A DNA stretch of 64,000 bases, from assembly GCA_021826065.1 (NCBI GenBank), contig JAKADY010000010.1:1-64000 (forward strand), read 5' to 3'. Of this stretch, positions 1-64,000 are shown piece after piece (position 1 is the stretch's first letter; the number at the start of each line of letters is the position of its first letter). The notes beneath the pieces are model-generated. The model did not search any database and was not told the origin of the DNA. It saw only the letters and a program-made list of their open reading frames with translations. This DNA comes from Pseudomonadota bacterium. GTDB lineage: Bacteria > Pseudomonadota > Gammaproteobacteria > Burkholderiales > Thiobacillaceae. A program made the translations under genes and the position numbers.

Positions 1-86
1 CCTTCCCTTCCCGAACAGGACCGTGAAACGCTCCAGCGCCAATGATAGTGGGCTCCCCGCCCGCGAAAGTAGGTCATCGCCAGACC
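1..86 (+). rRNA. rrf: 5S ribosomal RNA, 3' part
   Basis: The window opens inside a 5S rRNA. The stretch from about position 10 has the conserved CCCGAAC loop, then GTGAAACGC, the AGCGCCAATGATAGTG helix and a GAAAGTAGGTCATCGCCAG 3' end. Only about the last 85 nt are present; the 5' part, and presumably 23S and 16S, lie upstream of the window. A hairpin with a T-rich tail follows 14 nt later, as expected at the end of an rRNA operon. The 3' end is placed by analogy and may be off by a few bases. Confidence 0.9.
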
Positions 87-99
87 CCCTACCCCCAAC

Positions 100-128
100 A
101 AAGGCCCCACATAGGGGCCTTTGTGCTT
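100..128 (+). terminator. Rho-independent terminator of the rRNA operon
   Basis: A perfect 9-bp stem, AAAGGCCCC (100-108) against GGGGCCTTT (114-122), encloses a 5-nt loop and is followed by a T-rich stretch. It lies directly downstream of the 5S rRNA. Confidence 0.85.
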
Positions 129-238
129 TGAAGCCGCCACATGGGCATAACCCCGCGCTCGCGTGGTGACGCTCGTCGTGGTGCGGTGGTCGGAGTGCTG
201 TTATGCTCACAGCCTCGTCATCTCTGCAGAGACCGCTT

Positions 239-901
239 ATGCTCGATCCACGCCACATCCTCGACGTCAAGAAACAACAGATCGATGTCAGCCTCAACGA
301 ACTGTTCGAGGATGTCATCTCGGCCATCCGCGCGGCGGCCTCGTGCCTGTCCACGCGCAAGCTCGATACCTGTCAAGACATCATTGCCAACGATGTCAAC
401 ATCAACAACAAACGCCGCCTGATCGAGCAGGACTGCCTGGTGGCGATCGCCTCACAACAGCCCGTTGCCCACGATCTGCGCGATATCGTCGCTTACATGC
501 GGATGGCGGGTGAGCTCGAGCGCATCGGCGACTACGCAAGCGATATCGCCAGGAGTGTGTTGGAGCTAACCGACGACCCGCTGCAGCCCTTGGGGTTGGA
601 TGAGGTGATGGCGATGACGGCGCTTTGTCTGCAGATGCTCGATGGGGTGCGTCAGGCCAACGCCGCAGGCGACGCAGCACAGGCGCGCACAGCGGCGGGC
701 CTGGATGATGAGCTCGATAGTCGTCTGCGCAACCTGGTCAGCTCCACGCTTGATGCGATGCGCACCGATGCCAGGCTGGTGGACAACGGTTCGCGCATCC
801 TGTGGATCGCACACAACCTTGAGCGTTGCGGAGATCGCACGACGAACATCGCCGAGCAGGTGATCTATCGGCTGGAGGGGGTCGTGGAGGAGCTCGATTG
901 A
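239..901 (+). CDS. phoU: Phosphate-signalling protein PhoU
   Basis: PhoU is a cytoplasmic helical protein that links the PstSCAB phosphate transporter to the PhoR/PhoB two-component system and lowers Pho-regulon expression when phosphate is plentiful. The product is 220 aa and all-helical, with the two PhoU half-repeats; an ELERIGD-type motif in the first half and NLERCGDRTTNIAE in the second are the family's metal-binding signatures. The ATG at 239 starts the usual MLDPRH N-terminus and has a GCAGAGA ribosome-binding site; an in-frame ATG at 203 would add 12 residues. No pst or phoBR genes are adjacent. Confidence 0.9.
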   Translation: MLDPRHILDVKKQQIDVSLNELFEDVISAIRAAASCLSTRKLDTCQDIIANDVNINNKRRLIEQDCLVAIASQQPVAHDLRDIVAYMRMAGELERIGDYASDIARSVLELTDDPLQPLGLDEVMAMTALCLQMLDGVRQANAAGDAAQARTAAGLDDELDSRLRNLVSSTLDAMRTDARLVDNGSRILWIAHNLERCGDRTTNIAEQVIYRLEGVVEELD

Positions 902-1024
902 GCCCGATTATTTCGGTCGGTGGTCGATCGTGTTGTTACCAGGATCTCCCTCTGCCCTCGTGATGCCGCTTGGCAATACACGCACGCGCTGTGCATGAGC
1001 CGCGTACCGACCTAAAAAGGCCCC

Positions 1025-2059
<1,035 letters not shown>

Positions 2060-2122
2060 TGGGTCGCCTGCGCGCCAACCCGGTTGGTGGCCGCGGCCAT
2101 TGCGCCCCACTAGCGTTGGAGT

Positions 2123-2572
2123 ATGAGTTTCGGTCCAGAAATCCAGAAATCTAGACGCGTACGCATGAGCGCCGTATTCACCTGGCCGGTGCGGGTGTAC
2201 TGGGAAGACACCGACGCCAGCGGCGTGGTCTATTACGCCAACTATCTCAAATTCCTCGAGCGCGCCCGCTCGGAGTGGCTGCGCGCACTGGGGTTGAGTC
2301 AGACAGAGCTCGCCCAGCGCGACGGGGTCCTGTTCGTCGTCCGTCATGTCGCGGTCGAATACCTGGCCCCGGCGCGCTTCGACGACAGCCTGGAGGTAAG
2401 GAGCGTGCCCGAGGAGCTGGGCGGGGCCAGCCTGACGCTCGCGCAGGAGGTGGTGCGCGGCGACAGTTTGTTGCTGACGGCCCGGGTGCGCATCGCCTGC
2501 GTGCGGAGCGCCGACTTCAAGCCGGCTAGAATTCCGCCGCACGTCATGCAACGACTGGTGAGGCCCGCATGA
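2123..2572 (+). CDS. ybgC: Tol-Pal-associated acyl-CoA thioesterase YbgC
   Basis: YbgC is a hot-dog-fold thioesterase that usually forms the first gene of tol-pal operons and acts on short acyl-CoA or acyl-ACP. The sequence has the family signature YWEDTDASGVVYYANYLKFLE, with the catalytic Asp and the following helix, and continues as a normal-length domain. The ATG at 2123 sits very close to a GGAG; the internal ATG at 2165 would give the more usual start just before the first strand. Its stop overlaps the start of tolQ by 4 nt, so they are co-translated. Confidence 0.92.
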   Translation: MSFGPEIQKSRRVRMSAVFTWPVRVYWEDTDASGVVYYANYLKFLERARSEWLRALGLSQTELAQRDGVLFVVRHVAVEYLAPARFDDSLEVRSVPEELGGASLTLAQEVVRGDSLLLTARVRIACVRSADFKPARIPPHVMQRLVRPA

Positions 2573-3294
2573 ATCTCACCGTCGATCACGACCTCTCCCT
2601 CATCAGCCTGATCCTATCGGCCAGTTGGGTCGTGCAGGGGGTGATGTTGTTGCTTGTGGTGGCCTCGATCGCCTCGTGGTGGGTGATCTTTTCCAAGTAC
2701 ATGATCTTGCGCAAGGAGCGGCGGCTCACTGAGCGTTTCGAGCGCGAGTTCTACGACGCGGTGGAGCAGGACGCGCACGAGGCGCTATACGCAAAGACCC
2801 AGGAACGCAAGAACGTGGCCTGCATCGAAGAGCTGTTCCGACGCGGCCATCGCGCCCACCTGCGCCTGGCCGAGGCTGTTAACCCCGCCGTCCACGAGGA
2901 GGTGTCGGTGATGCAGGTGCTGGAGGGCACGCGCCGGGCGATGCAGGCCGCCTATCAGCGCGAGCTGGACCAGTTGGAGGCGCATCTACCGTTTCTGGCC
3001 ACGGTCGGTTCCGTCTCGCCCTATGTGGGCCTGTTCGGTACGGTCTGGGGCATCATGAACGCCTTCCGCGGGCTGGCCGACGTCTCCCAGGCGACCCTGG
3101 CGCAGGTGGCCCCGGGTATCGCCGAGGCGCTGATCGCCACGGCCATCGGGCTTTTCGCCGCCATCCCGGCGGTGATCGCCTACAACCGCTTCAGCCACGA
3201 CATCGACCGCCTGGCCAACAGCCTGCAGGTGTTCATGGAGGAATATCTGATCCTGGTCCAGCGCGGGCGCATCCGCCAAACCCAGAAGACATGA
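2569..3294 (+). CDS. tolQ: Tol-Pal proton channel subunit TolQ
   Basis: TolQ is the inner-membrane proton-channel subunit of Tol-Pal and, with TolR, energises TolA to maintain the outer membrane at division sites. At 241 aa it has the MotA/TolQ/ExbB layout: one TM helix near residues 17-38, a cytoplasmic loop, then two TM helices around the conserved ATVGSVSPYVGLFGTVWGI stretch and the later GLFAAIPAVIAYN segment. Start and stop overlap the neighbours by 4 nt (ATGA), typical of a tightly coupled operon. Confidence 0.96.
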   Translation: MNLTVDHDLSLISLILSASWVVQGVMLLLVVASIASWWVIFSKYMILRKERRLTERFEREFYDAVEQDAHEALYAKTQERKNVACIEELFRRGHRAHLRLAEAVNPAVHEEVSVMQVLEGTRRAMQAAYQRELDQLEAHLPFLATVGSVSPYVGLFGTVWGIMNAFRGLADVSQATLAQVAPGIAEALIATAIGLFAAIPAVIAYNRFSHDIDRLANSLQVFMEEYLILVQRGRIRQTQKT

Positions 3295-3704
3295 GACGTA
3301 CACGCCGCGCGATCAATCAGATCAACGTCGTGCCCTACATCGACGTGATGCTGGTGTTGCTGGTGATCTTCATGGTGACGGCCCCCTTCATCAATCCCAG
3401 CCAGGTCGAGCTGCCCAGCGTGGGCCGGGCAGGGCCGGCGCCCACGGCCCCGCTGGAGGTGGTGCTGCGGGTGGATGGCACACTGCTGCTGCGCGACCGC
3501 GAGCCGCCGCACGACGAGGTAGTCATCACAGGCGAGGGGCTGGCGCAGGCGGTCGGCGAGCGCCTGAAGCGCCGCCCCGAGCAGCCGGTGGTCATCTCGG
3601 CGGACAAGGACGTGCGCTACGAGGCGGTCATGCAGGTGATGGATGCGCTCTCGCGCGCTGGGGCACCTCGCGTGGGCTTGCTGGTCAAACCGACGCAGCC
3701 ATGA
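3291..3704 (+). CDS. tolR: Tol-Pal protein TolR
   Basis: TolR is the single-pass partner of TolQ. The short cytoplasmic N-terminus MRRTRRAINQINVVPYID leads into one TM helix (YIDVMLVLLVIFMVTAPF) carrying the essential proton-path Asp. The periplasmic ExbD/TolR domain follows. The length of 137 aa is normal. Overlaps with tolQ and tolA are 4 nt each. Confidence 0.95.
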   Translation: MRRTRRAINQINVVPYIDVMLVLLVIFMVTAPFINPSQVELPSVGRAGPAPTAPLEVVLRVDGTLLLRDREPPHDEVVITGEGLAQAVGERLKRRPEQPVVISADKDVRYEAVMQVMDALSRAGAPRVGLLVKPTQP

Positions 3705-4399
3705 TCCACCCCAGCAACAGCCAGTATTTCGGTGCCGGCGCCATGGCCCTGGTGGTGCATGGGCTGTTCGCGCTTGGTCTGGTCTTCAGCGTGGATTGGC
3801 GCAGCCTGCCGGAGATGCCGGTGTATGCCGACCTGTGGCAGGAGCTGCCGTCCATGCCGCCGCCCCCGGCGCCCGAACCCCCTGCGCCGCTGGCCCCCCC
3901 CGAATCCGCGCCCCCCCCGCCCCAGGCAGAGCCGGAGCCGGAGATCAGCTTGCAGGCGCAAGAGGCGGAACGTCGCCGGCAGGAGGCCGAGCAGCGGGAA
4001 CTGGAACGGCGTCGGCTGCTGGCCGAAGAGCAGGCACGCCGCGAGGCCGAGCAGCGCCGGCTGGAGGCGCAGCGTGCGGCCGAGGCGGCGCGCCTGCAGA
4101 TGATCGAGGACTATCAGGGCCGCATCCGCAGCAAGATCCACAGCTATCTGGTGCTGCCGCCCAACCTGAGCGGCAATCCGGAGGTGGTCTACCAGGTGCG
4201 GCTGCTACCCGACGGCGAGGTGTTGAAGCTCACCCTGGTCAAATCGAGCGGTCAGCCCGCTTATGACAAACAGGTCGAGCGCGCCATCCTGCGTGCCTCG
4301 CCGCTGCCGCTGCCGCCCGATCGGGAGCTTGCGGCGGCCTTCCGTGAAGATTTGATCCTGAAGTTCCGCCCCTACGAGACGGATGGGGCGCGATCCTGA
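3701..4399 (+). CDS. tolA: Tol-Pal spanning protein TolA
   Basis: TolA bridges the inner membrane and periplasm and contacts Pal and TolB. The 232-aa product has one N-terminal TM helix (about residues 10-30), a proline-rich segment, a short Ala/Glu/Arg coiled coil (about 85-135), and a C-terminal TonB/TolA-type domain with SGQPAYDKQVERAIL. The coiled coil is much shorter than in enterobacterial TolA (about 420 aa in E. coli), which implies a shorter periplasmic reach. Its place between tolR and tolB supports the call. Confidence 0.9.
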   Translation: MIHPSNSQYFGAGAMALVVHGLFALGLVFSVDWRSLPEMPVYADLWQELPSMPPPPAPEPPAPLAPPESAPPPPQAEPEPEISLQAQEAERRRQEAEQRELERRRLLAEEQARREAEQRRLEAQRAAEAARLQMIEDYQGRIRSKIHSYLVLPPNLSGNPEVVYQVRLLPDGEVLKLTLVKSSGQPAYDKQVERAILRASPLPLPPDRELAAAFREDLILKFRPYETDGARS

Positions 4400-4438
4400 A
4401 ATCGGCGGGCATTGCACGCGCCTTGTTACAATTCGGAT

Positions 4439-5737
4439 ATGTCGACTCACAGCCTCCTTGTTCGCCACCTCGCGTTGACACGAACGCTTTCCGTCCTGCT
4501 CGCGCTGCTCTTCGCCGCGGGTCTGGCCCGGGGCGCCATGACCATCGAGATCGTGGGCGGTGCCGCCAAGCGCATCCCCATTGCCATTGTCCCCTTCGCC
4601 ATGCCGTCCGTGCCGGGCAGCACCAACCCTGCCGCCGTGGTATCGGCGAACCTGGCGCGCAGCGGCTATTTCCAGGTCGTCGACAACGCGGCGGCCGGCG
4701 CCCCGCCCAGCCGGCCGCAGGACGTGCGCCTGCCGAACTGGCGTCGGACCGGCGCCGACGCCCTGTTGATCGGCCAGGTGCAACCGCAGCCGGACGGCCG
4801 GCTGGAGGTCCGTTTCTGGCTCTACGACGTGGTGCGCAGCCAGGAGCTCACCTCCATGAGCCTCACGGTGCCGGCCAACGGCCTGCGCGCCGCGGCGCAT
4901 CGCATCTCCGACATCGTCCATGAAAAGCTGCTCGGCGAGCCGGGCAACTACAGCGGTCGCATGGCCTACATCCTCAAACGCGACGGCTGGTATGAGCTGC
5001 AGGTGGCGGATGCCGACAGCCAGAACGCTTTCACCGTGGCCCGCTCGCCCGAGCCCATCATCTCCCCGGCCTGGTCACCGGACGGCACGCGGCTCGCCTA
5101 TGTCTCCTTTGAGCAGAAGAAGCCCATCGTCTACATCCAGAACCTGGCCGATGGCAGCCGGCGGATCCTGGCCAATTTCCGCGGCTCCAACTCGGCCCCG
5201 GCCTGGTCACCGGATGGGCGGCAGCTCGCCGTAACCCTCTCGCGCGACGCCGCATCGCAGATCTACCTGATCGACGCGGCGGGCGGGGAGCCGCGCCGCA
5301 TCGCCAGCAGCCCGGGTCTCGACACCGAGCCGGTGTTCAGCCCGGACGGCCAGTGGCTCTATTTCACCTCGGACCGCGGCGGCTCCCCGCAGATCTACCG
5401 CATCCCGCTCGCGGGCGGGCAGGCGCAACGCATCACCTATGAAGGCGGCTACAATGTCTCGCCGGCGATATCGCCGGACGGACGCCTGATGGCCTTCATC
5501 CACCGGCGTGATGGTCGTTTTCACGTCGCGGTGATGGACCTCGCCACCCGGCAGATGCAGGTGCTGACCGACACCAGTTTCGACGAGTCGCCGAGTTTCG
5601 CCCCCAACGGCAAGAGCATCCTCTACGCCACGCTGATCAACGGGCGCGGGGTGCTCGCCACGGTCAGCACCGACGGGCGCGTTCGGCAGCGGCTTTCGCA
5701 GACGGGTGACCTGCGCGAACCGGCTTGGGCGCCCTGA
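4439..5737 (+). CDS. tolB: Periplasmic Tol-Pal protein TolB
   Basis: TolB is a periplasmic beta-propeller that binds Pal. A signal peptide (LLALLFAAGLARGA) precedes the TolB N-terminal domain. Six WD40-like TolB repeats follow, each with a SPAWSPDG, SPDGRQLA or SPDGQWLYF core. The ATG at 4439 is preferred; an upstream in-frame TTG at 4412 would add an atypical MHAPCYNSD extension. It lies 39 nt after tolA and before pal. Confidence 0.95.
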   Translation: MSTHSLLVRHLALTRTLSVLLALLFAAGLARGAMTIEIVGGAAKRIPIAIVPFAMPSVPGSTNPAAVVSANLARSGYFQVVDNAAAGAPPSRPQDVRLPNWRRTGADALLIGQVQPQPDGRLEVRFWLYDVVRSQELTSMSLTVPANGLRAAAHRISDIVHEKLLGEPGNYSGRMAYILKRDGWYELQVADADSQNAFTVARSPEPIISPAWSPDGTRLAYVSFEQKKPIVYIQNLADGSRRILANFRGSNSAPAWSPDGRQLAVTLSRDAASQIYLIDAAGGEPRRIASSPGLDTEPVFSPDGQWLYFTSDRGGSPQIYRIPLAGGQAQRITYEGGYNVSPAISPDGRLMAFIHRRDGRFHVAVMDLATRQMQVLTDTSFDESPSFAPNGKSILYATLINGRGVLATVSTDGRVRQRLSQTGDLREPAWAP

Positions 5738-5774
5738 CCGTCCGATTTCCACCATGACACTCAGGAGTCTATCG

Positions 5775-6455
5775 ATGATGAAACAGACGAGCCTTGCCCT
5801 GCTGGCCAGCCTCTCGATCGGGCTGCTGCTCGCCGGGTGTGCCAGCGTGCAGTCCGAGGCACCGATCGACGAGGCGACGTCGGCGCGGGTGACGTCGGCC
5901 ACCCCGACGCAGCCGGTGACGACGCCGGCGCCGGTCGTCACGCCGACGCGTCCGGACCGTCCCGAGACCCCCGGCACCACCGCTGCGGTCACGCAACCGG
6001 TGGTCGAGACGCGGCCGCTGCCGACGACGGCGCTGACGCCTTCAACGGCGGCCGCGACGACGCCGGCGGCCGCTGCGAACATCACCACACCGGGGGCGCA
6101 CAAGGATCCGGCCAGCCCCCTGGCGCAGCGGGTCATCTATTTCGAGTTCGACAGCGCCGTCATCGACCCCCGCTTCCAACCGGTCATCGACGTGCACGCC
6201 ACCTATCTCAAGGCCAACCCCGGCTTCAAGGTGATCCTGCAGGGCCATGCCGACGAACGCGGCAGCCGCGAGTACAACCTGGCCCTGGGGCAGCGCCGGG
6301 CGGAGAGCGTGCGCCAGGCCCTGTCCCTGCTCGGTGTGCCCGACGGGCAGATGGAGGCGGTGAGCTTCGGCGAGGAGAAGCCGGCGGTGCAGGGCAGCAA
6401 TGAAGAGGCCTGGCGCATGAACCGCCGCACCGAGATCCACTACGTCGGCGAATGA
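5775..6455 (+). CDS. pal: Peptidoglycan-associated lipoprotein Pal
   Basis: Pal is the outer-membrane lipoprotein of Tol-Pal and binds peptidoglycan. It has a lipobox LLAGC after a short signal peptide. A long Thr/Pro/Ala-rich linker (about residues 35-110) follows, then the OmpA-like peptidoglycan-binding domain with YFEFDSAVID, GHADERGS and ALGQRRAESV. The start codon is chosen as ATG 5775 because CAGGAG lies 7 nt upstream. At 226 aa it is longer than enteric Pal because of the linker. It overlaps cpoB by 4 nt. Confidence 0.95.
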   Translation: MMKQTSLALLASLSIGLLLAGCASVQSEAPIDEATSARVTSATPTQPVTTPAPVVTPTRPDRPETPGTTAAVTQPVVETRPLPTTALTPSTAAATTPAAAANITTPGAHKDPASPLAQRVIYFEFDSAVIDPRFQPVIDVHATYLKANPGFKVILQGHADERGSREYNLALGQRRAESVRQALSLLGVPDGQMEAVSFGEEKPAVQGSNEEAWRMNRRTEIHYVGE

Positions 6456-7237
6456 TGAAGGCCAGCCCCCGGATCCTGCTCCTGGCCCTGTCGCTTTTGC
6501 CGCTGGCTGCACCGCTGTCGGCCAACACCCTGGACGAGCTGGCCCTGCGGCAGAACGAGATGCGGCAGGACATGCGCGCCCTGGAGGACCGCTTCCGCCG
6601 CATCGAGTCGCAACTGAGCAGCCAGGGCCTGCTCAACCTGCTCAACCAGATCGCCGAGCTCAAGGCCGAGCTCGCCCGCCTGCGCGGTCAGCAGGAGGAG
6701 CTGCAAAACACCCTGGCCCTGACACAACGGCGGCAGAAGGACCTTTACGAGGATCTCGACAGCCGCATCCGCGAGCTGGCCAATCGACCGCAACCGGCCG
6801 CACCGGCCGCCGAGGCCATCCAGCTGCAGCCCAGCCGCACCCTGCTCGGCGGCGGCGACGTGCAGAGCGAGACCCGCAGCTACGAGGCGGCCCTGGCGCA
6901 GTTCCGCGCCGGCGACTACGCCGGGGCGGCGCGTGGCTTCCAGGCCTTCCTGCGCGACTATCCCAGCGGCAGCCTGGCGTCCAATGCCCTCTACTGGCTC
7001 GGCCTGGCCCAGGCCACGCTGGGCAATTATCCCGCCGCAGTGGAGGCCTACCAGCGCCTGCTCAACGATTTTCCGACCAGCAACAAGGTCCCCGACGCCA
7101 TGTTGAGCCTGGCCCGTGCCCGCCTCCAGACGGGCGAGACGGCGGCCGCCCAGACCCTGCTGGATCAGCTGGTGGCCCGCTTCCCGCAAACGCGGGCGGC
7201 TGAGAACGCGCGCAGGCTGCTCGCCACCCTCAAGTGA
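6452..7237 (+). CDS. cpoB: Cell-division coordinator CpoB (YbgF)
   Basis: CpoB is a periplasmic trimer-forming protein that links Tol-Pal with PBP1B-driven septal peptidoglycan synthesis. The 261-aa product has a signal peptide (cleavage near SAN at residue 25). A trimerising coiled coil (about residues 30-110) and three tetratricopeptide repeats (about 140-260) follow. It is the last gene of the tol-pal set; its stop overlaps the start of queE by 4 nt, so queE and queC are probably read through from the same transcript. Confidence 0.93.
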   Translation: MMKASPRILLLALSLLPLAAPLSANTLDELALRQNEMRQDMRALEDRFRRIESQLSSQGLLNLLNQIAELKAELARLRGQQEELQNTLALTQRRQKDLYEDLDSRIRELANRPQPAAPAAEAIQLQPSRTLLGGGDVQSETRSYEAALAQFRAGDYAGAARGFQAFLRDYPSGSLASNALYWLGLAQATLGNYPAAVEAYQRLLNDFPTSNKVPDAMLSLARARLQTGETAAAQTLLDQLVARFPQTRAAENARRLLATLK

Positions 7238-7887
7238 GGATGTCGGCCCCGCGCCTGCGCGTCACGGAGATCTTTTTCTCTCTGCAGGGGGAGGCGAGCC
7301 GGGTCGGCCTGCCCACCGTCTTCGTGCGCCTCACCGGCTGCCCGCTGCGCTGTGGCTATTGCGACACGGAATACGCCTTTCAGGGCGGGGCGTGGATGTC
7401 CCTGGACGACATCCTCGGCCGGGTCAGCGCCCACCCCACCCGCCACGTCACCGTGACCGGCGGCGAACCGCTGGCCCAGCGTGACTGCCTCACGCTGCTC
7501 ACGGACCTTTGCGATGCCGGCTATGACGTCAGTCTGGAGACCAGCGGCGCCTTGGACATCACCGGGGTGGACCGCCGCGTGGCCCGCATCGTCGACATCA
7601 AGACACCGGGCTCCGGCGAGGTCGAGCGCAATCTGTGGGCCAATCTCACCGACCTCACCCCGCGCGACGAGGTCAAGTTCGTCCTGTGCGATGCGGCCGA
7701 TTACGATTGGGCCTGTCAGGTGCTACGCGAGTATCGCCTGAGCGAGCGGGCGGCCATCCTGTTCTCGCCCGTCCACGGCCGGCTGGAGCCAGCGGTGCTG
7801 GCCGATTGGATCCTGCGCGATGGCCTGCCGGTGCGCCTGCAGGTGCAGCTACACAAGCTGCTGTGGGGCGAGGGGGCGGGCCGGTGA
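7234..7887 (+). CDS. queE: 7-carboxy-7-deazaguanine synthase QueE
   Basis: QueE is a radical-SAM enzyme that converts 6-carboxytetrahydropterin to 7-carboxy-7-deazaguanine in queuosine biosynthesis. The cluster-binding motif [17 protein letters not shown] (Cx3Cx2C type) and GGEPLAQ are visible. The start is GTG 7234 overlapping the cpoB stop, or ATG 7240; neither has a clear ribosome-binding site, so translational coupling is likely. Length 217 aa is normal. Confidence 0.95.
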
Positions 7888-8552
7888 CCCGGGCGGTCGT
7901 GCTTCTGTCGGGGGGGCTGGATTCGGCCACCACCCTGGCGGTTGCCCGGCGGGCGGGCCACGCCTGCCATGCCTTGAGCGTGCACTACGGCCAGCGCCAT
8001 GCCGCCGAGCTTGAGGCCGCCCAGGCGGTGGCACGTCAGCTCGGGGCGGTCGAGCACCGCGTGGTCGGCATCGACATGGGGCAATTCGGCGGCTCGGCCC
8101 TGACCGACCCGGCCATCGCCGTGCCGGAGCAGCCGAGCAGCGGGGTGCCGGTGACCTATGTGCCGGCGCGCAACACCGTGATGCTGGCGCTCGCGCTCGC
8201 CTGGGCGGAGGTCCTGGAGGCCGCGGCAATCTACATCGGGGTGAATGCCGTCGACTACTCCGGCTATCCGGACTGCCGCCCCGAGTTCATCGCCGCCTTC
8301 CAGAACCTGGCCGACCTGGCTACCCGACGGGCGCTCGAGGGTCAGCGCGTGCGCATCGAGGCCCCACTGATCCATCTGACCAAGGCACAGATCATCCGCC
8401 TGGGGACCGAGCTGGGCGTGGATTATGCGCTCACCGTGTCCTGCTACCAGGCCGACGCGCAAGGCCGGGCCTGCGGCCGCTGTGATGCCTGCCGCTTCCG
8501 GCGCCAGGGTTTCCTCGAGGCGGGCATCCCGGACCCGACCCGGTACGTCTGA
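7884..8552 (+). CDS. queC: 7-cyano-7-deazaguanine synthase QueC
   Basis: QueC uses ATP and ammonia to convert 7-carboxy-7-deazaguanine to preQ0. The N-type pyrophosphatase P-loop [11 protein letters not shown] is at residues 7-17. The zinc site near the C-terminus is the final [17 protein letters not shown] region. The start is GTG at 7884, overlapping the queE stop (GTGA); no upstream in-frame codon gives a better N-terminus. The 222-aa length is normal. Confidence 0.96.
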
Positions 8553-8636
8553 ATGTACCAGGTCGTGTGAGTTGAGATTGCGGTGCAAAGGCGCTAGTTT
8601 TCAACCCCACAACCCACAGAAACCAAGGAGATTGCT

Positions 8637-9755
8637 ATGGATGACGCCAAGATGGTGCAGGAGATCACCCACCTCGTCGTGTGGTCCGGTTTCGTTCTCG
8701 CCCTGATCTTCGGCTATGTGGCCAACAAGACCAGCTTCTGCACCATGGGCGCGGTCTCCGATGTGGTGAACATGGGCGAGTGGGGGCGCATGCGCGCCTG
8801 GCTCCTGGCCATCGCCGTGGCCATCCTCGGCACCGCCATCCTCGAATACGTGGGCTACCTCGATCCCACCAAGACCATCTATACCAGCGCCCGCCTGCCC
8901 TGGCTCGCCATGATCGTCGGTGGGCTTACCTTCGGGGTCGGTATGACGCTCGCCTCGGGCTGCGGCCAGCGCACACTGGTGCGCCTTGGCGGTGGCAACC
9001 TGAAATCGGTGGTCGTGTTTCTGTTCCTCGGCTACTCCGCCCTGGTGACCCTGCGTGGCATCTTCGGCTGGTTCCGGGTCAACGTCCTGGAGGCCGATGC
9101 CGTGACCATCCACTTCGACCACCTGCAGACGGTGCCGGCCCTGCTGGTCGGCGAGGGTAACCCCCTCGGTCAGTTGCTCGTGGCCGCCGCCATCAGCCTG
9201 GCCATCCTGATCTTCGTCTTCGCCAGCCGCGACTTCCGGCAAAGCCGCGACAACATGCTGGCCGGCTTCGTGGTCGGCCTGGTCGTGGTCGGCGGCTGGT
9301 ACGTCACTGGCAAACTGGGCTTCATCCCCGAACACCCCGAGACCCTGGAGCCCGCCTATCTCGGCACCAACTCCAAGCTGGCCGAGTCCATGACCTTCGT
9401 CGCCCCGCTGGGCTACACCATGGACCTCTGGGCCTACTGGACCGACACCTCCACCACGGTCACCTTTGCCATCGCCACCGTCTTCGGGGTGGTCATCGGT
9501 TCCTTCCTCTACTCGGTGTTCAACCGCACCTTCCGCTGGGAGTATTTCACCTCGCCGCAGGACATGTTCCGGCACCTGATCGGCGCCGTGCTCATGGGCT
9601 TCGGCGGCGTCACGGCCATGGGTTGCACCATCGGCCAGGGCGTGACCGGCATCTCCACCCTGGCCATCGGCTCGATCATCGTCTTTTTCTCCATCATCGC
9701 CGGGGCTGCGGCGACCATGAAAGTCCAGTATTATTTGATGATGCGCGACGCCTGA
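8637..9755 (+). CDS. YeeE/YedE-family sulfur-compound transporter
   Basis: This 372-aa inner-membrane protein has about nine hydrophobic segments and two YeeE/YedE (sulphur transport) half-domains. Family members such as TsuA take up thiosulfate through conserved cysteines, and the matching cysteine motifs are here: ASGCGQRTLVRLG in the first half and AMGCTIGQGVTG in the second. An AAGGAG ribosome-binding site lies upstream of the ATG. It is followed 69 nt later by a secreted TlpA-like thioredoxin. The exact substrate (thiosulfate or another sulfur species) is inference. Confidence 0.85.
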   Translation: MDDAKMVQEITHLVVWSGFVLALIFGYVANKTSFCTMGAVSDVVNMGEWGRMRAWLLAIAVAILGTAILEYVGYLDPTKTIYTSARLPWLAMIVGGLTFGVGMTLASGCGQRTLVRLGGGNLKSVVVFLFLGYSALVTLRGIFGWFRVNVLEADAVTIHFDHLQTVPALLVGEGNPLGQLLVAAAISLAILIFVFASRDFRQSRDNMLAGFVVGLVVVGGWYVTGKLGFIPEHPETLEPAYLGTNSKLAESMTFVAPLGYTMDLWAYWTDTSTTVTFAIATVFGVVIGSFLYSVFNRTFRWEYFTSPQDMFRHLIGAVLMGFGGVTAMGCTIGQGVTGISTLAIGSIIVFFSIIAGAAATMKVQYYLMMRDA

Positions 9756-9824
9756 CGGCCCTGCGTGCCAGCCGGTCACGGCCCTCGCACCGCGGGGGCC
9801 CAGGTGCTCAACAAAGGATTGCGA

Positions 9825-10466
9825 ATGCTCAGACTCCTTGCGGCATGGCTGCTCGGCACGGTGCTCGCCCTCGGGGCGTCGGATCCCGTCCGCGCGCAGG
9901 CGCAGGCCGAGGCCTCCAAGGCCATCAACTTCCAGTTCACCGACATCAACGGCCGGACCATTCGCCTGTCGGACTATCGCGGGAAATGGGTCCTGGTCAA
10001 CTTCTGGGCACCTTGGTGCCCCTTGTGCTGGGCCGAGGTCCCGGTGCTCAACGACCTCAACAAGCGCAAGGACTTCGTGGTCATCGGCATCGGCCTGGAC
10101 TACGGCCCCGACGAGAACATCGTGCGTGAGACCGCCATGCGGCACAACCTGGACTTCCACGCCATCGTCGCCGGCGGGGCGCGGCGCAATCCGGACAGCC
10201 CCTTCCGTCAGGTCGGGCCGGTGGACTTCTACCCCACCTCCTATCTGTACGATCCCAACGGCGAGATCGTGATGTTCATCCCCGGCCAGATCCGGCTGCA
10301 AAACCTCAACACCTTCATTCGCTCCTGGTACGCGAAGAACAGCCGGGCCGCCGCCGAGGAGCCGGCAGCGGCTGCCGCCGCCGATGCAAAGGAGGAGGCG
10401 GCCAAGGCCCGACCCGCCGCCGTGCAGCCCACACCGCCGCAAAGACCCCGCCGCACGGGCAACTGA
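9825..10466 (+). CDS. Secreted TlpA-like thiol-disulfide oxidoreductase
   Basis: The product of about 213 aa has a signal peptide ending near VRAQA and a TlpA/ResA-type thioredoxin domain with the redox motif FWAPWCPLCWAE. An Ala/Pro-rich low-complexity tail (about residues 170-213) follows. The start at ATG 9825 is favoured by AAAGGA six bases upstream. Placement directly behind the sulfur transporter suggests periplasmic thiol chemistry linked to sulfur handling; a role in cytochrome c maturation is the alternative. Confidence 0.8.
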   Translation: MLRLLAAWLLGTVLALGASDPVRAQAQAEASKAINFQFTDINGRTIRLSDYRGKWVLVNFWAPWCPLCWAEVPVLNDLNKRKDFVVIGIGLDYGPDENIVRETAMRHNLDFHAIVAGGARRNPDSPFRQVGPVDFYPTSYLYDPNGEIVMFIPGQIRLQNLNTFIRSWYAKNSRAAAEEPAAAAAADAKEEAAKARPAAVQPTPPQRPRRTGN

Positions 10467-10512
10467 ACATTGACGCCACCCCGCGGGATCCGGCACAATA
10501 TCAGCTTTCGCC

Positions 10513-10588
10513 GGGTCGTTAGCTCAGCCGGTAGAGCAGCGGACTTTTAATCCGTTGGTCGCAGGTTCGAATCCTGCACGACCCACCA
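10513..10588 (+). tRNA. tRNA-Lys (anticodon UUU)
   Basis: The 7-bp acceptor stem GGGTCGT (10513-10519) pairs with ACGACCC (10578-10584), followed by discriminator A and an encoded CCA. The anticodon loop CTTTTAA puts TTT at 10546-10548, and the T-arm has GGTTCGAATCC. Total length is 76 nt. Confidence 0.97.
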
Positions 10589-10718
10589 AAAACCACCGTC
10601 CATCCCGCAGACGGTTCTAACCTCACCCGCCGCTTTGGTCAGAGCGTCAGAAGCGGGTGTCTCCCTCGTGATCCAGCCCCCTGAGCCCGCCGAGGCTCAA
10701 GCCGCGCCCCAGGTCTCG

Positions 10719-11378
10719 ATGCCCGATGCGCCCGTGGTCGGCATCGACGTGGGCGGCGAGCGCAAAGGCTTTCACGCCGTCGCCCTGGATCTGGCAGGGC
10801 GGTGCGAGCGTTTTGCCTCGCCGGAGGTCGCGGCGGTCGTGGACTGGTGTCGGGACCTGGGCGCGCGGGTCATTGCCATCGATGCCCCCTGTCGGTGGAG
10901 TCTGAACGGCCGCTCGCGTCCAGCGGAGCGGGCCCTGGCGGCCGTCGGCATACGCGCCTTTGCCACGCCCAGCGCGGCGGTGGCCGCGCAGCACCCCTTT
11001 TACCGTTGGATGCTCAGCGGTGCGGCCCTTTACGCGGCCATCGAGCCGACTTGGCACCTTTTCGATGGGGGCACGGTCGGCGACCGGCCCGTGTGCTGTG
11101 AGACCTTCCCGCACGCCGTCGCCTGTGCCCTGGCCGGGCGTCTCCTGCCCGCGCGGCATAAACGCACGCTGCGTCGGGCCCTCCTGGCGGCGGCGGGGGT
11201 CGAGACCCATGTCCTGACCGGTATGGATGATATCGACGCCGCGCTCTGTGCGCTGGCCGCCAGGGCCTTGCTGCTCGGGGGATTCCATGCGTTCGGCGAC
11301 CCCGTCGAAGGCTTCATCCTCGTGCCGGATGGGCCGGCGGTCTCGCGACCGGGCGGAACAATCTGCCATCGGCCTTGA
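10719..11378 (+). CDS. DUF429 family protein (predicted RNase H-fold)
   Basis: The product of about 219 aa shows the DUF429 pattern: a GIDVGG start strand, VIAIDAPCRWS, and GMDDIDAALCALAARAL near the C-terminus, the acidic residues of a predicted RNase H-like fold. Its biochemical role is unknown. ATG 10719 gives the usual short N-terminus; GTG or TTG codons upstream (10668, 10635) would add a proline-rich extension. Its 3' end overlaps the convergent gene on the minus strand by 65 nt. Confidence 0.75.
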   Translation: MPDAPVVGIDVGGERKGFHAVALDLAGRCERFASPEVAAVVDWCRDLGARVIAIDAPCRWSLNGRSRPAERALAAVGIRAFATPSAAVAAQHPFYRWMLSGAALYAAIEPTWHLFDGGTVGDRPVCCETFPHAVACALAGRLLPARHKRTLRRALLAAAGVETHVLTGMDDIDAALCALAARALLLGGFHAFGDPVEGFILVPDGPAVSRPGGTICHRP

Positions 11379-13149
11379 GGAAACGGATGAAGAATTCGAA
11401 CAGGACCAGCCGGGTGGTCTGGACAAACACCACCAGCCCCTCGAGGATTACGCTGAAGGCGTTGCCGACGATCACGACCGCGAGCCAGGCGATGGGATTG
11501 TCCACATCCGCTGCCAGGGTCATGACGGCATGCGACAACGCCGCATGCGCCAAGGCGAAGGCCCCCACGCGCAGGAAAGACAGGGTGTTGATCACCAGCT
11601 CGAACACACTCAGCAGGAGCTGGCCGATGGCGCTAAACATGGCCACGAGGCGCCGCCCGGGGGTGGCGAGCCAGAGACTCCCGGCGATATAGTGGGTGAG
11701 TGCCAGGCCGGTGACCCACTGGACCTGCGGCAGGAGGGGAACGAGCAGCAAAGACAGGTAGAGGAGCAGCACGGCCGCGTCCGCCGCCAGCCAGGCGTGC
11801 AGCGCGCCGCGCCAGTGGGCCTCAATGCCGGCGAAGACAAGGCCCAGCAGCATCAGGAGCACGCCGAACAGCAGCGGCACGGTCAGCACGGTCATCGGGG
11901 CGTCCAGCGGTCTCAGCCAGAGCGCCGGGACGACGTCCTCGAAGCCGAACACCTCGCCGAACAGAACACCGAAGGCCATGGCTGAGATGCCGCAGGGCAG
12001 CAGGAAGCGGATCTGCGGCCAGCGGCGCGAGAAGAAGAGGGCGAACAGGGCGAGGACGAGGCCGTGGCCGACATCCGGGAACATGTAGCCGAACAGCAGG
12101 GGCACCACCAGGGCCAGGATCCCGCTCGGGTCGACCTCTTCGCGTCCAGGGGTGCCCCACATGAGCAGCAGGGGGCGGAAGGGTTGTGTCCACCAGCGCT
12201 CCAGGGTGGCCACCGGTGGCGGCGCGCTGGCGGGTGGGTCGGGAAAGCGCACGACGACCTCGATGCCGGCCTCATGCAGGGCGGTCTGCAGGACCTCCGG
12301 GCTCGACGCGGTGGTCCAGCCGGTGACGTGGCACAGCGCCTGCTCGGTCAGATAGTTTGCGGCGTGGTCCAGATACCAGGCCAGGGTGTCGATGTTCGCC
12401 CGCGCGGTCGCGATCTCAGGGTCACTTCGCAGCCGTGCCTGTTCGGCCTCTCGCGCGGCGATCTCTCGTTCGATGCCGGCCAGGCGCTCGGCGACCTGCG
12501 CGCGCTGGCCCCCCGGCTGCCGGGTGAGCCAGGCCGGGATGCCCACCTGTTCACAGCCCTCCTCCAAGACCATGCGGCGGATGATGGCGCGCTGGTCGGG
12601 CAGCCCCACGAGGAAGGGGAAGTCGTGATGCGGACCATGCACCACCACCTTCACCAGGGGCTGGAGCTCATGTTCCGGCCCGCAGCAGCCTTTGGGACAG
12701 GCGAACAGGCATTTGCAGAGGAAACGGGTGCGCCGGAAGACGCCATCCAGGTCCAGCCCCTCGCGCTGCATGGCCTCCAAGGCCTCGTCCAGTAGCAGCA
12801 GATAGTCGCGCTCCGCCCTGAGCTCGGCCAGGTGCTCCTTGACATAATCGACCTGGGCGCTCCATCGCCGCAGTTTGTGCAGGGCCTGGTTGGCGATGCG
12901 CACCGGGCTGCCCACCAGGGCAGTGGGCTGTTGACTGCCAGTGGGCAGGTCCTCGGCGTGTGCCGCAGCCAGTTCGCAGAAGCGCTCGACGAAGAAACGC
13001 AGCTTGCCGGTGTCGGTACGCTCGGGTTCGCGGCTTTCGGCCTCTAGCTCGACCACGCCGGTGCGCGCGAGCACCTCCACCGCGCGTACAGTGTGATCAC
13101 GCGGGACATAGGTCTCGAACCAGCGGGCCTGGGCGGGGCGAAGGCGCAT
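11314..13149 (-). CDS. V-type ATP synthase subunit I (orphan)
   Basis: The 611-aa product has the V-ATPase 116-kDa/NtpI architecture: a long soluble N-terminal half with coiled coils (about residues 105-270), then a C-terminal membrane half with seven or so TM helices starting at ILALVVPLLFGYMFPDVGHG. The GYMFPDVGHG and FLRVGAFALAHAALS motifs are typical of the proton-path subunit. No other V-type subunit is encoded nearby, so it is an orphan here. The start at 13149 has no strong ribosome-binding site. A true rotary role needs other subunits elsewhere in the genome. Confidence 0.8.
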   Translation of the reverse strand: MRLRPAQARWFETYVPRDHTVRAVEVLARTGVVELEAESREPERTDTGKLRFFVERFCELAAAHAEDLPTGSQQPTALVGSPVRIANQALHKLRRWSAQVDYVKEHLAELRAERDYLLLLDEALEAMQREGLDLDGVFRRTRFLCKCLFACPKGCCGPEHELQPLVKVVVHGPHHDFPFLVGLPDQRAIIRRMVLEEGCEQVGIPAWLTRQPGGQRAQVAERLAGIEREIAAREAEQARLRSDPEIATARANIDTLAWYLDHAANYLTEQALCHVTGWTTASSPEVLQTALHEAGIEVVVRFPDPPASAPPPVATLERWWTQPFRPLLLMWGTPGREEVDPSGILALVVPLLFGYMFPDVGHGLVLALFALFFSRRWPQIRFLLPCGISAMAFGVLFGEVFGFEDVVPALWLRPLDAPMTVLTVPLLFGVLLMLLGLVFAGIEAHWRGALHAWLAADAAVLLLYLSLLLVPLLPQVQWVTGLALTHYIAGSLWLATPGRRLVAMFSAIGQLLLSVFELVINTLSFLRVGAFALAHAALSHAVMTLAADVDNPIAWLAVVIVGNAFSVILEGLVVFVQTTRLVLFEFFIRFLKADGRLFRPVARPPAHPARG

Positions 13150-13179
13150 GGCTCAGTTTAGCCCCTGGCAGAGTGCCCG

Positions 13180-13210
13180 GAAATGAAAAGGCCGCCCTGA
13201 GGCGGCCTCG
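13180..13210 (-). terminator. Rho-independent terminator downstream of sodB
   Basis: On the minus strand an 8-bp stem, AGGCCGCC against GGCGGCCT (positions 13189-13208), has a 4-nt loop and runs into CTTTTCATTT. It begins about 20 nt after the sodB stop. Confidence 0.8.
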
Positions 13211-13229
13211 CTGTCGCGGTCTCGAGGGG

Positions 13230-13817
13230 TCAGCCGGCGTAGTTCGCCTCGGCGAAAGACCAGTTCACCAGGTGCTCGAGGAAGGTCTCGACGAACTTGG
13301 GACGCGCGTTGCGGTAGTCGATGTAATAGGCATGCTCCCACACGTCGACGGTGATCAGGGGCTTGTCGGCGGTGGTCAGCGGGGTGGCGGCGTTGCTGGT
13401 GTTGACGATGTCCACCGAGCCGTCGGGCTTTTTCACCAGCCAGGTCCAGCCGGAACCGAAGTTGCCCACGGCACTCGCCTGGAAGGCCTTTTTGAACTCG
13501 TCATAGGAACCCCACTTCTTGTTGATGGCCTCGGCCAGGGCGCCGGAGGGGGCGCCACCGCCGCCCGGCTTCATGCAGTTCCAGAAGAAGGTGTGGTTCC
13601 AGACCTGGGCGGCATTGTTGAAGATCCCGCCGGCCGGCGCGGTCTTGATGATGTCCTCCAGGCCCTTGTTCTCGTACTCGGTGCCCTTGATCAGGTTGTT
13701 GAGGTTGGTGACATAGGCCTGGTGGTGCTTGCCGTAGTGGTATTCGAAGGTCTCGGCGCTCATGTGCGGGGCGAGCGCGTCCTTGGCGTAGGGGAGGGGA
13801 GGCAGTTGGTGTTCCAT
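13230..13817 (-). CDS. sodB: Superoxide dismutase, Fe type
   Basis: The enzyme dismutates superoxide in the cytoplasm. The 195-aa product carries the metal ligands in [21 protein letters not shown] and [11 protein letters not shown]. The AAQVWNH form and FGSGWTWLV favour the iron type. The start at 13817 is set by AGGAGA upstream and by the conserved [11 protein letters not shown]-terminus; a longer upstream frame exists but is not supported. It has its own promoter and terminator, so it is probably monocistronic. Confidence 0.96.
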
Positions 13818-13854
13818 GTCGTTTCTCCTGATGGGTTGTGAGAATACCGCTGCA

Positions 13855-13884
13855 ATTGTACGGGGACGTAGGCGGTCGGGGCAA
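13855..13884 (-). promoter_or_regulatory. Sigma-70-type promoter of sodB
   Basis: Read on the minus strand, a -35-like TTGCCC (13879-13884) and a -10-like TACAAT (13855-13860) are 18 nt apart and lie about 40 nt upstream of the sodB start codon. The region between 13885 and 14073 holds no supported gene. Confidence 0.55.
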
Positions 13885-14073
13885 TGGTTGACTGAATCCG
13901 TAAACTTTTTGTAAATCGCCAGTTGCTGAGACCTCCCAGGCAAACCCTCCGGTCTCCTCGTCCACAGCGCCCACGCGCCATTCAGCATTGACCTGGGGCG
14001 CCACTGCCGTGAGCCCGCGGGACCGAAGGTGTGTGTTTGCCTTGCCGGGCCGTGCTACTGTGGCCAGTTGAGG

Positions 14074-14286
14074 CTATCCTCCCTTCCTGGACAGGCGACG
14101 CGGCGGCTTCTTCACCCCACGCGCTGCGAGTGCGATCTCCAGCGCGGTCTCCAGCCGTACGACCCGCTCGGTGAGGTCCTCGATCCTGCGCTGCTGGGAC
14201 TTCATCTGCTCGGCCATCGCCACGATGCGGTCGTTCATGCGGATGACCGTGCTGAGGGCCTCCCAGAGCCTGTCGCCGATGGCCAT
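14074..14286 (-). CDS. Small coiled-coil protein
   Basis: This is a 70-aa unrecognised protein. Residues 10-55 form a predicted helix with heptad spacing (RIVAMAEQMKSQQRRIEDL region), and the tail is basic (KKPPRRLSRK). It overlaps the upstream RHH-like gene by 4 nt (ATGA), so the two form a small operon. Coiled-coil partners of this kind occur beside plasmid partition or mobilisation proteins, but nothing here fixes a function. Confidence 0.6.
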   Translation of the reverse strand: MAIGDRLWEALSTVIRMNDRIVAMAEQMKSQQRRIEDLTERVVRLETALEIALAARGVKKPPRRLSRKGG

Positions 14287-14576
14287 CAGGCAGCCTTGCG
14301 CACCGGTTCGCCGGACTGCAGCTTCGTGAGGCGGGCCTCGGATTCGGCCACGCAGCGCAGCGCCTCGTCGATCGCCTGCGTGGCCTCGGTGGTGCTCTTG
14401 AGCACCTGGTCGATGAGGCCCGCGAGCAGGGCGGGGTTCTCCTGCGGGTCGTAGGCGTCCCCGGCGCGGCGCAGGAATTCCCCCATGGTCAGATTGGCGG
14501 CCTTGGCCTTGCGGGCGAGCTCGGCCTTCTGGGCCTTGGTCACGAGGACGGGGATGCGTTCGGTGGCGGTCGTCAC
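14286..14576 (-). CDS. Ribbon-helix-helix-like small protein
   Basis: The 96-aa product starts with a strand (RIPVLVTKAQ) followed by two helices (KAELARKAKAAN and TMGEFLRRAGD), the pattern of ribbon-helix-helix DNA-binding proteins such as plasmid MobC/CopG types. A helical tail follows. The start is GTG at 14576 with AGGAGA upstream. No relaxase or integrase is nearby, so this may be a remnant of an integrated element or an unrelated regulator. Confidence 0.6.
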   Translation of the reverse strand: MTTATERIPVLVTKAQKAELARKAKAANLTMGEFLRRAGDAYDPQENPALLAGLIDQVLKSTTEATQAIDEALRCVAESEARLTKLQSGEPVRKAA

Positions 14577-14639
14577 GGGGTTCTCCTGAACATGGTCAGC
14601 ACATGCACATCTTAGCAGCCCGTGGCGTCAGGGCAAGTG

Positions 14640-15842
14640 CTAAGCCTCCCGTCCCTCTTCCGGCGCGCGCAGGCGCCGGAAACTCACCCAGAGCATCGCG
14701 TCGTAGGCGATCTTCATCGCCGCCCCCACCACCAGGGGCGAGCCCAGGGCCAGCCCCTGCATGACGTACCCGGCGAAGGCCGGTCCCGCAGCCCAGCCGC
14801 CCAGGCGCACGAGGTGGGTCACCCCGGAGGCGAAGGTGCGCTCCTCCGGGCGAACCATGGCCATCACATAGGACTGCCGGGTGGGCACGTCCATCTCCAC
14901 CAGGCCCTCGCGCAGCAGGAAGAGCAGGGCGGCGGTGGTGAAGTCGGGGGCGATGGCGACGCTCATCAGCAGGAGGCTGGATGGGATGTGGGTGAAGACC
15001 ATGGTGTTGAGCAGGCCAATACGCCTGGCCAGCCAGGCCGCACCCAGGTGCGAGAGGGCGTTGAGGACGCGCGCGCCGGCGAACAGGGCGGCGATGGCGG
15101 CGTCCGGCGCGCCGAAGCGGAGGTGGAAGAAATAGGCGATGAGCGCCGTGCCCAGGAAGCCTCCGGCCAGGGCGTCGAGGGCGAACAGGGCCGAGAGGCG
15201 GGTGAGTCGGCGGCGGCTTTCCGGCGTGAGTGGCCGGCGCGATGGGCGCGCCGGCGCCTCCACGGCAGAAGACAGGCGACGGGCCAGGCTGGCCTGGGCG
15301 AGGAAGAGCGCGACGTAGAGGGCCAGCGCCCACTGGAAGGCGTCCAGGGGGTCGAGGTCCAAACCCTGTCGCAGCAACTGGGGCAGGGCCGCCAGGGCGC
15401 TGCCCAGGCCGTGGCCGGCATCCTGCAGCAGGTTGTACCAGGCGAACACACGGGTGCGTTCCTCGTCATTGGCGGTGGCCGGCAGCATGGCCTGCTCGAT
15501 CACCAGGGCGGCACCGCGGTCGCGTCCCTGGCCGTTGACCATGCCCAGGAAGGCCACAGCCAGCATCGCCCCCGGCGTGTCGAAGAGCAGGGCACCGAGG
15601 CCGCCACCGGCGGACAGCAGCGCCAGGCCGAGCAGGGTGCGCCGCCGCCCCAGCCGGTCGGCGGCGAGGCCGGCGATGAGCGCCGCCAGGGTGGCGCCTG
15701 CCAGACCGGCGCTCACCGCTAGGCCGATCTCGCCCGGGCTGAAGGCCAGACGCGCCAGATAAAGCCCCAGCAGCACCCCCATCATCCCGGTGGCGAGCGC
15801 GCGCAAGAAGGTGGCGAGGTAGATCAGGCGGCGGTCGGGCAT
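14640..15842 (-). CDS. MFS transporter
   Basis: The 400-aa product has about twelve TM segments in two six-helix halves. A loop motif between TM2 and TM3 (AADRLGRRRTLLG) is the classic major-facilitator signature. The substrate cannot be told from sequence. The ATG at 15842 is the first in-frame start that leads straight into TM1 (RRLIYLATFLRALATG); a longer frame upstream would run through the kdsB promoter region. It is transcribed away from kdsB. Confidence 0.8.
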   Translation of the reverse strand: MPDRRLIYLATFLRALATGMMGVLLGLYLARLAFSPGEIGLAVSAGLAGATLAALIAGLAADRLGRRRTLLGLALLSAGGGLGALLFDTPGAMLAVAFLGMVNGQGRDRGAALVIEQAMLPATANDEERTRVFAWYNLLQDAGHGLGSALAALPQLLRQGLDLDPLDAFQWALALYVALFLAQASLARRLSSAVEAPARPSRRPLTPESRRRLTRLSALFALDALAGGFLGTALIAYFFHLRFGAPDAAIAALFAGARVLNALSHLGAAWLARRIGLLNTMVFTHIPSSLLLMSVAIAPDFTTAALLFLLREGLVEMDVPTRQSYVMAMVRPEERTFASGVTHLVRLGGWAAGPAFAGYVMQGLALGSPLVVGAAMKIAYDAMLWVSFRRLRAPEEGREA

Positions 15843-15940
15843 GCCTGGTGCTGGGGTGAGTGCATGGTGAGTCCTCGGGGGGCTGGCTATACTAAACGCC
15901 ACCCTCCTACGCCGCAGCCTACCCGCGTACAGCCCCCCGC

Positions 15941-16723
15941 ATGCCAGCATTCTACGCCGTCATCCCCGCCCGCTACGCCTCCACGCGGCTGCCCGGCAAG
16001 CCGCTCGCCGACATCGCCGGCAAGCCTATGGTCGTGCGTGTGGCCGAGCGGGCAGCGGCGAGCGGGGCGGCCGGGGTCTGGGTGGCTACCGACCACGCGG
16101 CGGTGGCCGAGGCCGTGCGTGCGCATGGCCATCAGGTCTGCATGACCTCCCCGGAATGCGCCTCCGGCACCGACCGGCTGGCCGAGGTGGCGGCGCGGCT
16201 CGACTGGGCCGACGAGGTCGTGGTGGTCAACGTCCAGGGCGACGAGCCGCTGATCGACCCGGGGCTCATCCGCCAGACCGCCGAGGCCCTGTACTTGCAC
16301 CCGCAGGCGGCCATGGCCACCGTTTGCCACCCCTTGCACACGGTGGAGGAGGTGTTCAACCCCAACGTGGTGAAGGTGGTGCTCGACGCTCAGGGCTACG
16401 CGCTCTACTTCTCCCGCGCCCCCATCCCCTGGGCACGCGACGCCTGGTCCCAGGCCGATTCCCTGAACCCGCCCCACGCACTGCCATCTGGCCTGCCCGT
16501 CTACCGCCATGTCGGCCTCTACGCCTACCGGGTCGGTTTCCTCAAGCGCTATCCCCAGCTCAGCCGGCCGCCGCTCGAAGACTTCGAGGCCCTGGAGCAG
16601 TTGCGCGCCCTCTGGCATGGCTATCGCATCGCCGTCGTCACCAGCCCGCAGCCCAGCCCGCCCGGGGTGGACACCGAGGCCGATCTGGAGGCCGTTCGGC
16701 GCATCTTTGCGGGCATGGCCTAG
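15941..16723 (+). CDS. kdsB: CMP-Kdo synthetase (3-deoxy-manno-octulosonate cytidylyltransferase)
   Basis: KdsB activates Kdo with CTP for lipid A-core assembly. The 260-aa product has the nucleotidyltransferase signature [15 protein letters not shown], the [10 protein letters not shown] loop and the later PIPWAR and [11 protein letters not shown] motifs. The start at 15941 leads directly into the first strand. adk follows 178 nt downstream, a pairing common in Betaproteobacteria. Confidence 0.95.
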
Positions 16724-16898
16724 CGCAGCACGGAACCGGATCATTAATGAACCGGTATGTAGTAATAATCTCGGCTTATAAGCAAATACAAAAATTTAAC
16801 TGTCTTTGGGGTGTGGTGTTGAATACGCTACGGGGCGCTCAGGATTGTGACTCCAACCAACCCCAACCCGGCAATCGGGAACGAACTCAAGAGGTTAA

Positions 16899-17567
<669 letters not shown>

Positions 17568-17581
17568 TCTCTCACACGCCG

Positions 17582-17929
17582 ATGAGCATCCCCGGCTTCA
17601 CCCCGTCCGACCTCGCCTTGGTGCAGGCTACCCTGAAGGAGCGCTTCGGCTATGACGTCGAGGTGCAGGAGGTGGAGACCGAGGTGCGCCTCACACCGGC
17701 CGACCGTGAGCTGACCGTCTGCCCCGCCCTGTTCTGGAAGGCGGAGGATTGCGCCTTCGTGGTGGCGAAGACGGGGCCGGCCGGCTATCGGGCGATGTTC
17801 TATTATTCGGTCAAAGACCGTTACGGCACCGGCCGCGAAGAATACGACAACCTAGGTGACTGCGTCATTACGCTGCTCAAGGTCCAGGAGGAGGTGGGAC
17901 GCCAGCGCGCCCAGGAAGGCGGCAGCTGA
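17582..17929 (+). CDS. Small protein of unknown function between adk and pfp
   Basis: The 115-aa product is not recognised. It is soluble and acidic, has no signal peptide, and shows mixed alpha/beta character with a central CPALFWKAEDCAFVVAK segment and a C-terminal amphipathic helix. It starts 14 nt after adk and ends 59 nt before pfp, so it is probably co-expressed with this PPi/adenylate cluster. A regulatory or accessory role is only a guess from position. Confidence 0.6.
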   Translation: MSIPGFTPSDLALVQATLKERFGYDVEVQEVETEVRLTPADRELTVCPALFWKAEDCAFVVAKTGPAGYRAMFYYSVKDRYGTGREEYDNLGDCVITLLKVQEEVGRQRAQEGGS

Positions 17930-17988
17930 TCGCGACGGGCGTGGCGTGGCCGCGCCCTTTTGTCTTTGAATCAAGGAGAGACCCCAGT

Positions 17989-19245
17989 ATGGCCAAGAAA
18001 AAGAACGCGTTCTACGCCCAGTCCGGTGGCGTGACCGCCGTGATCAACGCCTCTGCCTGCGGCGTGATCGAAGCCTGCCGCAAGCACAGCGACGTGATTG
18101 GCAAGGTCTATGCCGGCCGCAACGGCATCATCGGTGCGCTCACCGAGGACCTCATCGACACCAGCAAGGAGAGCGACGAGGCGATCGCCGCCCTGCGCTA
18201 CACTCCCTCGGGGGCCTTCGGCTCCTGCCGCTACAAGCTGAAGAGCCTGGAGGCCAACAAGCGCGAGTACGAGCGTCTGATCGAGGTCTTCAAGGCCCAC
18301 AACATCGGCTACTTTTTCTACAACGGCGGCGGCGACTCGGCCGACACCTGCTACAAGGTGAGCCAGCTCTCGGAGGCCATGGGCTACCCCATCCAGGCCA
18401 TCCACGTGCCCAAGACCGTGGACAATGACCTGCCCATCACCGACTGCTGCCCTGGCTTCGGCTCGGTGGCCAAGTACATCGCCGTGTCCACCCTGGAGGC
18501 CTCCTACGACGTGCGCTCCATGGCCAAGACCTCGACCAAGGTCTTCGTCATCGAGGTGATGGGGCGCCACGCCGGCTGGATCGCCGCCGCCGGCGGCCTG
18601 GTGGCCGAGAAGGGGATCCCCGTGGTGATCCTCTTCCCGGAAATCGAGTTCGACCCGGAGAAATTCCTCGCCAAGGTCGACGAGAACGTCAAGAAACACG
18701 GCTATTGCACCGTGGTGGTGTCCGAGGGATGCAAATACCCGGATGGCCGCTTCCTGGCCGAGCAGGGCACCCGCGACGCCTTTGGTCACGCCCAGCTGGG
18801 GGGGGCCGCGCCGGTGGTGGCGAACATGATCAAGGAGAAGCTGGGCCACAAGTACCACTGGGCGGTGGCCGACTACCTGCAGCGCGCCGCCCGCCACATC
18901 GCCTCCAAGACCGACGTCAAACAGGCCTACGAACTGGGCCGCGCGGCGGTGGAGCTGGCGGTCAAGGGCAGGAACTCGGTCATGCCCACCATCGTGCGCA
19001 TCTCCGACGAGCCCTACAAATACAAGATCGGCGTGGCCGACCTCAAGGACGTGGCCAACGTCGAGAAATTCATGCCGCGCGACTTCATCAGCAAGGACGG
19101 CTTCGGCATCACCGAGAAGTGCCGCAAGTACCTCACCGGTCTCATCCAGGGTGAGGACTATCCCAAGTATGAGGGTGGGCTGCCGGTGTATGTGACGCTG
19201 AAGAACGCGCCGGTGCCGAAGAAACTGCCGGAATTCAAGCTCTGA
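17989..19245 (+). CDS. pfp: Pyrophosphate-dependent 6-phosphofructokinase
   Basis: The enzyme reversibly phosphorylates fructose-6-phosphate with PPi instead of ATP; relatives in autotrophs and methanotrophs also act on sedoheptulose-7-phosphate. The 418-aa product has the NGGGDSADT loop and the PKTVDNDLP signature typical of PPi-type enzymes, plus the substrate-binding EVMGRHAGWIAAAGG motif. The start at 17989 is set by AAGGAGA; an upstream in-frame codon would add an unlikely MAWPRPF extension. It lies upstream of the membrane pyrophosphatase hppA. Confidence 0.93.
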   Translation: MAKKKNAFYAQSGGVTAVINASACGVIEACRKHSDVIGKVYAGRNGIIGALTEDLIDTSKESDEAIAALRYTPSGAFGSCRYKLKSLEANKREYERLIEVFKAHNIGYFFYNGGGDSADTCYKVSQLSEAMGYPIQAIHVPKTVDNDLPITDCCPGFGSVAKYIAVSTLEASYDVRSMAKTSTKVFVIEVMGRHAGWIAAAGGLVAEKGIPVVILFPEIEFDPEKFLAKVDENVKKHGYCTVVVSEGCKYPDGRFLAEQGTRDAFGHAQLGGAAPVVANMIKEKLGHKYHWAVADYLQRAARHIASKTDVKQAYELGRAAVELAVKGRNSVMPTIVRISDEPYKYKIGVADLKDVANVEKFMPRDFISKDGFGITEKCRKYLTGLIQGEDYPKYEGGLPVYVTLKNAPVPKKLPEFKL

Positions 19246-19293
19246 CCGGACAGGGGGGCAGACCGTCGTATCGCCTCACCCCTCACCAAGCCC

Positions 19294-19515
19294 ATGACCC
19301 TCGACCGCGCCCGCCAGCTCCTCAAGGTCCAGGCCGATTTCGGCGGTTTCTACAACGCCAATTCGGCCAAGCTGATCCTGTCCGAGGTCTACCGGGAGCA
19401 CGGTCAGGCCGCGGTCGACCAGCTCATCCGCGAGCTCAACCTCGACGCCATCTTCGGCTTCGAGCCGGGCACGCGTTTCGAGGGCGGGCTGGCGGTCGGC
19501 AAGCCCGATCTGTAA
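19294..19515 (+). CDS. Small helical protein of unknown function
   Basis: The 73-aa product has no recognised domain. Most of it is helical (RARQLLKVQADF and AVDQLIRELNLDAIFGF) with a glycine-rich end. It is 48 nt after pfp and about 120 nt before hppA. It resembles small conserved proteins seen next to PPi enzymes in autotrophic proteobacteria, but the similarity is from memory, not checked. Confidence 0.55.
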   Translation: MTLDRARQLLKVQADFGGFYNANSAKLILSEVYREHGQAAVDQLIRELNLDAIFGFEPGTRFEGGLAVGKPDL

Positions 19516-19634
19516 TTTAATTTTTTGCTAGAAATAGCATAAGCGAATCCTAATATACTAAGCACGGGGTCGTCTGGAGGCATTCCCGGCTGGCCGGCCC
19601 CGACCCGTTTGGCCCATGTAAAGGAGAAGAAGCG

Positions 19635-21685
<2,051 letters not shown>

Positions 21686-21686
<1 letters not shown>

Positions 21687-21743
21687 CCGTTCATGGCCGA
21701 TGGCCCCCTGCCGAAGGAAGCATACCTGCCGGCCATGAACGGT
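21686..21743 (+). repeat. 14-bp inverted repeat after hppA
   Basis: ACCGTTCATGGCCG (21686-21699) pairs perfectly with CGGCCATGAACGGT (21730-21743) across a 30-nt loop, starting at the last base of the hppA stop codon. It precedes a canonical terminator and may protect the transcript end or aid termination. Confidence 0.6.
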
Positions 21744-21751
21744 TCCGTGCT

Positions 21752-21787
21752 GCGGGCCGGACGCATGTCCGGCCCGCTTTGTTTTTG
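21752..21787 (+). terminator. Rho-independent terminator of hppA
   Basis: An 11-bp GC-rich stem GCGGGCCGGAC/GTCCGGCCCGC with a GCAT loop (21752-21777) is followed by TTTGTTTTT. Confidence 0.9.
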
Positions 21788-21916
21788 TGCAACAGGAGGC
21801 GAGGCCGTCGTCTCGGCGTCGGTCCCACGCCCGGCGGCAGGGTCGGGGAGGGCTGATACACTATCAGCACATACGGAGATACCTATCCCTTGATCACGCT
21901 CCGACAGAGGAAAGCC

Positions 21917-23290
21917 ATGAAAATCAAAACCCTGACCCTCGCCCTCACGCTTGCCGCCAGCACCCATCTGCTGGCCGCGGAACAGGCCCCCGCCGGCAGC
22001 GCACTGGCCGGCCAGCCGGACAAACCCGTGCCGCAGAGCCCAGAGGCCTGGCTTGCGCGCATGACCGACTTCACGCAAAACCTTTCCGCCTTCCGCGACC
22101 CGCGCGTCTTCATCCCCTGGTTGAACACCGTCACCGAACCCAATTTCTACACGGCCGCCCTGATCGGCATGCAGGACCCGGTGGGCTGGCTCAACATGTT
22201 GAACAGCATGGTGAACCCCAACGCCTACCGCAACTGGGCCCAGTTCGCCGACCCCGCCATCACCATGCGCTGGCTCGCCGCCGGCGCCGACCCGGCCTTC
22301 TACACGGCGCTCACCACCATCCTGACCGATCCGGGCAAGGCCATGCGCTGGGCCCTGTGGCCGGCCGATCCCAAGCTCTGGGGGGCGATGCTCAACCTCC
22401 TGAACCCCGGCCTCTATCTCAAGTGGACCCTGGCGCCCCTGGACCCGCGCGCCTTCAGTCTCATGGCCAACGTCGCTAATCCGGCCACCTACATGGGCTG
22501 GATGGGGGCGATGATGGATCCGCGCACCTACGGGCCGACCTGGGCCAACCTGCTGACCTATCAGCCCATGCCACCGGCCGCCCAGGCCAACCCCTGGGCC
22601 CCGCCGGCTGGCGCACAAGCGGTCGCGCCCTTCGATCCGAATGCGCTTGCGAGTATGTTCGGCGGCTTCGGCCAGCCTGCGCCCGCAGCACCCGCAGCGA
22701 CCGCACCCGCCCCGGCAACGCCGCCGGCGGCCGCGGCCCCCGCCGCCAAGGTACAGGAGGTGGCCAAGCCGGCCGAAGCGCCCAAGATGGCCGAGGCCGC
22801 AAAACCGGTGGAGGCGCCCAAGGTCGCCGTGCTGCCGAAACCCGCTGAGACGGCCACCCCTGCAGCCGCGCCCGCGCCGAGCGCACCGGCACCCGCACCC
22901 ACGGTGAGCAAGGTGGTGCTCTCGGGCGACACCCTGTTCGCCCTCGGCAAATCCGGCATCCGCGACCTGTCCAGGGAGGGCAGGCAGCGGCTCGATGAAG
23001 TGGCCGAAAAGATCAAGGCCCTGGGCGAGGTCGAACAGGTCAAGATCGTGGGGCACGCCGACGCCACCGGCAAGCCGGAGGCCAACCGCAGGCTCTCCGA
23101 GGCCCGCGCCCGTTCGGTCAAGTCCTACCTGGTGGCCAAGGGGGTGAAGCCCAGCGTCATCATCACCAGTGGCCTGGGCGATACCCAACCGGTGGTGCAG
23201 TGCGACATGAAGCAGCCGAAGGACAAGCTCATCGAGTGCCTGGCGCCCAACCGGCGTGTGGAGATCGAGGTCGTCGGCAAGGCTCGTTGA
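21917..23290 (+). CDS. OmpA-family outer-membrane protein with DP-type tandem repeats
   Basis: The 457-aa product has a signal peptide (about residues 1-20). Residues 61-213 form twelve consecutive 12-13-residue repeats, each starting with Asp-Pro, Asn-Pro or Glu-Pro and usually carrying an aromatic three residues later and Trp/Met further on. A long Ala/Pro/Lys linker and a C-terminal OmpA peptidoglycan-binding domain (about 330-457) follow, with the GHADATGKPEANRRLSEARA motif. The start at ATG 21917 has AGAGGAAA upstream. The repeat region has no known fold; a surface or scaffold role is inference. Confidence 0.8.
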   Translation: MKIKTLTLALTLAASTHLLAAEQAPAGSALAGQPDKPVPQSPEAWLARMTDFTQNLSAFRDPRVFIPWLNTVTEPNFYTAALIGMQDPVGWLNMLNSMVNPNAYRNWAQFADPAITMRWLAAGADPAFYTALTTILTDPGKAMRWALWPADPKLWGAMLNLLNPGLYLKWTLAPLDPRAFSLMANVANPATYMGWMGAMMDPRTYGPTWANLLTYQPMPPAAQANPWAPPAGAQAVAPFDPNALASMFGGFGQPAPAAPAATAPAPATPPAAAAPAAKVQEVAKPAEAPKMAEAAKPVEAPKVAVLPKPAETATPAAAPAPSAPAPAPTVSKVVLSGDTLFALGKSGIRDLSREGRQRLDEVAEKIKALGEVEQVKIVGHADATGKPEANRRLSEARARSVKSYLVAKGVKPSVIITSGLGDTQPVVQCDMKQPKDKLIECLAPNRRVEIEVVGKAR

Positions 23291-23340
23291 GCGCTCCGTA
23301 CATCTGAGCTGCCATCCTGGCGGTAACGTCGGCATAAGTT

Positions 23341-23378
23341 GTAGGAGCGACGGAAGTCGCGACTGGCGTCGCTCCTAC
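23341..23378. repeat. REP-like palindromic element
   Basis: GTAGGAGCGAC is followed, after 16 nt, by its complement GTCGCTCCTAC. The same sequence family recurs near 37160, 41572, 52551 and 59245, all in intergenic positions. Confidence 0.75.
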
Positions 23379-23440
23379 GTGGCCATGTCCAATCCTGTAT
23401 GCGCCGTGGTCATGTGCCGGTCGCGAACGTTGGTCTGCTC

Positions 23441-23707
23441 TTACATCAGATCGTCGCCGGTCAGGGAACTCACGCGTAGCCAGGAGTTCTCGTTGAGCTG
23501 CACCTCGTATTTCGCCCAGCGGCGGAATTCCTCCAGGCTGCATTCGCCGCCCTTGCGCCGGCAGACACCGGCCATGCCTTTGAAGCGGACGAGGGTCTCG
23601 CCGCCATGGGGATCAGGGGTGAGGGCCAACACCAGGCGCACGCCCCAGGCGCGACCGTAGGCGCCGTTGCTGTAATAGCGGCCTGGGGTGATCTCGGGCG
23701 CCGGCAT
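23441..23707 (-). CDS. Conserved small protein behind cbbO
   Basis: The 88-aa product has no assigned domain. It is rich in beta-type segments (WGVRLVLALT, TLVRFKGMAGVCRRKGGECS) with two cysteines. Start ATG 23707 lies 3 nt after the cbbO stop, so it is the last gene of that operon and likely acts with it. Confidence 0.6.
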   Translation of the reverse strand: MPAPEITPGRYYSNGAYGRAWGVRLVLALTPDPHGGETLVRFKGMAGVCRRKGGECSLEEFRRWAKYEVQLNENSWLRVSSLTGDDLM

Positions 23708-23709
23708 GC

Positions 23710-25842
23710 TCAGGTGGTGATGCGGCGGTAGATGTCGGCCACCTTGAAGGGCAGCATGCCGACGTCGTCGAGGATGATGAACCGGGCGGCGCCGTACATG
23801 TGCGGCAGGTAGTCGCGCGCCTCGCGGTCGATGGTGATGCAGAAGGGGTGGATGCCGGCGCGGCGTGCCTCGATCAAGGCCATGCGCGTGTCCTCGACGC
23901 CGTAGGCGCCGCGGTAGACGTCGAAGTAATCGTCGGGGCGGCCGTCGGACAGGGTCACCAGCACCTTGGTGCGCGCCTCCACCGCCTTGAGCAGCTTGGT
24001 CAGGTGGCGGATGGCGAAACCCATGCGCGTGTACTCCTGCGGGCGGATGCCGCTGATGCGCGCCTTGACCTCCTCCGTGTAGGGTTCGTCGAAGGTCTTG
24101 ATGCGGTACAGCTCGCAGCGCTTGCGGGTGATGCCGGAGAAGCCATAGATGGCGTAGCGGTCGCCCAGGCGCTCCAGGGCCTCGCACAGCAGGATCAGCG
24201 CCTCGCGCTCGGCCTCGTTGATCCAGCCGCGGGTACTGCCGGACATGTCCACCATGAAGGCGACGGCGATGTTGCGCTCGGCGCGGTGCAACCGCACGAA
24301 CAACCGCTCGCTCATCTCGCGCCCATCGCGGGCGTCGGCCAGGGCCTCGACCAGGGCGTCGATGTCCACCTCGTCGCCATAGGCCTGGCGCTTCATGAGG
24401 CGGTTTTCGTCACGCATCGCCTCGAAGGCGCGGCGCAGGCCCTTGATCGTGCCGGTGTGCCGTTCCAGGGTCTGGCGGTAGAAGTCGTCGTAGACCGGCT
24501 TGACCTCCTTCTCGCGCATGACGCACCAGTTCTTGCGGTAGTGCTGGCGGCCGTGATCCCATTCCGGGTAGAGCTCGGCGCCCTCCTCGTGATAGGTGCC
24601 CTGCCAGACCGCGTCCGGATCGGCGGCCTGTTCTTCGTAGAGACTGGCGTCGTATTCGCCGGGCCCCGCCGGCACCAGGTATTCCGGCGGGATCTCACCG
24701 AAGTCCAGCCAGACGGAGGTCATCAACTGCCTTACGTCTTCGGGCGGTGGGATCGGTGCGCCGTCCAGGGTGAGCTCGAGGTCCAGGCGGCCATCCTCCT
24801 CATGGACTAAAGCGGCAAAGCCGCGCTTTTCGGGCTCGGCGGCCGTCTCCTGGGGGCGTGCGGCGTCGTCGCGATGCCGACGCAGCTCCTCTTCAAGCTG
24901 GGCGAGCTTGATGCGCAGGCGCGCCTTTTCCTTGCCGACGCGCGCGGCGCGGGCGGTGGCGACCGCCTCGGGCCGCAGCTCGCCCTGATAACAGCGGGGT
25001 GGGAAATCGGGCAGGGCATAGGCCTCGGCCAGAAGGGCCAGGCTGTCCTCGACCTGGGCCTCGGGACGCGCCAGGCGTTCGCTTAAGTCGAGCCAGGCGG
25101 CGGGGAGTTCCTCGCCGATCAAGGCCGATAGGCGCTGCATCTCCCGGTGCAGACCGGGTAGCTCGCGGCCGATGCAGGCGGTGAGCCGCAGGGTCTCCAG
25201 GCCGTGGAACTGGGCAAGCGCCCGTTCGGGGTGGGGATAGTCGGCGCAGGCGGCCTGCAGGTCGGCGCGCAGGGTGCCAAAGCGGGTCTGCGCCCACAGC
25301 AGCGCCACACTTGCCTTGGCCAGCTTGAAATTGTCCTCCTGACCGGCGAAGCGGGCGGTGATGGCGGGCAGAAAGATGCGTTCACCGTCGGTGTAGGCGG
25401 TCTCGCCCTGCTCCAGCTTGAGCCGGCGGCCGGCCAGGCCATGCAGGAAGTTGCCGAGCACCCCGGCGATGTCCTCGAACAAGGCGCCGGCGGTGTGCTC
25501 GGCGCGCACGTGCATGAAGCCCCGGACCTCGTCGGCCACGCGGATGGCGGCATACATGCCGGCGCGGTCGTAGGTGTCGCACAGATGCACGGCCCAGGCC
25601 TCGATCGCACGGCGGTCCAGGCGCTTGAGGAGATCGGGGGCGCGCTGCGCGAAGCGGAAGGCCAGCGTGATGTGCGTGCTGGCGATGCGCCTGATCCAGT
25701 CCAGCACGAAGTCCTGGTCATCGCGCGTCAGACGGCATAGGGCGCGGGCGACCGGACCGACGTTGTGGAAGGTGAACTCGGTCTCCAGCCACTGGTCGAG
25801 CAGCCGCTCGATCTCGACGCGGGTGAGCTGGGCTTCAGGCAC
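23710..25842 (-). CDS. cbbO: CbbO/NorD-type VWA-domain protein
   Basis: CbbO pairs with the AAA+ protein CbbQ as a Rubisco activase in chemoautotrophs. The 710-aa product has a long helical N-terminal part, an acidic central part, and a C-terminal VWA domain (from about residue 520) with the MIDAS motif DMSGSTRG near residue 530. The start is GTG at 25842. NorD, the NO-reductase counterpart, is the closest alternative; no nor genes are in the window and the CbbQ-like partner favours the CbbO reading. Rubisco genes are not in the window. Confidence 0.75.
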   Translation of the reverse strand: MPEAQLTRVEIERLLDQWLETEFTFHNVGPVARALCRLTRDDQDFVLDWIRRIASTHITLAFRFAQRAPDLLKRLDRRAIEAWAVHLCDTYDRAGMYAAIRVADEVRGFMHVRAEHTAGALFEDIAGVLGNFLHGLAGRRLKLEQGETAYTDGERIFLPAITARFAGQEDNFKLAKASVALLWAQTRFGTLRADLQAACADYPHPERALAQFHGLETLRLTACIGRELPGLHREMQRLSALIGEELPAAWLDLSERLARPEAQVEDSLALLAEAYALPDFPPRCYQGELRPEAVATARAARVGKEKARLRIKLAQLEEELRRHRDDAARPQETAAEPEKRGFAALVHEEDGRLDLELTLDGAPIPPPEDVRQLMTSVWLDFGEIPPEYLVPAGPGEYDASLYEEQAADPDAVWQGTYHEEGAELYPEWDHGRQHYRKNWCVMREKEVKPVYDDFYRQTLERHTGTIKGLRRAFEAMRDENRLMKRQAYGDEVDIDALVEALADARDGREMSERLFVRLHRAERNIAVAFMVDMSGSTRGWINEAEREALILLCEALERLGDRYAIYGFSGITRKRCELYRIKTFDEPYTEEVKARISGIRPQEYTRMGFAIRHLTKLLKAVEARTKVLVTLSDGRPDDYFDVYRGAYGVEDTRMALIEARRAGIHPFCITIDREARDYLPHMYGAARFIILDDVGMLPFKVADIYRRITT

Positions 25843-25848
25843 GGGGCG

Positions 25849-26190
25849 TCATTCGTAGGTCTTGAAGCGGCCGCCGGCGGCGTTGGCCATGTAGGCCACC
25901 GCACGCTTGACCTCCAGGTCGGACAGATGCGGGTGGCCGCCCTTGGGCGGCATCTTGCGGATGCCGCGTATGGCCGTGCGCTCCAGCATGCGCTGACCTT
26001 CTTTCAGCAAAGGCCGCCAGGCCTTGCGATCGCCGAACTTGGGGGCGCCCAGCACCCCTTCGGCATGACAGGCGGCGCAGTAGTGCTCATAGACCTCGGT
26101 GCCGGATTTCGGCGTTTTCTCGCCCTTGGCGTTGGCTGTGAACGGGATGAGCCCGGCAAGCAGGGCGACGGGCAGACAACGGCTGCGCAT
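25849..26190 (-). CDS. Periplasmic c5-like monohaem cytochrome c
   Basis: The 113-aa product has a signal peptide (about residues 1-21) and one CAACH haem motif. A distal Met in KMPPKGGH could be the sixth ligand. An AGGAGG ribosome-binding site precedes the start. It is placed between cbbQ and cbbO, only 6 nt before cbbO, which is unusual for a cbbQO pair. Its role there is unknown; electron transfer in sulfur oxidation is the simplest idea. Confidence 0.85.
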   Translation of the reverse strand: MRSRCLPVALLAGLIPFTANAKGEKTPKSGTEVYEHYCAACHAEGVLGAPKFGDRKAWRPLLKEGQRMLERTAIRGIRKMPPKGGHPHLSDLEVKRAVAYMANAAGGRFKTYE

Positions 26191-26208
26191 GGGACCTCCT
26201 GGTGCGGC

Positions 26209-27021
26209 TCAGAAGATGGATGAGGACAGTTCCTGCATGGCTGCCAGCATGTCGGCATCATCGGTCACCGCCTGGGCCACCGCACTCTGACAGGCGGCCA
26301 CGGGGTCGATACCGCTGGCGATGAGCTTGCCGGCATGCACCAGTAGCCGCGTCGAGGCCCCTTCCTCCAGGCCGCTGCCCTTGAGGTTGCGCGTCATCTG
26401 CGCGAACTTCACCAGCCGTTCGGCCATGGCCGCATCCACCCCCGATTCGTTGGCGACGATCTTGCGCTCGAGCTCGGGGGCCGGGTAGTCGAACTCCAGG
26501 GCGACGAAGCGCTGGCGGGTGGATTGCTTGAGGTCCTTGAGCACGCTCTGATAGCCGGGGTTGTAGGAGATCGCCAGACAGAAGCTGTCGGGCGCCTCCA
26601 GCAACTGGCCGAGCTTTTCCATCGGCAGTGTGCGGCGGTCGTCCGCCAGGGGATGGATCACCACCATGGTGTCCTTGCGCGCCTCCACGATCTCGTCGAG
26701 GTAGCAGATGCCGCCCACGCGCACCGCACGCGTCAACGGGCCATCCACCCATACGGTCTCGCCGCCCTTGACGAGGAAACGACCGACCAGGTCGGAGGCG
26801 GTCAGGTCATCGTGGCAGGAGACCGTGACGAGCGGCCGTTCCAGCCGCCAGGCCATGTACTCCATGAAGCGCGTCTTGCCGCAGCCCGTGGGGCCTTTGA
26901 GCAGGATGGGCAGCTTGTTGCGGTAGGCCGCCTCGAAGATGGCGATCTCGTCTCCGACCGGCTCGTAATAGGGTTGTTTGCGGATGTAATGTTCTTCTGG
27001 GGCGAGGGTGTGGGCGCTCAT
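26209..27021 (-). CDS. cbbQ: CbbQ/NirQ-type AAA+ ATPase
   Basis: CbbQ hydrolyses ATP to remodel inhibited Rubisco together with CbbO. The 270-aa product has the N-terminal [17 protein letters not shown] segment, Walker A GPTGCGKT at residues 43-50, Walker [12 protein letters not shown] near residue 104, and [20 protein letters not shown]. The start at 27021 gives the usual N-terminus; an upstream in-frame ATG at 27081 would add 20 residues. The NorQ/NirQ alternative is possible, since these families grade into each other. Confidence 0.85.
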
Positions 27022-27250
27022 GGAGGTCGATCTGGTCGGGCAATGAACGTTAGAGGGGCACAAACGAGGGATTGTCGTCAAACCAGACGGTCAGACTCAA
27101 CCCTTCGGCAGACAGGGGAAGCGGTAACGATTCGACACAGGCTGACACAGGGTGCAAACGCGGTGCTAACAGGCGAGGCCTAGGCTTCAATCACCGGGTC
27201 GCGGTGTACGACCCGGCGCGATGCAGCCAACCCAGTAAAGGAGCCAGACC

Positions 27251-27688
27251 ATGTTCAACACCATGATCAAGACGCTGACCATTGCCGGCCTCACCACCCT
27301 TGCCCTCGCCTTTGGTGCCGCCCGGGCCGATGGGCGGCCCTGCCACCCGCCCGGCGGGCCCAATCCCTATCTTCCACAGTCGACACCGGGCCCGGCGTGG
27401 GGCTGGCAGCCCTCGCCCGGCCCAGACCGCTGGAATGACCGTATCGACGCACGCCAGGAGCGGCAGATACAGCTCATCCGCTTGGGCGTGCACACCGGTC
27501 AGTTCACGCCGCGCGAGGCACACCGGCTGATGGAGGAACAGCGTGCCATCGAGCGGATGCAGCGGCAATTCCTGGCGGATGGCCATCTGAGCCTGGAGGA
27601 GCGCAAGCGCCTGGAGATGGCCCTGCTCGAGGCCCGATTCAACATCCGCGCGCAGTTGTACGACCGCCCGCATCATCCGCGCTGGTGA
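27251..27688 (+). CDS. Secreted helical protein of unknown function
   Basis: The 145-aa product has a signal peptide (cleavage near ARA at residue 26), a Pro/Gly/Trp-rich stretch, then a charged helical region with paired segments (TGQFTPREAHRLMEEQ, DGHLSLEERKRLEMAL) that look like a small periplasmic helical hairpin. AAGGAG precedes the ATG. A hairpin CCGGGTCG/CGACCCGG (about 27197-27220) lies in the 5' leader. The gene is divergent from cbbQ. Function is unknown. Confidence 0.7.
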   Translation: MFNTMIKTLTIAGLTTLALAFGAARADGRPCHPPGGPNPYLPQSTPGPAWGWQPSPGPDRWNDRIDARQERQIQLIRLGVHTGQFTPREAHRLMEEQRAIERMQRQFLADGHLSLEERKRLEMALLEARFNIRAQLYDRPHHPRW

Positions 27689-27725
27689 GGTACACGCTGG
27701 TCGTGACCGGGGTCACGGCCAGCGT

Positions 27726-28658
27726 TCAATCCCCGCCGCCGAGCTTGCGGAAGGCCTCCGAATACTTTTCGTCCTCGAGACGCTCCCGGTTGGCCTCGAA
27801 TTCGGCCCGCATCTGCTCGGCCTTTTGTTTCAACCGGGCCAGGCGCTTTTCTTGTGCACCGGGCTTCTCTTCCAGGAATTTCTCGTTGAAGAGCACCTGT
27901 TTGAGGAAGTTCATCGCGAAGTCGAGCAGTTTCTCATCGTCGGCGACGATCTCGGCCATGGTCGCGACCGGCACATCGTAGGTCTCGTTGAACGATGGGC
28001 TCATGACGAAGGCGCGGAAGCGGTCGAGGTCGTAGCTGGCCATGAAGAACATCTGGTTCGACAGTGGCGTGGGTCGTCCGATGGAGGGTCCGGCCGACTT
28101 GCGCTTAAGCACGAGCTGGCGCCAGGCGCGGCCCTTTTCGTCGTACTCGGTCACGCCCTGTTCCTGGCGGTATTCGTCGATGGTCAGTTTGCGTTCCTCG
28201 AGGTGGCCCAGGCAGGTCGACTCCTTGACCAGGGCGTAGGCCTGGCGGTCGACGTACTCGTCCTGGCGACGCAGCGACAGGAGCGCCACGGGGTAGTAGC
28301 GGCAGGCGGTGGGGCGGTCCTCATAGACGCTGCAGCCCTCCGGCACCATGAACTGGCAGGCAGTGCCGCCGTCGACGGCACGCAGCTTCACTCCGGGCAT
28401 GCCATCCTTGTCCATCTCGTAGGGGACGGTGTACTTCTGCAGGAACTCACCCGAACTCATCCCCAGGCGGTTCTTGAGCCGGAGGATGTCGTAGGGGGTC
28501 AGGGTGATGTCGATGTTGCTGCAGCAAACATTCCAGCATTTCACGCCGCGATGGCAGCGGAACTGGATCACGTGGCCGCCGTCGAGCATGTTGGGCATCA
28601 CCGGCGCGGCCGGGATGGGGGAGTCCTTGGCGAGGTTCTTGAATTGCGATTCGTCCAT
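27726..28658 (-). CDS. YkgJ-family cysteine-cluster protein
   Basis: The 310-aa product carries the YkgJ-type zinc or iron-binding cysteine pattern FRCHRGVKCWNVCC, then CQFMVPEGCSVYEDRPTACRYYPV. The C-terminal part is a charged coiled coil (about residues 250-310). The biochemical role of the family is not settled. It stands next to the aprA terminator region. Confidence 0.8.
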   Translation of the reverse strand: MDESQFKNLAKDSPIPAAPVMPNMLDGGHVIQFRCHRGVKCWNVCCSNIDITLTPYDILRLKNRLGMSSGEFLQKYTVPYEMDKDGMPGVKLRAVDGGTACQFMVPEGCSVYEDRPTACRYYPVALLSLRRQDEYVDRQAYALVKESTCLGHLEERKLTIDEYRQEQGVTEYDEKGRAWRQLVLKRKSAGPSIGRPTPLSNQMFFMASYDLDRFRAFVMSPSFNETYDVPVATMAEIVADDEKLLDFAMNFLKQVLFNEKFLEEKPGAQEKRLARLKQKAEQMRAEFEANRERLEDEKYSEAFRKLGGGD

Positions 28659-28660
28659 GT

Positions 28661-28699
28661 CGGGGATCGGGAATCAGGGATCAGGGATCAGGGATCAGT
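28661..28699. repeat. GGGATCAGG repeat tract
   Basis: Four to five tandem units of GGGATCA/GGAATCA lie directly upstream of the start codon of the minus-strand YkgJ gene. Related tracts occur near 53143, inside ileS at 54661, and at 61357-61448. Confidence 0.75.
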
Positions 28700-28789
28700 A
28701 CTTGCTGTTTGCGGTTGCTGCGCATCATACGCTCTGAGCTGATGCGTGGCGGTTGGTTCAATCTTGGCGCCGAAGAGCCCCGTTTACGC

Positions 28790-28828
28790 GTTAAAAAGCA
28801 AAAACCGGGCGCCTTGTGGGCGCCCGGT
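28790..28828 (-). terminator. Rho-independent terminator of aprBA
   Basis: On the minus strand, a 10-bp stem ACCGGGCGCC/GGCGCCCGGT (28804-28828) with a short loop is followed by TTTTTGCTTTTTAA. It starts about 20 nt after the aprA stop. Confidence 0.85.
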
Positions 28829-28848
28829 CTTGCAGCCATGACGACCGC

Positions 28849-30870
28849 TTAGTGCGCGGCGGTCTTGAACAGCTTCGACTTGTCCACCAGGTCGACGTGG
28901 GCGCGCTTGAACACGGTCCACTTCTTGGTGGTCTTGTCGTAGACGGAGTTGACGAAGCAGTGCCAGTTCTCCTCGTCGATGAAGTTCTTGTCGGCGCGAT
29001 AGTAGAAGCCCGGATAACGGGTCTCCTCACGGAACTGGATGTGCTTCATGTGGGCCTCCGCCGTCAGGATGCGGTGGTAGTTTTCCCAAGCCCGCAGCAG
29101 CTCGTGCAGGTCCTTGGCGCGCATCTTCTCGGCGTCTTCCTTCAGCATGGTCAGCTTCTCTTCAGCCACCTCCAGCATCTTGGCGTTGGTGGTGTAGTAG
29201 GTGGCCACGCCGGCGACATACTCGTCCATGATCTTCTGCAGGCGGAACTGCAGCATCTTGGGCGTGATGTAGTGCGGGTTGACGTCGATGGCGGTGGTGT
29301 AGTCCTTGAACTCCAGGTAGTTACGCACCGGCTTGTAGATCTCCTCGACGAGCTGCTCCACCGGGGTGTCGAGCTCTGGCTTGAGGTCCTTGTGGTCGAG
29401 GCAGTACTTGACCATGGCCTTGGCGGCGATACGGCCCTCGGCGTGCGAGCCGGAGGAGAACTTGTGGCCGGAGGCGCCCACGCCGTCGCCAGCGGTGAAC
29501 AGGCCCTTGACCGTGGTCATGCCGCGATAGCCCCAGTGCCAGCCGGAGGGCAGGTGCGCCGGGATCTTGTCCTTCTCGGGGTGGGTCTCCTCGGTGGGCG
29601 CGCCCACGTCCTCGGGACCGGACACCCAGATGCCGCAGCAGCCGGAGTGGGAACCCAGCAGGTAGGGCTCGGTGGGCATCAGCTCGGAGTTCTTCTTCTC
29701 CGGCTCGATGTTCTCGCCGACCCAGATGCCGCACTGACCGACGCACATGTCGAGGAAGTCCTCCCAGGCCTCGGCCTCGAGGTGCTTGACCTCACGCGGG
29801 GACAGGGTCTCGCGCAGCTTGGCGAGCGCGGTCACGGTGTCCATGTAGATGGGACCGCGGCCTTCCTTCATCTCCTTGAGCATGAGGTGGTTGCGCAGGC
29901 AGGAGGCGGGCACGGCGGCCTGACCGTACGGAGGATAGTCGTTCAGCAGCTCCTTGTTGCGCTGCATGTAGACTTCGCCGAAGGCGTTGACGGCCTGGGC
30001 CTTGAACAGCAGGAACCAGGCGCCCACCGGGCCGTAGCCGTCCTTGAAGCGGGCGGGCACGAAGCGGTTTTCCATCATGGTCAGCTCCGCGCCGGCCTCG
30101 GCGGCCATGGCGTAGGTGGAGCCGGCGTTCCACACCGGGTACCAGGCGCGGCCGGTGCCCTCACCGACGGAGCGCGGACGGAAGATGTTCACGCAGCCGC
30201 CGGCGGCCAGCAGGATGGCCTTGGCCTTGTAGACGTAGACCTTGTGCTCGCGCACGGAGAAGCCGACGGCACCGGCGATGCGGTTCTTGTCGTTCTTGTC
30301 GTTGACCAGCTTGACGATGAACACGCGCTCCTGGATGCGGTCCATGCCCAGCGCCTTCTTGGCGGCCTCGGCGACGATCCACTTGTAGGACTCGCCGTTG
30401 ATCATGATCTGCCACTTACCGGAACGCACGGGCTTGCCGCCGTCCTTGAGCGCGGGCAGACCCTGGGCGCCGTCGTGACGCTCGCCGTTCTCGTCGGTCT
30501 TCCAGATCGGCAGACCCCACTCCTCGAACAGGTGGACGGAGTCGTCGACGTGGCGGCCGAGATCATAGGCCAGGTCGTCACGGGTGATGCCCATCAGGTC
30601 GTTGGAGACCATGCGGGCATAATCGGCGGGGTCCTGCTCCGGGCCGATATAGGTGTTGATGGCGGACAGGCCCTGGGCCACGGCGCCGGAACGGTCCATG
30701 GCGGCCTTGTCGACCAGCTTGATCTTCAGATCCACGCCGGCTTCGGCCTTGGCGGCATCGGCCCAGCGCATGATCTCGTAGGCGGCGCCGCAGCAGGCCA
30801 TGCCGCCACCGATCAACAGGATGTCGACCTCTTCCTGGACGACTTCGGGATTACCAAATTCACCAGCCAT
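28849..30870 (-). CDS. aprA: Adenylylsulfate reductase, alpha subunit
   Basis: AprA is the FAD subunit of APS reductase; in sulfur oxidisers the AprBA complex runs in reverse, joining sulfite and AMP to APS with release of two electrons. The 673-aa product has the FAD-binding ILLIGGGMACCGAAYE motif near the N-terminus, the AVAQGLSAINTYIG segment and the TAGDGVGASGHKFSSGSH motif. The start matches the conserved MAGEFGNPEVV end. It follows aprB by 21 nt. No aprM or qmo genes are adjacent, so the membrane electron acceptor must be encoded elsewhere. Confidence 0.96.
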   Translation of the reverse strand: MAGEFGNPEVVQEEVDILLIGGGMACCGAAYEIMRWADAAKAEAGVDLKIKLVDKAAMDRSGAVAQGLSAINTYIGPEQDPADYARMVSNDLMGITRDDLAYDLGRHVDDSVHLFEEWGLPIWKTDENGERHDGAQGLPALKDGGKPVRSGKWQIMINGESYKWIVAEAAKKALGMDRIQERVFIVKLVNDKNDKNRIAGAVGFSVREHKVYVYKAKAILLAAGGCVNIFRPRSVGEGTGRAWYPVWNAGSTYAMAAEAGAELTMMENRFVPARFKDGYGPVGAWFLLFKAQAVNAFGEVYMQRNKELLNDYPPYGQAAVPASCLRNHLMLKEMKEGRGPIYMDTVTALAKLRETLSPREVKHLEAEAWEDFLDMCVGQCGIWVGENIEPEKKNSELMPTEPYLLGSHSGCCGIWVSGPEDVGAPTEETHPEKDKIPAHLPSGWHWGYRGMTTVKGLFTAGDGVGASGHKFSSGSHAEGRIAAKAMVKYCLDHKDLKPELDTPVEQLVEEIYKPVRNYLEFKDYTTAIDVNPHYITPKMLQFRLQKIMDEYVAGVATYYTTNAKMLEVAEEKLTMLKEDAEKMRAKDLHELLRAWENYHRILTAEAHMKHIQFREETRYPGFYYRADKNFIDEENWHCFVNSVYDKTTKKWTVFKRAHVDLVDKSKLFKTAAH

Positions 30871-30891
30871 TGTCTTTACCTCTCAGTCTAT

Positions 30892-31371
30892 TCAAGCTTG
30901 CTTGCGGATCAGCTCGGCGGGGTTGCCGGGACGGTAGCCCTTGGCGTACTCGGTGGTGAAGAACCCGGGCTTGGTGATGTCGGCCAGCTTCACCGTAGGC
31001 TTGCCGCCGTAGGGGTCGATCGAGCCCTCGGGCGTGGTGCGGATCGGGAACTTGAAGCGCTTGAGCGTGCCGTTGCGGAACTTGATGGTCCACATGATGG
31101 AGTCGGAACCGCGCAGCGGCTGAACCTGACCGCCCAGGGGCACGATGTCGGCATAGTGGCGCACCTCGATGGCCTGTTGCGGGCAGATCTTCACACAGCT
31201 GTAGCACTCCCAGCACTGCTCGGGTTCCTGGTTGAAGGCCTTCATGGCGTGGCCGGTCTCGGAACCGTCTTTGTCCAGCTTCATCAGGTCGTGCGGGCAG
31301 ATGTACATGCAAGCGGTCTTGTCCTGACCCTTGCAGCCGTCGCACTTGTCAGTACGGACGTAGGTAGGCAT
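30892..31371 (-). CDS. aprB: Adenylylsulfate reductase, beta subunit
   Basis: AprB carries two [4Fe-4S] clusters that take electrons from AprA. The 159-aa product starts MPTYVRTDKCDGC and has the two ferredoxin-like cysteine sets (CDGCKGQDKTACMYICP and CWECYSCVKICP). AAGGAG sits upstream, partly inside a 14-bp palindrome. The upstream in-frame start at 31398 would add nine residues and is less likely. Confidence 0.96.
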   Translation of the reverse strand: MPTYVRTDKCDGCKGQDKTACMYICPHDLMKLDKDGSETGHAMKAFNQEPEQCWECYSCVKICPQQAIEVRHYADIVPLGGQVQPLRGSDSIMWTIKFRNGTLKRFKFPIRTTPEGSIDPYGGKPTVKLADITKPGFFTTEYAKGYRPGNPAELIRKQA

Positions 31372-31384
31372 CGAACTTCTCTCC

Positions 31385-31398
31385 TTGTTAGCTAACAA
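31385..31398. promoter_or_regulatory. 14-bp perfect palindrome upstream of aprB
   Basis: TTGTTAGCTAACAA is self-complementary over all 14 bases and ends about 14 nt before the aprB start, overlapping the ribosome-binding site. It could be an operator or a translation-control element; no known regulator is implied. Confidence 0.4.
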
Positions 31399-31499
31399 TC
31401 CGCGCGGTTGACGCGGCCCTTCGAAATCCGGGCCCCACCTTGGCCGGGGCGTATCGCGAATCCGCTTCCGGCGGGCCCGGGGATTACGAATCCAACTTG

Positions 31500-31640
31500 T
31501 GAAAGCCGCTTCAGCGGCTCTCTTTGCTCACCTCTCACCCCCTCACCCCCATCCCCTCCCCCGCTGGCGGGGGAGGGGAGCTTCAAGCGGCTATCGCCGG
31601 TTGGCATGCTGGAGGGGCGGGGGGTGAGGGGACCGTCCAT
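31500..31640. repeat. CCCTCACCCC-type intergenic repeat between aprB and sat
   Basis: The interval from 31399 to 31646 holds no gene. It contains a GC-rich hairpin AGCCGC/GCGGCT and a long imperfect inverted repeat built from CCCTCACCCC, CCCTCCCCC and GGGGGAGGGGAG. Similar sequence recurs near 55985 and 60235. Confidence 0.6.
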
Positions 31641-31646
31641 GTACGG

Positions 31647-32855
31647 TCAGGCGGCCGAGTGGCCTTTCAACTCCACCTTCACCTTCTCGTGCTCGGCCAG
31701 GCTGGCGTAGTACTTCTTGAGCACCTCCGCCACCTCAGGCCGGCTGAAGGTGGCCGGCAGGTCCTGTCCCTCAGACAGCATTGCCCGCACCTTGGTGCCC
31801 GACAGCAGCACGCGGTCCTCCTTGGTGTGCGGGCAGGTGCGCATGGAGGCCATGCCGCCGCACTTGTTGCACCAGAAGGTCCAGTCGATCTTGAGCGGCT
31901 GGGTCTCCAGCGACCCGGCGGGGATCTCGTCGAAGATCTTCTGCGCGTCGAACGGGCCGTAGTAGTCGCCCACGCCGGCGTGGTCGCGGCCGACGATCAG
32001 GTGCGAGCAGCCGTAGTTCTGGCGGAAGAGGGCGTGCAGAAGGGCCTCGCGCGGGCCGGCATAGCGCATGTCGAGCGGGTAGCCGGCCTGGATCACGGTG
32101 TTCTTGACGAAGTAGTTCTCGATCAGCACGCGGATCGCCTCTGTGCGCACCTCGGCCGGGATGTCGCCCGGCTTGAGCTTGCCCAGCAGGGAGTGGATCA
32201 GCACCCCGTCCATGGTCTCGATGGCGATCTTGGCCAGGTACTCGTGCGAGCGGTGCATGGGGTTACGCGTCTGGAAGGCGGCGATGCGCGTCCAGCCGAG
32301 CTCCTGGAACTTGGCGCGGGTCTCGGCCGGGGTCATGAACTGCTCGCCGTATTTGGCCTTGAAGCCGCCGTCGGAGAGGACCTTGACCGGGCCGGCCAGG
32401 TTGTACTTGCCCTGGGCCATGACCATCTTCACACCGGGATGCTCCAGGTCGGTGGTCTTGTATACCTGCATGCACTCGTGTGCCTTGTCGATGGTGTACT
32501 TCTCGGTGATCTTCATGGTGCCCATGATCTCGCCCGACTCGCCATCGACCAGGGCCACCTCGTCGCCGGCCTTGACACCCTCGTCATCGGTGGAGAGGGT
32601 CACGGGAATGGGCCAGAACAGCCCGTTGGCCATCTTGTAGCCGTCGCACACGCCCAGCCAGTCGGAGTGGGTCATGAAACCGTCGAGCGGGGTGAAGCCG
32701 CCGATGCCCATCATGATCAGGTCACCGGTTTCGCGGGAGGTCATCTTGACCTGCTTGAGGGATTGGGCGCGCGCCTTCTCGGCAGCGAGCGCCTCACCGG
32801 TCAGCAGCAGCGGCTTGAGCTCACCGCCACCATGGGGATTGACGAGACGGGACAT
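31647..32855 (-). CDS. sat: ATP sulfurylase (dissimilatory type)
   Basis: Sat converts APS plus PPi to ATP plus sulfate in sulfur oxidisers, the substrate-level phosphorylation step after AprBA. The 402-aa product has [11 protein letters not shown] (the HxxH loop), [12 protein letters not shown] and a [13 protein letters not shown] zinc-binding motif seen in dissimilatory Sat. It lies upstream of aprB in the same direction, 275 nt apart. The AT-rich 32940-32975 segment may carry its promoter. Confidence 0.97.
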
Positions 32856-33065
32856 GCGGACTCCTTGCTTATGTCGTTGAATTGATTGACGGGATGGGCA
32901 TCCAGGCGCGGCAGAATAGCACGCGGTCCGCAGCCGCCATAATCAATATTATTTTTTTCTAAATAAACTTTTTGGATGTCACGGTCCGCAAAGCCGGCGC
33001 GAAAGACCCTGTCCATGCAATGGCTTTATCGCCCGGTCTGCAGTCGGCACGATAAGATCAACATT

Positions 33066-33794
33066 GTGAACCCTGTCCCTCTGCCCACGTCCCGCACCGC
33101 CGTCCTGCTGCTGGCGATTGCCCTGCTCGGCGGCTGCGCCGGCGGCATTCAGCGCCCGGATGGCAGCCGCACCCAGCGCGAATATCGGCTCGCCAACCTG
33201 GCCAAGAGCGACGTGGACATGATCAGCGAACTGACCCAGCGCGAGGTGCTCGCCGGGCTGCGGCTGCTGGCCGAGAAGCTCTACCGGCGCAATCCGCAGG
33301 AATACCGCAAGGCGGGGCTCGCCAGCCCAGAGGCCGCCGCCGCCCGGATCTTCGCAGCCGTCGACAAGGGGCCGCAGGGGCCGCTCGCCTTCGTAAACTG
33401 GCGCGAGGGGCTGCAGCAGGCCTTCCAGGAGGGCTTCGCGGGCGACCGCGTACACGTCTTCATGCTATCGCTCACCGCCATGATCATGGCCGCCTATGAC
33501 TACAAGACCGAGTTCTATCTGACCGACAGCCTCGATGCGCAAAAACTCTACAACAGCGCCCGCAACATCGAGGTGGCGGTCTGGAAGCTGTCCAACGCCC
33601 GGCTGGCCAACGGCCAGCGCATGCTGCTGACCAACAGCATGGAGGGCGAGGTGCAGAACCTGTCGTTCGAGCGCGAGTTCGGCAAGCTGATCGCCCGGCA
33701 GGACCTGCTCGCCCTAATCATGGAGGACCGCGGCAGCCGCACGATCAACCGGATCATGCACAACGTGGCCAGTTTCGTCTTCCTGCCCATCTGA
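33066..33794 (+). CDS. Predicted lipoprotein of unknown function
   Basis: The 242-aa product has a signal peptide ending in a lipobox (LLGGC). The rest is a soluble helical domain with no known family. The start is GTG 33066; an in-frame ATG at 33015 would add 17 residues before the signal peptide. The next gene starts within 10 nt of its stop. Confidence 0.65.
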   Translation: MNPVPLPTSRTAVLLLAIALLGGCAGGIQRPDGSRTQREYRLANLAKSDVDMISELTQREVLAGLRLLAEKLYRRNPQEYRKAGLASPEAAAARIFAAVDKGPQGPLAFVNWREGLQQAFQEGFAGDRVHVFMLSLTAMIMAAYDYKTEFYLTDSLDAQKLYNSARNIEVAVWKLSNARLANGQRMLLTNSMEGEVQNLSFEREFGKLIARQDLLALIMEDRGSRTINRIMHNVASFVFLPI

Positions 33795-33803
33795 GTGTCA
33801 CGC

Positions 33804-34523
33804 ATGGACTGGCGCGATGCCGCGGCCTACGTCTTCGACCCGCCGCTCAGCCCCGCGGAGTGGGCCTGGCAGTTCCTGCGCCGCAATCCGGAATACGCCG
33901 CAGACTACGTCTGGTTCATCAGTACCTGGCGCGCCCTGGAGGCGGATTATGGCGCCCCGCCCGCGCGCGATTTCTTCCGCTGGCGGCAGGACCCGCGCGC
34001 CTGGCGGGCCGAGTCGGAGATCGCCGGCTGCAGTGCCGACACCTGCCCCGGCGATGGCGATCGGGTCCTCATCGAGTGCTGGATGGGGGCCAAATGGGGG
34101 CTTGCGAAGTTTCCGCTCGACCCCGCGGTGGTCAGACCGACCCCGGGCCTGGAGCTCGATTGGCGGGCCCAGCCGGTCGAGGTGGAGGCGGTGGAGGGCC
34201 CGGGGGACCTCGTGTCGTTGGGCGCGGAAAAGATGGCCCTGGCCTTCGATCTGACCCTGCCGCTCGCCCCTCAGCTCGATGCGGCGCGCGTGCGCCTTGC
34301 CGCCCGCGCCCGTGCCCTGGAGAAGGCGGGTCAAATCACTCGGTCGGTCGCCACCGCCGCCCCGAGCTGGACGCGCTGGCTCCGATTGCTGGACGGCGCC
34401 GCGGCCGGTGCGGCAGTCGAGACGCTGGCGCAGGCGCTGGCGATCGAGGATGTTGCCACGGCGCTCGAACAGGCGCGGGCGATGTGCGCTTCGGGCTACC
34501 GCAGGATAATACGCATGCGATGA
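33804..34523 (+). CDS. DUF6499-type protein
   Basis: The N-terminus (DWRDAAAYVFD then WAWQFLRRNPEYAADY) matches the DUF6499 transcriptional-regulator-like domain often found in integrative and conjugative elements. The rest is not recognised. GTG 33795, directly after the lipoprotein stop, is an alternative start. No mobile-element genes are close. Confidence 0.6.
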   Translation: MDWRDAAAYVFDPPLSPAEWAWQFLRRNPEYAADYVWFISTWRALEADYGAPPARDFFRWRQDPRAWRAESEIAGCSADTCPGDGDRVLIECWMGAKWGLAKFPLDPAVVRPTPGLELDWRAQPVEVEAVEGPGDLVSLGAEKMALAFDLTLPLAPQLDAARVRLAARARALEKAGQITRSVATAAPSWTRWLRLLDGAAAGAAVETLAQALAIEDVATALEQARAMCASGYRRIIRMR

Positions 34524-34542
34524 GCAAGCTGGCGGGTGTGAG

Positions 34543-35337
34543 ATGACGATGGATGCGATCGACTACGACATCTTCGGCGATGACATGCAGTACGTGGAGC
34601 TCGAGCTCGACCCCGGCGAGGCGGCCATCGGCGAGGCCGGCACGATGATGTACATGCAGGACGGCATCGCCATGGACACCGTCTTCGGCGACGGCTCCGA
34701 TGCGCAGTCCGGGCTGCTCGGCCGGCTGGTGGGAGCGGGCAAGCGTCTGCTCACGGGCGAGTCGCTCTTCACCACGGTGTATGTGAACCAGGCCGCGTCC
34801 AAACGCCGGCTCGCCTTCGCCGCGCCCTATCCGGGCAAGATTATCCCGGTCGATCTGGCGCAGATCGGCGGCAGCCTGGTCTGCCAGAAGGATGCCTTCC
34901 TCTGCGCCGCCAAGGGGGTGAGCCTTGGGCTCGCGCTGCAGCGGCGGCTGGGGGCGGGCTTTTTCGGTGGCGAGGGCTTCATCCTGCAGAAACTGGAGGG
35001 GGATGGGCTGGTCTTCATCCATGCCGGCGGCACCATCGCCGAGAAGACCCTGGCCGCCGGCGAGGTGTTGCAGGTGGACACCGGCTGTGTGGCGGCCTTC
35101 CAGCCCACGGTCGATTTCGACATCCAGTTCGTCGGCAATCTGAGAAGCGCGCTGTTCGGCGGCGAGGGGCTGTTTTTCGCCCGCCTCACCGGCCCCGGCC
35201 GGGTGTGGCTGCAGAGCCTGCCGCTCTCAAGGCTGGCCGACCGCCTGATCGCCGCCGCGCCCGCCACGGGGCGTCAGGCCGAGGAGGGCTCGGTGCTGGG
35301 CGGCGTGGGCCGGGTGTTGCGCGGGGACAATCGATGA
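34543..35337 (+). CDS. AIM24/TIGR00266 family protein
   Basis: The 264-aa product matches the bacterial AIM24 family: an ELDPGEAAIGEAGTMMYMQ N-terminal segment, beta-rich repeats, and GFILQKLEGDGLVFIHAGG. Family members are soluble beta proteins of unknown function. It lies between the DUF6499 gene and sixA. Confidence 0.8.
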   Translation: MTMDAIDYDIFGDDMQYVELELDPGEAAIGEAGTMMYMQDGIAMDTVFGDGSDAQSGLLGRLVGAGKRLLTGESLFTTVYVNQAASKRRLAFAAPYPGKIIPVDLAQIGGSLVCQKDAFLCAAKGVSLGLALQRRLGAGFFGGEGFILQKLEGDGLVFIHAGGTIAEKTLAAGEVLQVDTGCVAAFQPTVDFDIQFVGNLRSALFGGEGLFFARLTGPGRVWLQSLPLSRLADRLIAAAPATGRQAEEGSVLGGVGRVLRGDNR

Positions 35338-35351
35338 GAGGAGCAGATACC

Positions 35352-35804
35352 ATGGACCTGATACTCTGGCGCCATGCCGATGCCCAGGACGGGATGCCGG
35401 ACCTGGAGCGCGCCCTCACCGCCAAGGGGCTCAAACAGGCCGAGCGGATGGCGGCGTGGCTCAAACCCCGCCTGCCCGAGGACTGCCGCATCCTGGTGAG
35501 CCCCGCCACGCGCACCCGGCAGACGGCCGACGCCCTGGACTTGCGCTACCAGGTGGTGGAGCGGATCGCCCCGGGTGCCGACCCCACGGCCGTGCTGGCC
35601 GCCGCTGGCTGGCCGGATGCCGAACGCGCTGCCCTCGTCGTGGGGCATCAACCCACCCTGGGCCTGGCCTGCGGGCTGCTGCTGTGCGGCGAGGAGACCG
35701 AGCTCAGCATCAAGAAGGGCGGCGTGGTCTGGCTCAGCAACCGCGTGCGCGGCGGTCAGATGCAGACGGTGATCAAGGTGGTGATGACGCCGGAGCTGCT
35801 TTGA
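35352..35804 (+). CDS. sixA: Phosphohistidine phosphatase SixA
   Basis: SixA is a small histidine-phosphatase-family enzyme that removes phosphate from histidines of phosphotransfer proteins. The 150-aa product has the catalytic RHA motif (LILWRHADA) and the second histidine in VGHQPTLG. The ATG at 35352 has GAGGAG upstream. Its stop is 19 nt before the convergent TlpA gene end. Confidence 0.85.
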   Translation: MDLILWRHADAQDGMPDLERALTAKGLKQAERMAAWLKPRLPEDCRILVSPATRTRQTADALDLRYQVVERIAPGADPTAVLAAAGWPDAERAALVVGHQPTLGLACGLLLCGEETELSIKKGGVVWLSNRVRGGQMQTVIKVVMTPELL

Positions 35805-35822
35805 GCGGCGTGTGGGCGGCGC

Positions 35823-36332
35823 TTACTCCGCCAGCAGCTTCTCGATGATCGCCACCGCCTCCGGCTCGTCCCATTCGATGTGGCCGGAGAGGCTGTAGCG
35901 GATCTGTCCCTGTTTGTCGATCAGGAAGCTGGTGGGCAGGACGAAGACCCGCCAGGCCTTCATGCGCTCGCTGTCGCGGTCCAACAGGATGGGGAAGGAA
36001 AGCGGCACCTCGTTCAGGAAGGACTGGATGCGATCCGGGGTCTCGCCGGCGTTGGAGGCGAGTATGGTGAAGGGGCGGCTCGCCATCATCTTCGACAGGC
36101 GCTCCATGGAGGGCATCTCCTTGCGGCATGGCGGGCACCAGACGGCCCAGAAGTTGACCAGCACCACGCGCCCGCGCAGCTCGGCGAGGTTGACGCTGCC
36201 GCCGCCGTAGCGCGGCAGGTTGAGTTCGGGGGCGGGGCGGGGTTTGGTCGGCTTGAGCTGGGCGGCGGTGGCCGAGAGTCCCGCGAGGGACAGGCAGAGC
36301 GCGGAGAAAACGAGTAACAGGATGCGTTTCAT
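35823..36332 (-). CDS. TlpA-family periplasmic thioredoxin
   Basis: The 169-aa product has a signal peptide (about residues 1-24) and a TlpA/ResA domain with WAVWCPPCRKEM. Start 36332 overlaps the upstream gene by 4 nt. Unlike the TlpA gene at 9825, this one has a standard WCPPC motif and no low-complexity tail. A role in cytochrome maturation or thiol repair is likely. Confidence 0.85.
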   Translation of the reverse strand: MKRILLLVFSALCLSLAGLSATAAQLKPTKPRPAPELNLPRYGGGSVNLAELRGRVVLVNFWAVWCPPCRKEMPSMERLSKMMASRPFTILASNAGETPDRIQSFLNEVPLSFPILLDRDSERMKAWRVFVLPTSFLIDKQGQIRYSLSGHIEWDEPEAVAIIEKLLAE

Positions 36333-37090
36333 GGCTGGGACTCCTTGGTCAGGGCGTCGATGTGGGGGGCCAGGATCTCGCCCAGGCGCGCGCCTTCGGC
36401 CTGTTCCTGGGCGGTGGCATCGCCACGGTGGTAGAAGCGGTCGCGCAGCCCCGGCAGGACGGTGATGTGCACGCGGCTGCCGGCCGCCTCGAAGGCGGCC
36501 TGCATTGCCTCGCGCCACCAGTAGCCGGCCGAGGACATCGGTACCAGTAGATGTAGACGCAGCCGGGTCTGGCCCACCACCGGGTCGTACTCTGGGTCCT
36601 CGCCCGGCTCCGGGTCGCGATAGAGCAGGGGCCAGAGCAGGACGGCACCGGCGACCGGCACCGCGGCCGGGTGGCGGGTCTGCCAGGCCGCGGCCGCGCG
36701 CAGCGGCAGCACCGTGGCGTGCCCGCTGGCGACGAGGACGAGGGCGCGCCCGGCATGTCGCGCGCGCATCGCCTCCAGCCACTCGGCCAGGTCGGCCACC
36801 GGCACCGCGTCCAGGCTCCCGGCCGTCTGCGGCAGAAAGTACGGGGCGAGCCAGTCGGTGAGCCAGACCTGCATGCCCAGCCCGGCGAGATGTTCGGCGG
36901 CACGCTGCTCGGCCTCCAGGGGGCCGTACTGGCCGGTCATCCACAGGACCACGGTGCGGACGTCCGCGGCGCCGTAGCGCTGGCTGGTGACGCTAGTGCC
37001 GGAGCTGAGGGTCACGGTCTCCTCGCTGGCCATGGCCGCGGCGAGACCGGTGAAGAACCAGAGGACGAGGGCGACGGCGAGTTTGCGCAT
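36329..37090 (-). CDS. Predicted secreted alpha/beta-hydrolase-like protein
   Basis: The 253-aa product has a signal peptide (about residues 1-22) and an alpha/beta-hydrolase-like layout with repeated hydrophobic strands and LVLVASGHATVLPL where a nucleophile elbow would be. The usual GxSxG is replaced by ASGHA, so catalysis is uncertain. It overlaps the TlpA gene by 4 nt and is likely co-expressed. The family was not identified with confidence. Confidence 0.55.
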   Translation of the reverse strand: MRKLAVALVLWFFTGLAAAMASEETVTLSSGTSVTSQRYGAADVRTVVLWMTGQYGPLEAEQRAAEHLAGLGMQVWLTDWLAPYFLPQTAGSLDAVPVADLAEWLEAMRARHAGRALVLVASGHATVLPLRAAAAWQTRHPAAVPVAGAVLLWPLLYRDPEPGEDPEYDPVVGQTRLRLHLLVPMSSAGYWWREAMQAAFEAAGSRVHITVLPGLRDRFYHRGDATAQEQAEGARLGEILAPHIDALTKESQP

Positions 37091-37159
37091 GCGGTCTTGT
37101 ACCGCCGGTCGGCCCTGGCGGCAATGCGACGAACGTCCCATTTCACAGCGGTCAGCGTC

Positions 37160-37231
37160 GGGTAGGCGCGGCGGAAGCCGCGACCTTTGGTTGTGGGCGT
37201 TGTTGGGTCGCGACTTTCGTCGCTCCTACCC
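37160..37231. repeat. Pair of REP-like elements in inverted orientation
   Basis: GGTAGGCGCGGCGGAAGCCGC (from 37161) and its inverted partner with TCGTCGCTCCTACC (ending 37230) flank a 20-nt spacer. The region 37091-37256 has no gene. Confidence 0.65.
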
Positions 37232-37256
37232 GTCGCGCCTACATCAATTCACCGCT

Positions 37257-38534
37257 TCAATTGAGCTGGATGCGCGCCCCGAAGGGCACGGGGGCCTTGC
37301 CCTTGACCAGCCAGACGACGGGGTAGTGCGGCTCGCGCTCGGGAAAGCGGCCTTCCGCGTCGGTGAAGTAGATGAGCAGGTCGGGGTTGAGGCGCTCGCG
37401 CTCGATCCAGTCGAACACGGGCCGGAAGTCGGTGCCGCCTTTGCCGCTCAAGCCCTCGGGCAGGGTGATGGCCTCCCATTGTGCGAAGCGCCAAGGGCCG
37501 CCGGGGCAGAGCTTGTCGTCGCAGGCGTGGAGGACCACTTCGGCGCGCACCTGACCCTTGAGGGCATCGACCTCGCTGAGGAATTCCCGGAGCTCCTGGT
37601 CCTTGATCGACCCGCTGGTGTCCAGGGCCACCACCACGTTCACGCTCTGGCTGTAGAGCCGCGGCATCAATGCGGCGCCGGTGTCGCGGCGCGAGGTGCG
37701 CTGGAAGCTGTAGTCGTCGCGGGCGGCCTGCATCATGTAGCGCGCCAGCAGCGCCCGCCAGGGCAGTTGTGGCGCCAGCAGGTTGTCAACGAGGCGCATG
37801 AGCGAGAGCGACAGCTTGCCGGCCTGGCGGGCGGCCTGGGCGGCGGCGGCGAGCCGGCTCTTCCACTGTTCGTCGAGCTTGTCCGGGTCCATGGGGGGCT
37901 GCGGCGGGGCCTCCTGGACATCGCTGGGTTGTTGCGGCTCGCTGCCCTGGCCGTCCTGTTGTTGCGGCCGGCCGCCGCCGCCTTCGCTGCGCTGATCCTT
38001 GTCCTGCTCGCCCTGCCTTTGGCCGGCGTCCTGATCCATCGACTCGCTCTCACCGCCGCCCTCGTTGCTGTCGCTATCGAACAGGTGCATGTCCTGGGTC
38101 TTCTCGGGCGGGTCTTCGTGCAGCAGGGGGTAGATCTCCTCGGCGGTGAGCCCCCGGTATTTGGCGTCGATGAGTGCGTCCTCGGGGCCGTGCATGCGCT
38201 CGTCGTCGAGGATCATGTTGACGGCATAGTCGCAGGCCACGTCCCAGCGGTGTTTCTGCCGGTGGTTGCGGCGCGCGAAGTGGGACAGGGCGCAGTGCAT
38301 GGCCTCGTGCGCCAGGACTAACTGGGTCTGCTCCAGGGTGAGCCGCGCGATGTAGGCCGGGTTGTAATAGAAGTGGCGCGCGTCGGTGGCCGTGGTCTCG
38401 CACCACTTGGGGTCGGCGGCCTTGAGCGGCAGGTGCATGACCAGCGAGCCCAGGAAGGGCTTGTCCAGGATCAGCCGCGTGCGCGCCGCGGCGAGCTTGG
38501 TCTCGATGGCGGACAGGTCGTGCGCTGCGCTCAT
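37257..38534 (-). CDS. Metallopeptidase/VWA-like protein paired with MoxR
   Basis: The 425-aa product has a zinc-metallopeptidase motif HEAMH at residues 76-80, then an acidic, glutamine-rich linker (about 150-215), and a C-terminal VWA-like domain with DTSGS at 305-309. This is the DUF2201 architecture usually encoded next to a MoxR AAA+ ATPase. It follows the MoxR gene by 25 nt. Substrate and partner proteins are unknown. Confidence 0.8.
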   Translation of the reverse strand: MSAAHDLSAIETKLAAARTRLILDKPFLGSLVMHLPLKAADPKWCETTATDARHFYYNPAYIARLTLEQTQLVLAHEAMHCALSHFARRNHRQKHRWDVACDYAVNMILDDERMHGPEDALIDAKYRGLTAEEIYPLLHEDPPEKTQDMHLFDSDSNEGGGESESMDQDAGQRQGEQDKDQRSEGGGGRPQQQDGQGSEPQQPSDVQEAPPQPPMDPDKLDEQWKSRLAAAAQAARQAGKLSLSLMRLVDNLLAPQLPWRALLARYMMQAARDDYSFQRTSRRDTGAALMPRLYSQSVNVVVALDTSGSIKDQELREFLSEVDALKGQVRAEVVLHACDDKLCPGGPWRFAQWEAITLPEGLSGKGGTDFRPVFDWIERERLNPDLLIYFTDAEGRFPEREPHYPVVWLVKGKAPVPFGARIQLN

Positions 38535-38559
38535 CCCTTCACCCCTAACGCCTCACCCT

Positions 38560-39609
38560 TCAGGCGGTCGGCTTGAAGTCGTAGAGCATCAGCTCGGCCA
38601 CGCTGTTGGCCCAGTCCACGAACTCGGGCACGCGAAACAGTGGCTGGCCCACGGCGCGGTGCAGGTCGGTGACCAGCATCACGCCCATCTCGCGCTGCGG
38701 GAAGCGGCGGGCATATTTGAGGATGTTGGCGAGCTTGTCCGTGTCGCCCGCGGCCTGTTTCGCCCGCCGCACCAGGGCGGCGGCGACACCGTACTGCAGG
38801 TCCACCGTCTTCGGCACCCCGGCCTCGCGGCCCTCCAGGATGGCGTCGATGTCCGGCAGGTTCTCCATGTTGTCGATGTAGGCCTTCAACTCGACGCCGA
38901 CGTCGTCGCCGACGCAGGCCTGCAGGGTATCGGTGAGCAGGTCGGGCCGGTGGCCGAACTTCTTCAGCGCGCGGTCGGCATATTCCCAGGAGCGCGGGCT
39001 GGGGAAGGCCTCCGGGTTGTGCGCCGGGTCATAACGGAAGAGCAGGTCCGGGCGGAAACGCAGGAAGCCCATGATGCGCTCGTCGATGTTGTGCTCCAGC
39101 GCCCAGGCGATCCAGTCGTCCAGGTTGGGCTCGACGTGATAGTGCGTGAAGCGGTTGGCCAGCGGCGCCGGCATGGCATAGGTCACGCCGCGGTCGCCCT
39201 GCCGGTTGCCGGCGGCGAAGATCGCCCAGTTCTTCGGCATCTCGTATTCGCCCAGCCGCCGGTCGAGGATCAGCTGATAGGCGGCGGCCGAGACGCTGGG
39301 CGGGGCGGCGTTGATCTCGTCGAGAAAGAGGATGCCCGGTTCGCTGCAGGTGCTCTCGGGCAGCATCTCCGGCACCGACCACTTCACCCGGTCATCCGAG
39401 GTCTTGAAGGGGATGCCGCGCAGGTCGGTGGGCTCCATCTGTGACAGCCGGATGTCCACCAGCCTCGCCCCATGACGCCGGGCGATGCCGGCGATGATTT
39501 GGGACTTGCCCACGCCGGGCGGCCCCCAGAGCATGACGGGGGTGTGGATGCCTTGGGCGCAGCTCAGGAATTCCTGGTCGAGGATGGTTTCGATGTGAGA
39601 TGGACGCAT
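38560..39609 (-). CDS. MoxR-family AAA+ ATPase
   Basis: The 349-aa product has Walker A GPPGVGKS at residues 29-36, Walker B ILFLDEINAAP, and a MoxR-type insert. It works with the downstream metallopeptidase/VWA protein, as MoxR proteins pair with VWA proteins to remodel or mature complexes. It is a separate system from CbbQ/CbbO at 23710-27021, with little motif similarity outside the AAA+ core. Confidence 0.88.
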   Translation of the reverse strand: MRPSHIETILDQEFLSCAQGIHTPVMLWGPPGVGKSQIIAGIARRHGARLVDIRLSQMEPTDLRGIPFKTSDDRVKWSVPEMLPESTCSEPGILFLDEINAAPPSVSAAAYQLILDRRLGEYEMPKNWAIFAAGNRQGDRGVTYAMPAPLANRFTHYHVEPNLDDWIAWALEHNIDERIMGFLRFRPDLLFRYDPAHNPEAFPSPRSWEYADRALKKFGHRPDLLTDTLQACVGDDVGVELKAYIDNMENLPDIDAILEGREAGVPKTVDLQYGVAAALVRRAKQAAGDTDKLANILKYARRFPQREMGVMLVTDLHRAVGQPLFRVPEFVDWANSVAELMLYDFKPTA

Positions 39610-39615
39610 GAGCGA

Positions 39616-40491
39616 TCAGTAGTCGTGCAATGGGTTGGCGGTTGCCCCCAGCGCCGCCTCCATGCGTGCCGCGACCAGGGCCGCATTCAGGGCCGCGCGG
39701 TCGAGCACCCGTGGCAGCAGCCGGTGGACGCGGGCGAGCCAGGCGGGCTGCTGGCAGGCCTCAGCCTCCAGCCAGGCCCGGCTCGCGTCGCTCAGACCCG
39801 GCAGCAGGAGGAGCAGGGGGGCTAGCCACGTATGATAATCCCTAATAACCGACTGTTCCAGTAGGTTATTCCACTCCGCCCGGACCAGCAGCTCGGGAAA
39901 GGCCGCCGGTGGCAGCCTGCGTTGCTGCCAGTCGGCCGGCAGACGCAGCCCGGCACGTCCCTCGCCGCTGCCATCGGGCTGGCGCAGGAACCATTGGGCG
40001 GCGGGGTAGGGTCGGGCGGCGTTGTTCACGGCACGCGCGAGCCATTCGCGATGCCGCTCGTGCGCCTGGCCGATGGCGGCCTCGCGCCGGGTGAGTGTCT
40101 CCGACCGAAAGCCGGTGTAGGAGAGGGCGAAGGGGTGCCATTCCGGGTCGACCGGCGCCGGACGAAAGCGGCTGGGCAGCTCACTCGCCAGCAGGGCGAG
40201 CGGCAGCCCATGGGCCTTGTCGAGTAGCCACAACTCCATGCGGTCGACCAACGCGAAGGGCAGCGGTGGGTGGGTCTCCAGGGCCAGGAGCAGTTCGCTC
40301 GGGATGCGGGCGCCGGTTCGAACCCCCTCGCCCTCGACCCACACCCCGACGGGGCGCAACCAGCCCTGGCTGTCCTCGGCGCGCAGGTGCCAGGTGTGGC
40401 CGTCGAAGGTGGTCGCCGTCGCCTCGGCCAGATCAAGCACGTGCACCACCCCGCGATAGGGGTTCAAGCGGCGATAGGCGTAGGCGCGCAT
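39616..40491 (-). CDS. Unknown protein in the MoxR cassette
   Basis: The 291-aa product has no recognised domain, no signal peptide and no TM helices. It is Arg/Trp/Leu-rich and probably soluble and helical in its C-terminal half. It ends 6 nt before the MoxR gene, so co-function is likely. Confidence 0.6.
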
Positions 40492-40577
40492 GGGCGGTCT
40501 GCGGGCGGTCGACGGTCGCGGATGGGCGGGTGTATCGGTCTGGAGTTGCCAGTTGGACGCGGTTCTACGCGATCGGT

Positions 40578-40763
40578 TTAGCCACCGGCGTCGAGTTCGG
40601 CCAGACGTCGCTGCGCCTCGGCGATGAGCTGATCGACGACCTCGGCGCCCGGGCCGGAGAAGGCGTCGTAGAGGTCTTCCAGATCGTCGAGGATGCCCTG
40701 CAGTTCAGCAGCGTCGCGCGCCTTCTTCAGGCGCTCCAGGATTTTCAGCAGCCAGGGGTCCAT
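40578..40763 (-). CDS. Small acidic helical protein in the MoxR cassette
   Basis: The 61-aa product is almost entirely helical and acidic ([36 protein letters not shown]). It is 86 nt upstream of the 291-aa gene on the same strand. Function unknown. Confidence 0.5.
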
Positions 40764-40823
40764 GCGCTTTACGGGGTATCAGACCTTTTGTTAAGGTCAA
40801 TCATCGACAGTTCCGCGTCAATC

Positions 40824-41363
40824 ATGAATTTCTGCAGTCAATGCGGCGGTCCCCTGAGCCTCAAGGTCCCCGCCGGCGACAACCGGCCGCGCCACGTGTG
40901 TGAGCGCTGCGGCACGATTCATTACCAGAATCCCAAGATGGTGGTGGGCTGCATCCCGGAGTGGGGGGATCGCCTGCTGCTGTGCCGCCGCGCCATCGAA
41001 CCGCGCTATGGTCTATGGACCCTGCCCGCCGGGTTCATGGAGAACGGCGAGACGGTGGCCGAATGCGCCGTGCGCGAGACGCTTGAGGAGGCCGGCGCGC
41101 GCGTCGAGCTGTTGGGGCTCTACAACCTCATCAACCTGCCGGACATCAACCAGGTCTATCTCATGTACCGCGCGCGCCTGCTCGACCTAGACTTCCATCC
41201 GGGCGCGGAGAGCCTGGAGACGGCCCTGTTCACGGAGGCGGAGATCCCCTGGGACAAGATCGCCTTCCGCACTATCCACATCACACTCGAACACTACTAT
41301 GCCGATCGCCGCCGCGGACACTTCGACGTGCACGTCAACGACATCTACCACAGGCCCCGCTGA
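40824..41363 (+). CDS. Nudix hydrolase with N-terminal zinc ribbon
   Basis: The 179-aa product has a zinc-ribbon (Cys4, Cys7, Cys26, Cys29) and a Nudix box [22 protein letters not shown]. This layout resembles NADH pyrophosphatase-like Nudix enzymes, but the SQPWPFPxS signature of NudC is not seen, so the substrate is open. Confidence 0.85.
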
Positions 41364-41569
41364 GGGATAGATCCGCGCCTCAGCGGCCCCTATTCGGGCG
41401 GCATCTGACCCCGGAAATGTGCGGCGGCGCCCATCGACTCGCACCCTGAGGGCTACTCGCGGCAACGATCGATTGCCTCAACCATCAACGGCTCGGGATA
41501 TGGATAGATCCACACCGCCTGGGGGAGTCGGGCTAGGCCCTTCAGACCAACTCGACCGACGCGGCTGAC
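41364..41569. other. Intergenic stretch without a supported gene
   Basis: Nothing beyond short spurious frames is visible between the Nudix gene and the tandem repeats at 41570. Codon use is not gene-like. Confidence 0.6.
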
Positions 41570-41713
41570 CCTGCCCGATCGCGGGCAAGCCCGCTCCTAC
41601 ATGCCTCCCCCTGTAGGAGCGGCCTTGGCCGCGATTGAAGCAGCCACCCCTGCCCGATCGCGGGCAAGCCCGCTCCTACATGCCTCCCCGTAGGAGCGGC
41701 CTTGGCCGCGATC
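41570..41713. repeat. Tandem pair of REP-like palindromes
   Basis: Two copies of a roughly 65-nt unit (GATCGCGGGCAAGCCCGCTCC, spacer, then GTAGGAGCGGCCTTGGCCGCG) occur with a period of 79 nt. Each half is itself palindromic. Confidence 0.8.
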
Positions 41714-41729
41714 AACCGCGGTTTTTTAG

Positions 41730-41852
41730 GATCACGGTGTACAGGCAGCGGACCTGCTGCAGGGCATCGCCGTGGGAGTCCCCGATCTATCCGGTGCTGC
41801 CCTGTTCCGCGACGACACGCACACCCCCACCTGGCGGGTCTTCAAGAGCTAA
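41730..41852 (+). pseudogene. Possible gene remnant
   Basis: A 40-codon frame reads like the end of a soluble protein (ADLLQGIAVGVPDLSGAALF then PTWRVFKS) but has an in-frame stop immediately upstream and no good start codon. It may be a decayed tail of a gene cut by the REP array. The parent gene is not recognised. Confidence 0.3.
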
Positions 41853-41898
41853 GCGTTGGGACCGATAATGTCATGGGGACTCGTTATACTAGCTGGCC

Positions 41899-42453
41899 AT
41901 GGCGAGGAAATTCATCCGACGCTTTCTGCCCCATCCCGACCGCATCCGCCAAAACCGGTCGCTGCGCTGGCTGGGGCCGGCCCTGCATGACCCCAACCTG
42001 TGGCGGCTGAACCGCCGTTCTGTGGCGGGCGCCGTTGCGGTGGGCGCCTTCTTCGCCTTCATCCTGCCCTTCGCCCAGTTCCTCGCCGCCGGCATCACGG
42101 CGATCTCGCTGCGCGTGAACCTGCCGGTGGCGGTGACCAGCACGCTGATCACCAATCCCCTGACCTTCGGCCCCTGGTACTACCTGGCCTACAAGATCGG
42201 CGCCCTGATCACTGGCACGCGGGTCGAGACCCAGGTGCCGCAGGCGGTGCAGCAGGCGGCCGGCGGCTGGTGGGACGGGGTGATGGCCGGTCTCGATCAG
42301 GTCCTGGCGATGGGCACCCCGCTCATCGTCGGGCTGGCCCTGCTGGCGGTGGTGAGCGCTGCCGCCGGCTATTTCCTGGTCCACCTGCTCTGGCGCATCC
42401 CCGCCTATCTGCGTCTGCGCCGCCTGCGTCGCAAAGGCGTGCGATTGGCATGA
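41899..42453 (+). CDS. DUF2062 membrane protein
   Basis: The 184-aa product has two or three TM segments and the DUF2062 pattern SVAGAVAVGAFFAFIL, with TNPLTFGPWYYLAYKIG. Function is unknown. It overlaps the downstream SRPBCC gene by 4 nt, so they form an operon. Confidence 0.85.
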   Translation: MARKFIRRFLPHPDRIRQNRSLRWLGPALHDPNLWRLNRRSVAGAVAVGAFFAFILPFAQFLAAGITAISLRVNLPVAVTSTLITNPLTFGPWYYLAYKIGALITGTRVETQVPQAVQQAAGGWWDGVMAGLDQVLAMGTPLIVGLALLAVVSAAAGYFLVHLLWRIPAYLRLRRLRRKGVRLA

Positions 42454-43046
42454 TGCGTCACCTGCGCCCGATCCTCCTGGCCGCGGTACTGGCCTGTACC
42501 CCCGCGTTGGCGGCAGAGGCGCCCGACGACGCCGTTGCCGTCTCCGTCGCCCGCGAGGCCGACCACATTCTGCTCTCGGCCGAGTTTCGTGTGCCCGTTG
42601 ACGTGCGCACCGCGTGGTCGGTGCTGACGGATTTCACCCACATGCCGGAGTTCCTGCCGGGCCTCAAGGAGAGCCAGGTCCTCGCCCAGAACGGACAGCG
42701 CCTGACTGTGCAGCAAAAGGGTGAGTCCACCGTCGGTCTCTTTTCCATGGAGTACGAGTCGCTGCGTGCGATCGAGCTCAAGCCCTACCAGTCCATCCGC
42801 TCGCGCACGCTCAAGGGCAGCCTGGGCAGCGTGGAGGGGGTTACCCGGCTCCTGCCGGAGGGCCAGGGCGTGACCCTGGTCGTCTACAGCGCCCAGGCAC
42901 AGCCCGACTCCAGCCTGGCCGCCCTGGTCCCCTCACGCTACCTCAGGGAAGAGCTCAAGACCCAGTTCCAGGCGATGCGCGCCGAGATGCTGCGGCGGGC
43001 CCGGCTGCAGCTGGGCAAGTCCGTTGGCGCCGCCGCGGGCGGCTGA
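42450..43046 (+). CDS. Secreted SRPBCC-family protein
   Basis: The 198-aa product has a signal peptide (about residues 1-22) and a START/SRPBCC-like domain beginning ADHILLSAEFRVPVDVRTAW with VLTDFTHMPEFLPGL. Such proteins bind hydrophobic ligands in a cavity. Start ATG 42450 overlaps the DUF2062 stop. Confidence 0.75.
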   Translation: MMRHLRPILLAAVLACTPALAAEAPDDAVAVSVAREADHILLSAEFRVPVDVRTAWSVLTDFTHMPEFLPGLKESQVLAQNGQRLTVQQKGESTVGLFSMEYESLRAIELKPYQSIRSRTLKGSLGSVEGVTRLLPEGQGVTLVVYSAQAQPDSSLAALVPSRYLREELKTQFQAMRAEMLRRARLQLGKSVGAAAGG

Positions 43047-43061
43047 TCGCGGGGGCCGGCC

Positions 43062-43703
43062 TCAAGCGCCGGTCGTTGACTGCCCTGCCGCCTGCCGCAA
43101 GGCCTCGGCCTCGGCGGGGCGCAAGTGGCGTCCGGGCCAAGGGATCAGCCCCGGCACCCGCGCCTGATAGCGGCGGTAGGCCTCGCCGTAGCGCTCGACC
43201 AGTTTGCGCTCCTCCAGGCGGCTGCCGACCAGCAGATAGAGCGTCAGGACCACCGCCGTGGTGAGCCAGGCGGCGTTGAGGTCGCGCGTCCAAAGCAGCA
43301 GCAGACCCAGGCTGTACCAGGGGTGGCGCACATAGCGGTGCAGGGGCGAGAGGACGAAGCCTTCGTGTTCACGGCCGTCGTGCCGGCGCCACTGAGTGAG
43401 GCCCAGGAATTCGCCCATGTCGTACCAGCGCAGGCTCCAGACGAAGCCCGCCACGGCGACGATGGCCGCCGGCCAGGCGATCCAGCCCGGCACGTCCCAA
43501 ACCACCTCGCCCGGCATGCTGAGGGTGAGCGCGAGCGGCGGAATCAGGAGCAGGGTGGCGATGGCGTTGTAGGCGAGCCGATAGGCCGGGGCGAGGCGGG
43601 GCCAGTGCCGCGCGACCCAGGCCTTGACGGCGCTGCCGGCCAGCCAGGAGTGGACGAGGCCGTAGGCGAACCAGGCCAGGGCGATCAGCAGGATGTTCCT
43701 CAT
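43062..43703 (-). CDS. ICMT-like membrane methyltransferase family protein
   Basis: The 213-aa product has about five TM segments and the isoprenylcysteine methyltransferase-like C-terminal motif with RHPWYSLGL and EERKLVERYGEAYRRY. Members of this family methylate various membrane substrates; the target here is unknown. It overlaps the upstream radical SAM gene by 4 nt. Confidence 0.75.
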   Translation of the reverse strand: MRNILLIALAWFAYGLVHSWLAGSAVKAWVARHWPRLAPAYRLAYNAIATLLLIPPLALTLSMPGEVVWDVPGWIAWPAAIVAVAGFVWSLRWYDMGEFLGLTQWRRHDGREHEGFVLSPLHRYVRHPWYSLGLLLLWTRDLNAAWLTTAVVLTLYLLVGSRLEERKLVERYGEAYRRYQARVPGLIPWPGRHLRPAEAEALRQAAGQSTTGA

Positions 43704-44806
43704 GCGGCCGGTCCCGTCCCGCTCATGCCCACGCCGTCGATCGTCTCGCCGCAGTCCGGGCAGCGGCCGTCGCGGATGCGGTTCTGCCGCACATGGAAGC
43801 CGTAGCGTTCGATGAGCAGATGCCTGCAGCGGGGGCAGTAGGTGTTCTCGCCGCCCTCGCCGGGGATGTTGCCCTCGTAGACGTATTTGAGGCCGGCCTT
43901 GAGGCCGATCTCGCGGGCACGGCGCAGGCTGGAGACCTCGGTGATGGGGCGGTCGAGCATGTGCCAGGCGGGGTAGAAGCGCGAGACGTGCCAGGGGATG
44001 GCGGGCGAGACGCTACAGATGAACTCGGCGATGGCGGTGAGTTCGGCCTCCGAGTCGTTGAGGCCGGGCACCACCAGGGTGGTCACCTCCACCCAGACAC
44101 CCAGGGCGTGGTAGAGGCGGATCGCCTCCAGGATGGGGGCCAGGCGCGCGCGGCTCACGCGCCGGTAGCTCTCCTCGGAGAAGAACTTGAGGTCCACGTT
44201 GGCGGCGTCGAGCACCGTGGCGATCTCGCGCAGGGGCTCCGGATTGATGTAACCATTGGTCACGAAATTGTTCTTGAGCCCCCGCTCGCGTGCCAGGACC
44301 GCCGTGTCGTAGGCGAGCTCGTAGAAGATGGTGGGTTCGGTGAAGGTGTAGGACACGGACTGGCAGCCCGAGGCGAGCGCCGCCGCGACGATGGTCTCGG
44401 GGGTGACGTATTCGCCGGGGACCTCGCCCTGCAGCGCCTCCAGCCGCGGGCAGACCGCCCGGTCGGCGGCGCCGCTGGCCACGTGTTTGGGCAGGTGCTC
44501 CTTGGGCCACTGGGAGATCTCCCAGTTCTGACAGTAGGCGCAGCGCAGGCTGCAGCCGACGGTGGAGATCGAATAGGCATAGGAGCCGGGCAGGAAGTGG
44601 AAGAAGGGCTTCTTCTCGATCGGGTTCACCTCGCGGGCGATGACCCGGTCATAGACCAGGGTGTAGAGCCGGCCGCCGCGGTTGTAGCGCACGCCACAGG
44701 CGCCCCGGCCGCCCTCGGGGATGTGGCAGTCGTGCGGGCACAGGGTGCACACTACCGAGCCGTCGGGTCGGGCTTCATAGAAACGGGCCTCAAACAATCG
44801 GGCCAT
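43700..44806 (-). CDS. amrS: AmmeMemoRadiSam-system radical SAM enzyme
   Basis: AmrS is the radical-SAM member of the AMMECR1/Memo/radical-SAM group. The 368-aa product has the cluster motif CSLRCAYCQNW near residue 85, an N-terminal CTLCPHDC cysteine set, and C-terminal CPRCRHLL and CPDC pairs. No AMMECR1 or Memo genes are adjacent, so its partners would lie elsewhere. The upstream gap 44807-44934 has no gene. Confidence 0.88.
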   Translation of the reverse strand: MARLFEARFYEARPDGSVVCTLCPHDCHIPEGGRGACGVRYNRGGRLYTLVYDRVIAREVNPIEKKPFFHFLPGSYAYSISTVGCSLRCAYCQNWEISQWPKEHLPKHVASGAADRAVCPRLEALQGEVPGEYVTPETIVAAALASGCQSVSYTFTEPTIFYELAYDTAVLARERGLKNNFVTNGYINPEPLREIATVLDAANVDLKFFSEESYRRVSRARLAPILEAIRLYHALGVWVEVTTLVVPGLNDSEAELTAIAEFICSVSPAIPWHVSRFYPAWHMLDRPITEVSSLRRAREIGLKAGLKYVYEGNIPGEGGENTYCPRCRHLLIERYGFHVRQNRIRDGRCPDCGETIDGVGMSGTGPAA

Positions 44807-44934
44807 GAGTGCCTCCGCTGTTCATCCTATGCCATCGCAGTGGTCGAGGAAATCCCGTAATCGCTGCGTGGATGTTGGTCATAGCCGAAATCCCCCCTAC
44901 GCCGCATTCCTCTCACCGCTTCGCCTGGTGTCAC

Positions 44935-46206
44935 CTAACACGGCATCTCGGTCGTTGCGAGACCCAGCAGACGCCTGACCTCGGCCGGGCTTCGTGCGCT
45001 GCATAAGGCGTCCGCCAGGGCCGCGGCTGCGTGTGTATCGGTCTGCCGCACGCGCTGGGCCAGCCAGGGGAGCATGACCGGATCGACCGAAAAGGCGCGG
45101 TAACCCAGACCGATCAGGACCGGCAGCACGCCCGGCAATTGGGCGAGCAGGCCGTTGACCTGCACGCGGCTGAGCGCATCGCCGGCCTGCTCGGCGACCA
45201 GGCGCAGGAAGCGGTAGATGATGGGGGAATAGGGGTCGAGGTAGCCGCACAGCTCGGGCCGGTAGCGGTCGGCGGCGAACAGGCATTGCATGAGGTCGTT
45301 CATCCCCAAGGCGGCGAAATCCGCCCGTTCGAGGAATTCCCGCACCGCCAGCGCCGCCGCCGGGGTTTCCAGCATGCTGCCGAGGGGGACGACGTCGGGC
45401 AGGTGCTGACGGATCTCGGCCTGGAGCCGCTCAAACTCACCGACCGAGACCAGGTAGGGCAGCAGGACGCGCAGCGGATAGCGGTCCACCAGGGCGGCCA
45501 GGGCCTCGAGCTGGGCGAGATAGACGCTGCGCACGGGCTCGACCGCATAGAGCCGGGCCCCCTGCAGCCCCAGGGTGCCGCCCAGGCCGGGGGCGTCCGG
45601 CAGCCAGGGCGGCCGCTTGTCGCCGGCGATGTCGATCAGGCGGAAGGTGACGCTGAGCGGCGCCGCCGCCGCGCACACCGCGGCGCAGGCCTCGGTCAGG
45701 AAGGCCCTGTCCGGTTGCCGCCCGTCGGCCGGGTACAGGTACTCGGAGCGGGCCAGACCGATGGCCGCGGCGCCGGCGGTGCGGGCAGCGGCGGCGCCGC
45801 GCGCGTCGGTGACGCTGCAGCGCAGCTCGATGGCCACACCGTCGCGGGTCCGCACGGGCCGCCCCGGTGCCGGGCCGGTGGGCGGTGGCGCGACGGCAGG
45901 GCTCTCCGCGGCCGGGCTCAGCCGTCCGGTCTGACCGTCGAGGCTGAGGGCCAGGCCGGATGACAGATCTCTCGCCGCTTGCGCGGCCAACAGCACCGTG
46001 GGGATGCCCTGGCTCAGCAGGCGCAGGGTGGGATGTGCGTAGAGGGCTCCCCCGACCAGGATCACCCCGGCCGGGCGGACCTTGAGCCGCGTGAGCTCGG
46101 CCTGGGTCAGCACGACGATGGACTGCGCGTTCGCGCCGTCGGCGCCGATGCAGACGCGCCCGCGCGCATGGCCGGGCACGAAGGGGAGGGCCTGGATGGG
46201 CAGCAA
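44935..46206 (-). CDS. PTS enzyme I-like PEP-utilising protein, shortened
   Basis: The 423-aa product resembles the C-terminal two thirds of PTS enzyme I. It has a swivelling-domain-like start, where GGALYAHPTLRLLSQGIPTV replaces the usual GGxTSHxAI. The PEP-utilising TIM barrel follows, with LARSEYL, GSMLETPAA and FAALGMNDLMQ. The HPr-binding N-terminal domain is missing. The likely start is TTG at 46206. It may have a regulatory rather than sugar-transport role; no HPr or EII genes are near. Confidence 0.7.
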   Translation of the reverse strand: MLPIQALPFVPGHARGRVCIGADGANAQSIVVLTQAELTRLKVRPAGVILVGGALYAHPTLRLLSQGIPTVLLAAQAARDLSSGLALSLDGQTGRLSPAAESPAVAPPPTGPAPGRPVRTRDGVAIELRCSVTDARGAAAARTAGAAAIGLARSEYLYPADGRQPDRAFLTEACAAVCAAAAPLSVTFRLIDIAGDKRPPWLPDAPGLGGTLGLQGARLYAVEPVRSVYLAQLEALAALVDRYPLRVLLPYLVSVGEFERLQAEIRQHLPDVVPLGSMLETPAAALAVREFLERADFAALGMNDLMQCLFAADRYRPELCGYLDPYSPIIYRFLRLVAEQAGDALSRVQVNGLLAQLPGVLPVLIGLGYRAFSVDPVMLPWLAQRVRQTDTHAAAALADALCSARSPAEVRRLLGLATTEMPC

Positions 46207-46286
46207 GGCGCTCGTTTTTCGGCGAAGGATGTTCTCAGTGTAGTCTGCGGCTATGATGAAGTGAGGCTGCTCACGGAGTCGAGACG

Positions 46287-46454
46287 ATGATCAAGAACGT
46301 GCGCACGCGCCGCACCCTGTCGCTGGCCCTGATCGTCCTGGGGGGTGTGCTGCTGTTCCTGGCGCCGGAGGACATCTGGATTGGCGCCGTCCTGGTGGGC
46401 CTGGGCATCGCCCTGGAGGTCGTCGGCATCGCGCTGGGACACGGCCGCGCCTGA
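46287..46454 (+). CDS. Small two-helix membrane protein
   Basis: A 55-aa frame has a short basic N-terminus (MIKNVRTRRT), a first TM helix (LSLALIVLGGVLLFLA) and a second (IGAVLVGLGIALEVVGIAL). No known family. It lies alone between two minus-strand genes; a weak GAGACG precedes the ATG. Confidence 0.5.
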   Translation: MIKNVRTRRTLSLALIVLGGVLLFLAPEDIWIGAVLVGLGIALEVVGIALGHGRA

Positions 46455-46482
46455 GCCGGTCGACCTGGACTCGCCCAGGCAC

Positions 46483-47088
46483 TCAGGCGAGGGCGAGTTC
46501 CAGGATGTCCTGCAGCACCCGCCGCGGCAGGCGCAGGCCGTGCTCAGCGGCCAGGCGGCGCTCGATCTCGGCCACATCCGCCGGGCGCGGGGACATGGTG
46601 CGGATGAAGCTGCCTACATCCTCCGCCACCGCCCAGGGGTAGATGATCCAGCGCCACTTCACCACCTTCTGGGCGTAGAAGTCGGGCCTGTAGGGGGAGA
46701 CCACCTTGTGGTGCAGCACGGCGGTGCGCGTCTCCAGGGGCGGGCCATGGGCGGCGAGGTGGTCCAGGGCGACGCTGAAGGTGTCGCCGCTGTCGGTGAC
46801 GTCGTCCACCAGCAGCACGCGCCGGCCGCCGAGGTCGCAGGGCAGGGGGTAGCGCACGATGGCCCGCCGGCCCTTGTGTGTGGTGTGGTAGTGCTCGATC
46901 TTGAAGCTCGCGAGGTCCAGCACGTCGAGGAAGTCGGACAGGATGCGGGCGGGCATGTAACCGCCGCGGCCGATGGCCACGATGGTGTCCGGCCGGTAGC
47001 CGGCGGCGTGGATACGCCGTGCCAGGTGGCGCGCCAGGGCGTGGAAGCGCCTCCAGCTCACCAGTTCGCAGCGTTTGCCTTCCTCCAT
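46483..47088 (-). CDS. Phosphoribosyltransferase (COG2236-like)
   Basis: The 201-aa product has the PRPP-binding motif VLLVDDVTDSGDTF and an upstream VAIGRGGYMPAR loop. This is the purine-type phosphoribosyltransferase fold of the COG2236 group; the base substrate (xanthine, hypoxanthine or other) is not clear. It starts 11 nt after rlmJ ends, so they may be co-transcribed. Confidence 0.82.
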   Translation of the reverse strand: MEEGKRCELVSWRRFHALARHLARRIHAAGYRPDTIVAIGRGGYMPARILSDFLDVLDLASFKIEHYHTTHKGRRAIVRYPLPCDLGGRRVLLVDDVTDSGDTFSVALDHLAAHGPPLETRTAVLHHKVVSPYRPDFYAQKVVKWRWIIYPWAVAEDVGSFIRTMSPRPADVAEIERRLAAEHGLRLPRRVLQDILELALA

Positions 47089-47098
47089 GGGTCTGCGC

Positions 47099-47944
47099 TC
47101 AATCCGCCCGTATGTCCAGGCGGTAGTCCGCCGTGGCGTCCTGCGCCAGCATGCGAGTGAGCCAGGGGAGCGTCGCGGCGAGGGTGGCGGCCAGGGTCCA
47201 GGGGGGGTTGACCACGAACAACCCACAGCCGTGCATACCGAAGCCCTCCGCCGCCGGCGCCCGCACGCTCAGGCTCACATCGAGCCAGCGGATCCCCGGC
47301 AGGCGTCTGAGGCGCTGCGGCAGCTCGCGCGCCTCGTGCCGCGGCAAAAGGGGGTACCAGACGGCATAGATGCCGGTGGCGAAGCGCTCCAGACCGGCCT
47401 TCAGGGCCTGCACGACCGCGCGGTAGTCGGTCTTCACCTCGTAGGCGGGGTCGATCAGGGTCAATCCGCGCCGCGAGGGCGGCGGCAGGACGGCCTTCAG
47501 GCCCGCGAACCCGTCGGCGGCCTCGATGCGCACCCGCTTGACCAGCTCAGCGAAGGTCTGTTTCAGCAGCCGCCCGTCCGTCGGGTGGAGCTCGAACAGG
47601 CACAGCCGGTCCTGTCGTCGCATCAGCCGGCTGGCGATCCAGGGCGAGCCGGGATAGAGCCGCAGCCGATCGTCCGGGTTGAGCCCGCGCACGAGTTCGA
47701 CATAGCGGGTCACGGCCTCGGGCAGATCGGGACGCGCCCAAAGGCGGCCGATGCCGGTCTCGTATTCGGCGTTCTGGCGGGCGTAATCGGAGCCCAGGTC
47801 ATAGACGCCGGCCCCCGCGTGGGTGTCGACATACCACCAGGGTTTGTCCTTCAGATTCAGGTGGTCCAGGACATGGACCAGGATCAGGTGCTTGAGCACG
47901 TCGGCATGGTTGCCGGCGTGGAAGGCATGACGATAGCTGAGCAT
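47099..47944 (-). CDS. rlmJ: 23S rRNA (adenine-N6)-methyltransferase RlmJ
   Basis: RlmJ methylates adenosine 2030 of 23S rRNA. The 281-aa product has the N-terminal LSYRHAFHAGNHADVLKH signature and the N6-adenine methyltransferase catalytic motif DPAYEVKTDY. Length matches the family. Confidence 0.92.
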   Translation of the reverse strand: MLSYRHAFHAGNHADVLKHLILVHVLDHLNLKDKPWWYVDTHAGAGVYDLGSDYARQNAEYETGIGRLWARPDLPEAVTRYVELVRGLNPDDRLRLYPGSPWIASRLMRRQDRLCLFELHPTDGRLLKQTFAELVKRVRIEAADGFAGLKAVLPPPSRRGLTLIDPAYEVKTDYRAVVQALKAGLERFATGIYAVWYPLLPRHEARELPQRLRRLPGIRWLDVSLSVRAPAAEGFGMHGCGLFVVNPPWTLAATLAATLPWLTRMLAQDATADYRLDIRAD

Positions 47945-47992
47945 GGGCCCGATGGTACAACGGGCGGCGGCAGGCGGCTCGCCCGGCGAGGG

Positions 47993-48310
47993 CTACTGGC
48001 GGATCACGTCGGTCACCCACCGGTCGCCCTTTTTCTCCAGCCGGTAGCTGAAGCGGGGCGGGTTGGTGAGATAGCTCAGGAACATGAAGCCCAGGGCGAG
48101 CGCGGCCCAGCCGCCGATGACCTCGAGTTTGAAGATGAGCTGCCCCTGCGCGTCCAGACCAATGTAGTAGTGGTGGATCTCCGACAGCAGGGCGAGGAAG
48201 CCGCCGAAATCAAAGCCGGCGGCGATGAAGGCGATCCACACCCCCACGGCCACGGGACACATGAAGACGGCTGCGAACAGCCGGGCCAGATAGTCGCGCA
48301 CGTCCTGCAT
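47993..48310 (-). CDS. Small membrane protein of unknown function
   Basis: The 105-aa product has two hydrophobic segments (residues 12-34 and 62-80) and a charged C-terminus. GAGGAGAGG precedes the start. No recognised family. The following 48311-48456 region has no gene. Confidence 0.6.
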   Translation of the reverse strand: MQDVRDYLARLFAAVFMCPVAVGVWIAFIAAGFDFGGFLALLSEIHHYYIGLDAQGQLIFKLEVIGGWAALALGFMFLSYLTNPPRFSYRLEKKGDRWVTDVIRQ

Positions 48311-48456
48311 CGCCCTCTCCTCGGTTGCGGCTGACACCGTGTTTCATTGGTCTGTCGCCGCGGGGACGGGTTCCGCGGCGCGAGCAGTTGAAAATGTAAT
48401 GAAGACGACAGGGTTATTACAAGTCCGGCCCGAGTCCACGCCTGCCTGGCGTTTGT

Positions 48457-50036
48457 TCAGGCCACGCCGGCGCCCGTGCGCGACAGGCGGATCAGGGCGT
48501 ATTCCATGCTATCGGCCAGCGCCCGCCAGCTCGCCTCGATGATGTTGGTGCTGGCGCCGACGGTGGTCCAGGCCTCGGCCCCGCTCTGGAAATCGACCAG
48601 CACGCGGGTGGCGGCGGCCGTACCGCTGGCGCTGTTGAGGATGCGCACCTTGTAGTCGGTCAGCCGCACTGTGCGCAGCACCGGATAGGCCTCGGCCAGG
48701 GCGGTCTGTAGCGCCGTAGCGAGGGCGTTGACCGGGCCGTTGCCCTCCGCGGCGGTGAGCTTCACCGTGTCGCCGAGCTTCACCTTGACCATCCCCTCGG
48801 CGAGCAGACCCCGGCCCTGGCGGTGTTCGGTGAGGACGAAATAGTCCACCAGCTCGAAGGGACGCTGGTAGTCCGGTCGCAGGCGGTGCAGCATCAGCTC
48901 GACGCTGGCCTCGGCCGCCTCGAAGGTGAAGCCCTCGTGCTCCAGGTGCTTGATCTGCGCCAGCACCCGCTGCATACCCTCGCGGTCGAGGTCCATACCC
49001 ATGGCCCGGGCCTGGAACTGGATATTGCCGCGGCCGGAAAGCTCCGAGATCACCGAGCGCATCGCATTGCCCACCAGGGCGGGGTCGATGTGCTGATAGG
49101 TGTCGGGGTGCTTGAGGATAGCCGCCACGTGGATGCCGCCCTTGTGTGCGAAGGCGGAGTGGCCGGTGTAGGGGTGGTGGTCGTCGTGCTTGAGGTTCGC
49201 CACCTCGGCCACGAAGCGCGACAGGGCGGTGAGCTCGCGCAGCCGCTCCGGCGGCAGCACGGCCAGCCCCATCTTCAATTGCAGGTTGGGTAGGATGGTC
49301 ACCAGATCCGCATTGCCCACCCGTTCGCCATAGCCGTTCACCGTGCCCTGCACCAGCCCGCAGCCGGTGCGCACGGCGGTGAGCGAGTTTGCCACGGCGC
49401 AGCCGCTGTCGTTGTGGCAGTGCACGCCCAGGCGCGCCGCGGGCAGGCGGCGCGCCACCTCGCGGGTGATCTCCTCCACCTGCCAGGGCAGCTTGCCACC
49501 GTTGGTCTCGCACAGGGTGAGCCACTCGGCCCCGCCTCCAGCGCCGCGCGCAGGGTGGCCAGGGCATAGGCGGGGTCGGCGAGGAAGCCGTCATAGAAAT
49601 GCTCGGCATCAAACACCACCTCGCGCCCCTGTTGCTTCATCCAGGCCACACTGTCGCGGATCATCGCCAGGTTCTCCTCCGGCGTGGTGGCGAGCACCTC
49701 GCGCACGTGATAGTCCCAGCTCTTGCCCACCAGCGTGACCACGGGGGTGCCGGCGGCGACGAGGGCCTGCAGGTTGGCATCCTGCTCGCAGCGGCTGTCC
49801 TTGCGACGCGTGCTGCCGAAGGCGGCCAGCTTGGCGGGACCCAGTCGCAGCCGCGCCGCGCGCTCGAAGAAGGCGGCGTCCTTGGGGTTGGAGCCCGGCC
49901 AGCCGCATTCGATGTAATGCATCCCGAAATCGGCCAGGCGCTTGGCGATGGTCAGCTTGTCCTCCAGTGACAGGGACAGGTCCTCGCGCTGGGTGCCGTC
50001 GCGCAGGGTGGTGTCGTAGAGCAGGATGGCGGCCAT
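48457..50036 (-). pseudogene. cimA: Citramalate synthase, interrupted by a frameshift
   Basis: CimA condenses acetyl-CoA and pyruvate to (R)-citramalate on the pyruvate route to isoleucine. The N-terminal part (from 50036) has LYDTTLRDGTQ and reads correctly to about residue 170. There the frame shifts near 49530-49533, in a run of four Cs on the plus strand. The expected AEWLTLCETNGGKLPWQ is read in the other frame and the protein continues in the frame that ends at 48457. One missing base restores a protein of about 526 aa. Either a sequencing error or a true inactivating deletion; all other domains are intact. Confidence 0.85.
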
Positions 50037-50171
50037 GATGCAGCGTCGCTCGGGTCAGGCAGGCATTATCCCGCGCCGGCGGGTGAATATCGCCATGGAA
50101 CTGCTAATTTGAATATTAGGGTTTGCTGAACGAACCAGGCCGCACGGCCCCACCACCATGAAGGAGACACC

Positions 50172-50630
50172 ATGCCACGCCTGCCATCCCGTCTCGCCCT
50201 GGCCACAGCCCTGGTATCTGCCCAGCTCGTCAGCGCTGCCCCCCTCAATGGTACGGACAACCGCATCCCGATCAACGTCACCAGCCAGGAGCGCAGCCAT
50301 CTCCTGGCCGAGATGCGCAGCTTCCTGCAGGGGCTGCACAACATCTTCCACGCCCTCGCGCGCAATGACATGAAGGCGGTGGCGGTCGAGGCCAGGCCCC
50401 TGGGCAAGGTGCTGCACCACATGCCGCCGGGTATGCGCGAACGGGTGCCGCTGGCCTATGTCGAGATGGGTTGGGGCCTGCACGAGGTGTTCGACGTCAT
50501 CGCCCGCGACGCCGAGGCCAAGGCGGACCCCACTCTGACCCTGGGCCAGCTCGCTGAGGCACTGTCCTACTGCTCCGGCTGCCACGACACCTACCGCCTG
50601 CAGGTCGTCCCCGCCCGCGGCACGCGCTAG
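50172..50630 (+). CDS. Cytochrome c'-like haem protein
   Basis: The 152-aa product has a signal peptide (about residues 1-23), a four-helix-bundle-like body, and a C-terminal CSGCH haem motif. This is the cytochrome c' arrangement, a haem site near the C-terminus of an all-helical protein; such proteins bind NO or act in detoxification. AAGGAGA precedes the ATG. Confidence 0.75.
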   Translation: MPRLPSRLALATALVSAQLVSAAPLNGTDNRIPINVTSQERSHLLAEMRSFLQGLHNIFHALARNDMKAVAVEARPLGKVLHHMPPGMRERVPLAYVEMGWGLHEVFDVIARDAEAKADPTLTLGQLAEALSYCSGCHDTYRLQVVPARGTR

Positions 50631-50643
50631 ACCATCGCCGGAT

Positions 50644-51087
50644 TCAGGTCGGGTCTGCGTCGGGGGTGAAGCTGAGCGAGACCGAGTTGAGGCAGTAGCG
50701 CAGACCGGTGGGGGGCGGCCCGTCATCGAAGACGTGGCCCAGGTGGCCGTCGCAGCGGGCGCAGCGGATCTCGGTGCGCACCATGCCGTGGCTCAGGTCG
50801 CGCAGGTAGCGGATGTGGTCGGGGTGGTAGGGGGTGTGGAAGCTGGGCCAGCCGGTGCCCGACTCGAACTTGGCCTCGGAGCGGAAGAGGGGTAGCCCGC
50901 ATAGCCGGCAGCTGAACACCCCGGCCCGCTTTTCCTTCAGCAGACCGCCGCAGAAGGGCGGTTCCGTGCCCTGGTGCAGGATGACCCGGCGCTCCTCCGC
51001 CGTGAGATCCTGCGCCAAGGCGTCGCGCTCGGCGGCCGTGAGCGGTGTGAGGTCGTATTCCGAGGGGGGATGGGACGGGGTGTTCAT
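50644..51087 (-). CDS. msrB: Methionine-(R)-sulfoxide reductase MsrB
   Basis: MsrB repairs oxidised methionine. The 147-aa product has [24 protein letters not shown] and the CxxC zinc pairs [10 protein letters not shown] and [11 protein letters not shown]. The catalytic position [10 protein letters not shown] has Asn-Ser where many MsrBs have INSxSL. Its start overlaps the ispH stop by 4 nt. Confidence 0.9.
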
Positions 51088-52007
51088 GCCAGCTCCTTGG
51101 GCAGCGGAAAACTCACCTTCTCGACGATGCCCGCCTGGGTGCTGACGTGTTCGGCACCCAGGGCCTTGAGCCGGTCGATGACGCCCTGCACCAGCACCTC
51201 CGGGGCGGAGGCGCCGGCGGTGACGCCGATGTGTCGGCACCCGGCGATCCACTCGGGGCGGAGCTCTTCGGCGCTGTCCACCATGTAGGCGGGGGTGCCG
51301 AGGTTTTGCGCCACCTCGCGCAGCCGATTGGAGTTGGAGCTGTTGGGCGAGCCGACGACGATGATCACGTCGCACGCGCGCGCGAGCTGCTTGACCGCGT
51401 CCTGCCGGTTCTGCGTGGCATAGCAGATGTCGTCCTTCTTGGGCCCGATGATGGCCGGGAAGCGCTCGCGCAAGGCCTCGACCACACGCGCGGCATCGTC
51501 CACCGACAGGGTGGTCTGGGTGACATAGGCCAGCCGCGCGGGGTTGTTGACCTCGAGCTGCGCGACATCCTCCGGGCTCTCGACCAGGTAAATGCCGCCT
51601 TCGACCTGCCCCATGGTGCCCTCGACCTCCGGGTGGCCCTTGTGGCCGATCATGACGATCTCGTAGCCTTGGTCGTGCAGGCGCCTGACCTCGACATGCA
51701 CCTTGGTGACCAGGGGACAGGTGGCGTCGAACACCTTAAGCCCCAGCGCCTCGGCCTGCTGCCTGACCGACTGCGGCACGCCGTGCGCGCTGTAGACCAG
51801 GGTGGCACCGGCAGGCACGTCGGCGAGATCCTCGATGAAGATCGCCCCCTTGGCCTTGAGCGAGTCCACCACATAGCGGTTGTGCACCACCTCGTGGCGC
51901 ACGTAGATGGGGGAGCCGAAGCGTTCCAGGGCGCGCTCGACGATGGCGATGGCACGGTCGACCCCGGCGCAGAAACCGCGCGGGCTGGCAAGCAGGATGT
52001 CGGGCAT
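51084..52007 (-). CDS. ispH: 4-hydroxy-3-methylbut-2-enyl diphosphate reductase
   Basis: IspH makes IPP and DMAPP in the last step of the MEP pathway using an Fe-S cluster. The 307-aa product has the three cluster cysteines in [25 protein letters not shown] and [11 protein letters not shown], plus [13 protein letters not shown]. It is 3 nt after fkpB. Confidence 0.97.
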
Positions 52008-52009
52008 GT

Positions 52010-52507
52010 TCAGGCTTCTATGGCGAGGACCTCGACCTCGAATTCTACCGGCAGGCCGGCCAGGGGATGGTTGAAGTCCACCTGCACGTCAGTCTCGTTC
52101 ACCTCGAGGATGGTTCCGCTCAAGGTCTGGCCGTTGGGCAGGCTGAAGTCCACTGTATGGCCGACCACGAGGTCGAGGCAGGGGTCGAAATCGGTGCGCG
52201 GCAGCCGGTGCACCAGGGCCGCGTCGCGTGCGCCGAAGGCCTCGCCCGGGCCCAGGCTCAGGGTCGTGTGCGTGCCCACCGGCAGACCCAGCAGGTGCAC
52301 CTCCAGGCGCGGGTCGATCTCGCCAGCGCCGACCACGAAGGTCTCCGGATCGGCGCCGAAGGTGCTCACCACCTCCCGGCCGGCGCAGCTCAAACGGTAG
52401 TGCAGGGTGAGGCGGTCGCCCAGGCGCACCGCGCGCGCAGCGGGGTCGGCTCCCCCCTCGGTCTGCGTGTGTGGGAGACAAGCCTGGCCTGATGCCTGTT
52501 CTTTCAT
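52010..52507 (-). CDS. fkpB: FKBP-type peptidyl-prolyl isomerase (SlpA/FkpB)
   Basis: FkpB is a cytoplasmic SlyD-like FKBP prolyl isomerase. The 165-aa product has the FKBP core around [27 protein letters not shown] and an insert-in-flap domain ending in DFNHPLAG. It usually sits between lspA and ispH; here a REP-like element separates it from lspA. The N-terminal 20 residues before the domain are unusual. Confidence 0.9.
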
Positions 52508-52550
52508 TCGGGACGGCTTATCTGGTTGGCGATGACAACGGCGGGACCGC

Positions 52551-52588
52551 TCGGAGCGACGAGAGTCGCGACTGTCGTCGCTCCTACA
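52551..52588. repeat. REP-like element
   Basis: A CGGAGCGACGAGAGTCGCGAC/GTCGTCGCTCC palindrome of the same family as at 23341 lies between fkpB and lspA. Coordinates are approximate. Confidence 0.65.
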
Positions 52589-52643
52589 GCCACATGCTTG
52601 GCTTGGTTATTGAGGATGAGCGGGGCGAAGAGATGAACTGGCC

Positions 52644-53183
52644 TCATGGATCACCCGTGTCTTTACGGCGCTGCGTATCGGCCCCCTTGCCCCACAGCCC
52701 GTCCCAGATGAGCAGGCCCGCCCCCAGCGTGATGGCAGAGTCGGCCAGGTTGAAGGCCGGCCAGTGCCAGCCGGCGAAGTGAAAGTCGAGGAAGTCGACG
52801 ACATGGCCGTAGGCCAGTCGGTCGACGAGGTTGCCCAAGGCCCCGCCCAGGATCAGGGCGAGTCCGATGGCGAACACGGCGCGACCGCGCGTGCCGGCCA
52901 GCAGCCAGAGGATCACCCCGCTGGCGATCGAGGCCACCGCGAGGAAGAACCAGCGCTGCCAGCCGGACTGGTCGGCGAACAGGGAGAAGGCCGCGCCGGT
53001 GTTGTGCACGTGAACCAGGTTGAAGAAGGGGGTGACGGCGATGACCTCCTGATAAGGCGTTAGGGAGGCCATGACCAGCTGCTTGGTCGCCTGATCCAGC
53101 ACCAACACCAGGGCAGAGAGCCAGAGCCACCACAGCCCCGCCCGCTGATCTCCGATTCCTAATCCCCGATCCCCATCAGGCAT
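52644..53183 (-). CDS. lspA: Lipoprotein signal peptidase
   Basis: LspA removes signal peptides from prolipoproteins. The 179-aa product has four TM helices and the two catalytic aspartates in GNLVDRL and FNLADSAI. The first 15 residues ([16 protein letters not shown]) look like translated GGGATCAGG repeat, not like LspA, and precede the usual [16 protein letters not shown]. The start overlaps the end of ileS by 8 nt. Confidence 0.93.
53143..53180. repeat. GGGATCAGG-type repeat at the lspA start
   Basis: The plus strand reads CTGATCTCCGATTCCTAATC then CCCGATCCCC, the complement of the GGGATCAGGAATC family. It covers the first codons of lspA. Confidence 0.7.
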
Positions 53184-55962
53184 GCGTCCGTGCCTCGCCC
53201 GCGCCGTGGAGGTTGCTCAGACAACGGCCGCACAGGCCGGGGTGCTGCGGGTCGGCGCCGACATCGGCGCGGTAGTGCCAGCAGCGTTCGCACTTGGCAT
53301 GCGGGCTCGGGGCCGCCTCCAGGCGGGTCTCGCCGCTGGCGCGCTCGACCCGGGCGCTGGAGGTGATCAGGACGAAACGCAGGTCATCGCCCAGGCTCGC
53401 GAGGAGCGCGTAGTCCTCGCCGTCGGCGTAATAGGTCACCTCGCCCTGCAGCGAGGCGCCAATCTGGCCGGCGACCCGAAGTTCCTCCAGGCGCTTGGTG
53501 GCCAGCGCTCGCAGCTCGCGCAGGCGTCGCCAGCGCCGCAGCAGTTCCTCTTCGCCCTCTTGCTCGGGCAGTGTGTGCCACAGCTCCAGGAACACGCTCT
53601 CGCTCTTGCCGATGAGCGCCCAGATCTCCTCGGCGGTGAAGGAGAGCACGGGGGCGATCAAGCGGGTGAGGGTCTGCAGGATGTGCCACAGCGCGGTCTG
53701 TGCCGCCCGCCGCGCGCGCGAGGCGGCCGCCGTGGTGTAGAGCCGGTCCTTGAGCACGTCGAGATAAAAGGCGCCCAGGTCCTCGGAGCAGAAGTTGTGC
53801 AGCCGCTGGATAGCGGTGTGGAAGCTGTAGGCGCGGTAATCGGCCAGGGTCTCCGCCTGCAGCCGCCGGGTGAGCGCCAGGGCGTAACGGTCGATGGTCA
53901 GCCACTCATTGACCGGCAGCGCGTCGCGCGCCGGGTCGAAATCCGCCGTGTTGGCGAGCAGGAAGCGCAGGGTGTTGCGCATGCGGCGATAGGCCTCGAC
54001 CACGCGCTTCAAGATCTCGTCGGAGATGGACAGCTCGCCGGAATAATCCGTGCTCGCCACCCACAGGCGCAGGATCTCCGCGCCCAGGCTGTCGGCCACC
54101 TTCTGCGGGGCGATCACGTTGCCGCGCGACTTGGACATCTTGTGGCCTTGGCCGTCCACGACGAAGCCATGCGTGAGCAGCGCCGCGTAGGGGGCGTGGC
54201 CGTCGGTGGCGCAACCGGTCAGGAGCGAGGATTGGAACCAGCCGCGGTGCTGATCCGAGCCCTCCAGGTATAGGTCGGCGGGGTGCTTGAGCCCCTCGCG
54301 TTCCTTGAGCAGACAGGCGTGGGTCACCCCCGAGTCGAACCACACGTCCAGGGTGTCGCTGACCTTTTCGTACTCGGCAGATTCTGCACCTAGCAGTTCG
54401 GCCGGGTCCAGGCTGAACCAGGCCTCGATGCCCGACTTCTCCACCCGCTGCGCCACCGCCTCGATCAGTTCCTGCGTGCGCGGGTGCAGCGCGCCCGTCG
54501 CCTTGTGCACGAACAGGGGGATGGGCACGCCCCAGAACCGCTGCCGCGACACGCACCAGTCCGGGCGGTTTTGCATCATCGCCGTAAGCCGCGCCCGCCC
54601 CCATTCCGGATAGAAGCGCGTCTCGGCCACCGCCTCCAGCGCCAGCTCGCGCAGGGTCTTCTGATTCCTGATCCCTGATCCCTGTTCCCTGAGATCCATG
54701 CCGATGAACCACTGCCGCGTGGCGCGGAAGATGATCGGCGTCTTGTGCCGCCAGCAGTGCGGGTAGCTGTGCCGGACGCGGTCCTGGGCGAGCAGGTAGC
54801 CGCGCCTCTGCAGTTCCTCGATGACCCGAGGGTTCGCCTCCCAGATGCTCATCCCGCCGAACAACGGGGTTTCGGCGTAGAAACGGCCGTCACCGCCCAC
54901 CGGGTTGTCCACCTTGAGGCCGTAGCGCATGCCCACCACGTAGTCGTCGTGACCGTGGCCTGGGGCGATGTGCACCAGCCCGACACCGGTGTCCAGGCTC
55001 ACGAAATCGGCCAGGATCAACGGCACCAGCCGGTCATAAAACGGGTGCTGCAGCTTGAGCCCCTCCAGCGCCCGGCCGGGGACCTGGGCCATGACCTCCA
55101 CCGTCTCGAAGCCGTAGCGCCGGATGGCCGCCTCGGCCAGGTCGCGCGCCAGGATCAGCACCCCGCGCGGGGTGCGTACCAGGTCGTAGACGAAGTCGGG
55201 ATGCACGGCCACGGCCTGGTTGGCGGGCAGGGTCCAGGGCGTGGTGGTCCAGATCACCGCATAGGCCGGGCAGTCGCCGCTGGCATCGAGCCCCAGACGG
55301 CGGCCCAGGTCGGCACAGTCGGCCACCGGGAAGGCCACGTCGATGGCCGGCGAGGTCTTGTCCTCGTACTCCACCTCGGCCTCCGCCAGGGCCGAGCCGC
55401 AGTCCACGCACCAATGCACCGGCTTCGCGCCCAGGTTGAGATAGCCGTTCGCCTGGATCTTGCCCAGCTCGCGCATGATGTCCGCCTCGAAGCGGTAGTC
55501 CATGGTGAGGTAAGGGCGGTCCCAGTCGCCCAGCACCCCCAGGCGGATGAAGTCGGCGCGCTGGCGTTCGACCTGGCTCGCGGCGTATTCGCGGCACAGC
55601 TCGCGAAAGCGCGCCGGCGGGATGTCCTTGCCGTGCTGCTTCTCCACCACCAGCTCGATCGGCAGCCCGTGGCAGTCCCAGCCCGGCACATAGGGCGCAT
55701 CGTAGCCGTCCAGGGTCTTGGCCTTGACGATGATGTCCTTGAGGATCTTGTTCACCGCATGGCCGATGTGGATGTCGCCGTTGGCGTAGGGCGGGCCGTC
55801 GTGCAGGACGAACTTGTGCCGGCCGGCCGCGGCGGCGCGGATCTTGTCGTAGAGCCGCTTCTCCTGCCATTGCCGGATCCAGCCCGGTTCCCGCTTGGCC
55901 AGGTCGCCGCGCATGGGGAAGGGCGTGTCGGGGAGGTTCAGGGTCGATCGGTAGTCGGGCAT
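53176..55962 (-). CDS. ileS: Isoleucyl-tRNA synthetase
   Basis: IleS charges tRNA-Ile. The 928-aa product has HIGH ([10 protein letters not shown]), the editing domain, KMSKS ([10 protein letters not shown]) and a C-terminal zinc motif CERCWHYR with CGRCLSNL. After WFIGMD an insert reading about [12 protein letters not shown] lengthens the loop before LRELALEAV. It is encoded by a copy of the GGGATCAGG repeat and keeps the frame. The rest matches the family. Confidence 0.96.
54661..54692. repeat. GGGATCAGG-type repeat inside ileS
   Basis: The plus strand reads CTGATTCCTGATCCCTGATC then CCTGTTCCCTGA, three repeats in complement. It is in frame with ileS and encodes the extra QGSGIRNQ residues. 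Confidence 0.8.
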
Positions 55963-55984
55963 TTTTGTCTAAGGCGCGGGTGAG

Positions 55985-56035
55985 CCATCGACGCCCTCCC
56001 CCTCGAGGGGGGAAGGCTGGGATGGGGGTGAGAGG
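55985..56035. repeat. CCCTCCCCC-type intergenic repeat
   Basis: CCCTCCCCCTCGAGGGGGGAAGG and a following GATGGGGGTGAG form an imperfect palindrome between ileS and ribF, like those at 31500 and 60235. No gene is supported between 55963 and 56143. Confidence 0.55.
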
Positions 56036-56143
56036 TCGATCGGGCGATGCGTCGTCGGGCGGCTGGGCGTCCAGAGCCGGTCGGTGCCGGCCAGTCCGCG
56101 CATGGGCATGGCCGTGCTGACGTCCCAGCAGCCCACGTGCGTA

Positions 56144-57064
56144 TCAGACATTCAACAACTCCCGCGCCTGCGCGGCGTCGCGCTCGATCTGCGCGATCAG
56201 GGCCTCGATGCTGGCGAAGCGTGCCTCGTCCCTGAGCTTGTGCAGGAACTCGACGCGCAGATGCGCACGGTAGATGTCGCGATCGAAGTTGAACAGGTGC
56301 ACCTCCAGGGTGGGTTTGCCGTTGGCATGTACCGTCGGGCGTGTGCCCAGGCTGGCCACCCCCGGCCAGTCCGGACGCTCCAGACCCTGCACGCGAACAG
56401 CGAAGATACCGGTCAGCGGCGGCCGGTTGTGCTTGAGCTGGATGTTGGCCGTGGGCCACCCGAGTCTGCGGCCCAGCCGGTCACCGCCGATCACGCGACC
56501 GGAGATGGAATAGGGGCGGCCCAGGAGCTGGGCGGCGGTGGCCATGTCGCCGGCCGCCAGGGCCTCGCGCACGGCCGTGCTGGAGGCGCGCTGGCCCGCC
56601 GCCTCGACGGTGGGCAGCGCCTCGGCCTGGTAGCCGTATTTCGCGCCCAGGCGGGCGAGCAGGGCAAAGTCCCCCGCGCGCCGGGCGCCGAAGCGGAAGT
56701 CGTCGCCCACCAGGACATAGCGCGCCTTGAGCCCCTCGACCAGGACGCGCGCCACGAAGTCCTCGGCGCTCAGCTGGGCGAAGCTGCGGGTGAAGCGGCA
56801 GACGTGCACGTGCGCCACGCCCAGGGCGCGCAGGATCTCCAGTTTCTCGCGCAGGCTGGTCAGCCGTGTGGGTGCCGCCTCGGGGCTGAAGACCTCGCGC
56901 GGATGCGGCTCGAAGGTCAGCACGGTGGGCAGCCCGCCCACCGCCGCCGCCTGGGCCGTCAGCCGTGCCAGCATGGCCTGGTGGCCCAGATGCACGCCAT
57001 CGAAGTTGCCGATGGTCACTGCATTCGGGCGCTGCGCACGCGGCCAGCCGTGGGTGATGAGCAT
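56144..57064 (-). CDS. ribF: Riboflavin kinase / FAD synthetase
   Basis: RibF makes FMN and then FAD. The 306-aa bifunctional protein has the nucleotidyltransferase domain with TIGNFDGVHLGHQAML and the kinase domain with GRVIGGDRLGRRLGWPTAN and GVASLGTRPTV. It is followed by the ileS gene after a repeat-bearing gap and lies downstream of murJ. Confidence 0.95.
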   Translation of the reverse strand: MLITHGWPRAQRPNAVTIGNFDGVHLGHQAMLARLTAQAAAVGGLPTVLTFEPHPREVFSPEAAPTRLTSLREKLEILRALGVAHVHVCRFTRSFAQLSAEDFVARVLVEGLKARYVLVGDDFRFGARRAGDFALLARLGAKYGYQAEALPTVEAAGQRASSTAVREALAAGDMATAAQLLGRPYSISGRVIGGDRLGRRLGWPTANIQLKHNRPPLTGIFAVRVQGLERPDWPGVASLGTRPTVHANGKPTLEVHLFNFDRDIYRAHLRVEFLHKLRDEARFASIEALIAQIERDAAQARELLNV

Positions 57065-57117
57065 AGCGCTTATCTGCTTGAAAAACTTGCTAGTTTAGTC
57101 CTGCGGCCGGGGGGCGT

Positions 57118-58653
57118 CTACGCCGCACGGCGGCGGAAGTCGGCCAACCGCAGACCGAGTAGCCACAGCGTCAAAAAGTAGAGCCCCGCGCCACATGCGA
57201 CAAGGACCGAAAGATGCAGGACGCGTTCCACTGCGCGATAGGCGAGCCAGGTCTCGCTCGCGCCCATGGCAAAAAAGAGGAACAGCCCCATCACGAGCAG
57301 GGCCGTGCCCAGTTTGGCCAGGAAGGCGGTCCAGCCGGGTTGCGGCCGATAGATGCCCTGACCGCGCAGCTTGTGGAAAAGGACCGCGGCATTGAGGCAG
57401 GCGCCCAGGCCGATGGCGAGCGCCAGCCCGGCGTGCTTGAGCGGCCAGATGAACATCAGGTTCATCGCCTGGGTGGCGAGCAGGGTGAGGATGGCGATCT
57501 TCACCGGCGTGCGGATGTCCTGCCGGGCGTAGAAGCCCGGGGCCAGCACCTTGACCAGGATCAGGCCAAGCAGACCCACGCTGTAGGCCACCAGGGCCTG
57601 CCGCGTCATCTCAACGTCGTGCGGAGTGAATTCGCCGTAGTGGAACAAGGTCGTGATCAGCGGCACGGCCAGTACCCCCAGCCCCACCGCGGCCGGGGCG
57701 GCCAGCAACAGGGTCATGCGAAGCCCCCAGTCGAGCAGCTTGGAATACTCGCCGGGGTCGTCATCGGCGTAGTGTTTGGCCAGCGAGGGCAGCAGGATGG
57801 TCCCCAAGGCCACCCCCAGCATGCCGGTGGGAAACTCCATCAGCCGATCCGCGTAGTACAGCCAGGACACGCTGCCCGTGGTCAGGAAGGAGGCGAACAG
57901 GGTGTTGATCAGCAGCGAGACCTGGGCGATCGACACCCCCAGGGCGGCCGGGGCCATCAGCTTCAAGATACGGCGCACCCCTTCGTCACGCGGGTTGAAG
58001 TCCCAGCGCGGCAGCAGACCGAGGCGCTTGAGCCCGGCGAACTGGAAGGTCAGTTGCAGGATCCCCCCCAGAAAGGCCCCCCAGGCGAGCGCCAGCACGG
58101 GCGGGTCGAACCAGGGCGCTGCGAACAGCGCCGCGACGATCATCGCCACGTTGAGCAGCACCGGCGTGAAGGCCGGCAGCATGAAGCGGCTGTAGGTGTT
58201 GAGGATGCCCGCCGCCAGGGCGGTGAGCGAGATGAACAGGATGTAGGGGAAGACGATGCGGGTGAGCTCCACCGTCAGCGCGAACTTCTCCGGCCGGCTG
58301 AGGAAACCCGGCGCGGAGACGAGCACGATGATCGGCGCGCCGATCACCCCCAGCAGGGCGACCACCGCGAGCGCCACGAACAGAACGCTCGCCACCCGGT
58401 TGACCAGGACGTGGGTCTGCGCCTCGCCGCGCCGGTTCTTGTACTCGGCCAGCACCGGCACGAAGGCCTGGGAGAAGGCCCCCTCCGCGAACAGCCGCCG
58501 CAGCAGGTTGGGCAGTTTGAAGGCGACGAAGAAGGCGTCGGTCATCGCCCCGGCGCCGAAGGCCCGCGCGATGATGGCATCGCGGGCGAAGCCCAGGATG
58601 CGCGACAGCAGGGTCATGGAGCTGACCGAGGCGAGGGCCCTGAGCAGGTTCAT
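57118..58653 (-). CDS. murJ: Lipid II flippase MurJ
   Basis: MurJ moves lipid II across the inner membrane. The 511-aa product has 14 predicted TM helices and the MviN signature with [19 protein letters not shown] at the start, plus [25 protein letters not shown] in the middle. Placement beside rpsT and ribF is common in proteobacteria. Confidence 0.95.
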
Positions 58654-58745
58654 CCGTAGACCTCGGTCATATTCCTAGCGCCCGGCACACAGGGACACAC
58701 AGCCTTTCGCGTCGGCGATTGCAACAGGTTTCTCTGACAGGCCAT

Positions 58746-59177
58746 TCACGGCACCGGCATGACGCCCATGCCCGTCACCCGCGCAGCCTTGCTCAAGCGG
58801 TTGTCGAAGCTGGCAAACACCACCTCGGCCACTGTGGCCTCGCGCAGGGTACTGGCCGCCGCCAGCTGCACGCTGTCGTAGGCGCGCAGGGCAAAGACCT
58901 CGGCATATTCGCATGCGCGTGCCACCACGGTCTCGGTCAATTCCAGGATGAAATAGTGTGGCCAGTCGTTCGCCAGGGCCTCGCGGGCCTGTTCCAGTGA
59001 AGGGGCATCGGCTGGCACATCTCGGGCACGGCGGGCGAACGCCGCGCAGGCCTCGGCCCAGGCGATCCGGCAGACGGCCGCGAGCTCACAGGCCGAGACC
59101 CATTCATGCACCTGCGGGCTGCCTGTCTCCGAGACATAAAGCTTGACCAGGGCTGAGGTGTCCAGGTACAGAATCAT
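58746..59177 (-). CDS. vapC: PIN-domain toxin VapC
   Basis: The 143-aa PIN-domain product begins MILYLDTSALVKLYV, with the metal-binding Asp, and has the conserved acidic residues around WAEACAAF and RAYDSVQLA. VapC toxins cut tRNA or rRNA. Its antitoxin is encoded upstream, but the two are separated by 257 nt instead of overlapping. Confidence 0.82.
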   Translation of the reverse strand: MILYLDTSALVKLYVSETGSPQVHEWVSACELAAVCRIAWAEACAAFARRARDVPADAPSLEQAREALANDWPHYFILELTETVVARACEYAEVFALRAYDSVQLAAASTLREATVAEVVFASFDNRLSKAARVTGMGVMPVP

Positions 59178-59244
59178 GCGGTTTCTGCCCACATCCAGTA
59201 GCCCGAATGCTGGCCTCGACATACGGACAACGTATGGCAAGCCT

Positions 59245-59276
59245 CTGTAGGAGGGACTTCTGTCGCGACACCGACA
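59245..59276. repeat. REP-like element between vapC and its antitoxin
   Basis: CTGTAGGAGGGACTTCTGTC then GCGACACCGACA is a degenerate half of the GTAGGAGCG family. Confidence 0.5.
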
Positions 59277-59434
59277 GCATGCGCTGCCACAGTACCGATG
59301 GACGAAACCGGCTCAGACGGCAAACCGCGCCGGTGGCCTCTCATCGCTTCCGCCTCAAAGCGCTGTGGGGTTGGGGAAGAGGGCAAAGGCGGGCGACCTC
59401 GCCGTTTTGGGGAGTCCACGCAAGCTCGTTGTGA

Positions 59435-59698
59435 TCAGCCGCGTTCTTCCTGCACGATGCGTGACAGCGGCACACCAGTGGCAGCGAGCTCGATATGCGC
59501 GCCACGCGGCTTGCCGCCACTCCAGCGAGCCGCGCCGGTGGCGATGAGCGTCTCCAGGGACGCACCCCCCGTCTGCGGCACCCCAATCACCCGCGCCACC
59601 GCACGGCGATGTGCGGTGATCACCAGGGTTTCTCCCTCACGCGCGAGGGCCAGGTAGCGCGACAAGTGGGCTTTGAAGTCCCGAACGGAGACGTCCAT
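59435..59698 (-). CDS. Phd/YefM-type antitoxin
   Basis: The 87-aa product starts MDVSVRDFKAHLSRYLALA, the Phd/YefM DNA-binding start, followed by ARVIGVP and a C-terminal region that would cover the toxin. An upstream in-frame codon at 59806 is not supported. It precedes vapC on the same strand. Confidence 0.75.
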   Translation of the reverse strand: MDVSVRDFKAHLSRYLALAREGETLVITAHRRAVARVIGVPQTGGASLETLIATGAARWSGGKPRGAHIELAATGVPLSRIVQEERG

Positions 59699-59882
59699 TT
59701 GTAACCACAATCCAGGCTTATTTTGTCGAAATGTAGTCTCGTTTTGGGTGCGGGTCAAGGAACGCCCATTTGCTCGGGGGTTGGTCATGAACGCCATACA
59801 GCACACAAGCCAGGGCCTTGTCAGCCGACCCCGGCCTGTTTAATATGCACATTTTATCTGACGCATCCCAAGGAGTTGATCT

Positions 59883-60146
59883 ATGGCCAACAGTGCCCAG
59901 GCGAGGAAGCGCGCCCGGCAAAGCGCCAAGCAGCGTCTGCACAACATGGCGCTGCGCTCGGAATACCGCACCGCGGTGAAAAAGGTCCGCAAGGCCGTCG
60001 CCGCCGGCGACAAGGCCGCCGCCCAGGCCATCTTCCAGGCCTCCATGCGCGTGATCGACAGCATCGCCGACAAGAAGATCGTGCACAAGAACAAGGCGGC
60101 GCGCCACAAGAGCCGCCTGTCCGCCGCCATCAAGGCCATGGCCTGA
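59883..60146 (+). CDS. rpsT: 30S ribosomal protein S20
   Basis: S20 binds 16S rRNA. The 87-aa basic helical product starts [13 protein letters not shown] and has [20 protein letters not shown] precedes the ATG. A hairpin AGGGCTG/CAGCCCT lies at about 60155-60175 but lacks a T-run. Confidence 0.96.
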
Positions 60147-60234
60147 CGCCGCGCAGGGCTGCTCAGCCCTGTCGCGGGTAGTCAACCCCAGCCCATCTGG
60201 GGGACACAGATCCAGAACGCCAGCACCCGATGCA

Positions 60235-60300
60235 CCCTTACCCTTGAGGGGGGAAGGCCTGCCCCCGACCCGATCCGGGGGCCGGGGTGGGGGTGATACG
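60235..60300. repeat. CCCTTACCC-type intergenic repeat
   Basis: ACCCTTGAGGGGGGAAGGCC and the GGGGCCGGGGTGGGGGTGA stretch resemble the repeat at 55985. No gene is supported between 60147 and 60404. Confidence 0.5.
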
Positions 60301-60404
60301 GTGGATGCGAACGGTAGTTCGTTCGCATCCACCGCCATGCCGGGAATGGGACACTAAACATCGGGCCAGCGCAGCCCAACCCGTTCCCCGCGTCGATGCC
60401 CGCG

Positions 60405-60698
60405 TCAAGCACGACTGCGGGGTGAGCGCCGCCCCTCCACCACCACTAGCTCGTTGTCGCGGGCGAAATCCATCAGGAACTTGAACACCATCGGGTCCTG
60501 TGCCTGCAGCCGCTTGTTCACGACCACGCAGACCAAACCGTCCCGGCTCACCGGGAAGACGTCCGGCGAGTAGCGGGTCCTGTGGTCGGGGCCCGTCGTC
60601 GCGAACAGGCCGCAAAGGCGCTCGGCCCAGTCGCTGGGCCGGAACTTGCGGCCCTGTTGGGTCTCGCCGCGGATGACGTACTCCTCGCAATCGGACAT
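60405..60698 (-). CDS. DUF3579 family protein
   Basis: The 97-aa product has the DUF3579 pattern: [20 protein letters not shown], then [12 protein letters not shown] and [18 protein letters not shown]. The family is mostly betaproteobacterial and its function is unknown. The start at 60698 gives the family N-terminus. Confidence 0.85.
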
Positions 60699-60808
60699 GC
60701 GTGCGTGCTGTCTTTGTTGTTCACGGCCGGCATGATGCCACAGCCGACCCACGCAGTCGCAGCCCGGAAGCTATAATCCAATGCCACACAAACGACCGGA
60801 CACTCACC

Positions 60809-61357
60809 ATGAACCTCGACCGGGTCAACTCGGGCCGCGACGTGCCCAACGACATCAACGTCATCATCGAAATCCCCGCCCACTCCGACCCCGTCAAATA
60901 CGAGGTCGATCACGAGACCGGCGCCCTGTTCGTCGATCGCTTCATGAGCACGGCCATGCACTACCCGTGCAATTACGGCTACATCCCGCACACCCTGTCC
61001 AAAGACGGCGACCCCTGCGACGTCCTGGTGGTGACCCCCATCCCGCTCATCTCCGGTTCGGTCATCCGCTGCCGCCCTGTCGCCCTGCTGCGCATGACCG
61101 ACGAGTCCGGCGACGACGCCAAGGTCCTGGCCGTGCCGGTGGACAAGCTCACCCGCTGCTGGGCGAATGTACGCGGCCCCGAGGACATGCCCGCCGACCT
61201 CTTGAACCGCATTGCCCACTTCTTCGAGCACTACAAGGATCTGGAGGAGGGCAAGTGGGTCCGCGTGGTCGGCTGGGAGGGGGCCGAGGCGGCGAAGAAG
61301 GAGATCCTCGACAGCGTCGCCATGTACAACAACGCCCCCGAAAAACCGATGTTCTGA
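60809..61357 (+). CDS. ppa: Inorganic pyrophosphatase (family I)
   Basis: Ppa hydrolyses PPi to phosphate in the cytoplasm. The 182-aa product has the catalytic [10 protein letters not shown] motif, the [11 protein letters not shown] start and [13 protein letters not shown]. Start ATG 60809 is preferred to an upstream codon at 60701. With hppA, pfp and sat in the window, this organism has both PPi-conserving and PPi-wasting enzymes. Confidence 0.96.
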
Positions 61358-61448
61358 TCAGGAATCAGGGGTCAGGCATCAGGAATCAGATGATCGCGGC
61401 GAAGCCGCGCAAACCTTTCTGATTCCTGATCCCTGATTCCCGATTCCG
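61357..61448. repeat. Inverted pair of GGGATCAGG repeats
   Basis: GATCAGGAATCAGGGGTCAG and CATCAGGAATCAG (61357-61389) face TCTGATTCCTGATCCCTGAT and TCCCGATTCC (61419-61448) across a short spacer and could form a long stem-loop between ppa and the phosphodiesterase gene. Confidence 0.8.
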
Positions 61449-61451
61449 GCC

Positions 61452-62009
61452 ATGTTGATCTGCATCCTCTCCGACTCGCACGACAACCGGCGGCTGCTGG
61501 AGCACGCCGTCGAGGACGCCAAGGCGCGCGGCGCCGAGGCCGTGCTGCACTGCGGCGACGTGGTGGCGCCCACCACCCTGCGGGTGCTGAAAAAATTCGC
61601 CCTGCCGGTGCACGTCATTCACGGCAACAACACCGGCGACCTCTACGCCCTCAACAAGCTCGCCCACGAGCCGGACAGCGTCGTGCGCTACCACGGCCAG
61701 GATGCCGTGGTGCACCTGGACGGTCGCAGCATCTTCATGGTCCACTATCCCCACTACGCCGCCGCCATGGCGCTGACCGGCGACTACGATCTCGTCTGCT
61801 GCGGCCACGACCACCGCGCCAGCGTGCGCAAAGTGGAAAACGTCAAGGGCGGCACCACCTTTCTCATCAACCCCGGCACGGTCGGCGGTGTCGGCGCCCG
61901 CCCCACCTACATCCTCGCCGACCTCGCCGCCCAGCGCTTCGAGGTGTTCGAGGTTCCCACCGCACCCGGCGAGGCGTGCAATGCGCTGCCGGTGAGCGTG
62001 CACGTCTGA
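61452..62009 (+). CDS. YfcE/MJ0936-like phosphodiesterase
   Basis: The 185-aa metallophosphoesterase has SDSHDN, HCGDVV, HGNNTG and CCGHDHRAS, the metal and substrate motifs of the YfcE family. The natural substrate is unknown. A diverged copy of its last 80 bases lies at about 63030-63110. Confidence 0.85.
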   Translation: MLICILSDSHDNRRLLEHAVEDAKARGAEAVLHCGDVVAPTTLRVLKKFALPVHVIHGNNTGDLYALNKLAHEPDSVVRYHGQDAVVHLDGRSIFMVHYPHYAAAMALTGDYDLVCCGHDHRASVRKVENVKGGTTFLINPGTVGGVGARPTYILADLAAQRFEVFEVPTAPGEACNALPVSVHV

Positions 62010-62041
62010 GGCTCCGGGCCAGGGCAGCCGTCCACCCGCGC

Positions 62042-62067
62042 CGTCATACCGGCGAAGGCCGGATGCC
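62042..62067. repeat. GTCATNCC palindromic repeat
   Basis: CGTCATACCGGCGAAGGCCGG then ATGCC resembles the common proteobacterial GTCATTCCAGCGAAAGCTGG element, and a second copy lies at 63137-63162. The region 62010-62301 has no gene. Confidence 0.65.
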
Positions 62068-62301
62068 CAAATCCCTCGTCTGGCGCAGGGTGTGCGCATA
62101 ACGCTGACAGCCCGCCTGTCGCCCACACGATAACGCCACGAGCATGAGCTTTGCAGCGGCTTGAAGTCACCGCGGTCGATGGATCAGAGGCGATCGCCAT
62201 GAGTTCATCCAGCATGGACGTGCGTTAGGAACGGACGGTCGTCTGGGCAACGGTTTGTGTCCGACCGTTTGTCCTGACCAGTGCTGTCGTATATGCTATC
62301 A

Positions 62302-62723
62302 ATGATGATACGGCTCGTCCTCGACACCAACGTCTTCGTGGCGGCCTTACGCTCTGGAGGTGGCGCCTCGCGGGAGGTGCTGAGGCGTTGCCTGTTGGGC
62401 AGGTATCGACCGCTGTTTGGCAATGGGCTGTGGTTGAGTATTGCGATGTGCTGGGTCGGGGGATGGTGGGTACGGCTTTAGCATCCGAGGAATGCGAAGC
62501 GGTGTTGGCCGCATTGGCCTCCAGTGCTGAGTGGGTGCCGACTTATTACCTATGGCGTCCGAACTTGCCCGATGAAGGTGACAACCACCTGGTGGAGCTG
62601 GCCTTGGCGGGTGGGGCGGCCGGGATCGTGACGCATAACGTGCGTGACCTCAGCCGCGGAGAATTGCGGCTGGGAGACTTGCCGGTGGTAACGCCTGCGC
62701 AGTGTTTGGAGATTTGGCCATGA
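62302..62723 (+). pseudogene. PIN-domain toxin with a frameshift
   Basis: The frame starts MMIRLVLDTNVFVAALRSGG, a PIN_3/COG1569-type toxin start. Around 62436 one G is missing (TTGAGTAT where TTGGAGTAT is expected), so the reading moves to another frame that continues with WVPTYYLWRPNLPDEGDNHL, VTHNVRD and ends at 62723. Restored, it would be about 140 aa. The ATGA overlap with the downstream antitoxin is intact. Confidence 0.75.
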
Positions 62724-62953
62724 CGACGATGACCATCCGCTTGCCCGATGATACGGCAAAGCGCCTGAAGCTGCTCGCCAAAAGCCGCGGCCTATCGGTC
62801 AACAAGCTGATCGAGGAGCTTTCGGCCCGTGCGCTGGCGAGCTGGGATACCGAGAACCACTTCCGCGCCCTGGCGGCGCGCGGCAATGTCGAACACGCGC
62901 TGGCGATCCTGGAGCGACTCGACGAGCAGGAACGGGTAGAGACTGCAGACTGA
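62720..62953 (+). CDS. Ribbon-helix-helix antitoxin
   Basis: The 77-aa product starts MTTMTIRLPDDTAKRLKLL, a CopG/RHH-type DNA-binding start, with a helical C-terminal tail. It overlaps the PIN-domain gene by 4 nt, so the pair has toxin-first order. Confidence 0.75.
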   Translation: MTTMTIRLPDDTAKRLKLLAKSRGLSVNKLIEELSARALASWDTENHFRALAARGNVEHALAILERLDEQERVETAD

Positions 62954-63029
62954 CCGCCGAATGAATACAGGGCGTTACCCTGTGCCCATAACGTACCTGA
63001 GCCTTGGGGTGCTAAGCTTGCTACTCCAC

Positions 63030-63110
63030 GTTTCGAGGTATTCGAGGTCCACACCGCCCCGCTGAAGGGTGTAACGCGCTGCCGATGTGCGTACATGTCT
63101 GGGGCTCAAG
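63030..63110. repeat. Diverged copy of the phosphodiesterase 3' end
   Basis: The segment with TTTCGAGGTATTCGAGGTCC, CACCGCCCC, GCGCTGCCGATG, GTACATGTCTGG matches 61937-62015 at most positions. It is followed by the second GTCATTCC palindrome (63137), as in the original order. Confidence 0.75.
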
Positions 63111-63136
63111 ACCCAGGTCGGTCGTCTAACCCTCCA

Positions 63137-63162
63137 CGTCATTCCAGCGAAAGCTGGAATCC
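63137..63162. repeat. Second GTCATTCC palindrome
   Basis: CGTCATTCCAGCGAAAGCTGG then AATCC is the partner of the element at 62042. Confidence 0.65.
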
Positions 63163-63244
63163 AGAATTTTAGCGGGAAGCGCAGGTACCCCGTGCGTGGC
63201 TGCGATTCGGACAACTGGCGCATGACGTGACGCCTGAAAGCCTG

Positions 63245-64000
63245 TGTCAGGTCCCGCCTGATTATGAACACTTTTTTTGAACAGATCGGGTCGTTCAGCA
63301 TACCAGTTTTTGAGGGCCTCTTGAGGTGTGATATGGCCGAGCGCCTTCTTGGGTCAGGACTGGTTGTATAAGGCGGCGTAGCGCTGTAAGGTCTGCTCCA
63401 GATGTTCACCGGACTGAAAGCGGGTGGTGGCCAGCACCTCGCTGATACGCCCGTTGAAGCGCTCGACCATGCCGCGGGTACTGCGACTGCTCTGGGACGG
63501 ATCAGACGGTGTTCGATACCATGGGCCTGGCAGACCTGATCGAAGGGGTGTTTGCCGGTTGGGATACGCTCGCCGTTGGCGGCGAAGCGGTCGGTAAACG
63601 CCTTGCCGTTGTCGCTTCGCTGAAACTCGCCTTCGGCTCGTTTTAGCTCCGCTGAAACTCGCCTTCGGCTCGTTTTCTGTGAGGACCTTCTTGATCTTGA
63701 AAGAGGCCCGATCGATGAGTCGTTGCAGGAAGCCATTGGCCTGATGCGCCGACTTGTCGGGCAGGCGTTCCTGGTAGACCCAGCAGGTAGCCCGCTCACA
63801 GGCCACGAACAAGTACTGGCGCTTGGGTCCATCCGGCATCTGCGTAAGGATTCACGTCGATGTGGACGAAGCCGGGCACTTGAGTGCCTGATAGTCTTGG
63901 CTGTGCTTGGGCGTGTCGTCCTCGGCTAGCAGGGCTTTGAGGTTCTCGACCTTGTGCCGGCGCAGGCAGCCGCAGGGCCGAGCGGGAGGCTTGTGTCAAT
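63245..64000 (-). mobile_element. Decayed IS481-type insertion sequence (continues past the window)
   Basis: The minus strand encodes pieces of an IS481-type integrase-core transposase: PGFVHIDVN, PDGPKRQYLFVACERA, DKSAHQANGFLQRLIDRASFKIKKVL, GMVERFNGRISEVLATTRFQSGEHLEQTLQRYAALYN and, in another frame, KNWYAERP. A 27-bp direct duplication (63618-63644 and 63650-63676), several frameshifts and a stop in the C-terminal part show it is inactive. The left end near 63245 begins TGTCAGGTCCCGCCTGATTA. The start of the element is beyond the window. Confidence 0.85.

Follow-up and report, generated by a model that had tools for sequence, protein, structure and literature searches.

A new family of short Asp/Asn-Pro repeats, predicted to be helical and secreted, joined to an OmpA-like domain in a Thiobacillaceae genome

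A stretch of 64,000 nucleotides from a Thiobacillaceae genome (contig JAKADY010000010.1, positions 1 to 64,000; the window) encodes a protein in which a chain of short units, each opening with Asp, Asn or Glu followed by Pro, precedes an OmpA-like domain. The locus raises the question of whether these units belong to any known repeat family, and what a protein of this build might do in the cell envelope. The gene and its parts are the following:

21752..21777, plus strand: intrinsic-terminator-like hairpin with an 11 bp stem and a T-rich tail (pattern match; 1 found versus 1.1 expected in shuffles)
21917..23290, plus strand: gene of the DP-repeat/OmpA protein, 457 amino acids and a stop codon, with GAGGAAAG ahead of the ATG
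21917..21979, plus strand: signal-peptide-like N-terminus, residues 1–21 (MKIKTLTLALTLAASTHLLAA), without a lipobox Cys, seen in the sequence, with a similar N-terminus in all relatives
22034..22081, plus strand: conserved block ahead of unit 1, residues ~40–55, around SPEAWLARMTDFTQN, with Trp and RMTDFTQN invariant in 16 homologues
22097..22555, plus strand: twelve DP/NP/EP units of 12–13 residues each, residues 61–213, predicted to form a chain of short helices that start at DP
22592..22906, plus strand: Ala/Pro/Lys-rich low-complexity linker, residues ~226–330, seen in the sequence
22955..23212, plus strand: OmpA C-terminal peptidoglycan-binding domain (Pfam PF00691), residues 347–432, whose D...LSxxRA motif includes Asp382 and Arg397

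Translation from the ATG at 21917 gives 457 residues (coding part 21917–23287, plus strand), and a mechanical listing of open reading frames contains an alternative TTG start nine codons upstream. The gene is flanked by a H+-pyrophosphatase gene (19635–21686) and a cbbO-like gene (23710–25842, minus strand), with the hairpin located 3' of the former, between it and the repeat gene. The same genomic slot is common to the related loci L001, L002 and L009, and the repeat gene is therefore probably a transcription unit of its own. On the minus strand, a small secreted cbb3-type cytochrome c (PF13442, 25849–26190) is encoded between cbbQ-like and cbbO-like genes, which form a RuBisCO-activase pair; L001 has this cytochrome gene as well. 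Beyond this region, at 28849–32855 (minus strand), are genes that we take, by sequence only, to be aprA, aprB and sat of dissimilatory sulfur oxidation.

The preliminary description had divided residues 61–213 into twelve units of 12–13 residues opening with Asp/Asn/Glu-Pro, mostly with an aromatic residue at position 5 and Trp or Met at position 8, and this division is borne out. The dipeptides stand at residues 61, 74, 87, 100, 112, 125, 138, 151, 163, 176, 188 and 201, and the units fill exactly 22097–22555. Counted as D/N/E-P dipeptides at a spacing of 11–15 residues, the observed chain is 12 long, versus at most 5 in 20,000 shuffles of residues 21–330 and at most 4 in 20,000 shuffles of the repeat segment itself. 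Position 5 is aromatic in 10 of the 12 units and position 8 is Trp or Met in 9. The single unit, however, is not the actual period. Profile autocorrelation over 16 homologues yielded mean unit scores of 16.6 at lag 2 and 16.4 at lag 4, compared with 6.8, 8.4 and 8.3 at lags 1, 3 and 5 and −11 ± 6 at random offsets. Units two apart are more alike than neighbors, and the true repeat is therefore a two-helix pair of ~25 residues. The hydrophobic positions in 16 homologues are 5 (Y/W/M/F), 8 (W/M), 9 and 12 (M/L/A), which would place them on one helix face, and Met at these positions is swapped mainly for Leu and Ala.

The repeat part is under purifying selection. Of 185 alignment columns, 44 do not vary over 16 homologues; among them are residues specific to single units and the RMTDFTQN block, and the longer motif at residues ~40–55, PEAWLxRMTDFTQN, is largely invariant. 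The dN/dS of the repeat part in two close relatives (0.027/0.369 and 0.100/0.560, or ~0.07–0.18) is close to that of the OmpA part. The number of units is steady at 12–13 in many close relatives, where shorter chains reflect a lost or altered dipeptide. The region is thus a constrained domain and not a drifting tandem array.

The C-terminal part is recognized by PF00691 with an E-value of 7e-19 and 68.4 bits, above the cut-off of 27.2, while NCBIfam equivalog scores all lie far below their cut-offs. The conserved Asp and Arg of OmpA-like domains bind diaminopimelate. Both are kept in the window protein, as Asp382 and Arg397 within GHAD...LSEARA, and peptidoglycan binding is predicted. A location in the periplasm or on the surface had been suggested; the signal-peptide-like N-terminus and the OmpA domain with these two residues argue for the periplasm.

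For the repeat part, no Pfam or NCBIfam entry was found at E-values up to 10, and Pfam gave nothing convincing for the repeats of 16 relatives of the window protein. PHROGs matched the OmpA part only, and a window-type profile found nothing in a sequence-profile search of the PDB. These negatives, together with those of the fold comparison below, uphold the initial impression that no named family has this pattern. The two candidates mentioned at the outset, pentapeptide and HEAT variant repeats, did not turn up in searches with the window protein. The period of 12–13 residues, the all-helical prediction and the lack of a Pfam match are inconsistent with pentapeptide repeats; no HEAT Pfam entry matched in any member tested, and the helix pair of ~25 residues falls short of the ~30–45 required for HEAT. 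Nor was the STI1/HOP DP entry (PF17830, gathering score 29.1 bits) matched by the window protein at E-values up to 10. The units constitute a new repeat family, for which a mechanism can be inferred.

The family extends well beyond the window protein. Named relatives (L001–L016) come from assemblies of Thiobacillus, Parasulfuritortus, Gallionellaceae and Hydrogenophilales. The repeat domain is present in 52 of 117 genomes of the Thiobacillaceae (27 of the 59 better ones), with 2 to 10 matches in each, and is rare in the phylum as a whole, with a match in four of 398 sampled genomes, the window's own included. A mobile origin was rejected, with no match found on plasmids or in viral contigs. 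The window's own genome contains five paralogs of the domain, on contigs C55, C21, C37, C8 and C24. Only the window copy is fused to OmpA, and the C8 copy adjoins a separate gene for an OmpA domain. Signal-like N-termini are present in all members. The earlier label of an OmpA-like repeat protein is right for the window protein, but the majority of the family bears no likeness to OmpA.

In a tree, the repeat domain of the window's clade clusters with non-OmpA paralogs of the same genomes, apart from the OmpA-fused proteins of the same slot; L014 was scored there as lacking OmpA, its gene being cut by a contig end. This grouping is at odds with the genomic slot, which hints at gene conversion between paralogs or at an independent OmpA fusion.

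The single clear carrier outside the Thiobacillaceae in the phylum-wide sample, G103, led to distant relatives in three further genomes of its order (G519, G527 and G552). These proteins contain up to ~20 DP units and are very rich in Met. The window-type and distant groups align in hhalign with a probability of 97.4% and an E-value of 1.3e-11, and a reciprocal sequence search also matches; common descent is likely, short of proof since repeats inflate such statistics. In the distant group the repeat is linked to DUF302, being fused to it in G519, whereas in G103 and G527 a DUF302 gene comes directly after the repeat gene. The three repeat proteins, one fused and two followed by a DUF302 gene, are located as follows:

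L092:2936-4366, minus strand: DP-repeat protein linked to DUF302
L073:6867-8750, plus strand: DP-repeat protein linked to DUF302
L090:161-1927, plus strand: DP-repeat protein linked to DUF302

This linkage represents a functional link between two uncharacterised families. DUF302 has been called a sox-operon protein in Acidithiobacillia (PMC10512742); literature searches gave nothing that bears directly on the repeat protein, or on DUF302 in connection with sulfur.

Through these distant relatives the family weakly resembles known helical repeats. Sub-threshold matches to STI1-HOP_DP, in distant relatives only, reached 22.8, 18.4 and 18.1 bits versus the cut-off of 29.1, and UBQLN1 also appeared. 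The distant-group profile matched HEAT-like alphaRep designs in the PDB with an E-value of 5e-7 (0.06 for the best single stretch) and Sgt2 with 0.075. The family is therefore not entirely without likeness to known helical repeats. GerD passes its Pfam cut-off in one distant relative, which shows that composition can drive such scores.

Structure prediction, as proposed at the outset, was performed with AlphaFold2 and an alignment of 16 sequences, on which the model rests. It yielded an all-helical chain of short helices, each DP-capped, with a helix starting at nearly every DP (pLDDT 83, pTM 0.65), and a similar pattern at lower confidence with a Met-rich homologue placed first (pLDDT 75, pTM 0.58). 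Short helices with Asp/Asn-Pro at each turn, a feature of STI1, are thus present in the models. Foldseek found no significant match to the predicted model in the PDB or among viral structures, and VIA-align none at Z of 2 or more; nothing was matched in the comparison with STI1, although short flexible folds are easily missed.

The reading tentatively preferred, with somewhat less than even confidence, is that of a wall-tethered helix array with a hydrophobic groove that binds hydrophobic clients of the envelope. It builds on the repeat with its conservation, paralogy and purifying selection, on the OmpA domain, and on the predicted helices and export. After export to the periplasm, the protein would be anchored to the cell wall through its OmpA domain, the flexible Ala/Pro-rich linker serving as a tether. 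In the front domain, short amphipathic helices would be packed into a compact array, with Asp/Asn-Pro at the start of each as both a helix cap and a sharp turn. Unit positions 5, 8, 9 and 12, with their aromatic and Met/Leu side chains, would share one face, with helix pairs every ~25 residues, and these faces may form a flexible hydrophobic groove. The groove could reversibly bind its clients as does the STI1 “helical hand” of Sti1, Sgt2 and ubiquilin, which is rich in Met and kinked by Pro. Candidate clients are lipids, membrane-protein segments or zero-valent sulfur. The paralogs that lack OmpA would be soluble versions of the wall-tethered window protein. The steady 12–13 units with their unit-specific invariants appear to fit a defined binding domain. 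Against this reading stand the lack of a PDB fold match, STI1 included, the sub-threshold STI1 scores of the distant relatives, and the window protein itself, which has no STI1 score and only 7% Met. The likeness to STI1 may also come from composition and helix-cap chemistry, because GerD, CPSase and alphaRep score similarly or better in distant relatives.

Zero-valent sulfur or a lipid as the client is attractive but unproven; the repeat occurs in sulfur oxidisers, and in G103 a distant copy follows dsrE2, tusA and two FadL/TodX porin genes. FadL/TodX as a partner was rejected: it is adjacent in G103, and among the matches listed for Thiobacillaceae only one pair lies within a few kb (G415:C42), by a rough estimate about the level of chance. 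Of the 52 genomes with the repeat, 22 have a high-scoring FadL (E-value below 1e-70), versus 57 of the 65 without (Fisher p 3e-7), a statistic that ignores kinship and in which genus and assembly fragmentation are confounders.

The repeat domain could instead be a helical solenoid that serves as a protein-protein scaffold, docking one specific partner in the periplasm or outer membrane and anchoring it to peptidoglycan via OmpA. The fusion to OmpA here, the separate OmpA gene beside the C8 paralog, and the DUF302 fusion in one distant genome with adjacency in two more all point to partners. In Thiobacillaceae, however, the genes mostly stand alone with no conserved operon partner, the neighbors differ among paralogs, and the DUF302 genes of the window's genome are on other contigs, which makes a scaffold rather doubtful. 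An Mla operon partner was rejected. In several genomes a divergent mlaFEDCB-like operon is the neighbor of the C21-type paralog, but the neighbors of other paralogs differ, and the adjacency therefore looks like inherited gene order. In L004, L005, L008, L010, L011, L016 and L077, one non-OmpA paralog has a fixed place next to an mlaFEDCB-like operon and a DUF72-like gene that is divergent.

A structural role is unlikely, and a little more so than a scaffold. Met/Tyr/Trp-rich helices would self-assemble into a layer on the outer membrane, or a coat on sulfur in the periplasm or outside the cell, and the OmpA version would fasten it to the wall. The many stand-alone genes per genome for small secreted proteins rich in Met and aromatics would suit such a coat, as would the sulfur-oxidising habit of the family, in which 113 of 117 genomes have a dsrA-type match, and the dsrE2 and tusA genes ahead of the distant copy. 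Yet nearly all genomes have dsrA, whether or not they contain the repeat, so that co-occurrence cannot discriminate and an assignment as sulfur-globule protein on that ground was rejected. The sequence matched no named family of globule proteins, and close relatives hold a steady number of individually conserved units, unlike simple structural repeats. Met-based binding of copper or silver in the periplasm is very improbable, and copper binding was rejected. Relatives reach 22% Met and have no Cys, which would favor it, but only two Met columns are invariant in 16 homologues, and in the others Leu, Ala, Gly or Val takes the place of Met. Met makes up just 7% of the window protein, and the repeat domains, with no Cys and at most one His, offer no classical metal site.

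A conserved, multi-copy repeat family, predicted to be secreted, thus exists in chemolithoautotrophs and is absent from the protein-family libraries and the literature searched. If the Met-rich groove of the preferred reading is real, it would offer a candidate means by which sulfur oxidisers carry lipids, segments of membrane proteins or elemental sulfur across the aqueous periplasm. A wider and more speculative proposal, which we consider doubtful, is that bacteria possess extracytoplasmic Met/aromatic-rich “helical hands” that handle hydrophobic cargo in the envelope of sulfur oxidisers, perhaps lipids or zero-valent sulfur, in OmpA-tethered and DUF302-linked forms that use an STI1-like principle as independent inventions or very distant kin.

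The window protein shares with OmpA/Pal/YiaD-type proteins the predicted signal peptide and the C-terminal PF00691 domain with its Asp and Arg, but it has no β-barrel and no lipobox, and its N-terminal half is the DP-repeat domain. HEAT-like alphaRep designs are similarly two-helix α repeats with “DP..vepl” phrases, although their unit is ~31 residues instead of ~25 and neither a HEAT Pfam match nor a fold match was obtained. The C-terminal domain of Sgt2/SGTA and the M-domain of SRP54 also have Met-rich, flexible amphipathic helices that cradle hydrophobic segments, and the Sgt2 domain has conserved helix breakers (PMC8010706); they differ in location and architecture and show no significant sequence link (E-value of 0.075 for Sgt2).

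The closest mechanistic analogue appears to be the Met-rich groove of STI1. In a solved STI1 domain, conserved prolines make ~90-degree turns between short helices and Met lines the groove (PMC13083928). STI1/HOP DP (PF17830) and the ubiquilin STI1 domains have short, amphipathic, Met-rich helices with Asp/Asn-Pro turns and ~12 residues per helix, as here. They belong to eukaryotic cytosolic cochaperones with 5–6 helices per domain and TPR or UBA partners, while the DP-repeat family has 12–13 or more helices in one array, is predicted to be secreted and is combined with OmpA or DUF302. Since the similarity is below threshold and seen only in distant relatives, the repeat domain would work like STI1 and is not counted as a member of that family; it may represent a periplasmic counterpart of a chaperone principle of the eukaryotic cytosol.
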